From a virus, in IMG/VR virus record IMGVR_UViG_3300003322_000252, positions 1-34,356 of that record: a stretch of DNA of 34,356 bases; one strand, given 5' to 3'. The notes under the pieces were generated by a model. That model made no database searches, was not told the origin of the DNA, and saw only the letters and a list, made by a program, of their open reading frames with translations. Positions 1-34,356 of this stretch are shown in pieces. Positions within the stretch are counted from its first letter, which is position 1. Each line of letters opens with the position of its first letter. Both the position numbers and the translations under genes were made by a program.

Positions 1-792
1 CTCGCCGATCGCGCCCGCCAGCACTGGCGCGATGCGCGGCGCCAGCGCGGCGACGCCGCGGCCGACCGCCCCGCCGGCCGCCATCGACGGCAGCGACTCC
101 AGCGCACTGTGCGCGATCACCGAGGGGTTGCTCAGCGCGGCCTTCGTGGTGTCGACGATGCCCTTCGCATCCTGCACGGCCTTGTTCGCGGCCTGCTGCT
201 CCGGCGTCAGCAGCGTGTCCAGAAACTCGCGCGCTTCCTTCGGCCGAAAGCCGATGTCTCCGTCCTCGTTCTCGAGCGCCTTGCCGACGTGCCCGCCTGT
301 CGCGGCATCGGTGAGCCCGATGACCGCCTCAGGGACCGCGATCGTGCCCTTGAGCAGCGAGATCGCGGAATCGCCGACGACGCGCCGCAGCTTGCTGCTC
401 GGTGCCGGGGGCGGCGGTGGCGGCGGCGGCATCGCGTTCAGGAACGATAGCAGCGAAGAGCCGCCGTTCGGGCTCGGCGCCGGCGCGGGGCCGTCGCCGC
501 GCAGGAAGGCATCAAGCGACGAACGCGGCGCGGGCGCTGGCGCGGGCGCAGCGCCCCCGCGCAGTTCGGGGAAGCCATCGCGCATCGACGTCGCCGGCGG
601 CGCCGACGGGCCGCCGTTGAACCGGCGGTCGTATTCGAAGCGCAGCGCGGCGCGCACGCGCGGATCCGTCGCGCGGGCCATCTCGCTCAAGATGTCGCGC
701 CGATCCGCCTCCGGGTCGCCCTCGTTCGCGGCTTGTTCGGGCGTGAGCATCGCCAGGCGGCGCATGCCCTCTTCGGTCGAGTAGTCGGCCAT
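1..792 (-). CDS. Large internal virion / DNA-ejection protein, N-terminal part (runs off left edge)
   Basis: The frame is open from an ATG at 792 to the window edge, giving the first 264 residues of a longer protein. It starts one base after the stop of the upstream gene (TGA-C-ATG). The visible part is Ala/Pro-rich and low in complexity, with a run of eight prolines near residue 126, followed by a hydrophobic Ala/Gly/Val stretch near the cut edge. It closes a run of two other Ala/Gln-rich virion proteins, which in podophages are normally ejection proteins that leave the capsid with the DNA. In related short-tailed phages the last of these is often a very large polyprotein with enzymatic domains; whether that holds here cannot be seen. 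Gene reality is well supported by frame, start and context; the function is inferred from position. Confidence 0.75.
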   Translation of the reverse strand, partial: MADYSTEEGMRRLAMLTPEQAANEGDPEADRRDILSEMARATDPRVRAALRFEYDRRFNGGPSAPPATSMRDGFPELRGGAAPAPAPAPRSSLDAFLRGDGPAPAPSPNGGSSLLSFLNAMPPPPPPPPAPSSKLRRVVGDSAISLLKGTIAVPEAVIGLTDAATGGHVGKALENEDGDIGFRPKEAREFLDTLLTPEQQAANKAVQDAKGIVDTTKAALSNPSVIAHSALESLPSMAAGGAVGRGVAALAPRIAPVLAGAIGE

Positions 793-793
793 G

Positions 794-2335
794 TCAGCGT
801 GCAACGATGAGATCGGAGAGGGTCGGACCATCGAGCCCCAACTGCTTGGCCCTCATCGCCTCGACCTCGTTCAGCGGAGGACCGCCGCGCTTGGATTCCT
901 GCACGCGCGCCTTGAGCGCGGCCTTGCCCTCGGGCGATTCGTAGTCCTTGCCGAGTTCGACCAGCCGCTGCATGAAGCCCATCGGCTCCGCGGCTGCCGG
1001 CATGCTCGGGTTCACGCTGCCACGCCCCGCGCCCGCCGCGGGAGCGGGGACCTGCGCGGCCGCCGCAGTCGGCGAAACCGCGGCCGGCGCCGCACCGGCC
1101 GGCACGCTCGCCGAAGCCGGCTTCGGCTTGGTCTGCGCCGCCTGATACTCCTTCAGGATGTCGCGCACCGCCTGCGCCTCGGTGAGTTTGGACTTCGGGT
1201 CGGCCTCGCGCGCTGCGGCGACGCGCTCCATCGCCTTGTTCTTCAGCGCCAGCGTCGTCGTGCGCGCCGCCTCGGCCGCTTCGCTCGGCGACATGTCGCC
1301 GCGGCCGCGCGCGCTGTTGAGCTCGCTGCGGTAGGTCAGGCGCAGTTCCGGCGACTCGACGCCCTTGCCGCCGTCCGGGTTGTCGAAGGTGACGAAGGAC
1401 GGCTCGATCTTCGCGGCGTTGTCCCACTCCTTCTCGTCGAAGTGGTCGGCCTTGCGGCCGCTGCCGCCTGCGGCCTTGGTGTTCGCATTGGTCTGCGCCG
1501 CATCGCCGCGCGCCTTGTAGTAGTCGATCTGCGCGTCGGTGAGCTTGTTCAGCCGCGACTCTTTCTCGGTATCGACGTAGTGCTTGAGCTTCGTCTGGAT
1601 CGGCACCTGCTTGGAGAGCAGGTTGGCCGCCTCGAGCGCACCCTTTGTGTCGTTCGAGAACGCGAGGCCGGTCGGCTGCAGCGTGCCATCGGGCAGCACC
1701 TTGTGGATCTGCACCGTCTTGCCGTCGGGGCTCGGCACCGCGCGCGCCTGCATCGTCGTGCCCGGCGACTGGTTCGTGAAGTCGACCAGCGCATCGAACC
1801 CGCGCGCCGCGGCCGCGTTCAGGTCGCTGTCGAACTGCTTGTTGGCAAGGTCGAGTTGCGTCGCCTTCATCTGCGTGTCGTGCGCCTGCAGCGCGGCGGC
1901 GCGCTCCGGGCTCTGCTTCGCGAGCACGGCCAGCTGGCGCGCGCGCACCGCATCGGGCGTGTTCGCGGACGCCGCGGCTTGCTGCGCCTGCTGCTGGTTC
2001 AGCATGCCCTGCATGCCGACCCGATACGCCGGCGTCGGCGCTGGCTCGCCGGGCATCCCGACGTCGGCGTTGTCTTGGCCCGGCGCCTTCACCATGCGCT
2101 GCATCGGGCCGTCCGGCGTCTGTGCCATGTCGGGCTGCGGCGCCTGCGGCTCCGCGGCGCTGCGCAGTTCGGCGCGGTCGGCCTGCTGCTGCGCCCATTC
2201 CGCTTTCTCGCGCGCGTCGCGGTCGAGCACGATCTGGTCGAGTTTGTCTCGGCGCGCGCGCTCTGCGGCCCTCTCCGATCCTTGCTCGTAGCCGTTCGCG
2301 AGGCCCGCCATCAGGCTCAGGTATCCCAGCGTCAT
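794..2335 (-). CDS. Probable internal virion (ejection) protein, 513 aa
   Basis: This 513-residue protein is rich in Ala, Gln, Lys and Asp and has no signal peptide or clear membrane segment. Residues 20-70 and about 105-165 look like charged helical coiled coil (many QQ, AA, ER and KA pairs), and residues about 380-430 are an Ala/Pro linker. The ATG at 2335 follows the previous stop by two bases (TGA-TC-ATG), the same junction type seen at 19855. Its place between the 669-residue protein and the edge protein fits one of the three ejection proteins of podophages, such as the P22 gp7/gp16/gp20 group by role, though I see no specific sequence match. An alternative is a scaffold-like or tail-associated helical protein. 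Confidence 0.75.
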   Translation of the reverse strand: MTLGYLSLMAGLANGYEQGSERAAERARRDKLDQIVLDRDAREKAEWAQQQADRAELRSAAEPQAPQPDMAQTPDGPMQRMVKAPGQDNADVGMPGEPAPTPAYRVGMQGMLNQQQAQQAAASANTPDAVRARQLAVLAKQSPERAAALQAHDTQMKATQLDLANKQFDSDLNAAAARGFDALVDFTNQSPGTTMQARAVPSPDGKTVQIHKVLPDGTLQPTGLAFSNDTKGALEAANLLSKQVPIQTKLKHYVDTEKESRLNKLTDAQIDYYKARGDAAQTNANTKAAGGSGRKADHFDEKEWDNAAKIEPSFVTFDNPDGGKGVESPELRLTYRSELNSARGRGDMSPSEAAEAARTTTLALKNKAMERVAAAREADPKSKLTEAQAVRDILKEYQAAQTKPKPASASVPAGAAPAAVSPTAAAAQVPAPAAGAGRGSVNPSMPAAAEPMGFMQRLVELGKDYESPEGKAALKARVQESKRGGPPLNEVEAMRAKQLGLDGPTLSDLIVAR

Positions 2336-2337
2336 GA

Positions 2338-4347
2338 TCAGGCCGCCTTTCGCTGTTCGAGCTTGGAGACCCGCTTCGCGAGCTCCTGCATGCCCCCCAT
2401 CAGGTGGGCGTTCATCGACGCCGCGTCGATGACCTTGCCGCCGGGTGCGACCTTGTCGCCCATGTGCTTGCGCACGGACTGCGCCATCGGCCCGTCATGT
2501 GGCGTTTCGTCGGGGTCGTCGGTGTAGGTCCAGTCTTCGTCGACCGGCGTCTTCTCAATGCCCGCGAGCGCCTTCTTCGTGTCCAGCGGCTTGCCGGTGT
2601 TCTTCTTCGCGTTCTTGTCCGAGAGCCAGCCGACGATGTCGCTGATGGTCTGGGCACCCGACGGGCTCGCGGCCCATGCGCCCAGTGCGCTGCCGAGCGA
2701 GCCGAGCGTCTGGTTGTACTGATCGCTGATCTTCTGGTTGCCGCCGGCAGCCTGGCCGAAGAGGTTGCCGCCGGACGCTGTCGCGCCCGAGGCGCCGTTG
2801 AACGCCGACAGCATGCTCGGCACGCCGGCGTTGACCGCCGACAGCCCCGTGGTCGCGTTCGTCACCGCGCTGTTGCCCGCCGTGGTCGCGGTGTTCGCCG
2901 CCGCGGTCGCCTGCGGGATCAAGTTCTGCCCGAGCTTCACCGCATCCATCTGGCGGGCGTGCCCGGTCTCTTCGACGTTGCGGCTCGCGGCGGTTGTCGC
3001 GCCGGCCAGCGCATTCGCCTTCGCATAGGCAGCATCGGACATCAGCGACAGTGCGCGCGGGCTCGCCGCGCTCGATCCTGTGCGACCGACGGCGCGCTGC
3101 AGCGCATCCGACGTACTGCCGTAGGCCTGTTCGACATCGGAGCGCGCGGCCGCCATCGCCTCGGCGCGCCGGCCCGGCGTGTCGTAGTTCTGCGCATCGG
3201 CGACGATCTTCTGCTCGAGCGGCCGATAGGTCGTCTTGCTGTAGTCGTAGAGATCCTTCGACATCGCCGTGGCGTCGGCCGCGTTCTGGGTCTGCGCGTC
3301 GGAGACCTGCTTGGCCTTGGCCGCGACGTAGTCGCGCATCGGCCCGGCGTCGGCGTATTGCTGCTTCGCCCAGTCGAGTTGCTGCTGGCCGAGCGACACG
3401 GTCTTGCCGGCGGCATCGAGTTGGCCGGCGAGCGCCTGCTTCACCGCATCCTCGGCGTCACCGGCGGCGCCAGCGCCAGCGATCGCACTGGCCCCGGAGC
3501 CGATCAAACCGACAAGCGCCTTGGCCGCCCCAGGGTTCTGCGTGATCCAGTTGCTCAGCGCGCTGCCGCCCTGCTTCAGAACACTGCTCAGGCTCGGGTT
3601 CTCCTGGAACAGCTGGCGCAGCGCAGCGTTTTCGGCCGCAGTACTGGTCCCGCCAAGCGCGCCCCCCGCGGTGGTGATGTTGTTGCCGGCGCCGACCGGC
3701 GCGTCCGCTGCGAGGTCCATGCCAGACAACCCCCCGGTCGCGGCTTCGCCGCCGCTGAGCGCGCCGCCCGCCGTGACGATGTTGTTGCCGGACCCCACAG
3801 CGGCATCCGCAGCGAGGTCCATGCCAGAAACGGCCCCGGCCCCTTCCCCGGCAGTCGAGCCGGCACCCAGATACGCCCCGCCGGCACCAGCGGCCAAAAC
3901 AGGGCCCAGATAGGTCAGAACATCGCGGTACGTGTTTGTCCAGTCGCTGCCCTGGTAGTAGTGCTGGTTGCCGATCGGAGTCGCCGTGCCAGTCTTCGGG
4001 TCATAGCTGTACGTGATCCGCGTCTGGTCGTGCGTGGAATTGCCAGACGGATCGTTGTAGTTGTCCGTGAACGTGTAGCCCGACTGATCATCGCCGCTCA
4101 GATAGAGCTTCGTGCCGTTCGAACTGATTACGTAGGCGCCTTCAGCAGGATTTACCCAAGTACCAGACTCTGTCTCGCGGCTAGTTTCGGGGGTGGCAGC
4201 ATGGAACTGCAGCCCAGAGAGAGAATTCACGCCCGCCAGCGAGCCGGTGCCGCCATACGCATTCGGGTCGTACCAATTGCCGCCGCCCGTGTACTGAACA
4301 CTCGGCTTAGGTGCGACCGGAACAGCCGTAAGAACGTTTTCCCACAT
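2338..4347 (-). CDS. Virion protein with C-terminal S74-type chaperone-like domain, 669 aa
   Basis: The N-terminal part (about 1-150) is rich in Tyr, Asn, Gly and Thr. A Gly/Ala-rich region follows (about 150-330) with a tandem duplicated 34-residue unit containing SGMDLAADA. Residues about 330-560 are an Ala/Gln helical region. The C-terminal 100 residues start WLSDKNAKKN, contain GPMAQSVRKHMGDK and end in a heptad-like segment (MQELAKRVSKLEQRK). SDxxxK, then G-x-AQ, then a terminal coiled coil is the layout of the Peptidase_S74 intramolecular chaperone of phage fibres. Finding it on an Ala-rich, probably internal protein suggests either a trimeric ejection protein matured by self-cleavage or a domain reused for assembly. 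Role as an ejection or tail-needle protein is inferred from context. Confidence 0.8.
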   Translation of the reverse strand: MWENVLTAVPVAPKPSVQYTGGGNWYDPNAYGGTGSLAGVNSLSGLQFHAATPETSRETESGTWVNPAEGAYVISSNGTKLYLSGDDQSGYTFTDNYNDPSGNSTHDQTRITYSYDPKTGTATPIGNQHYYQGSDWTNTYRDVLTYLGPVLAAGAGGAYLGAGSTAGEGAGAVSGMDLAADAAVGSGNNIVTAGGALSGGEAATGGLSGMDLAADAPVGAGNNITTAGGALGGTSTAAENAALRQLFQENPSLSSVLKQGGSALSNWITQNPGAAKALVGLIGSGASAIAGAGAAGDAEDAVKQALAGQLDAAGKTVSLGQQQLDWAKQQYADAGPMRDYVAAKAKQVSDAQTQNAADATAMSKDLYDYSKTTYRPLEQKIVADAQNYDTPGRRAEAMAAARSDVEQAYGSTSDALQRAVGRTGSSAASPRALSLMSDAAYAKANALAGATTAASRNVEETGHARQMDAVKLGQNLIPQATAAANTATTAGNSAVTNATTGLSAVNAGVPSMLSAFNGASGATASGGNLFGQAAGGNQKISDQYNQTLGSLGSALGAWAASPSGAQTISDIVGWLSDKNAKKNTGKPLDTKKALAGIEKTPVDEDWTYTDDPDETPHDGPMAQSVRKHMGDKVAPGGKVIDAASMNAHLMGGMQELAKRVSKLEQRKAA
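3655..3835 (-). repeat. Tandem 102-bp in-gene repeat
   Basis: Two adjacent diverged copies of a 102-bp unit lie inside the 669-residue virion protein gene; the shared string CGAGGTCCATGCCAGA (plus strand) recurs exactly 102 bases apart, starting at 3711 and 3813. Both copies encode SGMDLAADA, a variable residue pair, then GNN and TAGGAL. This is a simple in-frame duplication in a Gly/Ala-rich linker. Confidence 0.75.
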
Positions 4348-4421
4348 GACGCGCTCGCTTCGTTGACTGCGAGCACCGTATCAGTCGGTTTTCTGATTTC
4401 CAGTGCGAACGCCTGCGTTCT
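4348..4421 (-). other. Intergenic 74-bp spacer with small inverted repeat
   Basis: This is one of the few non-coding gaps. Directly after the stop of the fibre-assembly gene there is a perfect 6-bp inverted repeat, GAACGC/GCGTTC, at 4407-4420 with only two bases between the arms, and a 5-bp one (TCAG.../...CTGA) at 4381-4396. Neither is followed by a T-tract on the minus strand, so I do not call a terminator. No convincing sigma-70 promoter is visible. Confidence 0.35.
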
Positions 4422-4997
4422 TCACGGAACCGGCCAGACGATGCTTTCCACCTCGGCGATCGAGCTCGCCGCTGCGATCGCGTCGCGCAGCGCCTGGCGC
4501 GTTCCCACGAGGTACTGCGAGGCCGCCATGAAGGCCTGCACCGACCCGAGCGTGCGCGCGCGCATGTCCGCCGGCGCGATACCGCGCGCCGCGGCGATGC
4601 CATCGAGGAACGGCGTCGGCGCACTTGGGTCCGCGGCCCAGGCCAGCGCCTCGGCCTGTTGCGTCGGCCATGTCAGGCGCTCGGCAGGCGGGTAGTCGGC
4701 CGTGAGTGCCGTGGCCGCCTTCGCGAACGCGAGATTGATCGCCTCGGTCTGCTGGCTCTTCCTTTCCGCGAGCGTGCGCGGGTCGGTCCAGACTTTCGTC
4801 GTCCAGTCCCACACGTGAAACGCTGTTGGCCGCTCGGGTTGCACATGGTGCAGGCCTGATGAATCGATCCACCCGCCAAAATACTCAACGCCCGGCATCA
4901 CCACGATGCCATCCGTCTGAAGCGCCTGAATGTCGTGAGTGGTTCCCGAGTACAGAACCTGTCCGGTTACGCCATCGACTGCGGTGAACTTGTTCAT
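4422..4997 (-). CDS. Tail fibre assembly / chaperone-like protein, 191 aa
   Basis: The start is the ATG at 4997 that overlaps the stop of the upstream tail-tip gene (ATGA). The N-terminal 75 residues are beta-type with Trp/Tyr/Gly-rich turns and the segment VWDWTTKVWTDPRTLAERK. The C-terminal half is helical and carries WPTQQAEALAWAADP followed by PTPFLDGIAAARGI. That pattern (WPTQ..EA..W..D....TPFLD..A.ARG) is the one seen in DUF4376-type proteins that sit directly after phage tail fibre genes and act as assembly factors or distal fibre parts. Position right after a 937-residue fibre/tip gene supports the role. It may be a chaperone or a structural tip; the sequence does not decide. Confidence 0.8.
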   Translation of the reverse strand: MNKFTAVDGVTGQVLYSGTTHDIQALQTDGIVVMPGVEYFGGWIDSSGLHHVQPERPTAFHVWDWTTKVWTDPRTLAERKSQQTEAINLAFAKAATALTADYPPAERLTWPTQQAEALAWAADPSAPTPFLDGIAAARGIAPADMRARTLGSVQAFMAASQYLVGTRQALRDAIAAASSIAEVESIVWPVP

Positions 4998-7807
4998 CTC
5001 TTTCGCCCAAGCACGATGAGCCTCTTGACGCGACCATCCCCGCTGCTGGCCGAGATCGTGACGGTCGCTGGTCCGGCGATGCCGACAAGGGATTGGCAAG
5101 TGACGGGGCCGACGATGTAATTGAAGATCGGCGTGCCACTATCGCCGCCGGTCTCTCCCAGGTATTGGCTGGCAGTCATGGCGTAGTTGGTCGCCGAGGC
5201 ACCCGATATGTCGACTGTCAGAGGGTAGGTGCCGGATGTCGGGGAGGTGCCATTCGAAAAACCATCGGCCGTCGCAATGGCTGCGATCTCCATCACGATG
5301 CCGGCCGGGATGCCGATCGCTGTCGAGACCGTAGCACCCGTCCCCGCCACTGCGGCATACGCCGTGACGGCGCCGTTGATGATGTTGACCGAGTCGACCG
5401 CGTTCACCGCGGCCGCGGTGAGGATGCCCGAGAACGTGCCATTGGCCGCCGCAAGGTTCCCTCGGAAGGTGCCGTTGTTGAACTCGACGCTGCCGCCCTT
5501 GTTGATGCTCCACCCGGCCGAGCCAGACACGTAGTCGTTCGACTGGATCACGCCGCCGATCTGGGCGTTACCGATCGCGGCGCTTTGGATGTAGGTCGAG
5601 ACGTTGGCGGCCGTGATCGGGTTCAGCGCGCGCACCGCGGTGCGGTCGGTCACCGGAGCGTCGGACCATGGCCCCGGGGTCGTGCCGCCAGCGCCGACGA
5701 GTTCGAACTGCACGCGCGTAGCGAACAGGTACGAGTCCGGCTGGCCGGCCGCGGTGTCGTACTTGCGCAGGAACACGACCGCGTAAGCCGCGCCCGCCAC
5801 GATGTCGACGAAGTTCGATTGGCGCTTGTAGCCGCTGAGGGTTTGTCCGCCGGATGCCTCTTGGTTGTTGTCCGACGAGGCCGCCCCGTCCTGAATCAGC
5901 GCGCCGCTCGAGTTGTAGACGCGGACGAACACAGTGACCTGGCAGCGATGCGCTCCGGTGTAGGCACTGAGGACGTATCGCGCCCCAGGCGTCACGGGGA
6001 TCGCCTGCGTGTTGCGGTACTCATAGTAGGCGCCGGCGGTTCCGTTGCGACCGTTCTGATGCGACCACAGCACGCTCGTGCCAGCGTTTCCCGCAGGCGC
6101 AAGGCGCCATGAGTCGTTCAGGTTGACGCCTGCATCCGCTGGAGAGATCAGGTTCTGCGCATGGAGCACCCACCCATCAATACCCGCATCGAACGCGCTG
6201 TTGTAGACGAGGTTCACGCCCAGCGCCTGCCCGTTGATGCGCGCCCAATCGAGGTTCTGCGATGCGCCGAAGATGATGTTGCCGCTGCCGTCCTTGATCG
6301 TCAGGTTGCGGCTGTCGATCATCGTCGCGGTGACGAAGTTCGCCGCGATCTGGCTCGCGAGCAGCGTGCCGCGGATCGCCGCGAAGCCGAACTCCGCATA
6401 GCCATCGGGGCGCACGATCCAGCCGGCCGAGCCGCCGGCGTAGTTCGAACTCTTCAGGTTGCCGCCGATCGTGCCGTCGCCGACGGTGAGCTTCGCCGCG
6501 CTCAGGTTGGCGATGCGCGCATCGTCGATCGCGGCGAGCTCGATCAGCGCGCGGCGGATGGCGCCGTCGGCGATCGCAGCGCTGCCGACGGCGATGGAAC
6601 CGGCCGCCAGAAACGATGCGGTGATCTGGCGGCCGACCGAGGCGTCATCCCACCATTGCGACAGCGCGCCGCCGACCGCGTTGTTGATCACGAGGCTCAC
6701 CCAGTAGATGCCGGCCGGCACCGTGTAGGTGTATTCGAGCGCGCGCCATCCGGTCGTCATCGCGACGTTGGCCGCGAGGTCCGTCCAACTCGTGCGCAGC
6801 GCCGCCGTGACATAGCCGCCGCTCGGCGCCGTCGCGCGCTGGAACATCTGCACGTAGAGGCCGTTCGCGGTCGCGGCGCTGGCGCGGACGCGCACCTTCA
6901 CGCTGTAGGTCTCGCCGGGGATCACCGGGAAGGCCTGCGAGCCGTATCCGGTCAGAACGCCGGTCGAGGTCTTCGTGGCCTTGAACGAGGCTGACCCGCT
7001 GGTCTTGTCGGTCGTGTCGGCCGTGAACGTGCCTGCCGTTCCTTCGACAAGGGCCCACGCCACCGTTCCATCTTCGGCGCCGGGATTGCGCACGAGGTTG
7101 ACGCCGTCGTAGGTGCCCGCCGAGAGCTTGTCCGCCGTGATGATCAGCGGCCCGAGGTCGGTGTTGCCGATCTTGCCGGTCTGCGCGACGACACCGTTCG
7201 TGCCGCCATCGGGCGCGCTCGATTCGACGCCGTCCTTCGTCTGGTGCTTCGTCCAGATGTGCCAGCGGATGCCGAGGTCGCTGTCGAGCGAGCGGATCGT
7301 GAGAGCGCCCGGCGCCGAGTCCACCAGCACGGCGTCGCCGAAGGTCGGCAACGTCGGGTCGTCGGCGGCCTTCTTGACCGCGTAGATGTTGGTCTGGCCG
7401 TGGCCGTGGCCCACCGTGTAGGCCGGCGCATCCCACTGCACGATGACCTGCGAGAACCCGGCGATCGCGGTCGTGCCCGTTGGCGTCGGCGGCGGCGTCA
7501 GGTCCGGCGTGGTGCCGGGCGCCGGCGCGCCAGGCGGCCCGATCGGGCCCGGCGGTCCCGGAACTTCCACCCCACCGCTGCCGCCGACGAACGTGCCCGT
7601 CGCGTCGATCGCGCCGAGCGCCATCAGCGCGCGGAACGTGACCGCCATGTCGAGTTTGTCGCCGCGCAGGCCCGCGAGGACTTGGAACTGCTCGCGCAAG
7701 CGGCTCAGCGGGTCGCGCACGGCCGCGTCGACCGCGTTCGATACCGCCGGAACGTCTTTCAGGACCGGATCGGGGATGCGCGCAGTGACTTCGGCGACGT
7801 CAGCCAT
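4994..7807 (-). CDS. Large modular tail-tip / receptor-binding fibre protein, 937 aa
   Basis: Residues 1-75 form a helical attachment region. Residues 83-97 are collagen-like Gly-Pro-Pro triplets. Residues about 102-200 look like a fibronectin III domain (PDLTPPPTPTG, then VIVQWDAP). Two similar carbohydrate-binding-like beta domains follow, each opening NLV-x-N and carrying a VxPG-x-x-Y-x-x strand (about 235-390 and 535-700). Between and after them lie short beta segments with the repeated phrase AGWIVRPDGYAEFG / AGWSINKGGSVEFN, typical of tail-tip proteins of the lambda J C-terminal type. I use the ATG at 7807, which overlaps the upstream stop by eight bases; a TTG two codons earlier is possible. 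Likely role: host recognition by binding surface glycans (inferred). Confidence 0.8.
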   Translation of the reverse strand: MADVAEVTARIPDPVLKDVPAVSNAVDAAVRDPLSRLREQFQVLAGLRGDKLDMAVTFRALMALGAIDATGTFVGGSGGVEVPGPPGPIGPPGAPAPGTTPDLTPPPTPTGTTAIAGFSQVIVQWDAPAYTVGHGHGQTNIYAVKKAADDPTLPTFGDAVLVDSAPGALTIRSLDSDLGIRWHIWTKHQTKDGVESSAPDGGTNGVVAQTGKIGNTDLGPLIITADKLSAGTYDGVNLVRNPGAEDGTVAWALVEGTAGTFTADTTDKTSGSASFKATKTSTGVLTGYGSQAFPVIPGETYSVKVRVRASAATANGLYVQMFQRATAPSGGYVTAALRTSWTDLAANVAMTTGWRALEYTYTVPAGIYWVSLVINNAVGGALSQWWDDASVGRQITASFLAAGSIAVGSAAIADGAIRRALIELAAIDDARIANLSAAKLTVGDGTIGGNLKSSNYAGGSAGWIVRPDGYAEFGFAAIRGTLLASQIAANFVTATMIDSRNLTIKDGSGNIIFGASQNLDWARINGQALGVNLVYNSAFDAGIDGWVLHAQNLISPADAGVNLNDSWRLAPAGNAGTSVLWSHQNGRNGTAGAYYEYRNTQAIPVTPGARYVLSAYTGAHRCQVTVFVRVYNSSGALIQDGAASSDNNQEASGGQTLSGYKRQSNFVDIVAGAAYAVVFLRKYDTAAGQPDSYLFATRVQFELVGAGGTTPGPWSDAPVTDRTAVRALNPITAANVSTYIQSAAIGNAQIGGVIQSNDYVSGSAGWSINKGGSVEFNNGTFRGNLAAANGTFSGILTAAAVNAVDSVNIINGAVTAYAAVAGTGATVSTAIGIPAGIVMEIAAIATADGFSNGTSPTSGTYPLTVDISGASATNYAMTASQYLGETGGDSGTPIFNYIVGPVTCQSLVGIAGPATVTISASSGDGRVKRLIVLGRKR

Positions 7808-9434
7808 TTCCAACGCGCTTGAAGTCGTCCACGTCGGTCGCGAGGATCACAGCCTGCACCGACCCCTGCACGCCCGATACCTCAGCCTGCCAATCGAACG
7901 CGGTGAACCCATCGGGCAGCGTGAACGGGATCTGGTTCTGCACGGTGCGCGTGTGCCGCAGCACGCCGTCGGCCCAGACCTTGAAGGTCAGCGGGTAGAC
8001 GTCGCCCAGCACCTTCGCGAGCGCGAAATTGCGCGGCCCGACCTGCGCATGCACCTTGTCCTTGAACGTCGCCGCCAGCACGCTGGCCGGATCGCCGGCG
8101 AACTTGCGCACGTTGCCGCCCTCGAGCACGTACAGCGCGTCGGCGAGTTCGTCGTACCAGCACGCATCGAAGCCGGTCGAGAGCCACCAGACGCCGTCGC
8201 CTGGCGTCAGCGGGTCGAACATGAAGCCCTTGCGCGTGCCGCCGCCGGCGTCGTAGCTGCAGACGTAGAAGCGCCCCCAGCGGCCCGCGATCATCGTCGC
8301 CGGATTCATCGCCTTCCACTGGTCCGGGTGGATGACGTCCTCGGTCAGCAGCCGCGTGTTGCCGGTATAGGCAAGCCCCTCGTTCGAGGCCCAGGCAACG
8401 CCGTGATGGAACGAGACAACGGACTGCGCGCCCGCGCAGGCATAGCCGACCGCGAACGGGGTTTCGCTCATGCCGGCCGGATCCTGGCCCTGGAACAGCA
8501 CCGGCGAGGCCGTCGTCAGCACGAGCAGGTTCTGCTCCCACTTCGCCAGCGCGATCGGCGTATTCTGGACCGGCTGGTCCCACTTCGCGGGCGTGGTGTA
8601 GGGCGTGTCCGGCGGCGTGAAGAGCACCGACTTGCCGTACAGCATCGCGGCCATGCCGTTCCACAGCCCGAGCAGCCCGAAGGCGCCGGAAGGCGGCGGC
8701 GTCCAGCCGATCGTTGCCAGCTGGTCGCCGAGCGCGCGGGCATCGTCCGTTGTGCTCGTCGTCCCGATGGTCACTTCGCGCAGGAACAGGAACACCGAGG
8801 TGTTCGTCGAGCCCGGCGACGTGCGGTAGATGCGGCGGCGGTTGATGCCGTAGTTCCCCGCCGGCGCCGCCTCGAGCGAGGTGAGGTCGATGGTCGCGCC
8901 GGGCTTGCAGTTGACGGCGATGCTGATCGGCGAAGGAGCCGACTCCCATCCGAGGTCGTTGACGAAGGTGTGGACGTAGAAGACATCGCCGGCGTCCCCG
9001 GTGGTCCCGTCGGTGTTGAGCGTGGCGACCAGCGGCGAGATCGGCGCCGGCATCGCGAGTTCGCGCACCGCCTGCGGGTACGGAGGCCCGCCGGTCAGGC
9101 CGATCGCGTTGTCGGTCCATTTCGGCGTGCCTGATCCGGTGAAGTAGGTCCGCTCGGTCGGGTCGGTCGCGTCGAACCCGCGCATCACGCTGACGACCGT
9201 CGTCCAGCTGAGCCAGTATTGCGCGTCGTTGGGCGTGTCGCGGCCGATGCGATAGATCGTCTTGCGCTGCGGACTCGTGGGCACCGTCGCCACGGTCAGG
9301 CGCGCGCGCAGCGGGCGCAGGTCGCCCCTGCCCGGCTCGGCGTCGACAACGTTGACACCAACACCGGCCGGCAGAAGCCGCGGGTGCTTGTCGATGTTGG
9401 AGCCGGCGAATCCGGTGAGGACGATAGGGTTCAC
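7800..9434 (-). CDS. Tail structural protein, propeller-like, 544 aa
   Basis: The protein begins with a GTG start at 9434, four bases after the Rz1 stop. It has an N-terminal segment NIDKHPRLLPAG and a long beta-rich body with repeated W/G/D blade-like motifs (YWLSWTTVVSVM, LGLWNGMAAMLYGKSVLFTPPD, KWEQNLLVLTTASPVLFQGQDP, GRFYVCSYDAGGGTRKGFMFDP, CWYDELADALYVLEGGNVRKF). Proteins of this length and pattern sit in the tail module of N4-gp56-capsid podophages and are usually named tail or stabilisation protein. No enzymatic motif is evident. The lysis cassette lies just upstream and the tail-tip protein just downstream, so it probably forms part of the short tail hub. Confidence 0.75.
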   Translation of the reverse strand: MNPIVLTGFAGSNIDKHPRLLPAGVGVNVVDAEPGRGDLRPLRARLTVATVPTSPQRKTIYRIGRDTPNDAQYWLSWTTVVSVMRGFDATDPTERTYFTGSGTPKWTDNAIGLTGGPPYPQAVRELAMPAPISPLVATLNTDGTTGDAGDVFYVHTFVNDLGWESAPSPISIAVNCKPGATIDLTSLEAAPAGNYGINRRRIYRTSPGSTNTSVFLFLREVTIGTTSTTDDARALGDQLATIGWTPPPSGAFGLLGLWNGMAAMLYGKSVLFTPPDTPYTTPAKWDQPVQNTPIALAKWEQNLLVLTTASPVLFQGQDPAGMSETPFAVGYACAGAQSVVSFHHGVAWASNEGLAYTGNTRLLTEDVIHPDQWKAMNPATMIAGRWGRFYVCSYDAGGGTRKGFMFDPLTPGDGVWWLSTGFDACWYDELADALYVLEGGNVRKFAGDPASVLAATFKDKVHAQVGPRNFALAKVLGDVYPLTFKVWADGVLRHTRTVQNQIPFTLPDGFTAFDWQAEVSGVQGSVQAVILATDVDDFKRVGNG

Positions 9435-9437
9435 TGG

Positions 9438-9656
9438 TCAGGGCCCCGTCATGATCGATTCACGGCATTTGCCGTACTGGGATGCAACGTACTGGGCCCA
9501 CAGCACCCACGCCGCGAAGCTGTCGTCACCGAGCGGCGCCAGAAGCGGGCAGTTCGCCACCGAAAGGGGCTGAGGCCGGATCGATGGCTGGGAGGGCGTT
9601 GAGCAGCCGCACAGCGTCATGGCCGCTATGGCAATCGCGAAACACGGTCTTTTCAC
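9438..9656 (-). CDS. Rz1-like outer-membrane spanin lipoprotein, 72 aa
   Basis: This short lipoprotein gene starts with GTG at 9656 (AGGGAAG just before it) inside the Rz gene, in another frame, and runs 88 bases past the Rz stop. The product has a basic N-terminus (MKRP), a hydrophobic core and a lipobox-like LCGC with the lipid-bearing Cys at 18, then a Pro/Ser-rich linker (STPSQPSIRPQPL). A partly embedded out-of-frame lipoprotein next to an endolysin is the classic o-spanin arrangement. It would link the outer membrane to the inner-membrane Rz protein to fuse the membranes at the end of lysis. The odd point is a second Cys at -2 of the lipobox. Confidence 0.85.
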   Translation of the reverse strand: MKRPCFAIAIAAMTLCGCSTPSQPSIRPQPLSVANCPLLAPLGDDSFAAWVLWAQYVASQYGKCRESIMTGP

Positions 9657-9882
9657 GGACTTCCCTTTCGAGTTGCTGGCGGATGGTCACTTGCTTCACA
9701 TCGATCTTGGCGATGGCGCGGGCGGCAGCGCTCGCGGCGGCACCGGTCGCGACGGCTGCAGCGCGGTCCTCGCGCGCCTGGATCGCGAGTTCGTGCTCCT
9801 GCCCGCGCTCGTATCCCCACCACACAGCGCCCGCCACGCTGGCGGCCCACAGCAGCAGCGCGCCAACCAGCCAATCGCTCAC
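9526..9882 (-). CDS. Rz-like inner-membrane spanin, 118 aa
   Basis: GTG start at 9882 overlaps the upstream stop (GTGA). Residues about 4-22 are a single N-terminal membrane anchor (WLVGALLLWAASVAGAVWW), followed by a long charged helix with ERGQEHELAIQAREDRAAA and QQLEREVREKTV, ending in a short Pro/Gly tail. One membrane anchor plus a periplasmic coiled coil next to an endolysin and enclosing an Rz1 frame is diagnostic of the i-spanin. It is expected to span the periplasm and pair with the Rz1-like lipoprotein. The length is within the usual range. Confidence 0.87.
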   Translation of the reverse strand: MSDWLVGALLLWAASVAGAVWWGYERGQEHELAIQAREDRAAAVATGAAASAAARAIAKIDVKQVTIRQQLEREVREKTVFRDCHSGHDAVRLLNALPAIDPASAPFGGELPASGAAR

Positions 9883-10049
9883 AGGAACCCCCGCCGCACG
9901 TCGCCGGTAACCTCGTGTCGATACCAGCCGGGGTGATTCGGAATCGGCCGCCAGCACTCGTTGTCGGGCTTGCCCGACTCGGGCTTCTTCGGCTCGATCT
10001 TCTTGCCGATCTCGGTGGGCTGCGAATCGCCGTCTTGAACAGTCCTCAT
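9879..10049 (-). CDS. Small unknown protein in the lysis cassette, 56 aa
   Basis: A 56-residue frame begins at an ATG overlapping the endolysin stop (ATGA at 10046-10049) and ends in a GTGA overlap with Rz. It has a Lys/Pro/Glu-rich middle (KKIEPKKPESGKPDNE) and a C-terminal W-x-P-x-x-x-HPGWYRH segment. It has no membrane segment or signal peptide. Both junctions being translationally coupled argues that it is a real gene. I do not recognise a family; a role in lysis control is only suggested by position. Confidence 0.6.
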   Translation of the reverse strand: MRTVQDGDSQPTEIGKKIEPKKPESGKPDNECWRPIPNHPGWYRHEVTGDVRRGFL

Positions 10050-10597
10050 GACACCCCCAATGCCGCCTTCGCGGCCTTCCAGCGCTTGAGCCTGTCGGCC
10101 AGGCCGTTCGTGCCGCCGTTGATGCGCTTCGTGAGCGTCACGAACAGGTCCGCATCGGCCAGGGCATTCAGGCCATGCGTCTGCCAGTACCAGCCGCCCA
10201 GCCGGCACGCCATCAGCGGCTCGGCCGCAAGGTCCGGGAACTGCTCGAGATCCGCTCCCAAGGTCGGGCCCGCCCTGCGGTAGTTGCCTCGGCCTGTGAG
10301 TTGCGGCAGCCCGCGGCCGCGGTAGCGGAACCCATCACCCGGCTGCGTGTTGCCGAGCTCGGCCGCCTTGTCGCCCGGCGGCTCGTACCGGGCCTGCGCG
10401 GGTGTCGGCTTGTCGCCCCACAACTCCACCATCCACTTCAGGCCGCCCGTCTCGTGGCCGTACTGGGCGAGGAACGCCGCCTGCCGCTTCGGCGTGTCGA
10501 TGACGAACTCTTGCATCGCCGCACCCATGTACGGTGCGAACGTCTGCGCGACGGCAGGCGATGCGCCGGTGCAGGCTTGCAAGAGTTCCGGGGTCAC
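10046..10597 (-). CDS. Endolysin, GH19 chitinase-like muramidase, 183 aa
   Basis: The start is GTG at 10597, overlapping the stop of the DUF1996 gene (GTGA). The single domain has the GH19 endolysin signature: AAFLAQYGHETGG with the likely catalytic Glu at 49, then YRGRGLPQLTGRGNY with its substrate-groove residues, and a C-terminal RINGGTNGLADR. It should cut glycan strands of host peptidoglycan. There is no N-terminal signal-anchor, so it should accumulate in the cytoplasm until the holin opens the membrane. The length is normal for a one-domain phage GH19 enzyme. Spanins lie just downstream and the holin-like genes upstream. Confidence 0.92.
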   Translation of the reverse strand: MTPELLQACTGASPAVAQTFAPYMGAAMQEFVIDTPKRQAAFLAQYGHETGGLKWMVELWGDKPTPAQARYEPPGDKAAELGNTQPGDGFRYRGRGLPQLTGRGNYRRAGPTLGADLEQFPDLAAEPLMACRLGGWYWQTHGLNALADADLFVTLTKRINGGTNGLADRLKRWKAAKAALGVS

Positions 10598-12492
10598 TGC
10601 AGCCCCCGCCCGTCACACAGCGCATTCGTCGATGACGCGCGCTTGTTCACGCAGTTCGTCACCCACTCGTTCATGATCGGCTCGTTCCAGCCGTTGAACC
10701 AGTCGGCGTGCATGGAGTAGCCGCCCTGCCCAACATAGTTGTCCGACGAGAGCTTCCACGACGACGCGGGGTCGAGGTCGACCACCGTGTAGTGCATGTT
10801 CAGCGACACCTCGGCGAGCCCGACCGGGTGCGTGCTTGGGCAGCCGTTGCCCGTCGCGTAGGCCATGTGCGACTTGTGGTCCGGGCTGTCGAGGTTGGTC
10901 CCGTCCCAGCATTGAGGGAACTGGATGCCGACGTCCATCGTGTCGCCCACCGGGCAACTCGGGATGTAGCCGTAGTACGCGCTGCCCGACGAGCACGAGA
11001 AGCGGATCAGGCCGCCGGCCGGCAGCGGCACCTTATTCGACGCGCTGCCGGCGATCATGCGCAGCCCCGTGGGGAACGGCTTGACGTCCTCAGCCTTGAC
11101 GCCCAGATAGCCGGACTTGTAGTACCAGATGACGCTGGTGGGGACGATGGGCGCGCCGGTCTTCATGTTGACCATGGCCGGGACCCAATAGCCGGTGCGA
11201 TTGAGCGTACCGCCGGCGCAGGTCGAATTGCCGGTGGAGGCGATCGACGAGGCGGTGGAGTTGGCGGTCACGCCGGCGTTGCCGAAGAACATGTGCAGAT
11301 GCGAAGCACCGGGCTGGCCGGGGAAGACGATGGGATCGTCGAAGGCGAAGTGAGAGAAGTTGCAGGTCAGGCGGAAGGCGCCGATGTCGAACGGGCCCGC
11401 CTCGTAGCCCGCGCCGGTGACCAGCCGATCAGCCGTATACGCCGGCCGCGGCGGCTGCGCGAGCGCGATGTTCACGACTGGCGCGGCGCCGGTCTGCACC
11501 ACGGCGTCCGCCGTGATCTGCTTCTGGCATTCCTTGTAGTAGCCGGGCGCCGGGTCGACGTTGCCGAACGTGCTTCCGGTGCATACCTGGGCGCCGCTGA
11601 GCGTCTTGCTGACCCAGTTCGCGCCGTAGCCGTAGCGCACCGGCGTGCTCGCGCCCACGCTGAAGTTCGGCATCTCGTTGGTCGCGACTGTGATCCAGTT
11701 CGACGCGGTCGCGCCGGTGCTGGTGGTCGTAGGCGGCGTCGCCTGGCTCCCCAGCAACTCGCAGGTCTTCACCGTGCCCTGCGACGGGTCGCTGCCGAAG
11801 AACGAATTCGAGCACGTGCCGCTACCGGCCATCGATTTCTGGATCCACGACGGCGCGGCGCCGTAGCGCACGGTCTGGGGCGAGGAGCCCACCGAGAACG
11901 CGCCGCCCTCGCTCGCGAGAAACGTCCAGCTTGCCGTGGTCGGCGCAGCGTTGCATGCGCCGACCGGTGCGGCCTGCGGCAGCCAGCTGCCGGCCACCCA
12001 CGCCGAGGCGCTGAGCGTGTAGGTGCGCGTCTGCGTCCACGAGCCGAGCGGCTTGTCGGGGTTGCTGGACGAGCACTGGACGGTCTGCGTCTCGCCGTTC
12101 GGGAACGGGTTCGCCGGCGCAACGCAAGCGCCATCCGGCGGCGTCGCGGGTGTCCACGGACCGGCAGCCCAGCCACTCGCGAGGCTGTAGGTGTAGGCCT
12201 TCGTCTGCGGGTAGGTGCCCGTCGTTGGCGCCAGGCAGACCGCGTTCTGCGTCTCGCTCGGCGGGCGCTTGGCGATCACGAACGTGCGGATCGTGTTCAC
12301 CCGGCACGAGTAGGTCGCGTTCGCGGCATAGGTGCCCGCGTTCACCCCTGCGGTCAACGTCTGGTCGCAGAGGTCCATCGTCGGGTAGCTGCCGAGCGTT
12401 GACGACCCCTTGTAGAGATACGCCGGGCCGGCGGTGTCCGCGTGCGCGACGAGCGCGATCGCGGCCAGCGCCGCGGCGATGATGCGTTTCAT
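10594..12492 (-). CDS. Secreted DUF1996 protein with repeated N-terminal modules, 632 aa
   Basis: An ATG at 12492 with AGGAG upstream gives a clear Sec signal peptide (MKRIIAAALAAIALVAHA, cleavage near 18). Residues about 85-182 hold two Cys-containing units with the theme Y-x-L-x-x-x-W-x-x-G-x-W. Residues 189-246 and 266-322 hold two copies of a module W..(V/L)A.(N/S)E...F.V......VRYG...W..K...G..C....FG..DP..G..K.C. Residues about 366-630 are a DUF1996 domain: SHLHMFFGN, FPQCWDG, NLDSPDHKSHMAY, HADWFNGW. The family is of unknown function and mostly secreted. The modules resemble carbohydrate-binding add-ons of extracellular enzymes (inference). The gene sits between the holin-like gene and the endolysin and is a longer paralogue of the gene at 15047-16252. 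Confidence 0.85.
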   Translation of the reverse strand: MKRIIAAALAAIALVAHADTAGPAYLYKGSSTLGSYPTMDLCDQTLTAGVNAGTYAANATYSCRVNTIRTFVIAKRPPSETQNAVCLAPTTGTYPQTKAYTYSLASGWAAGPWTPATPPDGACVAPANPFPNGETQTVQCSSSNPDKPLGSWTQTRTYTLSASAWVAGSWLPQAAPVGACNAAPTTASWTFLASEGGAFSVGSSPQTVRYGAAPSWIQKSMAGSGTCSNSFFGSDPSQGTVKTCELLGSQATPPTTTSTGATASNWITVATNEMPNFSVGASTPVRYGYGANWVSKTLSGAQVCTGSTFGNVDPAPGYYKECQKQITADAVVQTGAAPVVNIALAQPPRPAYTADRLVTGAGYEAGPFDIGAFRLTCNFSHFAFDDPIVFPGQPGASHLHMFFGNAGVTANSTASSIASTGNSTCAGGTLNRTGYWVPAMVNMKTGAPIVPTSVIWYYKSGYLGVKAEDVKPFPTGLRMIAGSASNKVPLPAGGLIRFSCSSGSAYYGYIPSCPVGDTMDVGIQFPQCWDGTNLDSPDHKSHMAYATGNGCPSTHPVGLAEVSLNMHYTVVDLDPASSWKLSSDNYVGQGGYSMHADWFNGWNEPIMNEWVTNCVNKRASSTNALCDGRGLQ

Positions 12493-12761
12493 TGCGGCTT
12501 CTCCTGTTGAGCGTCGACCTTGGTCGCGTCACCCTGGTCGATCACTCGCACGACGAGATTGATCAGCCCGAGCGCGACGGTCATCCACGCGCTGAGCTCG
12601 ACCCAGGTCATGGCGAGACCGAGGCGCGCGATCAGCGGCACCGTCTTGGTCAGCGCCGCCGGCGGGAACATCAGGATCACCGCCTGCAGGCCGGCGATCG
12701 CGGCGCTCATCTGCTGGCTGTACATGCGCCAGGACTTGCGCCAGTTCGGGATCAACTTCAT
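12489..12761 (-). CDS. Holin-like small membrane protein, 90 aa
   Basis: The ATG at 12761 overlaps the upstream stop (ATGA) and the gene ends in an ATGA overlap with the DUF1996 gene. The N-terminus MKLIPNWRKSWRMYSQQMSAA matches a common class of small phage membrane proteins (DUF7940-type) found beside endolysins. Two hydrophobic stretches, about 18-36 and 48-75, are followed by a charged hydrophilic tail (DQGDATKVDAQQEKPQ). Two membrane spans plus a charged tail near an endolysin fit a class II-like holin that permeabilises the inner membrane. The neighbouring 102-residue protein is the alternative or partner. Confidence 0.75.
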   Translation of the reverse strand: MKLIPNWRKSWRMYSQQMSAAIAGLQAVILMFPPAALTKTVPLIARLGLAMTWVELSAWMTVALGLINLVVRVIDQGDATKVDAQQEKPQ

Positions 12762-13066
12762 GGTCTATTGCCCCCCTTCAAAGCGAGGTAGAAGCCGGCG
12801 ATCGCGGTGAATACGGCCACGATCACGCCGATGGGCTTTGCGAGCCGCGCGATGCCCTCGAGCACCTTGAGCGCCCCTTCGAACGCATGCGACCACTCGA
12901 CCATCGCCGCGGTGTTGCGCTCGATGCGTGTCGTCGCCTCGGTGTTGGCCTTCAGGTTGCCCTCGATCGCAGAGAGGCGCGATTCCATCGCGCTCATGCG
13001 GCGATCGCCCTCGTCGAGGCGTTCGTTGATCGCGTCTCGTTGTCCCGCCGTGGTGTCGTCGAACAT
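12758..13066 (-). CDS. Coiled-coil, single-span membrane protein (holin or antiholin candidate), 102 aa
   Basis: The ATG at 13066 has GGAAAG three bases upstream. Residues 1-60 form a charged coiled coil (RLDEGDRRMSAMESRLSAIEGNLKAN), an amphipathic segment follows, and residues about 77-96 are one membrane span (KPIGVIVAVFTAIAGFYLALK). This layout recalls XhlA-type proteins that act with a holin at the membrane. It directly precedes and overlaps the two-span holin-like gene, so the two probably act as a pair. Which of them is the pore cannot be told from sequence. Confidence 0.7.
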   Translation of the reverse strand: MFDDTTAGQRDAINERLDEGDRRMSAMESRLSAIEGNLKANTEATTRIERNTAAMVEWSHAFEGALKVLEGIARLAKPIGVIVAVFTAIAGFYLALKGGNRP

Positions 13067-13078
13067 GGTCTTTCCAGG

Positions 13079-13468
13079 TCAGGACTTGTAGGGGTTGCCT
13101 TGCGGCGGGTAGAGGAAGAGCTTGGACACCGGGCCCCAGTCGGATCCCGGCACCTTCCACTCGAGGCGGCCGCTGCCGGTCTTAACGAGGTAGTACAGAC
13201 GTCCCGCGTCGAAATCGAGCTCGGTCACCTTGGCTGCACTGACGACGACCGTCCCGCCGCCGACCACCCGAAACTCGTGACGGCCCGGCAGCATCGACAC
13301 GACCCAGCCGCGCCCGTCGGCGGCCAGGCCGGTGCCGGGCCCGAGCGAGCCGCATTGCCCGGTCGCGTGGGCTTCTTGTGCCTGCGCATCGGTGGGCGCC
13401 GGGCGCAGATCAGCACCCTGCGTGCATGCCGAGAGCACGAGCACGACGATGGCGAGGGCTGCCTTCAA
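13079..13468 (-). CDS. Exported lipoprotein of unknown role, 129 aa (TTG start)
   Basis: No ATG or GTG is in a usable place; the supported start is TTG at 13468, which overlaps the upstream stop as TTGA and has GAGG eight bases before it. From that start the product opens with K-A-A-L-A-I-V-V-L-V-L-S-A-C, a textbook lipoprotein signal with lipobox LSAC and lipid Cys at 15. The mature part is beta-rich (GWVVSMLPGRHEFRVVGGGTVVVS, then LYYLVKTGSGRLEWKV). It lies upstream of the lysis cassette but is too long and lacks the Pro-rich tail of an Rz1 spanin. A role at the host outer membrane, such as receptor masking or superinfection exclusion, is possible but unproven. Confidence 0.7.
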   Translation of the reverse strand: MKAALAIVVLVLSACTQGADLRPAPTDAQAQEAHATGQCGSLGPGTGLAADGRGWVVSMLPGRHEFRVVGGGTVVVSAAKVTELDFDAGRLYYLVKTGSGRLEWKVPGSDWGPVSKLFLYPPQGNPYKS

Positions 13469-14289
13469 TGGAAGTACCTCATGATGTAGGGCCGCGCGCG
13501 CCCCGCCTTGCGCACCGTCGCTGTCGCCGCCAGCGTGACATCCGCGAGCGTCGCACTCACCACAGCGGAGCGGTCGGGGCTCGCCGCCGCGGTCGCTGTC
13601 GCGGCCAGCGTCGCGGCGGCCAGCGTTGCATTCACACCCGCAGAGATCCCGCCGCCGGCGCTGAGCTTGAACGTCAGGATGACGATGATTTCCGTCGCGC
13701 CGCCGGTGGGCGAGTACGTGAAGTCGCAGTCCAGCGATGCGGTCGACGAGACCGTCGTGCCGCCGACGGACGACGGCCAGTACAAGCCGCCGTCGTGCTC
13801 TTCGCTCAGGATCGTCAGGTTGCTCGAGGTGACCGACGTCGGCTCGCTGCTGGCCTGCGAGATCGCGGCCAGCACGACCTCGTCGGCCTGCGCCAACGTG
13901 CCAGTTGCCTTGACCCGCGTCGCGGCTGTCGCCACATCGCTCGCGAGCACGACGTCGAGCGATCCGCTCGAAATAACGTTCGGCACCCGGATGAAGTGAA
14001 CAACGGGGTAGTCCGTCGCCGAGTAGTTGACCGTGACCGTGTGCGACGACCCGCCGCCGACGTACCCGGAATCGCCTGGCTTGCAGACGTAGGCCCACAT
14101 CTTGATGGGGCCGTAGCTGAAGCTCGTCGCGAGCGTGTAGGTGTTGCCCTTGCTGTCGCTGATCGACGATGGGTACTGTTCGCCCGAGCCGAAGACCACC
14201 AGCGCATCGCCGGTGGCCGTCGTGCCCGCGGTGGTCGTGAGTGTCGTCGCGCCGCTGACGGCGTCGCGAGACACAAGGGATGCGGTCAT
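13465..14289 (-). CDS. Beta-rich virion-associated protein, 274 aa
   Basis: The ATG at 14289 follows the previous gene by 13 bases. The product is rich in Ser, Thr, Val and Ala and looks like an all-beta fold (SISDSKGNTYTLATSF, YSATDYPVVHFIRV, DEVVLAAISQASSEP). Its C-terminal quarter is an Ala/Thr repeat (VNATLAAATLAATATAAASP... VVSATLADVTLAATATV), in which the phrase (V/A)xATLAxxTLAATAT occurs twice. Proteins of this type occur beside tail fibre genes in many phages, usually without assigned function. No signal peptide. Its stop overlaps the TTG start of the lipoprotein gene. Confidence 0.7.
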   Translation of the reverse strand: MTASLVSRDAVSGATTLTTTAGTTATGDALVVFGSGEQYPSSISDSKGNTYTLATSFSYGPIKMWAYVCKPGDSGYVGGGSSHTVTVNYSATDYPVVHFIRVPNVISSGSLDVVLASDVATAATRVKATGTLAQADEVVLAAISQASSEPTSVTSSNLTILSEEHDGGLYWPSSVGGTTVSSTASLDCDFTYSPTGGATEIIVILTFKLSAGGGISAGVNATLAAATLAATATAAASPDRSAVVSATLADVTLAATATVRKAGRARPYIMRYFH

Positions 14290-14302
14290 CTCCGCGCCCC
14301 CT

Positions 14303-14710
14303 TCAGGCGTTGCCGTCGGTCAGCGTGAACCCGGTCACCGTGACTGCACTGCCGGCTGTGAAGGACGTCGTGTCGACCGTCATGTCGCCGCCGCCGCCCG
14401 TCGCAGTCACAGTGCCCTGCGCGTGGCAAGTCGTGCCGTCGCTAGCATAGAGCCGCCAGTGCGCCGCGGTGCCGGTCGCGTCCGCGCTCGTGTCCTGCCA
14501 GGTGCCGCTCTTGGCTTTCGAGCCGGATGCAGCAGCAGCCATCCAGTCACTCGGCAGCGTCAGGGTCGCCAGCACGGTCCCCGAATCAGCGGCGGCACAG
14601 TTCGATGGCACCGAGCCGGAGCGGATCTTCAGGATCGCGCTCGTGCCGGTCGCGGTCTCGATGGCGTCAAGCCGCGCATTGCGAACGGCAACGGAAAGTT
14701 GGAGCGTCAT
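14303..14710 (-). CDS. Small beta-rich phage structural protein, 135 aa
   Basis: The ATG at 14710 has AAGGAG six bases upstream, inside the end of the previous gene. The sequence opens MTLQLSVAVRNARLDAIE, then LKIRSGSVPSN, LATLTLPSDW, and a C-terminal VTATGGGGDMTVDTTSF...VTVTGFTLTDG. This pattern (short N-terminal helix, ILxIxxGxxP, LATLTLP, then Gly/Thr strands) is a recurrent family of small proteins in phage fibre modules. It probably forms a beta-sandwich head fibre or tail accessory. Function is not established. Confidence 0.7.
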   Translation of the reverse strand: MTLQLSVAVRNARLDAIETATGTSAILKIRSGSVPSNCAAADSGTVLATLTLPSDWMAAAASGSKAKSGTWQDTSADATGTAAHWRLYASDGTTCHAQGTVTATGGGGDMTVDTTSFTAGSAVTVTGFTLTDGNA

Positions 14711-14713
14711 GGC

Positions 14714-15037
14714 TCACTCCTTCTGAGAGAGGATTCGTTTGGCGTCGCCCACCATGAACGCCGCGTCGCCGGAGTAGCCGGCCAGCGTGTCGAGGCGACC
14801 GAGCTCGCTGCGAAGCTCGCGAGCGTCTTTGAACTGCGTCTTCGGCTGCCATTCGATCTTTGCAACGATGTAGCAGCCGGCCGGAAACGCGGCCGTCTTC
14901 CACGTGTAGATCACGGCAGCGTTGAACGGCGTGATGCGCACGTTCTCGGCCAGGCGCGGCTCGCACGGATCGGCCGCGAAGGACGCGCCGCTTGCGAGCG
15001 CGAGCGCAGCCGCGGCGAAGAGGGTCTTTGCTTTCAT
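14714..15037 (-). CDS. Small secreted protein of unknown function, 107 aa
   Basis: The ATG at 15037 has GAGG seven bases upstream. The first 22 residues are a clear Sec signal peptide (MKAKTLFAAAALALASGASFA, cleavage before ADPC). The mature part has two Cys, at 25 and 54, which could form a disulphide in the periplasm, and a helical C-terminus (DARELRSELGRLDTLAG). I do not recognise the family. It sits directly after the shorter DUF1996 gene and is one of several exported products clustered between the tail fibre and the endolysin. Confidence 0.7.
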   Translation of the reverse strand: MKAKTLFAAAALALASGASFAADPCEPRLAENVRITPFNAAVIYTWKTAAFPAGCYIVAKIEWQPKTQFKDARELRSELGRLDTLAGYSGDAAFMVGDAKRILSQKE

Positions 15038-15046
15038 GTGCGTGCC

Positions 15047-16252
15047 TCAGTAAAGCGAACGCCCGCTGCAAAGAGAGTCCTGCGAGGACATCTTTGCGTT
15101 GATGCAGTTCACGGTCCACTCATTCAGGATGGTCTGGTCCCACCCGTTCCACCAGTCGGCGTGAAAGCTGAAGCCGTGGTTCAGCCCGCTGGTCGGGTAG
15201 TTGTCCGACGAGAGCTTCCAGTTCTGCCCAGGGTTTGCCGCGGTGACCGTGTAGTGAACGTTCAGCGAGATCTCGACGAGCGGCACCGTTCCCGTGGGGC
15301 AGCCGCTGCCGTTCGCATAGGACATGTGGTCCTGATGGTTCGGGCTGTCCAGATTGACGCCGTCCCAGCACTGCGGAAACGAGATGCTGGTGGTGAGGAT
15401 GTCACCTACGTCGCAGTTCGGCAGGTAGTAGTAGTAGACGCCGGTGTTCTCGCACGTGAACCGGATGTGGTCGGAACCGTCCAGCGGTGTCTTGCGAGCC
15501 GAGCGGCCCGCGATCATGCGCAGGCCCGCCGGCAGCGGCTGCACGCTCTCGGCCGCCACGCCGTTGTACGCGCTCTTGTAGTACCAGTTCGCCGAGGTCG
15601 GCACGATCGGCGCGCCGGTCGCGAGGTCGATCATTGCCGGCGTCCAGTACCCGGTGCGGTTCAGCGTCCCGCCGGGACACGTCGAGTCGCCTGTCGTGGC
15701 GATCGAGGTCGAGTTGCTGTAGGCCGTGATGCCGTTGTTCCCGAAGAACAGGTGCAAGTGCGAGCGGCCGGGGCCACCCGGGAACACCATCGGATCGGCG
15801 AAGTCGAAGTGCGAGAAGTGGCAACTCGTGCGGAACGCGCCGATGTCGTAGGGCCCGCTGAAGTCGCCGGCGCTGTTCTGCACGCGCGCGGTGTTGTACG
15901 CCGGCCTCGCAGGCTGCATCAGCGGCACGTTGACCACCGGCATCTCGCCGGTCTGCATCACCTTGGGACCGGTCTTCTTGACGCGGCACTCCTTGTAGAA
16001 GCCGGGCGCCGGGTCGACGCCATCGAACACGGTTCCGCTGCACGGGTAGGTGCCGGCCGCCAGCGTCTTCGTGTACCAGCTGTTGCCGTAGCCGTAGCGC
16101 ATGACCTGGCTCGACGCGATCGTGAACGTCGGCCACTCGTTGGTCGCGACGATGTTCCAGACGTCGACATCCGGCTGCGGCGCGAAGTGCGCGCTCAGCG
16201 CGGCGCCCGTCAGGACGACCGCGATGCTCGTGTTTCGGATCAGGGGACTCAT
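15047..16252 (-). CDS. Secreted DUF1996 protein, 401 aa
   Basis: The ATG at 16252 overlaps the tail fibre stop (ATGA); from it residues 1-24 form a signal peptide or anchor (MSPLIRNTSIAVVLTGAALSAHFA). Residues 31-89 are one copy of the RYGYG...W..KTL..G..C....F..VDPAPGFYKEC module. Residues about 135-400 are a DUF1996 domain, with SHLHLFFGN (His165, His167), YYK, LPAGLRMIAG, FPQCWDG, NLDSPNHQDHMSY and HADWWNGWD. DUF1996 is a conserved domain of unknown activity, best known from secreted fungal and actinobacterial proteins. It is a paralogue of the gene at 10594-12492 with visible DNA-level similarity. Placement after a fibre gene suggests surface or glycan binding, but a signal peptide is unusual for a virion fibre. 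Confidence 0.85.
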   Translation of the reverse strand: MSPLIRNTSIAVVLTGAALSAHFAPQPDVDVWNIVATNEWPTFTIASSQVMRYGYGNSWYTKTLAAGTYPCSGTVFDGVDPAPGFYKECRVKKTGPKVMQTGEMPVVNVPLMQPARPAYNTARVQNSAGDFSGPYDIGAFRTSCHFSHFDFADPMVFPGGPGRSHLHLFFGNNGITAYSNSTSIATTGDSTCPGGTLNRTGYWTPAMIDLATGAPIVPTSANWYYKSAYNGVAAESVQPLPAGLRMIAGRSARKTPLDGSDHIRFTCENTGVYYYYLPNCDVGDILTTSISFPQCWDGVNLDSPNHQDHMSYANGSGCPTGTVPLVEISLNVHYTVTAANPGQNWKLSSDNYPTSGLNHGFSFHADWWNGWDQTILNEWTVNCINAKMSSQDSLCSGRSLY

Positions 16253-17748
16253 GACGCCATGCACTCCCAAGTGGTGCTCGCGGTCTTCGTGAGCACGGCG
16301 AGTTCGCCCTGCGCGGAGATCGTGAACGACCGCGACGCCGGCTTCGTCAGCGTGTCGGTGTTGATCGCGACCGTGGTCGCGCCGCTGAAGTTCTGTTTGA
16401 TCTCGATGCGCGTACCGACAGGGAACGCCACGGCACTGTTCGCGGGGATCGTCACCGTGTTCGGCGCCGCGCTGTTCATCTCGACGCGGCCGCCGGCGTC
16501 AGACAACTGCAGCGTGTAGGTCGTACCGACCTGCGAGTTGATGGCGATCGTGGTAGAGCCACCGCCACCACCGCCACCGCCGCCAGCCTCGGCGTCGTAG
16601 TTGTAGGTCTCGCCAGTGACCCAGGTCACATAGTCGGTGTCGTACTGCGGCACCGTGGCGTTCGGGATCCCGCGCACAGTCGTGCCGGACGCTGCGAGTT
16701 GCAGCTGGCCGGCGCCGGTACGCTTCAGGCCAACCAGTTTCAGATCGGTGGGCGAGAACCCGAGCCCCGTCGGCAGCGTCAACGTGTAGTCGTTCGCGCT
16801 GCTGTTCACCAGAATCTTGCCGAAGTCCAAGGCCGTCAGGACTCGGCTGCTGGTCACCGCGACCTCGCTGAGCGCTGCGCCGGCGACGCCCGCCACGGCA
16901 GTGGTGACGAACGCTGTCGTCGCGACCTGATTCGTGTTCGTCCCCGCGCCCGCGGTCGGCGCCGTCGGTGTGCCCGTCAGCGCGGGGCTTGCGAGCGGCG
17001 CCTTGGTTGCCAGCGCCGTCGACACCGACGTGTTCGTGCCCGCGATGTCGTAGGTCACGCGGTCGGTTAGCAGCGCGAACTGCGTGCCGATGCCCGCGGT
17101 GATCTTCCCCTGGATCTTGCCGATCGCAACGAGGATCGAATCGCTCGAGGTCACGTCGGTGGTCGTGGCCGTGCTCAGGCCGGTCAACACCGTGCCGCGG
17201 ATCGTCGCCGCGATGGAGTTGAACTTCGCCTGCAGCTTGCCCCAGGCGGTCAGCGCGTCATCGGCGGCGTTGACGTCGGCCGTGCTCGAGGTGTTCAGGC
17301 CCGTCAGCAGATTCGGCGCCTTGGTCGCGAGCGCGGCGGTCAGGCCGGGAACGTCGGTCGTGCCGGTGAGGGTCGCCTGCTTGCCGGCCAGTGCCGCGGT
17401 CAGGCCGGGCACATCGCCGGTCCCGGTCAGCGTGGCCTGCTTGCCGGCCAGGCTGGTCGTCAGCCCATCGGTAATGCCCTTGAGCACGACACCTTGCTGG
17501 GCGGTCAGCGCCGCGCTCGTGCCGCCGGTCACGAGGTCGTTGATCAGCGGCGTCGCGCCGCCCGAGCCGACGGCGCTGATCGTGCGGCCATCGGCTGCGA
17601 TGCTGATGTTCGGGCCGGCGATCAGCGTCGCCTGCTTGGCCGCGAGCGCCGCATTCAGCGCGCCGATGCGCGTGTCGAGGTCGTCGAAGTTTGCATCGAC
17701 CTCTGCGGCGGTCAGGTTTCGGCCGAGGCCGACGCGATGGATGATCAT
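16249..17748 (-). CDS. Tail fibre protein with repeats and poly-Gly hinge, 499 aa
   Basis: AGGAAGA precedes the ATG at 17748. The N-terminus MIIHRVGLGRNLTAAEVDANFDDL is typical of fibre proteins that bind an adaptor. Residues 101-140 are two near-identical 20-residue units (AGKQATLTGT-x-DVPGLTAAL), followed by looser repeats of ALATKAP, then the phage fibre motif ALTGTPTAPTAGAGTNTNQVATTAFV. A run of nine glycines near 392-400 looks like a hinge before a C-terminal beta domain. It should form a trimeric fibre that recognises the host. No S74 or depolymerase motif is apparent. Confidence 0.88.
   Translation of the reverse strand: MIIHRVGLGRNLTAAEVDANFDDLDTRIGALNAALAAKQATLIAGPNISIAADGRTISAVGSGGATPLINDLVTGGTSAALTAQQGVVLKGITDGLTTSLAGKQATLTGTGDVPGLTAALAGKQATLTGTTDVPGLTAALATKAPNLLTGLNTSSTADVNAADDALTAWGKLQAKFNSIAATIRGTVLTGLSTATTTDVTSSDSILVAIGKIQGKITAGIGTQFALLTDRVTYDIAGTNTSVSTALATKAPLASPALTGTPTAPTAGAGTNTNQVATTAFVTTAVAGVAGAALSEVAVTSSRVLTALDFGKILVNSSANDYTLTLPTGLGFSPTDLKLVGLKRTGAGQLQLAASGTTVRGIPNATVPQYDTDYVTWVTGETYNYDAEAGGGGGGGGGSTTIAINSQVGTTYTLQLSDAGGRVEMNSAAPNTVTIPANSAVAFPVGTRIEIKQNFSGATTVAINTDTLTKPASRSFTISAQGELAVLTKTASTTWECMAS
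17329..17448 (-). repeat. Two tandem 60-bp repeats in the tail fibre gene
   Basis: Two adjacent 60-bp units encode the 20-residue fibre repeat at residues 101-120 and 121-140, differing at one residue (Gly/Thr). A weaker partial unit (AAKQATLIAG) lies near residue 37. Such repeats are prone to length change by recombination. Confidence 0.8.
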
Positions 17749-17760
17749 TTCGAGTTCTTC

Positions 17761-18126
17761 CTATGCGTAGGCGTCCGCGTAGTTGTCCGCGTACTGGCTT
17801 TGCGGCGCGTTCGAGCCGACAGGCACCGGCGTGGTGTCCACGATCGGCCACTCCGACGGGTCGACCAGGCGCATGCGGCGCATGTCGGTGCGCGACTGGC
17901 CGTCCGAGGTCGTCGCCTCGATGCCGAAGAGATAGACGCGGCCGGTGCGACCGCCGCCGATCTCGAGCTCGATGAGGCCCGGCGTCGTCGAAACGTCGGT
18001 CGCGAAGATGCCCTCTTCGACCTTCAGCAGGAACGTCACCGGATTCGGGTCGACCTCGGCGACGAAGGAGCGCATGTCGAACACGACCTTCGTGAGGTCG
18101 TCCGGGCGCTTGGTGTAGGCGTCCAT
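17761..18126 (-). CDS. Fibre-tail adaptor-like protein, 121 aa
   Basis: The ATG at 18126 shares one base with the upstream stop (TGATG). The sequence opens MDAYTKRPDDLTKVVFDMRSF and contains GLIELEIGGGRTGRVYLFGIEATTSDGQSRTDMRRMRLVD, a pattern I associate with small phage proteins that connect a fibre to the tail. It is placed between a connector protein and the tail fibre. The C-terminal tail is short and Tyr/Asp-rich (QYADNYADAYA). Function is assigned from pattern and position. Confidence 0.72.
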   Translation of the reverse strand: MDAYTKRPDDLTKVVFDMRSFVAEVDPNPVTFLLKVEEGIFATDVSTTPGLIELEIGGGRTGRVYLFGIEATTSDGQSRTDMRRMRLVDPSEWPIVDTTPVPVGSNAPQSQYADNYADAYA

Positions 18127-18734
18127 CAGATGAACCTCACCGTCGGCCGGAACCCGTCGCGCCCGCGGCCAAGCGACACCTTCGCGGCGATCGTGCTGGC
18201 GCGATCCATGAACAGCCCGCGCTCGGTCGCCGCGAGGTTCAGGTCCGTCCATTCCTTGCGCGGCACCAGCGCGAGCGACGCGATCGCACCATGCGCGATG
18301 TCGATCACGTGATCGGCGAGGTCGTCGGGCCAGTAGTCGCTGTCCAACCGCGGCTTCACCGCGATGTCGACGACGATCGGCGCGCCCTCGACGGTCGGCA
18401 CCGGCGAGAGCCGGAAGTCGAACGGCCCGAGCATCAGCGCGTAGTTGCCCCAGCCGCGGCGCACCGCGGCGCGGCCGTAGTCGCTGGCCGGCACCGTGTA
18501 CTTGACGCCATCGACGTCGATGAGCAGCACGCGCACCGGCTCGCGATCGCTCGCGATCTGCAGCGTGTAGTCGCCCTTCCCGGCCTCGGCCGCGATCGGG
18601 TTCGTCGCGTACTGCCAGACGAGCGTGCGCCGGCAGAAGTCGCGCGCCGCGTTCCTGACATGCACGAGCGCGACCGCGTCGGGGCAGCCCTCGACGGATG
18701 GCAGCACGTGCGGCAGGAACTCGTCGAAGGTCAC
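18126..18734 (-). CDS. Head-tail connector / adaptor protein, 202 aa
   Basis: The start is GTG at 18734, overlapping the upstream stop (GTGA). The N-terminal half is helical (FDEFLPHVLPSVEGCPDAVALVHVRNAARDFCRRTLVW) and the rest mixed beta (DYTLQIASDREPVRVLLIDVDGVKY, FDFRLSPVPTVEGAPIVVDIAVKP). This is the layout of podophage head-completion proteins that stack under the portal. It is encoded directly after the DUF6682-type protein. The exact counterpart in P22 or N4-like phages cannot be assigned from sequence alone. Confidence 0.75.
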   Translation of the reverse strand: MTFDEFLPHVLPSVEGCPDAVALVHVRNAARDFCRRTLVWQYATNPIAAEAGKGDYTLQIASDREPVRVLLIDVDGVKYTVPASDYGRAAVRRGWGNYALMLGPFDFRLSPVPTVEGAPIVVDIAVKPRLDSDYWPDDLADHVIDIAHGAIASLALVPRKEWTDLNLAATERGLFMDRASTIAAKVSLGRGRDGFRPTVRFI

Positions 18735-19531
18735 GCCGCGGCCCTCCCAAGCGGCTCGGGTGCGAACGGCAGCGCCTTCAGGTTCGGCGAGTTGCCAGTG
18801 AGCGCCGCGACCTTGGCGTTCAGCGAGTTCAGGAACATGCCCGCGAAGGCCTGCGCCTTGTTGGCGTCGGTCCATTCGGTCGGCTTCATGTTCGCGCGCG
18901 CGACCACGTAGTTGATGAGGTCGTCGCGGTGCTCGTCGTTGACCGAGATCACCTCGGTCGCGCCAGTGCCGCCGGTGACGTACTTCTCCGCGCCTGGCGC
19001 GCCGCCGGCCGGGATGCGCCGTGGTTGCGCGGTCAGTGAGATTTCCGCCCAGACGTCCGAGCCGCCGGACGGCACTGCCGGCGTGACGAGGAAGTAGCGC
19101 GGCGTCTCCGGGTCGTACATGAACGACGACACCGCCGACCCCGTCACCGTGTGCCACGTCGGGCTCTGCGAGTCGAGGATCTTGCGTTCGGTGCGGCGGA
19201 TGACGCGGCCCGGCGTCAAGCCGTCGGCGCCCATGTTGCGCACCAAGTCGAGCAGCTGCGTGCCGTTCAGGTTCGCGCTCAGCGTGCCGCCCTCGGCCGG
19301 CTTGAAGTCGGCCGCCAGGATCGTCTCGATCGATTGCCGTGTGCCCGGCTTGAGCTTCATCGCGCCGACGCGCGAGCACGCCGGCGGCAGAAACTTCGTC
19401 AGCGCCATCTGCGCGTCGTTGAGCCAGTCGACGAGCTCCACTTCAACGTGGCGCTGGAACTGCGGCACGGTGTCTTGCAGCAGCACCGACACCGACCACA
19501 GCACATCCTTGACCAGCACGGTCGAGGCCAT
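18731..19531 (-). CDS. DUF6682-type phage adaptor protein, 266 aa
   Basis: GGAGG eight bases before the ATG at 19531 lies in the end of the upstream gene. The N-terminal region (VKDVLWSVSVLLQDTVPQFQRH..ELVDWLNDAQMALTKFLPPACSRVGAMKLKPGTRQSI) matches the DUF6682 family, found in the head-tail region of phages with N4-gp56-type capsids. The C-terminus is helical with a repeated ALTGNSPNL. It most likely joins the portal to the tail. No enzymatic motif is seen. Confidence 0.8.
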   Translation of the reverse strand: MASTVLVKDVLWSVSVLLQDTVPQFQRHVEVELVDWLNDAQMALTKFLPPACSRVGAMKLKPGTRQSIETILAADFKPAEGGTLSANLNGTQLLDLVRNMGADGLTPGRVIRRTERKILDSQSPTWHTVTGSAVSSFMYDPETPRYFLVTPAVPSGGSDVWAEISLTAQPRRIPAGGAPGAEKYVTGGTGATEVISVNDEHRDDLINYVVARANMKPTEWTDANKAQAFAGMFLNSLNAKVAALTGNSPNLKALPFAPEPLGRAAA

Positions 19532-19534
19532 GGA

Positions 19535-19855
19535 TCAGGCCTCCTCGTATTGGCGGTACGTGATGTAGCGCAGCTCGGTGCGGATCTTCTCGTCGCTCAT
19601 GTCCTCGAGCGCAGAGCGCGCGATGCCGCGGCGATGCGCGAGTTCACGCAGCAGTACGCCGCCGAGGCGCTCTGGGTTCTCGCGATCGGCGGCCGAGAGC
19701 AAATCGGTCGCGCGCACCAGCTTCGCGACCACGATGGGGTTGCTCGCGACCGGCGCGATAGAAGAAAGGGGCGTTGCCGCCCCTTTCTCTGTTGCAGCGG
19801 CTGCTGCCTCGGCCCGGCGCTGCTTGAACCCGGGCTGGGGTCCGCGCTTGCCCAT
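19535..19855 (-). CDS. Small unknown head-region protein, 106 aa
   Basis: I take the ATG at 19855, two bases after the upstream stop (TGA-TC-ATG); a GTG at 19891 would overlap the upstream gene by 34 bases. The N-terminus is basic (MGKRGPQPGFKQRRAEA), followed by Ala-rich linker and a helical C-terminus (DEKIRTELRYITYRQYEEA). No family recognised. Codons for residues about 23-31 also form a very strong RNA hairpin (19763-19788), so this stretch is doing double duty. Expression is probably lower than that of the capsid genes upstream. Confidence 0.7.
   Translation of the reverse strand: MGKRGPQPGFKQRRAEAAAAATEKGAATPLSSIAPVASNPIVVAKLVRATDLLSAADRENPERLGGVLLRELAHRRGIARSALEDMSDEKIRTELRYITYRQYEEA
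19763..19788 (-). terminator. In-gene GNRA-capped hairpin, terminator/attenuator-like
   Basis: A perfect 11-bp inverted repeat (AGAAAGGGGCG / CGCCCCTTTCT) encloses a 4-base loop. Read on the minus strand the loop is GCAA, a stable GNRA tetraloop, and the stem is followed by a pyrimidine-rich TCTATCG. It has the shape of an intrinsic terminator, yet lies within the coding part of the 106-residue gene, just after the capsid and decoration genes. Partial termination here would lower expression of the connector and tail genes. A translational or RNA-processing role is the alternative. Confidence 0.5.
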
Positions 19856-19857
19856 GA

Positions 19858-20340
19858 TCAGACCATCGGCGAGGGCGCCGACTTCGCCCACATGAACATG
19901 CGGATCTTCGCGCCCACCGTGAGGGTCGCCGCGGCCGCCGCCACCTTCAGGCCGTAGGGCTTGAGGTTGACCGGGTCCGGCGCCGTCATCGGGCCGACCT
20001 TGCTGGTCAGGCGCTGCACGCCGCCGGCCTGCGCCGCGGTCGAGGCCGCGAAGAAGTCGGTACCGCAGGTCCGCGAGTTGTCCTTGACGCCGTAGCTTCC
20101 GCTCAGGAAGCCGCCGTCCAGCGTGATCGTCGGCGTGCCGTTCGAGTCGGCGTCGTCGCAGGCGATCATCACGTCCGCGCAGATCATGCCTTCGGGCAGC
20201 GCGCCCATCTCGATCACGTCGTTCAGCGCGAGGCCGGTTTCGATCGTGTACTCGGTCACGATGCAGACGCCGGCTGCGGCATCCAGCGGGTTCGGCAGGG
20301 GAACGCCCGCCGTGATTTGGGTGGCTTGACGCAGCGTCAT
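19858..20340 (-). CDS. Probable head decoration / virion protein, 160 aa
   Basis: AGGAG lies eight bases before the ATG at 20340, directly after the capsid gene. The sequence is beta-rich (GVCIVTEYTIETGLALNDVIEMGALPEG, ADVMIACDDADSNGTPTITLDGGFLSG, LTVGAKIRMFMWAK) with no membrane segment. A small beta protein directly after an N4-gp56-type capsid gene is usually a capsid decoration or stabilising protein present in many copies. The pair is bracketed by terminator-like structures, as expected for the most abundant virion proteins. Assignment is by context. Confidence 0.72.
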   Translation of the reverse strand: MTLRQATQITAGVPLPNPLDAAAGVCIVTEYTIETGLALNDVIEMGALPEGMICADVMIACDDADSNGTPTITLDGGFLSGSYGVKDNSRTCGTDFFAASTAAQAGGVQRLTSKVGPMTAPDPVNLKPYGLKVAAAAATLTVGAKIRMFMWAKSAPSPMV

Positions 20341-20373
20341 GTCCGTTGCTCCTGTTGCGTTGCGTGGGGCGCG

Positions 20374-21483
20374 TTAGACCGAGGCCGTGAACGCCGTGTC
20401 GACGCTCACCATCCCGTAGTCCATGCTGTTGAACTGCGTCTTGTCTGCGCCGAAGATGATTTCGAAGTCGAGCACCGCGTCGTGCCCGCGGTCGTCGGTG
20501 TCCTCGCTCAGCGCAACGGTCATGCCATCGGCCATGCCCTTCGTGCCGTGCGCGATCGCGATCGCGTCAGCGCCGAGGAACAGGTTGCGGACCGCGTTGA
20601 TGTTGCCGCCAGCGCCGAAGTCGTTGAACTTGACGCAGGTCTCGACCTCGTCGACCAGCACGCCGTTGAACATGCCGGCGCCGCCCTGGAAGATTTCGCT
20701 TTCCTTGCCGACCGCTGCGGTCAGCGCCTTCTGCGCTTCGAACCAGCCTTGCGCGCCGGAGTCGTCGCGGATGTCCTGCATGACCTCGGGGCAGACCGCG
20801 AACGCGAAGAACTTCTTGCCGCCGCGGCGGACCTGCTGCATCTTCACGGCGTTGTCCGGCTGGCCGCCGATCATCTTCTTCGCCTTGGTGCGCAGGATGT
20901 TCAGCGTCTTCAGGCTCGCCTTGTCGGTCGACAGCAGCGTGGCCTTGGCCTTGTCGCCCAGACCGCCGACGAGATAGTGGGCGGTGTCCGGCGCGCGGAA
21001 AGCGTTCGGGTAGCCCGTGGTGCCCACCGGGTAGTGCGTGATCTCGTTGCCGACACCGCGCGCGCCGTTGGCCGCCATCGCGATGGTCTCTTCGTAGAGC
21101 TCGCTGATGTAGTCGGTCAGCACGCGACGGCCGGTGGCCTTCAGGTTGTGGCCGACTCGGCTCTGCTCGATGCGCGCGCCGACGTTGACACCCTGGCGGA
21201 ACTCGTTGACGCGCATCGTGTGCGATGCGTTCGACATCTTGAATTCGTTGCCGGCGAGCTTCTGGCCTTCCTTGATCGGGGGACCCTTCAGCTTCGCGAC
21301 CAGCGTGGTCGTGACTTCATCGCCCTTGCCGGCCTCGAGGTCCGTCTTGCGGACAACCGGCGAGTAGCTGCCTTCCTCGCCTTCCCAGCGAGCGAAGTAC
21401 TGTTCTTTGATCGAGTCTTCGGCGACCTTGGCGGACCAGGCCTTGCGCTTGATCGGATCGGTCGGGAGGATCGTGGTACGCAT
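20374..21483 (-). CDS. Major capsid protein, N4-gp56 family, 369 aa
   Basis: GGAG ten bases before the ATG at 21483. The sequence has the N4-gp56 capsid layout: an N-terminal helix (WSAKVAEDSIKEQYFARWEGEEGS), GDEVTTTLVAKLKGPPIKEGQKL, then NEFRQGVNVGARIEQSRVGHNLKATGRRVLTDYISELYEETI, and a C-terminal beta region with RNLFLGADAIAIAHG and DFEIIFGADKTQFN. It forms the icosahedral shell with a HK97-type fold. Scaffold lies upstream, decoration protein downstream. The length is typical of the family. Confidence 0.93.
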   Translation of the reverse strand: MRTTILPTDPIKRKAWSAKVAEDSIKEQYFARWEGEEGSYSPVVRKTDLEAGKGDEVTTTLVAKLKGPPIKEGQKLAGNEFKMSNASHTMRVNEFRQGVNVGARIEQSRVGHNLKATGRRVLTDYISELYEETIAMAANGARGVGNEITHYPVGTTGYPNAFRAPDTAHYLVGGLGDKAKATLLSTDKASLKTLNILRTKAKKMIGGQPDNAVKMQQVRRGGKKFFAFAVCPEVMQDIRDDSGAQGWFEAQKALTAAVGKESEIFQGGAGMFNGVLVDEVETCVKFNDFGAGGNINAVRNLFLGADAIAIAHGTKGMADGMTVALSEDTDDRGHDAVLDFEIIFGADKTQFNSMDYGMVSVDTAFTASV

Positions 21484-21550
21484 AGCAGTGTTGCTCCGTT
21501 GGAGCCTGCACTACTGCGCGGGCGATCTAGGTACGCGAATCGTCGGGCAA
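21484..21550 (-). promoter_or_regulatory. Capsid-gene leader, weak promoter candidate
   Basis: This leader lies between a terminator-like hairpin and the capsid start. Reading leftward, TTGACT (complement of 21561-21566) is followed after 17 bases by ACGATT (complement of 21538-21543). The -35 is good (5 of 6) but the -10 is poor (2 of 6), so this is only a weak sigma-70 candidate. The leader ends with a GGAG ribosome-binding site. Confidence 0.25.
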
Positions 21551-21586
21551 AAAAACTCAAAGTCAAACGCGAACGCCCGAGTTTTT
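21551..21586 (-). terminator. Terminator-like inverted repeat before the capsid gene
   Basis: The arms AAAAACTC (21551-21558) and GAGTTTTT (21579-21586) are perfectly complementary. On the minus strand the right arm runs into further T residues (seven in all), as in an intrinsic terminator. The 20-base loop contains GGCG-TTCG-CGTT, which can form a small UUCG-capped inner stem. It begins in the stop codon of the CsrA-like gene. The symmetry would let it act in both directions. Confidence 0.45.
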
Positions 21587-21801
21587 CACGACACCGGCTC
21601 GAGCGCCGAAAACTCCGCGTCTTTGGATGGCGGGTCGACTCTCAGCGGCGCGCTCGAGCGCACCCGAACCCGCGCACGCTGGCCGTGTTTCGCCTCGATC
21701 GTGATGACCACGCACGAGTTTTCGGGTGTGGGGTGCAGGGTGATCGACTCGCCGACGCGAGCTTCGACCACCATCCCCTTGTTGAGCGCGGCGCTGGTCA
21801 T
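21586..21801 (-). CDS. CsrA-like small protein, 71 aa
   Basis: The ATG at 21801 shares its A with the scaffold stop (TGATG). The central and C-terminal parts read VVEARVGESITLHP...VVITIEAKHGQRARVRVRSSAPLRVD, matching the beta-strand plan of CsrA (RRVGESL-x-I, then V-x-V-x-V-x-x-x-x-G-x-x-V-R-I-G-x-x-AP). CsrA dimers bind GGA motifs in mRNA leaders and control translation. Two RNA-contacting places look altered: the N-terminal L-T-R triad is V-E-A, and the motif after the AP (normally VHREEI) is LRVDPPSK. An eight-residue N-terminal extension is present. It may be a structural protein with the same fold or a phage regulator; the similarity is moderate. Confidence 0.6.
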   Translation of the reverse strand: MTSAALNKGMVVEARVGESITLHPTPENSCVVITIEAKHGQRARVRVRSSAPLRVDPPSKDAEFSALEPVS

Positions 21802-22766
21802 CAGTCGTCCAGGAGTTTTGCCTTCTCGGCCGCCGAGAGTTTCGACCAAGCGTTCTGGAAGTCCTGGCCGCGCAGCTGGCCGACGGCGTCGAGTTTCGTG
21901 CCGCCGGCGTTCGCGGTCGCGGCGGCGGGGACATCGCGCAGCGTGATCGGGGCTTTGCCGGGCTCGCGCGCCGGCGGTTTCGTGGCGGCTGGCGTCGCGG
22001 CCGCCTTCGAGATCCCGCGGATCGCGAGCACGGAAGCATGCGCCTCGCGCGCCAGAGCGCGGGGGGAGCGCTTCGCGTTGTCGGGGTCGGCGCGCAGCAT
22101 GTTGAAGGCCAAGTCGAACTGCGACTGTGCCTTCTTGTCGGCCAGGTAGTCGAGAGTGCCTTCGTCCTTGGCGGTCTCCATGATCTCGGATACCGCCGAG
22201 CGCAGCGCGTTGGTCTCGTTCTGCGCGTTGGCTTCGATCAGCGTGCGCTGGACCGTGATCGCCTCGAGCCGGCTGGCGATCTCGGTTTCCTTGGCCGCGT
22301 AGTCCTCCGGCGTCATCTCGCCGTCCATCAGCGACTTCAGGTTCTTGGCCTTGTCGGCGAGCAGTGTGGCGCGGTCGGTGTCGAGCGCCTTGCGGTCTGC
22401 GGTCTGGAAGCGCGCCGGCGCCGGGCCGTCGTCTTCGTCGGCGATCGCGGCCAGCGCCTTCGGGTCCGGCTCGGCCTCTTCTTCGGTCGTCGTCTCGGTA
22501 GCCGCGTCCGTGGTGCCGCCTTCGCTTTCGGTGGCACCTTCGGCTGGCTCTTCCTTCTTCGCCTCGGTCTTCGGTTCCGGCTTCTCTTCATTGGTCGGCG
22601 TGGTCACGCCGTTCTCGAGATCGAGTTGCGCCTGTGCGGCAGCGGCCTGGCTCTCGATCGACGGCGCGCCGAGTTCTTCGTCGTCGCCGAACGGATCGCC
22701 GCCGGCGGCCAGCTGGCGCTCGATGTCCTCGTGGACCTTCTGTTCTTCGGGGGTGCGGGTTGCCAT
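21801..22766 (-). CDS. Capsid scaffolding protein, 321 aa
   Basis: GGAG six bases before the ATG at 22766. The N-terminal third is very acidic and low in complexity (Glu/Ala/Thr-rich, residues about 55-115), the middle is long helix (DRATLLADKAKNLKSLMDGEMTPEDYAAKETEIASRLEAITVQ), and the C-terminus is a short helical LSAAEKAKLLDD. Acidic, helical, placed directly before the capsid gene: this is the usual scaffold profile. It should guide procapsid assembly and then leave. No protease domain is seen. Confidence 0.82.
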   Translation of the reverse strand: MATRTPEEQKVHEDIERQLAAGGDPFGDDEELGAPSIESQAAAAQAQLDLENGVTTPTNEEKPEPKTEAKKEEPAEGATESEGGTTDAATETTTEEEAEPDPKALAAIADEDDGPAPARFQTADRKALDTDRATLLADKAKNLKSLMDGEMTPEDYAAKETEIASRLEAITVQRTLIEANAQNETNALRSAVSEIMETAKDEGTLDYLADKKAQSQFDLAFNMLRADPDNAKRSPRALAREAHASVLAIRGISKAAATPAATKPPAREPGKAPITLRDVPAAATANAGGTKLDAVGQLRGQDFQNAWSKLSAAEKAKLLDD

Positions 22767-22793
22767 GATTTGCTCCGTGCTTGTTGAGACTCT

Positions 22794-22979
22794 TTACTTC
22801 GTTGCCGAAGCGGTTGCGGCCTGCAGCGCCGCGAGTTGTTCCTTGGCCTTGGCCTGCGCGCGCTTCAGGCGCGCCGGGTCCTTGCGGATCTCGGCGGCGC
22901 GCATCAGCGTGCGCAGGTCGTCCTCGGCCATCCAGTCCTGTTCGGTCTTGGATGCTTTCACTGCGGTTGCCTTCGCCAT
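22794..22979 (-). CDS. Small helical head-region protein, 61 aa
   Basis: The ATG at 22979 follows the upstream stop by one base (TGA-C-ATG). The product is short, basic and helical: MAKATAVKASKTEQDWMAEDDLRTLMRAAEIRKDPARLKRAQAKAKEQLAAL. The WMAEDDLRTLxRAxEIxxDPxRxxxAxxxAKE pattern is common in a small phage protein found between portal and scaffold genes. Function unknown. Confidence 0.7.
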   Translation of the reverse strand: MAKATAVKASKTEQDWMAEDDLRTLMRAAEIRKDPARLKRAQAKAKEQLAALQAATASATK

Positions 22980-22980
22980 G

Positions 22981-23175
22981 TCAGTTCCCCTCGAGGTCCT
23001 TGTTGATCGGCACCGCGGCCAGGCCGGCGTCCTCGAGACAGATGCGTACCGCTTGAATCACCTCTTGCGTCGCCGCGGCGCGTTCCGAGGCAGAGCCGTC
23101 GCCGTCCGTCTTCACGACGAAATCGCCGGGTGACGGAACCGCCTCGGCGGTCGGATCTTGGGTGTCTTCGGTCAT
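22981..23175 (-). CDS. Small acidic unknown protein, 64 aa
   Basis: An ATG at 23175 overlaps the portal stop (ATGA). The N-terminal part is acidic and disordered-looking (TEDTQDPTAEAVPSP), the rest helical (SERAAATQEVIQAVRICLEDAG). No family recognised. Tight coupling to portal on one side and to the 61-residue gene on the other supports it as a real gene of the head module. Confidence 0.65.
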   Translation of the reverse strand: MTEDTQDPTAEAVPSPGDFVVKTDGDGSASERAAATQEVIQAVRICLEDAGLAAVPINKDLEGN

Positions 23176-25487
23176 TGCATGGCTCCTGGGGGTTGCGCCT
23201 GTGGCGGCTGGTTTGGCACGCCGTCAGGCCGTGCGGTTTCGATACCGTTGGCGGCGCCATCGGCTTGCAGCAGTTCGGGACCGGCCGGCTGCGGCATCGT
23301 GGGAACAGGGCCGATCGTGCTCGGGCTGCCCTTCATGTCGACGTAGCCGGCGCTCGCGAGCACGAGGTCGGCCGTCGGCGACATCGCGGGCCCGGCCATC
23401 AGCACCTGAGCAGCCTGCGCGGCCTCGTAGAGCGCCGTGACGCGCTTGACGATCGCGTCGGTGTTCATGCTCAGGCCCTTGGCCTTCACGAGCTCCACGT
23501 CGGCCTTGAGCTTCGCCATCTGCAGTTCGAACTGCATTTGCGCCATCTGCGCCTGCTGCTGGCGCTGCTGCTGCTGTTCCGGCGTGATCTGGCCGTCCGG
23601 GTCGCTCTGCCCGTTGATGGCCCGGATGCGCTCGAGGATCGCCTTCTTGCGCGGCAGGTTCGGGTGCATCTCGAAGACCACGTCGAGCAGGTTGACGACG
23701 ACCTGCGGCGCCGCGGCGGCGAGTTGCGTCAGGACGTCCATCAGCGAGGCGAACGCGGCCTCGGCGTAGCTCTGCTTCCAGGCCTGTTCGCCGACGACGA
23801 AGTGCGCGCGCCGCGCCGTGATGTCGTTCAGGTAGGTCGGGTTGCCTTCGTCGTCGAAGCCGGGCTCATTGATCTTCACTCGGTCGAACTTGCCGCTGCC
23901 CTGCTCGCCGGCGACGCGGATCGTCATCGGCTGCACGATGAACTGCTCGGCCAGGCTGAGCACGATCTCGCCCTCGAGTTGGCGCGCCAGCAGCGCGTTA
24001 TCGAAGAGTTCCGCGGTGCCGACGCTGCCGCGCTCGGCCTTGGCGTCCATCGCGACGCGGCTGGTGGCGCTGGACTGCAGGCCGCGGTTCTCTTCGTTGA
24101 CGCTGGACATCGCGCGCAGCGCAAGGCGGTCTTGCTCGGCGAGCATCAGCTGCTTCTGCGCCTCGCCCTGGTTCTGCCGGGTGCGCACCTTGCCGCCGGA
24201 CAGCGCGCCGTTCTCGAAGATCGGCATGCCGTCGGGCGAGTTCAGTTCCTCGCGGAGGTCGTCGATGTCCATGACCTCGGGGTCATAGGCGCCCTTCTCG
24301 ATCTCCACCTGGTTCGCGCTCGCCTCCCAGAGGCTGCGGCTCATCCGGTGGTTCAGCGCCTCCTGCGGCCCGAGCAGCGGCATGATCGGGCTGTACGGCA
24401 TGCCGGTGCGCTTGTTGCGGTAGGCCCAGACCGGGATGAACGGGAAGCGATCGTGCTTGAACGGGCTCCACGCTTCGAGCAGCGTGTCGAGCTCGGTCAT
24501 GATCGCGACGCGGACCTTGAAGCGGATCGGGTCGCCCATGCCGGAGGCGTCGGGCTTGCGGCGCACCGGCTCGCGCGACCAGCACTCGATCAGCATCACG
24601 CGCGGTCGCGCGTTGAACATGTCCACCACGTTGACGGTGTGCAGCGAGTCGAAGTCGTCGTCGCTGCGGCTGCGGGTATCGAAACTGTCGAGGCCGGCGA
24701 TGATCCCGTTCAGGCCGAAGACGCCGCGGAACTGCGACACGTTGTCGCCGTCCTGGCAGACCGCGCGCAGCTGCTCCTTCTTGTCGGGAAAGAGCGCCTC
24801 GGCGACGTCGAGGTCGACCACCTTGACCCGGAAGTGATACCGGGCGTCCGACATGTCCTTCTTCGCGCGACTGTCGTGCAGGTTGTCGCGCCACGGGCTG
24901 GAGCCGATGAAGATCGGCACGTTGCTCTTGTCGCCGCGCAGCCCGACCTCGAGCCAGCCGAGACCGGACTTGACGCAGTCGTCCCAGGCCTCGGAGCGCT
25001 CGAACGGCGCCATGTTGGTGTCCTCGAGGTACTTCAGGAGCTTGGTCTTGTTTATCGCGTCCTGGCTATCCTCGTCGCTGTCGCCTTCGGCCACTACGTA
25101 GAAGTCGATGCGGCTGCGGCGCTCGGTGCCGATCAGGAAGTCGATCGTCGGCTTGACCTCGTTGTAGACCACCGGGTTCTGACCGCGGTCTCGCAACGCC
25201 TGAGCGTCCTCGTGGTCGTACTGCTCGGAGTCGTAGAAGCTCTCGCACTTCGCGCGCATCGCGCGGTTCACGGCCTGGCGGCTGGCCTCGGCGAGGAACC
25301 AGTTGATGCGCTGCTCGTGGCGCTCCTCGGGCGTCTTGTTCTCTTCGTACTCGTCGGAGGCGTTGCTCTTGACGTCGGCCGCCTTCGTTCCTTCGGCGAG
25401 TTGCTTGTCGACGAGCTTGCGGGCGTCCTTGATAGCCTGCTGGTTCGTCTTGCCGCTGGCCGGCTTCTTGGGCTGGCGCGTGCTCAT
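23172..25487 (-). CDS. Portal protein, P22-type, 771 aa
   Basis: ATG at 25487 overlaps the upstream stop (ATGA). The protein has the P22-like portal plan: RGQNPVVYNEVKPTIDFLIGTERRSRIDF near 105-130, DDCVKSGLGWLEVGL near 180, RDNLHDSRAKKDMSDARYHF near 210, RPRVMLIECWSREPVRRK near 300, FPFIPVWAYRNKRTGMPYSPIMPLLGPQEALNHRMSRSLW near 360-400, and a helical barrel-like C-terminus with a Gln-rich stretch (PEQQQQRQQQAQMAQMQ). Twelve copies would form the DNA entry ring and the platform for the short tail. The length (771) is near that of the P22 portal. The last 60 residues are Pro/Gly-rich. Confidence 0.92.
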   Translation of the reverse strand: MSTRQPKKPASGKTNQQAIKDARKLVDKQLAEGTKAADVKSNASDEYEENKTPEERHEQRINWFLAEASRQAVNRAMRAKCESFYDSEQYDHEDAQALRDRGQNPVVYNEVKPTIDFLIGTERRSRIDFYVVAEGDSDEDSQDAINKTKLLKYLEDTNMAPFERSEAWDDCVKSGLGWLEVGLRGDKSNVPIFIGSSPWRDNLHDSRAKKDMSDARYHFRVKVVDLDVAEALFPDKKEQLRAVCQDGDNVSQFRGVFGLNGIIAGLDSFDTRSRSDDDFDSLHTVNVVDMFNARPRVMLIECWSREPVRRKPDASGMGDPIRFKVRVAIMTELDTLLEAWSPFKHDRFPFIPVWAYRNKRTGMPYSPIMPLLGPQEALNHRMSRSLWEASANQVEIEKGAYDPEVMDIDDLREELNSPDGMPIFENGALSGGKVRTRQNQGEAQKQLMLAEQDRLALRAMSSVNEENRGLQSSATSRVAMDAKAERGSVGTAELFDNALLARQLEGEIVLSLAEQFIVQPMTIRVAGEQGSGKFDRVKINEPGFDDEGNPTYLNDITARRAHFVVGEQAWKQSYAEAAFASLMDVLTQLAAAAPQVVVNLLDVVFEMHPNLPRKKAILERIRAINGQSDPDGQITPEQQQQRQQQAQMAQMQFELQMAKLKADVELVKAKGLSMNTDAIVKRVTALYEAAQAAQVLMAGPAMSPTADLVLASAGYVDMKGSPSTIGPVPTMPQPAGPELLQADGAANGIETARPDGVPNQPPQAQPPGAMQ

Positions 25488-25987
25488 ACCGCCGCCTCCG
25501 CGAACGTCTTGCCGGTGTTCTTGTTCTTCGCCTCGATCTCCCACATCGCCGTACCGGCCAGCTTGCGGCGAACCGCCTTGGGCGCAACGGGCTGGCGGAC
25601 CATCTCGGGCGCGAACTTCACGATCGCGTCGACCAGCGCCAGGAACGCGGCCTTGTCGTTGCGGTCCTTGCCGAGGATCGGAAGCGCCTCGAGGCACTGC
25701 TCATAGCAGAAGGTGCTCGCGCTGCCGGTGCAGCGGCCGTCCTTCGTGAAGCCGACGAACTGCGTGATCGCGTCGAAGGTGATGCACCACTGGCCTGGCG
25801 TCTTGCTGCCGACGACCAGAAGATTCGTCGCCGGCCAGATCACCATGCACTTCAGGTGCTTGCGGCCGCGCCGCACCCACTCGAGGCTGATGACGTAGCC
25901 GCGGTGCTCGGCAACCTTCCAGGCGTCTTCGCCGCCGGCGGTAAACACCGGCTCGCCGCTGGGGCTAAGGATTGGACTGAGCTTCAA
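25484..25987 (-). CDS. Unknown protein between large terminase and portal, 167 aa
   Basis: I choose the TTG at 25987: it overlaps the terminase stop as TTGA and has GGAG six bases upstream. A TTG two codons earlier has no spacing to the GGAG. The protein is a mixed alpha/beta domain: AWKVAEHRGYVISLEWVRRGRKHLKCMVIW, then LLVVGSKTPGQWCITFDAITQFVGFTKDGRC, and a helical C-terminus. Several Cys (C49, C69, C87, C95, C99) are noticeable but in no standard zinc motif. I do not recognise a family. Confidence 0.7.
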   Translation of the reverse strand: MKLSPILSPSGEPVFTAGGEDAWKVAEHRGYVISLEWVRRGRKHLKCMVIWPATNLLVVGSKTPGQWCITFDAITQFVGFTKDGRCTGSASTFCYEQCLEALPILGKDRNDKAAFLALVDAIVKFAPEMVRQPVAPKAVRRKLAGTAMWEIEAKNKNTGKTFAEAAV

Positions 25988-27612
25988 CGCCAACTCCGTT
26001 TACGTTGTTTGAACTGCCGGATCGACCTGTCGGCATCCGAGTTGCCGATCTCCGATCCGGCGCTGAGGTGGTAGCCCTGCGCGTGCTGGCGCCAGGCGTC
26101 GGCGCCGTGGCTGGCCCAGTTGTGCAGCGGCACGTTGCTCCACATACCGCGCTTCTGGTCCCACTCGAACTGGTAGCCGTCCAGGCACTGAATGCCGTAG
26201 CCGGCGCCCATGTCTTCGCCGAGGTCTTCGTTGGGCTTGTGGTCGTAGAACCAGTGATTGCCGCCGAGCGCCTTGCGGGTGACCTCGATGCCGGTCGATA
26301 TGTCGGCGATGCGCGGCACGACCACGATGTTGCGCATGCCAAGCTTCTCGAGTTCGCGATGCTTGGTCGTGATGCTCTCGCCCAGGATCTCGGCGTCGGC
26401 GTCATGCGGCAGGTAGTGCTTGCCCCACTGGTACCTGTGGCGGGCGCGGTGCGCTTCGCAGACTTCGACCCACCAGTATTTGAGGCCCTTGCCGCTGGCG
26501 TCCTTGTAGTAGACCCATCGGTGCTGCACGCCGACGTGCTGGTGGAACCAGATCGCGGTCTTGTCCGCGACCCCGAAGTCCCAGAACGTGTTGACGGCGT
26601 AGTTCGTGTCCAGCGGCACGACGGTGAGCCGGCCCTGCTCGCGCAGGTAGGTCATCTGGTCGCCGTAGACGGCGCCTTCGATCGCCTGCTCGAACGCCTC
26701 CTTCGGTGAGGCCGGATACTCCTGCTTCATCTTCTTGCCCAGCGTCTCGGCCATCTTGGCGTACCACGCGCGCTGGTTCGGGTCGAGCTTGATCTTGAGT
26801 TCGGCCTCGCACTTCGCGAAGTACTTGCGCAGCGTCTCCGTGATCTCGACGATCGCGGTTTCTTCGTCGCTGAGGCGGTAGTCGGCGCACTCGTGCCACG
26901 GGTAGAAGTGCAGCCGCCAGTCGAGGCGGGTTTCCGGCGTGCCAGCCTCGCGGCGCTTCATCGCCGGCTCGCACAGTTCGTAGAACAGGCCGAACGCACC
27001 TTCGGCGGTGCTCTCGATGACGGTGATGCCCTGCTCAGCGGCCGGGATCGCGCCGGTCTTGATTTCCTCGGCGCGCTGCGGGTACTTGAGGCCAATCTTG
27101 CCGAGCTCGGACACGTGCAGCAGCGTCACGGTGCCGCCGCGCGCGCTGACGCTGATCGTGATCGACGACGGGTTTTCCTGCTGCTGCTCGTCGATGTGAG
27201 CGAACGTGATGCCTTCGCCGCGGGTCTTCGCGTGGATCGGCACCGCGGCCTTCAGCGCCGGCGGCAAGTGGTCGTAGGCGAACTCGATCTTGCCGAAGAG
27301 CTTCTTCGCGTTGGGCAGCGTGTCGGCGATGACGACGCCGGTGAAGTTGCGGGTGAACAGCGCCTGGTCGAGTTCCAGGATCTGCATCAGCGTGGAAAAC
27401 CCAAGCTGCCGCGCTTTCAGGATCAGGTTGCGGTTCCAGATGTTCCTGATGAAGTCGCGTTGCTGCGCGTTCATCTGGAAGCGGACCGTGTTGCCTTCCT
27501 TGTCGACGATCCAGTACAGGTTATCGAGCCGCCACTCCAAGCTCTCGAAATGGACGTCCTGCGCCGCGAGCACCGCGGCGATGTCAAGGTGGACGCCGGG
27601 GTTCTGGCTCAC
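25984..27612 (-). CDS. terL: Terminase large subunit, 542 aa
   Basis: GTG at 27612 overlaps the small-terminase stop (GTGA). The ATPase part has a Walker A-like KARQLGFST (66-74), a Walker B-type strand LLHVSELGK with acidic Glu at 169, and a coupling motif IESTAEG (199-205). QEYPASPKEAFEQA (about 298-310) is the usual linker signature. The RNase H-like nuclease part begins TFWDFGVADKTAIW, with metal-binding Asp at 345 and 350, and ends near SHGADAWR. It drives DNA into the procapsid and cuts it. The similarity to P22-like headful enzymes is plausible given the P22-type portal. Confidence 0.95.
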   Translation of the reverse strand: MSQNPGVHLDIAAVLAAQDVHFESLEWRLDNLYWIVDKEGNTVRFQMNAQQRDFIRNIWNRNLILKARQLGFSTLMQILELDQALFTRNFTGVVIADTLPNAKKLFGKIEFAYDHLPPALKAAVPIHAKTRGEGITFAHIDEQQQENPSSITISVSARGGTVTLLHVSELGKIGLKYPQRAEEIKTGAIPAAEQGITVIESTAEGAFGLFYELCEPAMKRREAGTPETRLDWRLHFYPWHECADYRLSDEETAIVEITETLRKYFAKCEAELKIKLDPNQRAWYAKMAETLGKKMKQEYPASPKEAFEQAIEGAVYGDQMTYLREQGRLTVVPLDTNYAVNTFWDFGVADKTAIWFHQHVGVQHRWVYYKDASGKGLKYWWVEVCEAHRARHRYQWGKHYLPHDADAEILGESITTKHRELEKLGMRNIVVVPRIADISTGIEVTRKALGGNHWFYDHKPNEDLGEDMGAGYGIQCLDGYQFEWDQKRGMWSNVPLHNWASHGADAWRQHAQGYHLSAGSEIGNSDADRSIRQFKQRKRSWR

Positions 27613-28544
27613 GCCGGATCCGGGTTGAGGCGCGCGCGCGGGGCGCGCGGGACGACGGCCAGTTTCCCGCCGCCGGCCTGGTGCAGGTTGCCCAGGAACG
27701 CGGCGAGCGCTTCAGGGAGTGCTTGCGGCTGCTTCTGCTCGTTGTCGGTCTTGAACAGGCCAAGGTGCTTGAACACCTTCTCCATCGCGTCGAGCTTCGA
27801 GTGCATCTTGACCTCGAAGCCCTCCTTCGTGATCTTCACGCCGGCGTAGAGCGCGCGCGCCTGCGGGCTTAGCTTGCGGGTGTCGTGCGCGTGGACCTTG
27901 CCGTAGCCGAGGCCCTTGCATTCCGGGCAGTCCGGGTTCGGATCGCGGTTCTGCTCGGCCAGCGTCGTGTTGCCGCCGTAGCAGGTATCGCAGCAAACGC
28001 GCCGGTACTCGATCAGTTCGTTGGGGTCGGCGACGACGATGTTCCAGGCTTCCGCCAGCGCGCGCTCGGCGGTCAACTCGATCTTCGCGTGGACTTTTGC
28101 TTGCAGCCGAGCAATTTCGGCAGAAACGTGAACGTTTCTGAGCAAACGGCGAGCACAAACGTCTGCCGAGTTGCCTGTTGCCTTGTAGCCGGCTCGCTTG
28201 TAGGCCGCGCCCCCATTGAGATCCACGAGGTATTCGCGGATGAAGACCTGGACTTTCGGCGGGAGCTTGGAGCGGGCATCCGGGCTCGAACCGGAAACCT
28301 CCGATGTGGAAGAACGGCGCTCTGCCTGTTGAGCTACGCCCGCAGAGGGTTCCGTGATGGCTTCCAGGCGCTCGCGCTGGAAGATGCTGGGTTTGGTAGC
28401 GGGGACCGGAGTTGCACCGGTGCGCTCGAGGTTATGGGCCTCGCGCTCTTCTACGGCTGAGCTACCCCGCTGGGGGTTCTTGGCGGCCTTGCGGCCCTTG
28501 GTGGCCGGCTTGTTGCGCCCGACCACGCTACTGCGTGATGCCAT
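27609..28544 (-). CDS. terS: Terminase small subunit with tRNA-containing 5' extension, 311 aa
   Basis: The Terminase_2-type domain begins near residue 94 (LPPKVQVFIREYLVDLNGGAAYKRAGYKATG), followed by a Cys-rich insert (CCDTC...CPEC, about 176-199) and the C-terminal region SKLDAMEKVFKHLGLF. The only ATG in frame is at 28544; no ATG, GTG or TTG occurs between the tRNA-Gly gene and the domain, and the next GTG would cut into the domain. So the frame reads a basic N-terminus (MASRSSVVGRNKPATKGRKAAKN) and then about 68 residues that coincide with two tRNA genes on the same strand. The protein binds the packaging start site and activates the large subunit. The true N-terminus needs experimental proof. 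Confidence 0.8.
   Translation of the reverse strand: MASRSSVVGRNKPATKGRKAAKNPQRGSSAVEEREAHNLERTGATPVPATKPSIFQRERLEAITEPSAGVAQQAERRSSTSEVSGSSPDARSKLPPKVQVFIREYLVDLNGGAAYKRAGYKATGNSADVCARRLLRNVHVSAEIARLQAKVHAKIELTAERALAEAWNIVVADPNELIEYRRVCCDTCYGGNTTLAEQNRDPNPDCPECKGLGYGKVHAHDTRKLSPQARALYAGVKITKEGFEVKMHSKLDAMEKVFKHLGLFKTDNEQKQPQALPEALAAFLGNLHQAGGGKLAVVPRAPRARLNPDPA
28121..28140. other. 20-bp hyphenated palindrome in terS, packaging-site candidate
   Basis: CAGAAACGT-GA-ACGTTTCTG is a perfect 9-bp inverted repeat with a two-base spacer, in a locally AT-richer patch of the small-terminase gene. GCCGA/TCGGC (28106-28121) forms a second small stem beside it, and GAGCAA recurs 31 bases apart (28109 and 28140), flanking the dyad. 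In P22 the pac site lies inside the small-terminase gene, which motivates the call. It could also be chance. Confidence 0.35.
28268..28343 (-). tRNA. tRNA-Gly (anticodon TCC), CCA encoded
   Basis: The minus strand folds as a full cloverleaf of 73 bases plus encoded CCA. Acceptor GCGGGCG pairs with TGCCCGC (last pair G-T), D-stem GCTC/GAGC, anticodon stem CCGTT/ATCGG with one T-T mismatch, loop CTTCCAC giving anticodon TCC with T33 intact, five-base variable loop AGGTT, and a perfect T-arm TCCGG-TTCGAGC-CCGGA. Discriminator T is followed by CCA. It would decode GGA glycine codons, rare in GC-rich genomes. It lies in frame within the small-terminase open reading frame. Confidence 0.9.
28394..28471 (-). 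tRNA. tRNA-Met-like (anticodon CAT) with odd loops, CCA encoded
   Basis: The minus strand gives 75 bases plus encoded CCA. Acceptor AGCGGGG/CCCCGCT is perfect, D-stem GCTC/GAGC, anticodon stem CGAGG/CCTCG perfect, T-stem ACCGG/CCGGT perfect. The anticodon loop is CCCATAA, so position 33 is C instead of the near-universal T. The D-loop (AGCCGTAGAA) lacks the usual GG pair and the T-loop is TGCAACT, with G at 55. It may be elongator Met, Ile after CAT modification, or a degenerate gene. It is separated from the Gly gene by 50 bases. Confidence 0.8.
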
Positions 28545-28627
28545 GGAATCGTCCGTTCAGGGAGAACGGGGATCACCATGCACTGCGAATTTTTGGAATC
28601 AAGTGAAGTCGTGAGGAATCGGGGCGA
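28545..28627 (-). promoter_or_regulatory. Early/late junction spacer with hairpin
   Basis: This 83-bp gap separates the early gene block from the terminase/tRNA unit and is AT-richer than its surroundings. A perfect CCGTTC-(5)-GAACGG hairpin lies at 28553-28569, just before the terS ATG. There is a TTGATT (complement of 28597-28602) that could serve as a -35, but no good -10 at 16-18 bases. There is no T-tract after the hairpin. A promoter or anti-termination target for late transcription would make sense here but is not shown by the sequence. Confidence 0.3.
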
Positions 28628-28990
28628 TCAGGTCAGCAGGTGCCTGAGTTCGCCTCTCATCAGCGGCGTATCGCCAATGTCGCGATGCTTGCAGTCTGGG
28701 CGTGTGCAGTTCTCCGGCCCGCGCAGGGCGTTGAAGACCGCGCCGCACTCGCGGCAGTCCTGGCTCCAGGGCTCCGGGTGGATCACAAGCACTTCGGGCC
28801 AGCGCGCGGGATCTTGCGGCGCCGAGTACTTCACCATGCCGACGCCGCCCATTAGGCAATTGCAGAACGCCCGCTCGAAGGCGTCGAACGTGCCGGTCGA
28901 CCATTCGGAGAGGAGCCTGAGGCGTTGTCGCATCCGCATGCGGCGGCGGTAGCGGGCCGCCGCGGCGCGGCGGCGCTTGCGCATGTTCAT
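28628..28990 (-). CDS. Basic N-terminus, C-terminal zinc-ribbon-like protein, 120 aa
   Basis: ATG at 28990 overlaps the upstream stop (ATGA). Residues 1-25 are extremely basic (MNMRKRRRAAAARYRRRMRMRQRLR), and the C-terminal half carries a four-Cys array C-x-x-C-x9-C-x4-C (CRECGAVFNALRGPENCTRPDCKH), typical of a small zinc ribbon. It may bind nucleic acid. It is the last gene of the early block before the terminase unit, a place where late-gene activators are often found; that is only a positional hint. No family recognised. Confidence 0.7.
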   Translation of the reverse strand: MNMRKRRRAAAARYRRRMRMRQRLRLLSEWSTGTFDAFERAFCNCLMGGVGMVKYSAPQDPARWPEVLVIHPEPWSQDCRECGAVFNALRGPENCTRPDCKHRDIGDTPLMRGELRHLLT

Positions 28991-29205
28991 GGCTTGAATG
29001 CCTCTCGGATCTTGGCGGCGGCATTGCAGCCGGCCCAACCTTCCCCATCGACGATCTTCGCGCACTCCTCGGCGATCAGGGAGGCGAAGCGCGGAAGCCA
29101 CTCCTCCTTTACCGTCAGCGTGTAGTTCAGGTTGTCGTAAACGTCTTCGAGGCGTGCCGACTGTTTGATCAGGCGGTCGATCAGTTCCTTGTTCGTGGCA
29201 GGCAT
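28987..29205 (-). CDS. Small early phage protein, 72 aa
   Basis: The ATG at 29205 lies 25 bases inside the upstream gene, with AAAGGA directly before it. The sequence (ELIDRLIKQSARLEDVYD, then WLPRFASLIAEECAKIVDGEGWAGCNAAAKIREAF) matches a recurring small early phage protein with the FAxLIxxECAxIxD theme. Function is unknown. It is all-helical in appearance and soluble. Confidence 0.7.
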   Translation of the reverse strand: MPATNKELIDRLIKQSARLEDVYDNLNYTLTVKEEWLPRFASLIAEECAKIVDGEGWAGCNAAAKIREAFKP

Positions 29206-29522
29206 TCCTTTAGGCGCTCAATCAGCGCCGCGATGTCGTTCGGCTGCCACACGGCGAACAGCTCGTCGTCGAAGCAGCCGTCGCGACCCATGCAGTGTAG
29301 ATCCATCGCGACCGATGTGCCGTGGGCCTGCGCGTCGTCCAGAATATTGGCGAAGTCGATGCTTCCGCGGCATTCGATCGCGTCGGCGATCTGTTGGCTC
29401 AGGAAGTCGTTCCCCCAGGTTTCGCCTTTGATCTCCAGCGGGCCGAAGAAGCACGGCTCGTACTTCGAGAACAGCGTGTTCGCCGGCATCGCCAGAAACG
29501 TCTTTCGGTCAACGATCCTCAT
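29181..29522 (-). CDS. Unknown early phage protein, 113 aa
   Basis: ATG at 29522 overlaps the upstream stop (ATGA). The sequence starts MRIVDRKTFLAMPANTLFSKYEPCFFGPLEIKGETWGNDFL and ends with DDELFAVWQPNDIAALIERLKECL. It looks like a small alpha/beta protein with many aromatic and acidic residues. I have a sense of a widespread early phage family but no function. It overlaps its downstream neighbour by 25 bases. Confidence 0.7.
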   Translation of the reverse strand: MRIVDRKTFLAMPANTLFSKYEPCFFGPLEIKGETWGNDFLSQQIADAIECRGSIDFANILDDAQAHGTSVAMDLHCMGRDGCFDDELFAVWQPNDIAALIERLKECLPRTRN

Positions 29523-29833
29523 GGCAGTTCGATCTCCTCTCCGAACTTGCTGGCGACGTAGGCGCGCATGGCGGCGATCAATGGGAGTTCGCCAGACTGT
29601 ATGCCGTGACGGTTCTTTGATGTGCCGGGCATGGCAGCTTGCCATGCGCACCTTGAGAGTCCAGGGATGCCATGGGAGACTAGCGTGATTCTCTCGCGCT
29701 CGATGATCGGGCCGCCGTGCTCCCATGACGTTGATGGTGTGAATGGCAGGGTATCCGGGTTTGCTGGCATCGCCTTCGCCACTGCTGCATCCAGCAGCGC
29801 TCCGTCGAGTTCGCTGACCTTGTGCTTCGCCAT
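29519..29833 (-). CDS. DUF2591 / NinX-like protein, 104 aa
   Basis: The ATG at 29833 follows the upstream stop by one base. The sequence has the DUF2591 signature: an N-terminal KVSELDGALLDAAVAKAM, a central WEHGGPIIERERI, and a C-terminal LPLIAAMRAYVASKFGEEIELP. The family includes NinX of lambdoid phages and is found in early or nin-like regions; its biochemical role is unknown. Position among NinB- and HNH-type genes fits a nin-like region. Confidence 0.85.
   Translation of the reverse strand: MAKHKVSELDGALLDAAVAKAMPANPDTLPFTPSTSWEHGGPIIERERITLVSHGIPGLSRCAWQAAMPGTSKNRHGIQSGELPLIAAMRAYVASKFGEEIELP
29629..29647. other. 19-bp hyphenated palindrome in the DUF2591 gene
   Basis: GCATGGCA-GCT-TGCCATGC is a perfect 8-bp inverted repeat with a three-base spacer. 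It has the size of a repressor operator but lies inside coding sequence (residues AWQAAMPG). Only one copy was noticed, so an operator role is unproven. Confidence 0.3.
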
Positions 29834-29834
29834 G

Positions 29835-30029
29835 TCACTTCCCAGTTTTTGCCTGCTCGGACTGTATCGACGCGGTGTGGGCGACGCAGACGCCATTCAA
29901 GCGCATGCGATCTCGCTTCAGCACGCCGCCTGCATTCTTGCAATCATCCTGCGGCGTTGCCATCACGACAGCAAACCCCGCGAAGACGGCGGCCACTACG
30001 ACCAATAGGGTGACGTCTTGCTTCTTCAT
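29835..30029 (-). CDS. Small single-span membrane protein, 64 aa
   Basis: ATG at 30029 overlaps the upstream stop (ATGA). Residues about 6-24 form one hydrophobic span or uncleaved signal (VTLLVVVAAVFAGFAVVMA), followed by DDCKNAGGVLKRDRMRLNGVCV, a short Cys-containing periplasmic-type segment. The C-x-x-x-GG-x-L...G-x-C pattern appears in several tiny phage membrane proteins. Possible superinfection exclusion factor; not established. Confidence 0.65.
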   Translation of the reverse strand: MKKQDVTLLVVVAAVFAGFAVVMATPQDDCKNAGGVLKRDRMRLNGVCVAHTASIQSEQAKTGK

Positions 30030-30253
30030 GCTATCTCCATCTGCGCCGGCTCCGGCGCGGTTTTCCATTCGCCGGCACGGCCGGTGTTGCCGGCGGCAGC
30101 TTGTTGCTTGACGTCGTCCCACAAGCGTTTCGCCGCCTCCGGCCCGCGGGCCTTGCGCACGCCGGTGATGTACTCGCTGAACCAGGCGTAGCCCATGCGG
30201 ATGCAGTGCCGCACCTCGGTCTCGTGGCGCCACTGCTTGCTGGCGGTATTCAT
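30026..30253 (-). CDS. DUF7696-like early phage protein, 75 aa
   Basis: The ATG at 30253 overlaps the HNH gene stop (ATGA) and is preferred over an upstream ATG at 30283. The sequence MNTASKQWRHETEVRHCIRMGYAWFSEYITGVRKARGPEAAKRLWDDVKQQ resembles the small DUF7696 family of phage early proteins (W-RHE-x-EVR...V-x-x-xRGxxAAxxLxxD). Function unknown. It is helical and basic. Confidence 0.7.
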   Translation of the reverse strand: MNTASKQWRHETEVRHCIRMGYAWFSEYITGVRKARGPEAAKRLWDDVKQQAAAGNTGRAGEWKTAPEPAQMEIA

Positions 30254-30708
30254 TCGGTCCACCTCGGCAGTCTCGCCGGCCACTGGCCCATCGCTTCGAT
30301 ACGCCGGCGCGTGTCAGCGCCCCACGCTGGTTCGATCTCGCGGCGCGCGATCTTGCTGAACAGCGCGCCTTGGTCGAACTGCGAGTGGCAGCCGCGCACG
30401 CTGGGCCGGTCGGCACACAGCGGGAAGCATAGGCGGTCGTCCGTCTTCGTGCCGGCGCCCTTCCCTGTGTTGGGGTGCGCGGCCTGGCTGTGGCCGACGA
30501 TTCCGCAGGCGACGCACGGCAGAGCCGCGACAAGCCGGCGGTATTCCTCGCTGCGCATCGGCTCGGATTTCAGGATCGGAACGACGAGCTCGTCGAACAC
30601 GCGGCCGAGGAGCGACATGCGCGGCAGCGGCGCGCGCGGTGCGCTCGCGTTCGTCCCCGTGTACTGCTTGACACGAGGGGCTGGGCGAGCGAAGCCGCTG
30701 CGCTTCAT
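30250..30708 (-). CDS. HNH-type nuclease / recombination nuclease, 152 aa
   Basis: ATG at 30708, four bases after the upstream stop. A zinc-bound HNH core is visible: LPCVACG (Cys65, Cys68), HSQAAHPNTGKG (His73, His78), then CFPLC (Cys94, Cys98) and GCHSQFDQG (Cys107, His108). The pattern SQAAHxNxGKGxGxKxDD...PLC...GCHxxFD belongs to the DUF968/YbcO type of phage-encoded nucleases found in nin-like regions. The likely role is cutting recombination or replication intermediates. The N-terminal 45 residues are basic and Pro-rich. Confidence 0.85.
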   Translation of the reverse strand: MKRSGFARPAPRVKQYTGTNASAPRAPLPRMSLLGRVFDELVVPILKSEPMRSEEYRRLVAALPCVACGIVGHSQAAHPNTGKGAGTKTDDRLCFPLCADRPSVRGCHSQFDQGALFSKIARREIEPAWGADTRRRIEAMGQWPARLPRWTE

Positions 30709-30711
30709 CGG

Positions 30712-31197
30712 TCAGAACGTCGTCGGCTGCGCGATGCCGCGCGTGATCGCCATGAACCCGCGCTGCAGGTCGGTGGCGCCGATGCTGATCCAGCGCTGGT
30801 CGAGCGCCGGCTCGGCACGGTTGTCGCCCTCGCGTCGCGGCGAGTCCTTGTGCGCGCGCAGCTTCGCGACGAACGCGCCGCACTGCTCGGCTAGCGCCTT
30901 GCCCTCGTTCATCAGCGCGACTTCGGCTTCGCTCAACTGGCGGTAGCCGGTGATCTTCGGCTGGGTGAATGTCGAGCCGACCGGCTTGTAGGTGCGCTCG
31001 AACACGTCGGCCGGCGACCACGAGATATAGCCGGCGTGCCGCGAGTCGTTGGCCTTGCCGCCGTCTTCGTACTCGACGAGGTAGCCTGACTCGCCTGCGT
31101 CTTCGCCATCGGGCAACGTCCAGCCGCGATAGGCGTTGTACTCGCCTCGCGTCATCGGCCTGGCCGCCAGCGTTTTCGTTCCTTGGTAGCGCTCCAT
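30712..31197 (-). CDS. Acb2/Tad1-type domain protein (anti-CBASS candidate), 161 aa
   Basis: GGAG five bases before the ATG at 31197 and a 48-bp spacer set this gene apart from its tightly packed neighbours. Residues 1-73 form the common phage domain MERYQGTKTLAARPMTRGEYNAYRGW...YLVEYEDG...GYISWSPADVFERTYKP. Residues about 81-161 read ITGYRQLSEAEVALMNEGK, then a helix, then DQRWISIGATDLQRGFMAITRGIAQPTTF, which matches the helical-hairpin Acb2/Tad1 domain. Acb2 forms hexamers that sequester cyclic nucleotides made by CBASS defence; Tad1 sequesters the Thoeris signal. The assignment rests on remembered family pattern, not on a search. The N-terminal domain has unknown function. Confidence 0.8.
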   Translation of the reverse strand: MERYQGTKTLAARPMTRGEYNAYRGWTLPDGEDAGESGYLVEYEDGGKANDSRHAGYISWSPADVFERTYKPVGSTFTQPKITGYRQLSEAEVALMNEGKALAEQCGAFVAKLRAHKDSPRREGDNRAEPALDQRWISIGATDLQRGFMAITRGIAQPTTF

Positions 31198-31215
31198 GGT
31201 CTCTCCGGTTGATTG

Positions 31216-31238
31216 GCCGCGCGTCGAGCCGGCGCGGC
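31216..31238 (-). promoter_or_regulatory. Leader hairpin upstream of the Acb2-like gene
   Basis: GCCGCGC and GCGCGGC form a perfect 7-bp stem with a 9-base loop, between the upstream stop and the ribosome-binding site of the Acb2-like gene. There is no T-tract, so it is more likely an RNA stability or processing element than a terminator. It could also be chance in a GC-rich spacer. Confidence 0.3.
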
Positions 31239-31245
31239 AGCGGCT

Positions 31246-31458
31246 CTACTTCGCGATGCCCTTCTCGCGCCGGCGGATCACGCGCGCAAACTCCAGCCCG
31301 TGATTCCCAAGGCCCGCCAGCGCATTGCGCACCGTGGCCTCGCTGACGCCGAACTTCGCGGCGGCGTCGCCCACCGTCAGTTCCTCGTCGGGGCTGAAGT
31401 CGAAGAACGCGATCAGCTTGCTGACGAAGGCGTCCTTGCGGAGTGCTGGCGCGGTCAT
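31246..31458 (-). CDS. Small helix-turn-helix protein, 70 aa
   Basis: ATG at 31458 overlaps the upstream stop (ATGA). Residues about 27-50 (ELTVGDAAAKFGVSEATVRNALAGL) read as a helix-turn-helix with the recognition helix at VSEATVRNALAGL, followed by a basic wing (ARVIRRREKG). The N-terminus is a short helix. It is a candidate transcription regulator of early genes or a DNA-binding accessory of replication. No specific family is named. Confidence 0.75.
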   Translation of the reverse strand: MTAPALRKDAFVSKLIAFFDFSPDEELTVGDAAAKFGVSEATVRNALAGLGNHGLEFARVIRRREKGIAK

Positions 31459-31760
31459 AGCGGCGGCAGGATGTTGAAGTTGCCCGCCGAGATCGCGCGC
31501 TCGATCGGCTTGTCGGTCAGGGTGTGGGTGCGGGCGACGATCTTGCCGCTGACCAGCACGCGGAGGCGACTCCTCCAGTCGAGGGTCGTGGCGACCTCGC
31601 TGATGAAGTAGTCCGGAGCGAAGCCGTCAACGCGTGGCATAGGCAGCAGCTGCTGTTGCGGGAAAAAGCGGCGCACGAAGCGCTGCAGCCGGGTCGGCCC
31701 GCGCTCGTAGATGATTGCGTAATCGCCGTCAGGACTTGGGATTGCGTATCGCGTGGTCAC
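31455..31760 (-). CDS. Unknown early protein, 101 aa (GTG start)
   Basis: GTG at 31760 overlaps the upstream stop (GTGA), with AAGGAG just before. The sequence begins TTRYAIPSPDGDYAIIYERGPTRLQRFVRRFFPQQQ and ends HTLTDKPIERAISAGNFNILPPL. It is mixed, basic in the middle (FVRRFF, WRSRLRVLVSGK). There is no known motif. I do not recognise a family. Confidence 0.62.
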   Translation of the reverse strand: MTTRYAIPSPDGDYAIIYERGPTRLQRFVRRFFPQQQLLPMPRVDGFAPDYFISEVATTLDWRSRLRVLVSGKIVARTHTLTDKPIERAISAGNFNILPPL

Positions 31761-32017
31761 GCGGCTCTCCTTGGTTGCTTGCTGTGGTTGTCGAACTGCA
31801 CGGGGTTGGTCTTCGTGACCATCATTCGCTGTCCGTGGCCCTTGGACGTCAGGTGCCAGCCACGGCACTCCGGGCAGGCGTAGACCCAGAGGCGGGTGAT
31901 CGTGTTGCCCGGCCGCTCGAGCGCGTGCATCGCGCCGGCGCGCGCGGCGAGTTCGTCGCACCAGCGCTGCTTTGACAGGCAGGTCAGCACGGGGCGCTTA
32001 AGCGGCGGGGCGCTCAT
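31757..32017 (-). CDS. Small zinc-ribbon-like early protein, 86 aa
   Basis: ATG at 32017 overlaps the NinB-like stop (ATGA). Two Cys in the first half (C13, C20) and a later CPECRGWHLTS form a possible zinc site. The string (V/Y)YxCPxCxGWHLT is seen in many tiny phage proteins of unknown role. The C-terminus is basic (KTNPVQFDNHSKQPRRAA). Possible nucleic-acid binder. Confidence 0.68.
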   Translation of the reverse strand: MSAPPLKRPVLTCLSKQRWCDELAARAGAMHALERPGNTITRLWVYACPECRGWHLTSKGHGQRMMVTKTNPVQFDNHSKQPRRAA

Positions 32018-32559
32018 GCGACGGCTTCCTCGCGCTGCTGCGCCTTCGCTTTGCGCGGCGTCGGCTTCCAGCGCACGGCCTCGCGCTCCTCGGCGATGAA
32101 CACGAAGCGAACACCCCATTCCGTCGTGGCGTGGGCGATGCAGCGATCAATGAAGTCCGAGTAGCCCCGGATCGACAGTTCCTCGGTGCTCTTGCGACGC
32201 TTCACGGGCACCTTGCGCTTCGAGGCGCGCCATTCGCCGGTCTTGCGATCGCGCACGAACGGCAGGCGCACCATGTCCCACTTGTCGGGGATGAACAGGT
32301 CTTTCAGGTGCTCCTTCCAGACCTTTGCGACGTAGCGCGTGCCGTCCGGCATGACGACCTGCTCGGCGATCTGCGGCAGCACAGCGACGTGCAGGAACGC
32401 CCGCTGCTTCGCCGTCAGGTCGTCCTCGTCCTCGCCGACGACCACCTTCACCCGCTTGCCGAGCTCGATCAGCAGCTGCGCCTGCGCGTAGCCGTCCTTT
32501 GCCGCGCGATGGGCTTCCTCGCGCGAGCGGACGATGCGGGTGAAGGTGGTTTCGGACAC
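32014..32559 (-). CDS. NinB-like recombination protein, 181 aa
   Basis: The start is GTG at 32559 with GGAAGG six bases upstream. The pattern RVKVVVGEDEDDLTAKQRAFLHVAVLPQIAEQV, then WKEHLKDLFIPD and STEELSIRGYSDFIDRCIAHATTEWGVRF, matches the NinB (lambda Orf) family: Q-R-xxLhxxxxxIAxQ, W(K)xxF/L, S-x-x-E-(L/F)-S-x-x-x-(F/Y)-x-x-x-(I/L)...GV-x-(W/F). NinB mediates assembly of recombinase on single-stranded DNA. It is longer than lambda Orf because of a basic insert (KRKVPVKRRK) and a basic C-terminus. Confidence 0.83.
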   Translation of the reverse strand: MSETTFTRIVRSREEAHRAAKDGYAQAQLLIELGKRVKVVVGEDEDDLTAKQRAFLHVAVLPQIAEQVVMPDGTRYVAKVWKEHLKDLFIPDKWDMVRLPFVRDRKTGEWRASKRKVPVKRRKSTEELSIRGYSDFIDRCIAHATTEWGVRFVFIAEEREAVRWKPTPRKAKAQQREEAVA

Positions 32560-32560
32560 G

Positions 32561-32779
32561 TCAAGCCTTCCGCGTCAGCCGGTAGCGGGCCGCCTGCGCG
32601 CCGCCGCCGGCCTTCATCGGTGCGAACTCGGCGAACTCGATTCGCTTCAGCAAGCGAAGCGTCACGATGTAGTTCGCCGCCGCGGTGTGCGACAGCGCGG
32701 CCGCCTTCATCAATTCGGCATGGCTCAGCGGCCCGGCCGCGAAGGCGTCGAGCACGCGCAGGGTGTTCTCGATGCTCAA
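32561..32779 (-). CDS. Small winged-helix-like protein, 72 aa (TTG start)
   Basis: TTG at 32779 has AAGGAG six bases upstream and overlaps the upstream stop as TTGA, the best available start. The sequence (SIENTLRVLDAFAAGPLSHAELMKAAALSHTAAANYIVTLRLLKRIEFAEF) reads as a compact winged helix: helix 1, then turn and recognition helix (LSHTAAANYIVTL), then a beta wing with basic end (YRLTRKA). Candidate regulator or replication accessory, directly downstream of the replication gene block. Confidence 0.72.
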   Translation of the reverse strand: MSIENTLRVLDAFAAGPLSHAELMKAAALSHTAAANYIVTLRLLKRIEFAEFAPMKAGGGAQAARYRLTRKA

Positions 32780-32928
32780 CGTGCTCTCCTTGTCCAGTTC
32801 CAGGCACACTCGATGCCGTAGCAGATTTCGCTGAAGATCCAGCCGATCGCCAGCGCCAGCAGGCAGGCGATCACGAAGGGGATGAACGCCCACAGTTCCA
32901 GGGTGTCGTCGAACTTGGCGCGGGTCAT
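32776..32928 (-). CDS. Tiny membrane protein, 50 aa
   Basis: ATG at 32928 overlaps the replication gene stop (ATGA) and the stop overlaps the next start (TTGA). Residues about 13-34 (LWAFIPFVIACLLALAIGWIFS) form one membrane span, followed by two Cys/aromatic turns (EICYGIECAWNWTRRAR). Coupling on both sides supports it as real. Function unknown. Confidence 0.65.
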   Translation of the reverse strand: MTRAKFDDTLELWAFIPFVIACLLALAIGWIFSEICYGIECAWNWTRRAR

Positions 32929-33836
32929 GCGGCGGCCCTCGGCGAGTGGCCCGCGGCCTTGAACACTCGCGCCCGATAGGTCGGCCAGGGCTCTCCGCAG
33001 CCGTGCTCGAATGCGTCCTGGTCCCAGGCACCAAGGCCGAGTTCGCCGCCCTTTCGCTGGATGCCGGCGACCGAGTCGAACCACTCGCTGACACCGCCGT
33101 CGCCTTCGTTGGGCGTTACGCCGTCTTCCCAACGCTTGCCGCGCAGGTACACCAGCGGCGCCTCGACGTAGCCTTCGGCCCACTTCTGCGTGCCGCGCTT
33201 CGTGCGCACGTCGGCCAGGATCGCGTCGGCGACCGCGTCGAGTTCGTTGCGCTTCCAGTGGTCCAGGCACTTGCCCTTGTCCTGCTTGCGCTCGTTCTTC
33301 GGCCATGCGGCCCAGAACTCGTCGAACCTGACCCCGCGGCGAGCGGGGTGAGAAGCCGTAGGCTTCGATACAGGCTCTTCTCTTCTCTCCTCTCCTCTAG
33401 GCGTTTCCGAGCCATCGTTGGCTGCGCTTGGCGTTGCCTCGTCGCCGTTGGCGTTTCGTGGCGTTTCATCCCGCTTCCGTTCACGGAACGCCCTGACGCG
33501 ATCGGTGCTGCTGGCCTCGTCGGCGCGCTCGCGCTTCGGCTGACGTTTCTCCCACCTGGCGACGTGCCCGTGACCGTCCAGCAGGCCGCGGATCTGCATG
33601 GCGTCATAGATCGCCTGGGCGCGGCCGTCCGACAAGCCCAGAGCGCAGTCGATGGCTTCGAAGTCCTGCTCGCCGGCGTAGCCGCGCGTGTCGCACATGG
33701 AGGCCGACTCGAGCAGCGTCGCCCAAACAGCGATCACCTCCGCGACAGACGCGCCGGCCCGGCGCGCCACAAGTTGGAACTTCGGGTCGTTGACCGAACC
33801 GTGGTGCCAGCGGAACCAGTCGATGCCGCCGCTCAC
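32925..33836 (-). CDS. Replication initiation / helicase-loader-type protein, 303 aa
   Basis: GTG at 33836 overlaps the nuclease stop (GTGA). Residues 1-105 (IDWFRWHHGSVNDPKFQLVARRAGASVAEVIAVWATLLESAS...LDGHGHVARWEKRQ) are the winged-helix DNA-binding region typical of phage replication proteins. Residues about 106-170 are a charged low-complexity linker (ERADEASST..., RGEERREEPVSKP). Residues about 172-260 (VRFDEFWAAWPKNERKQDKGKCLDHWKRNELDAV...YVEAPLVYLRGKRWED) are the DnaT/gp18-like partner-binding domain of the FxxFWxxYPxK type. It should bind the origin and bring in host helicase. The linker-coding DNA holds an origin-like module. Confidence 0.82.
   Translation of the reverse strand: MSGGIDWFRWHHGSVNDPKFQLVARRAGASVAEVIAVWATLLESASMCDTRGYAGEQDFEAIDCALGLSDGRAQAIYDAMQIRGLLDGHGHVARWEKRQPKRERADEASSTDRVRAFRERKRDETPRNANGDEATPSAANDGSETPRGEERREEPVSKPTASHPARRGVRFDEFWAAWPKNERKQDKGKCLDHWKRNELDAVADAILADVRTKRGTQKWAEGYVEAPLVYLRGKRWEDGVTPNEGDGGVSEWFDSVAGIQRKGGELGLGAWDQDAFEHGCGEPWPTYRARVFKAAGHSPRAAA
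33331..33468. other. Candidate replication origin inside the replication gene
   Basis: Four features lie in a row within the linker-coding DNA: a perfect 7-bp hairpin ACCCCGC-(5)-GCGGGGT (33331-33349), a perfect 6-bp hairpin GAAGCC-GTA-GGCTTC (33352-33366), an unbroken 24-base pyrimidine tract (33375-33398), and four copies of GGCGTT(T/G)C starting at 33400, 33430, 33450 and 33460. The copy spacing is 30, 20 and 10 bases, so all would face one side of the helix. Phage lambda places its iterons and strand-biased tract in the middle of gene O in the same way. Function is inferred. Confidence 0.5.
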
Positions 33837-34198
33837 TGCGCCAACGCCTTCTGCACCCAGCCCGCGGCGATACCGCTGCGGACTTGGTCACTCGTGGCGC
33901 GGATCACGCGCCAGCCTTGGATCGCCGCGTGGGCGTACTTCTCGGCGTCAGCAGCGAAGCCGGCGCCGGTGACGTGACGGCCGCCGGTCCAACTGCCGCC
34001 TTCGACTTCGAGCGCGAGGCGCCGCGCCGGGAACGCGAAGTCGAAGCGCCAGCCCCGCCCACTGAGCATGTCGAACCTGTACTCGCGCACCATGCCCTCG
34101 TCGAGCTTCAGGGCGCGCAGCTGCTGCAGCATCGCGAGTTCCAAGCCTTCGCGCTTCGCGCGGGCGCGCTCTTTGGCGACAGTGACGGCGGCGGTCAT
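33833..34198 (-). CDS. PD-(D/E)XK-type endonuclease domain protein, 121 aa
   Basis: ATG at 34198 overlaps the methyltransferase stop (ATGA). The core reads W-RFDFAFPARRLALEVEGGSWTGGRHVTGAGFAADAEKYAHAAIQGWRVIRATSDQV. Asp53 and Glu64-x-Glu66 fit the PD-(D/E)XK catalytic arrangement, and GRH...GF..D.EKY.....GWRV.R is typical of small phage endonucleases (DUF559/VRR-like in style). It could process replication or recombination intermediates, or act together with the adjacent methyltransferase. No DNA-binding domain beyond the basic N-terminus is seen. Confidence 0.8.
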   Translation of the reverse strand: MTAAVTVAKERARAKREGLELAMLQQLRALKLDEGMVREYRFDMLSGRGWRFDFAFPARRLALEVEGGSWTGGRHVTGAGFAADAEKYAHAAIQGWRVIRATSDQVRSGIAAGWVQKALAQ

Positions 34199-34356
34199 GC
34201 GGCGACCTCAACGTCAGCAAAGAGTGGAGCGTCACAAGCTACCCGGCGGCGCGCGATCTCGATGTAGTCCGGGTCCAGTTCGATGCCGATCGCGCTGAAG
34301 CCTTCGAGCTCGGCCGCCTTGAGCGTGGAGCCGCTGCCCATGAACGGGTCCAGCAC
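34195..34356 (-). CDS. DNA methyltransferase, C-terminal end (runs off right edge)
   Basis: The last 53 residues are visible. They begin VLDPFMGSGSTLKAAELEGFSAIGIELDPDYIEIARRR, which is motif I (DPFxGSGS) and the following IGxExxxxYxxxAxxR of beta-class or N4/N6-adenine amino-methyltransferases, in which this SAM-binding motif lies near the C-terminus. It methylates an amino group in a short DNA site, probably to protect phage DNA or mark it. The stop overlaps the start of the nuclease gene. Target site cannot be inferred. Confidence 0.88.
   Translation of the reverse strand: MLDPFMGSGSTLKAAELEGFSAIGIELDPDYIEIARRRVACDAPLFADVEVAA

Follow-up and report, generated by a model that had tools for sequence, protein, structure and literature searches.

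Introduction

The Terminase_2 domain (PF03592) is found in the small terminase subunits (TerS) of Bcep22-, F116- and Itty13-like podoviruses, and in F116 the terS gene lies directly before terL. In the E. coli tyrT operon, the tRNA-derived part of a tRNA transcript also encodes a basic, protamine-like peptide, tpr, whose small, separate frame follows the tRNA. Rickettsia palindromic elements (RPEs) are repeated mobile elements that occur as in-frame insertions within genes for proteins and RNAs.

Here we analyse a 34,356-nucleotide viral contig (IMG/VR record IMGVR_UViG_3300003322_000252, positions 1 to 34,356; hereafter the window), whose TerS has the same domain, is 37–41% identical to the TerS of DC1, F116 and Itty13 and, as in F116, is encoded directly before terL. 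Our sequence comparisons confirm that a small phage clade has retained tRNA genes within the terS reading frame, where they are most likely translated into a disordered tail. In the window, TerS is probably read from the ATG at 28544 through two tRNA genes, which would double as a tolerated, disordered linker.

The terS gene and its two tRNA genes

The features of the locus are as follows.

28553..28569, minus strand: short hairpin (CCGTTC-TCCCT-GAACGG) just 5′ of the start codon, seen in the sequence and paired in the predicted fold
27609..28544, minus strand: terS ORF, small terminase subunit, 311 aa, ATG at 28544 (PF03592 and phrog_51)
28473..28544, minus strand: probably translated basic leader MASRSSVVGRNKPATKGRKAAKNP, codons 1–24 (GC3 0.88 and relatives' leaders)
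28394..28471, minus strand: tRNA-Met (CAT), 78 nt with encoded CCA (ARAGORN, Rfam); the frame reads (Q)RGSSAVEEREAHNLERTGATPVPAT(K)
28344..28393, minus strand: 50-nt spacer between the tRNA genes, read as KPSIFQRERLEAITEPS (codon-position GC)
28268..28343, minus strand: tRNA-Gly (TCC), 76 nt with encoded CCA (ARAGORN, Rfam); the frame reads AGVAQQAERRSSTSEVSGSSPDARS
27612..28265, minus strand: conserved TerS domain, from LPPKVQ (PF03592 match and predicted fold)
25984..27612, minus strand: terL, large terminase, whose GTG start overlaps the terS stop (GTGA)

PF03592 matches TerS residues 96–270 (2.1e-24, 87.2 bits vs a gathering score of 26.1) and phrog_51 matches at 1.3e-33. The neighbouring TerL is 37–80% identical to its relatives, several of which are annotated as terminase large subunit. 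The original prediction placed two tRNA genes within terS, sharing its strand and reading frame, and the ARAGORN and Rfam calls together with the stop-free 311-aa ORF bear this out. It also held that no ATG, GTG or TTG separates tRNA-Gly from the domain. Codon-by-codon reading agrees: the only in-frame starts ahead of the domain are ATG1 and GTG7, and the next is GTG107 (28226), within the first domain helix (H96–107). A complete TerS domain therefore needs initiation either upstream of the tRNAs or at a non-standard codon. In the AlphaFold2 model (22 aligned sequences), residues 1–90 are coil without structure (pLDDT 42–48) and a confident fold begins near residue 91 (pLDDT 86–96 for residues 91–150); the N-terminal 90 residues are thus predicted to be disordered.

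Both tRNA genes score well above the Rfam RF00005 gathering score of 29 (57.4 and 54.2 bits), with 7/4/5/5 stems, a 7-nt anticodon loop and CCA; the one mismatch falls in the anticodon stem of tRNA-Gly. The tRNA-Gly has the conserved D-loop GG and T-loop TTC. The minimum-energy structure of tRNA-Met is a perfect cloverleaf, and its loops are imperfect: the D-loop, AGCCGTAGAA, has no GG and the T-loop is TGCAACT, i.e., G55. Given these unusual features, the window tRNA-Met may be impaired. Codon demand does not appear to account for the tRNAs: ATA (4) and GGA (49) are scarce among the 10196 codons of the phage. With no obvious codon task and the odd D-loop and G55, the window tRNAs may have lost their function. 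We found no support for an attP copy of a host tRNA: the comparison covered tRNA-Met only, against six genomes carrying terminase relatives, where it had no close match. ARAGORN also calls a 98-nt tRNA-Lys (ctt) at 9669–9766 on the plus strand, opposite minus-strand genes; Rfam support is absent and this is probably a false call. Neither program found further copies of the tRNA insert in the window, unlike what would be expected of an RPE-type mobile insert.

Around the start codon, the hairpin overlaps the likely ribosome-binding site and has no comparative support. We found no promoter or terminator consensus near the terS start and no enrichment across the window of the motif CGGACGATTCC that precedes the ATG, and the predicted folding of the leader and tRNA region is unexceptional (z −1.3).

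How much weight does an open frame through a tRNA carry? Among phage records with GC of at least 55%, 9 of 21 tRNA-Met genes are open in the phase that the window uses, and three of the nine belong to this family; the corresponding tRNA-Gly phase is open in 4 of 5. Open frames through tRNAs are therefore common in GC-rich phages, and openness in a single window is weak evidence, so that the claim has to be carried by comparison. Phage tRNA gene clusters are known beside structural genes, and a tRNA-CAT gene sharing the window's acceptor stem occurs in 52 viral contigs; the phase is open in 10 of them, L032 included, and only in the L032 contig does the tRNA lie within a terS reading frame.

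Relatives with and without a tRNA in terS

Relatives were gathered by TerL scans, which gave several contigs at 60–80% TerL identity. In L032, an intact tRNA-Met (2220–2294, 66.0 bits) lies inside the terS ORF (2159–3214), with its codon phase matching that of the window. It is followed by a degenerate second tRNA (2301–2378, 31.7 bits) that starts at or beside the codon position of the window tRNA-Gly. In L034 (the same contig as L021, with coordinates 500 lower), terS contains a tRNA of 36.0 bits, again in the same phase; its anticodon loop has lost three nucleotides (4 nt instead of 7), two acceptor pairs no longer match, and the terS frame is intact. L034 terS starts at a GTG that overlaps the upstream stop (GTGA), with no later start before the domain. 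If this GTG is right, the tRNA-derived segment must be translated. A fourth tRNA, in L111 (461–535), is orthologous and in the same phase, and sits in a separate 80-codon ORF (421–663) adjoining terS. In that ORF the in-frame tRNA is followed by IASLEARLAAAEGRIATLEA, a probable coiled coil.

We infer the orthology of the four tRNAs from position, phase and, for two of them, an identical acceptor stem; repeated insertion could instead have produced the pattern. We found only three terS genes with an embedded tRNA (window, L032 and L034), all on metagenomic contigs, and no tRNA inside terS in any named phage or prophage. Chimeric assembly of the window, a virus contig that is probably a fragment, could in principle create such a gene, and is extremely improbable here given that the same phase and place recur in independent contigs from other metagenomes.

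An HNH-like ORF lies just upstream of L034 terS, overlapping its start by GTGA, and homing-type nucleases adjoining terS recur in this phage group; they might move tRNA segments. In L018, a GIY-YIG-like ORF (588–1103) is directly upstream of terS, and its leader, MTNQRSSAG, resembles the window's MASRSSVVG; the stretch further upstream, at about 198–472, contains one tRNA-like 3′ half or two (T-arm and CCA), with weak model scores. L013 (Itty13) has a tRNA-like match with a long insert about 1 kb upstream of terS (791–892, 39.8 bits), which ARAGORN at default settings does not call.

The original prediction expected tRNA-free relatives to join a basic N-terminus directly to LPPKVQ. The nearest tRNA-free TerS, that of L213 (66% identical), is such a relative: it reads 'MATRTPGSSKP...GKPLPAKVQRF', a basic leader with LPAKVQ coming within about 45 residues. 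The window and L213 proteins both begin with MA[ST]R[ST] and a basic leader, and tRNA-free L114 (MTARKSGP...) shares MTAR[KR]S[AG]P with L032 (MTARRSAP...). Basic, K/A/P-rich N-terminal tails without a tRNA also occur in L002, L019, L114, L115, L134, L139–L141 and others. Among about 400 genomes around G080 there is one close prophage, L134, and its terS has no tRNA. The relatives thus already have a basic, low-complexity tail where the tRNAs sit, which would make the tail tolerant of a tRNA insert, and a tolerant insertion place would explain the carriage of whole tRNA genes.

Outside terS, L213 has a tRNA 3′ half about 200 nt upstream of the gene, and tRNA genes also lie upstream of it in L237, L239 and L259; among the relatives beyond L213, distances of 1.5–2 kb are seen. 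A tRNA near terS therefore appears to be a habit of these phages, one that in some of them places it inside the gene. Wider searches added no further case: scanning viral contigs for a tandem Met-Gly pattern gave no match, ARAGORN at lowered thresholds gave noise only, and a tblastn query with the peptide read from the tRNA, run against 50,697 phages, hit tRNA-Met genes for the most part, with no annotated terminase gene among the hits.

Signs of constraint on RNA and protein

At the RNA level, the four aligned tRNAs have 96.3% of cells paired, and at 11 of 21 pairs both bases have changed, a result that none of 500 shuffles reached; sliding the partner strand lowers this count to 0–2. The alignment shows that the cloverleaf has been maintained, though four sequences do not date how recently.

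At the protein level, the tRNA lengths (78, 75, 72 and 75 nt in the window, L032, L034 and L111) are all multiples of three. The leaders show a coding bias in GC by codon position: 0.54/0.62/0.88 in the window, with a GC3 like that of the window's genes, 0.50/0.60/0.85 in L032 and 0.46/0.62/0.85 in L111; the non-coding stretch upstream of the ATG is flat. The spacer between the tRNA genes is also coding-like (0.59/0.47/0.76). RSAPKA, common to the L032 and L111 leaders, carries three silent and zero amino-acid changes, and judging from the L034 sequence the terS frame survived the decay of its tRNA.

These observations bear on whether the tRNAs are merely part of a terS 5′ leader whose frame is open by chance, with TerS starting downstream at a non-standard codon after processing. 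The tRNAs that lie upstream of terS in L213, L237, L239 and L259 fit such a leader, as does the fact that roughly one in three tRNA-Met genes of GC-rich phages is open in this phase. We nevertheless find it quite unlikely: in the window, the stretch from tRNA-Gly to the domain has no usable start, L034 terS begins at the GTGA overlap upstream of its tRNA segment, and the leader bias in three genomes, the purely silent changes in RSAPKA and the identical phase in all four argue for translation. Of the alternatives raised originally, a TerS starting at an unusual codon found no support, whereas a TerS with a tRNA-encoded insert is well supported by the same-phase relatives, the L034 frame and the leader coding bias. 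In-frame stops in the upstream stretch of relatives, which would have spoken against it, are absent from tRNA-carrying L032 and L034. Beyond what was first proposed, the arrangement recurs, decays in L034 with the frame kept and appears as a separate ORF in L111.

A second possibility is that the tRNA genes are defunct and persist only as coding sequence for the linker. The lost anticodon loop in L034, the degenerate second copy in L032 (31.7 bits), the odd D and T loops of the window tRNA-Met and the lack of a clear codon demand are all consistent with this. However, the tRNA genes of the window and L032 score 54–66 bits, encode CCA and have full stems and the anticodons CAT/TCC, and the stems are maintained by compensatory changes, which makes this exaptation possible but somewhat unlikely. 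It differs from translation through the tRNA genes only in whether the tRNAs function, so the probabilities of the two overlap.

The cloverleaves could also be cis-acting RNA or DNA structures, serving terS translation control or as a packaging signal, rather than tRNAs for translation. They lie at the 5′ end of terS, a common place for packaging sites. In the degenerate tRNAs of L032 (2301–2378) and L034 (3834–3905), a 4-nt loop replaces the anticodon loop and the cloverleaf is still the predicted best fold; its persistence there would suit a structural role. Anticodon loops and encoded CCA are, however, retained in the window, L032 and L111, and many TerS relatives have no such structure, so we regard a purely cis-acting role as very unlikely.

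Discussion

We favor a model in which one or two phage tRNA genes sit in the 5′ part of terS, on the same strand and in frame, and are translated with it. The ribosome would read the leader, tRNA-Met, spacer, tRNA-Gly and conserved domain in turn, and the product would be a TerS with a disordered N-terminal extension of about 90 residues, mostly encoded by the tRNA genes. The same DNA would also specify tRNA-shaped RNA. RNase P cutting at 28471 or 28343 would free the tRNAs and sever the terS mRNA; ribosomes starting at 28544 would unfold the tRNAs and yield TerS. Each transcript could then give mature tRNA or full TerS, never both. From the locus as read here, we infer an insert-bearing TerS and tRNAs that undergo processing and charging; competition between tRNA processing and TerS synthesis is plausible. 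It is tempting to go further and see a bifunctional tRNA-mRNA, in which either RNase P cutting destroys the terS message or translation gives a tRNA-tailed TerS, and ribosome loading at the ATG at 28544 sets the balance between tRNA and TerS; this we consider speculative and rather unlikely.

A tRNA gene kept in frame inside terS would offer a natural example of a single sequence under constraint as tRNA and protein alike. L034 shows a route from tRNA genes to protein tails, and the proposed conflict between RNA processing and translation is directly testable. In practical terms, annotation pipelines that mask ORFs overlapping tRNAs would shorten this TerS.

In the literature on embedded or overlapping phage tRNA genes, we found no description of such an arrangement. 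To judge from these searches, an essential protein gene that contains a whole tRNA gene in its frame, retained among relatives, would have no published description in phages; we regard it as a candidate case of dual-use (overlapping) genes. The TerS proteins of Bcep22-, F116- and Itty13-like phages differ in having N-terminal tails of about 10–35 residues with no tRNA-encoded residues. Like RPEs, the locus has structured DNA inserted in frame and tolerated as extra residues, but here a single conserved locus carries the insert, a tRNA gene. Compared to tyrT, where the separate tpr frame follows the tRNA, the window has its tRNA inside the gene for an essential protein.
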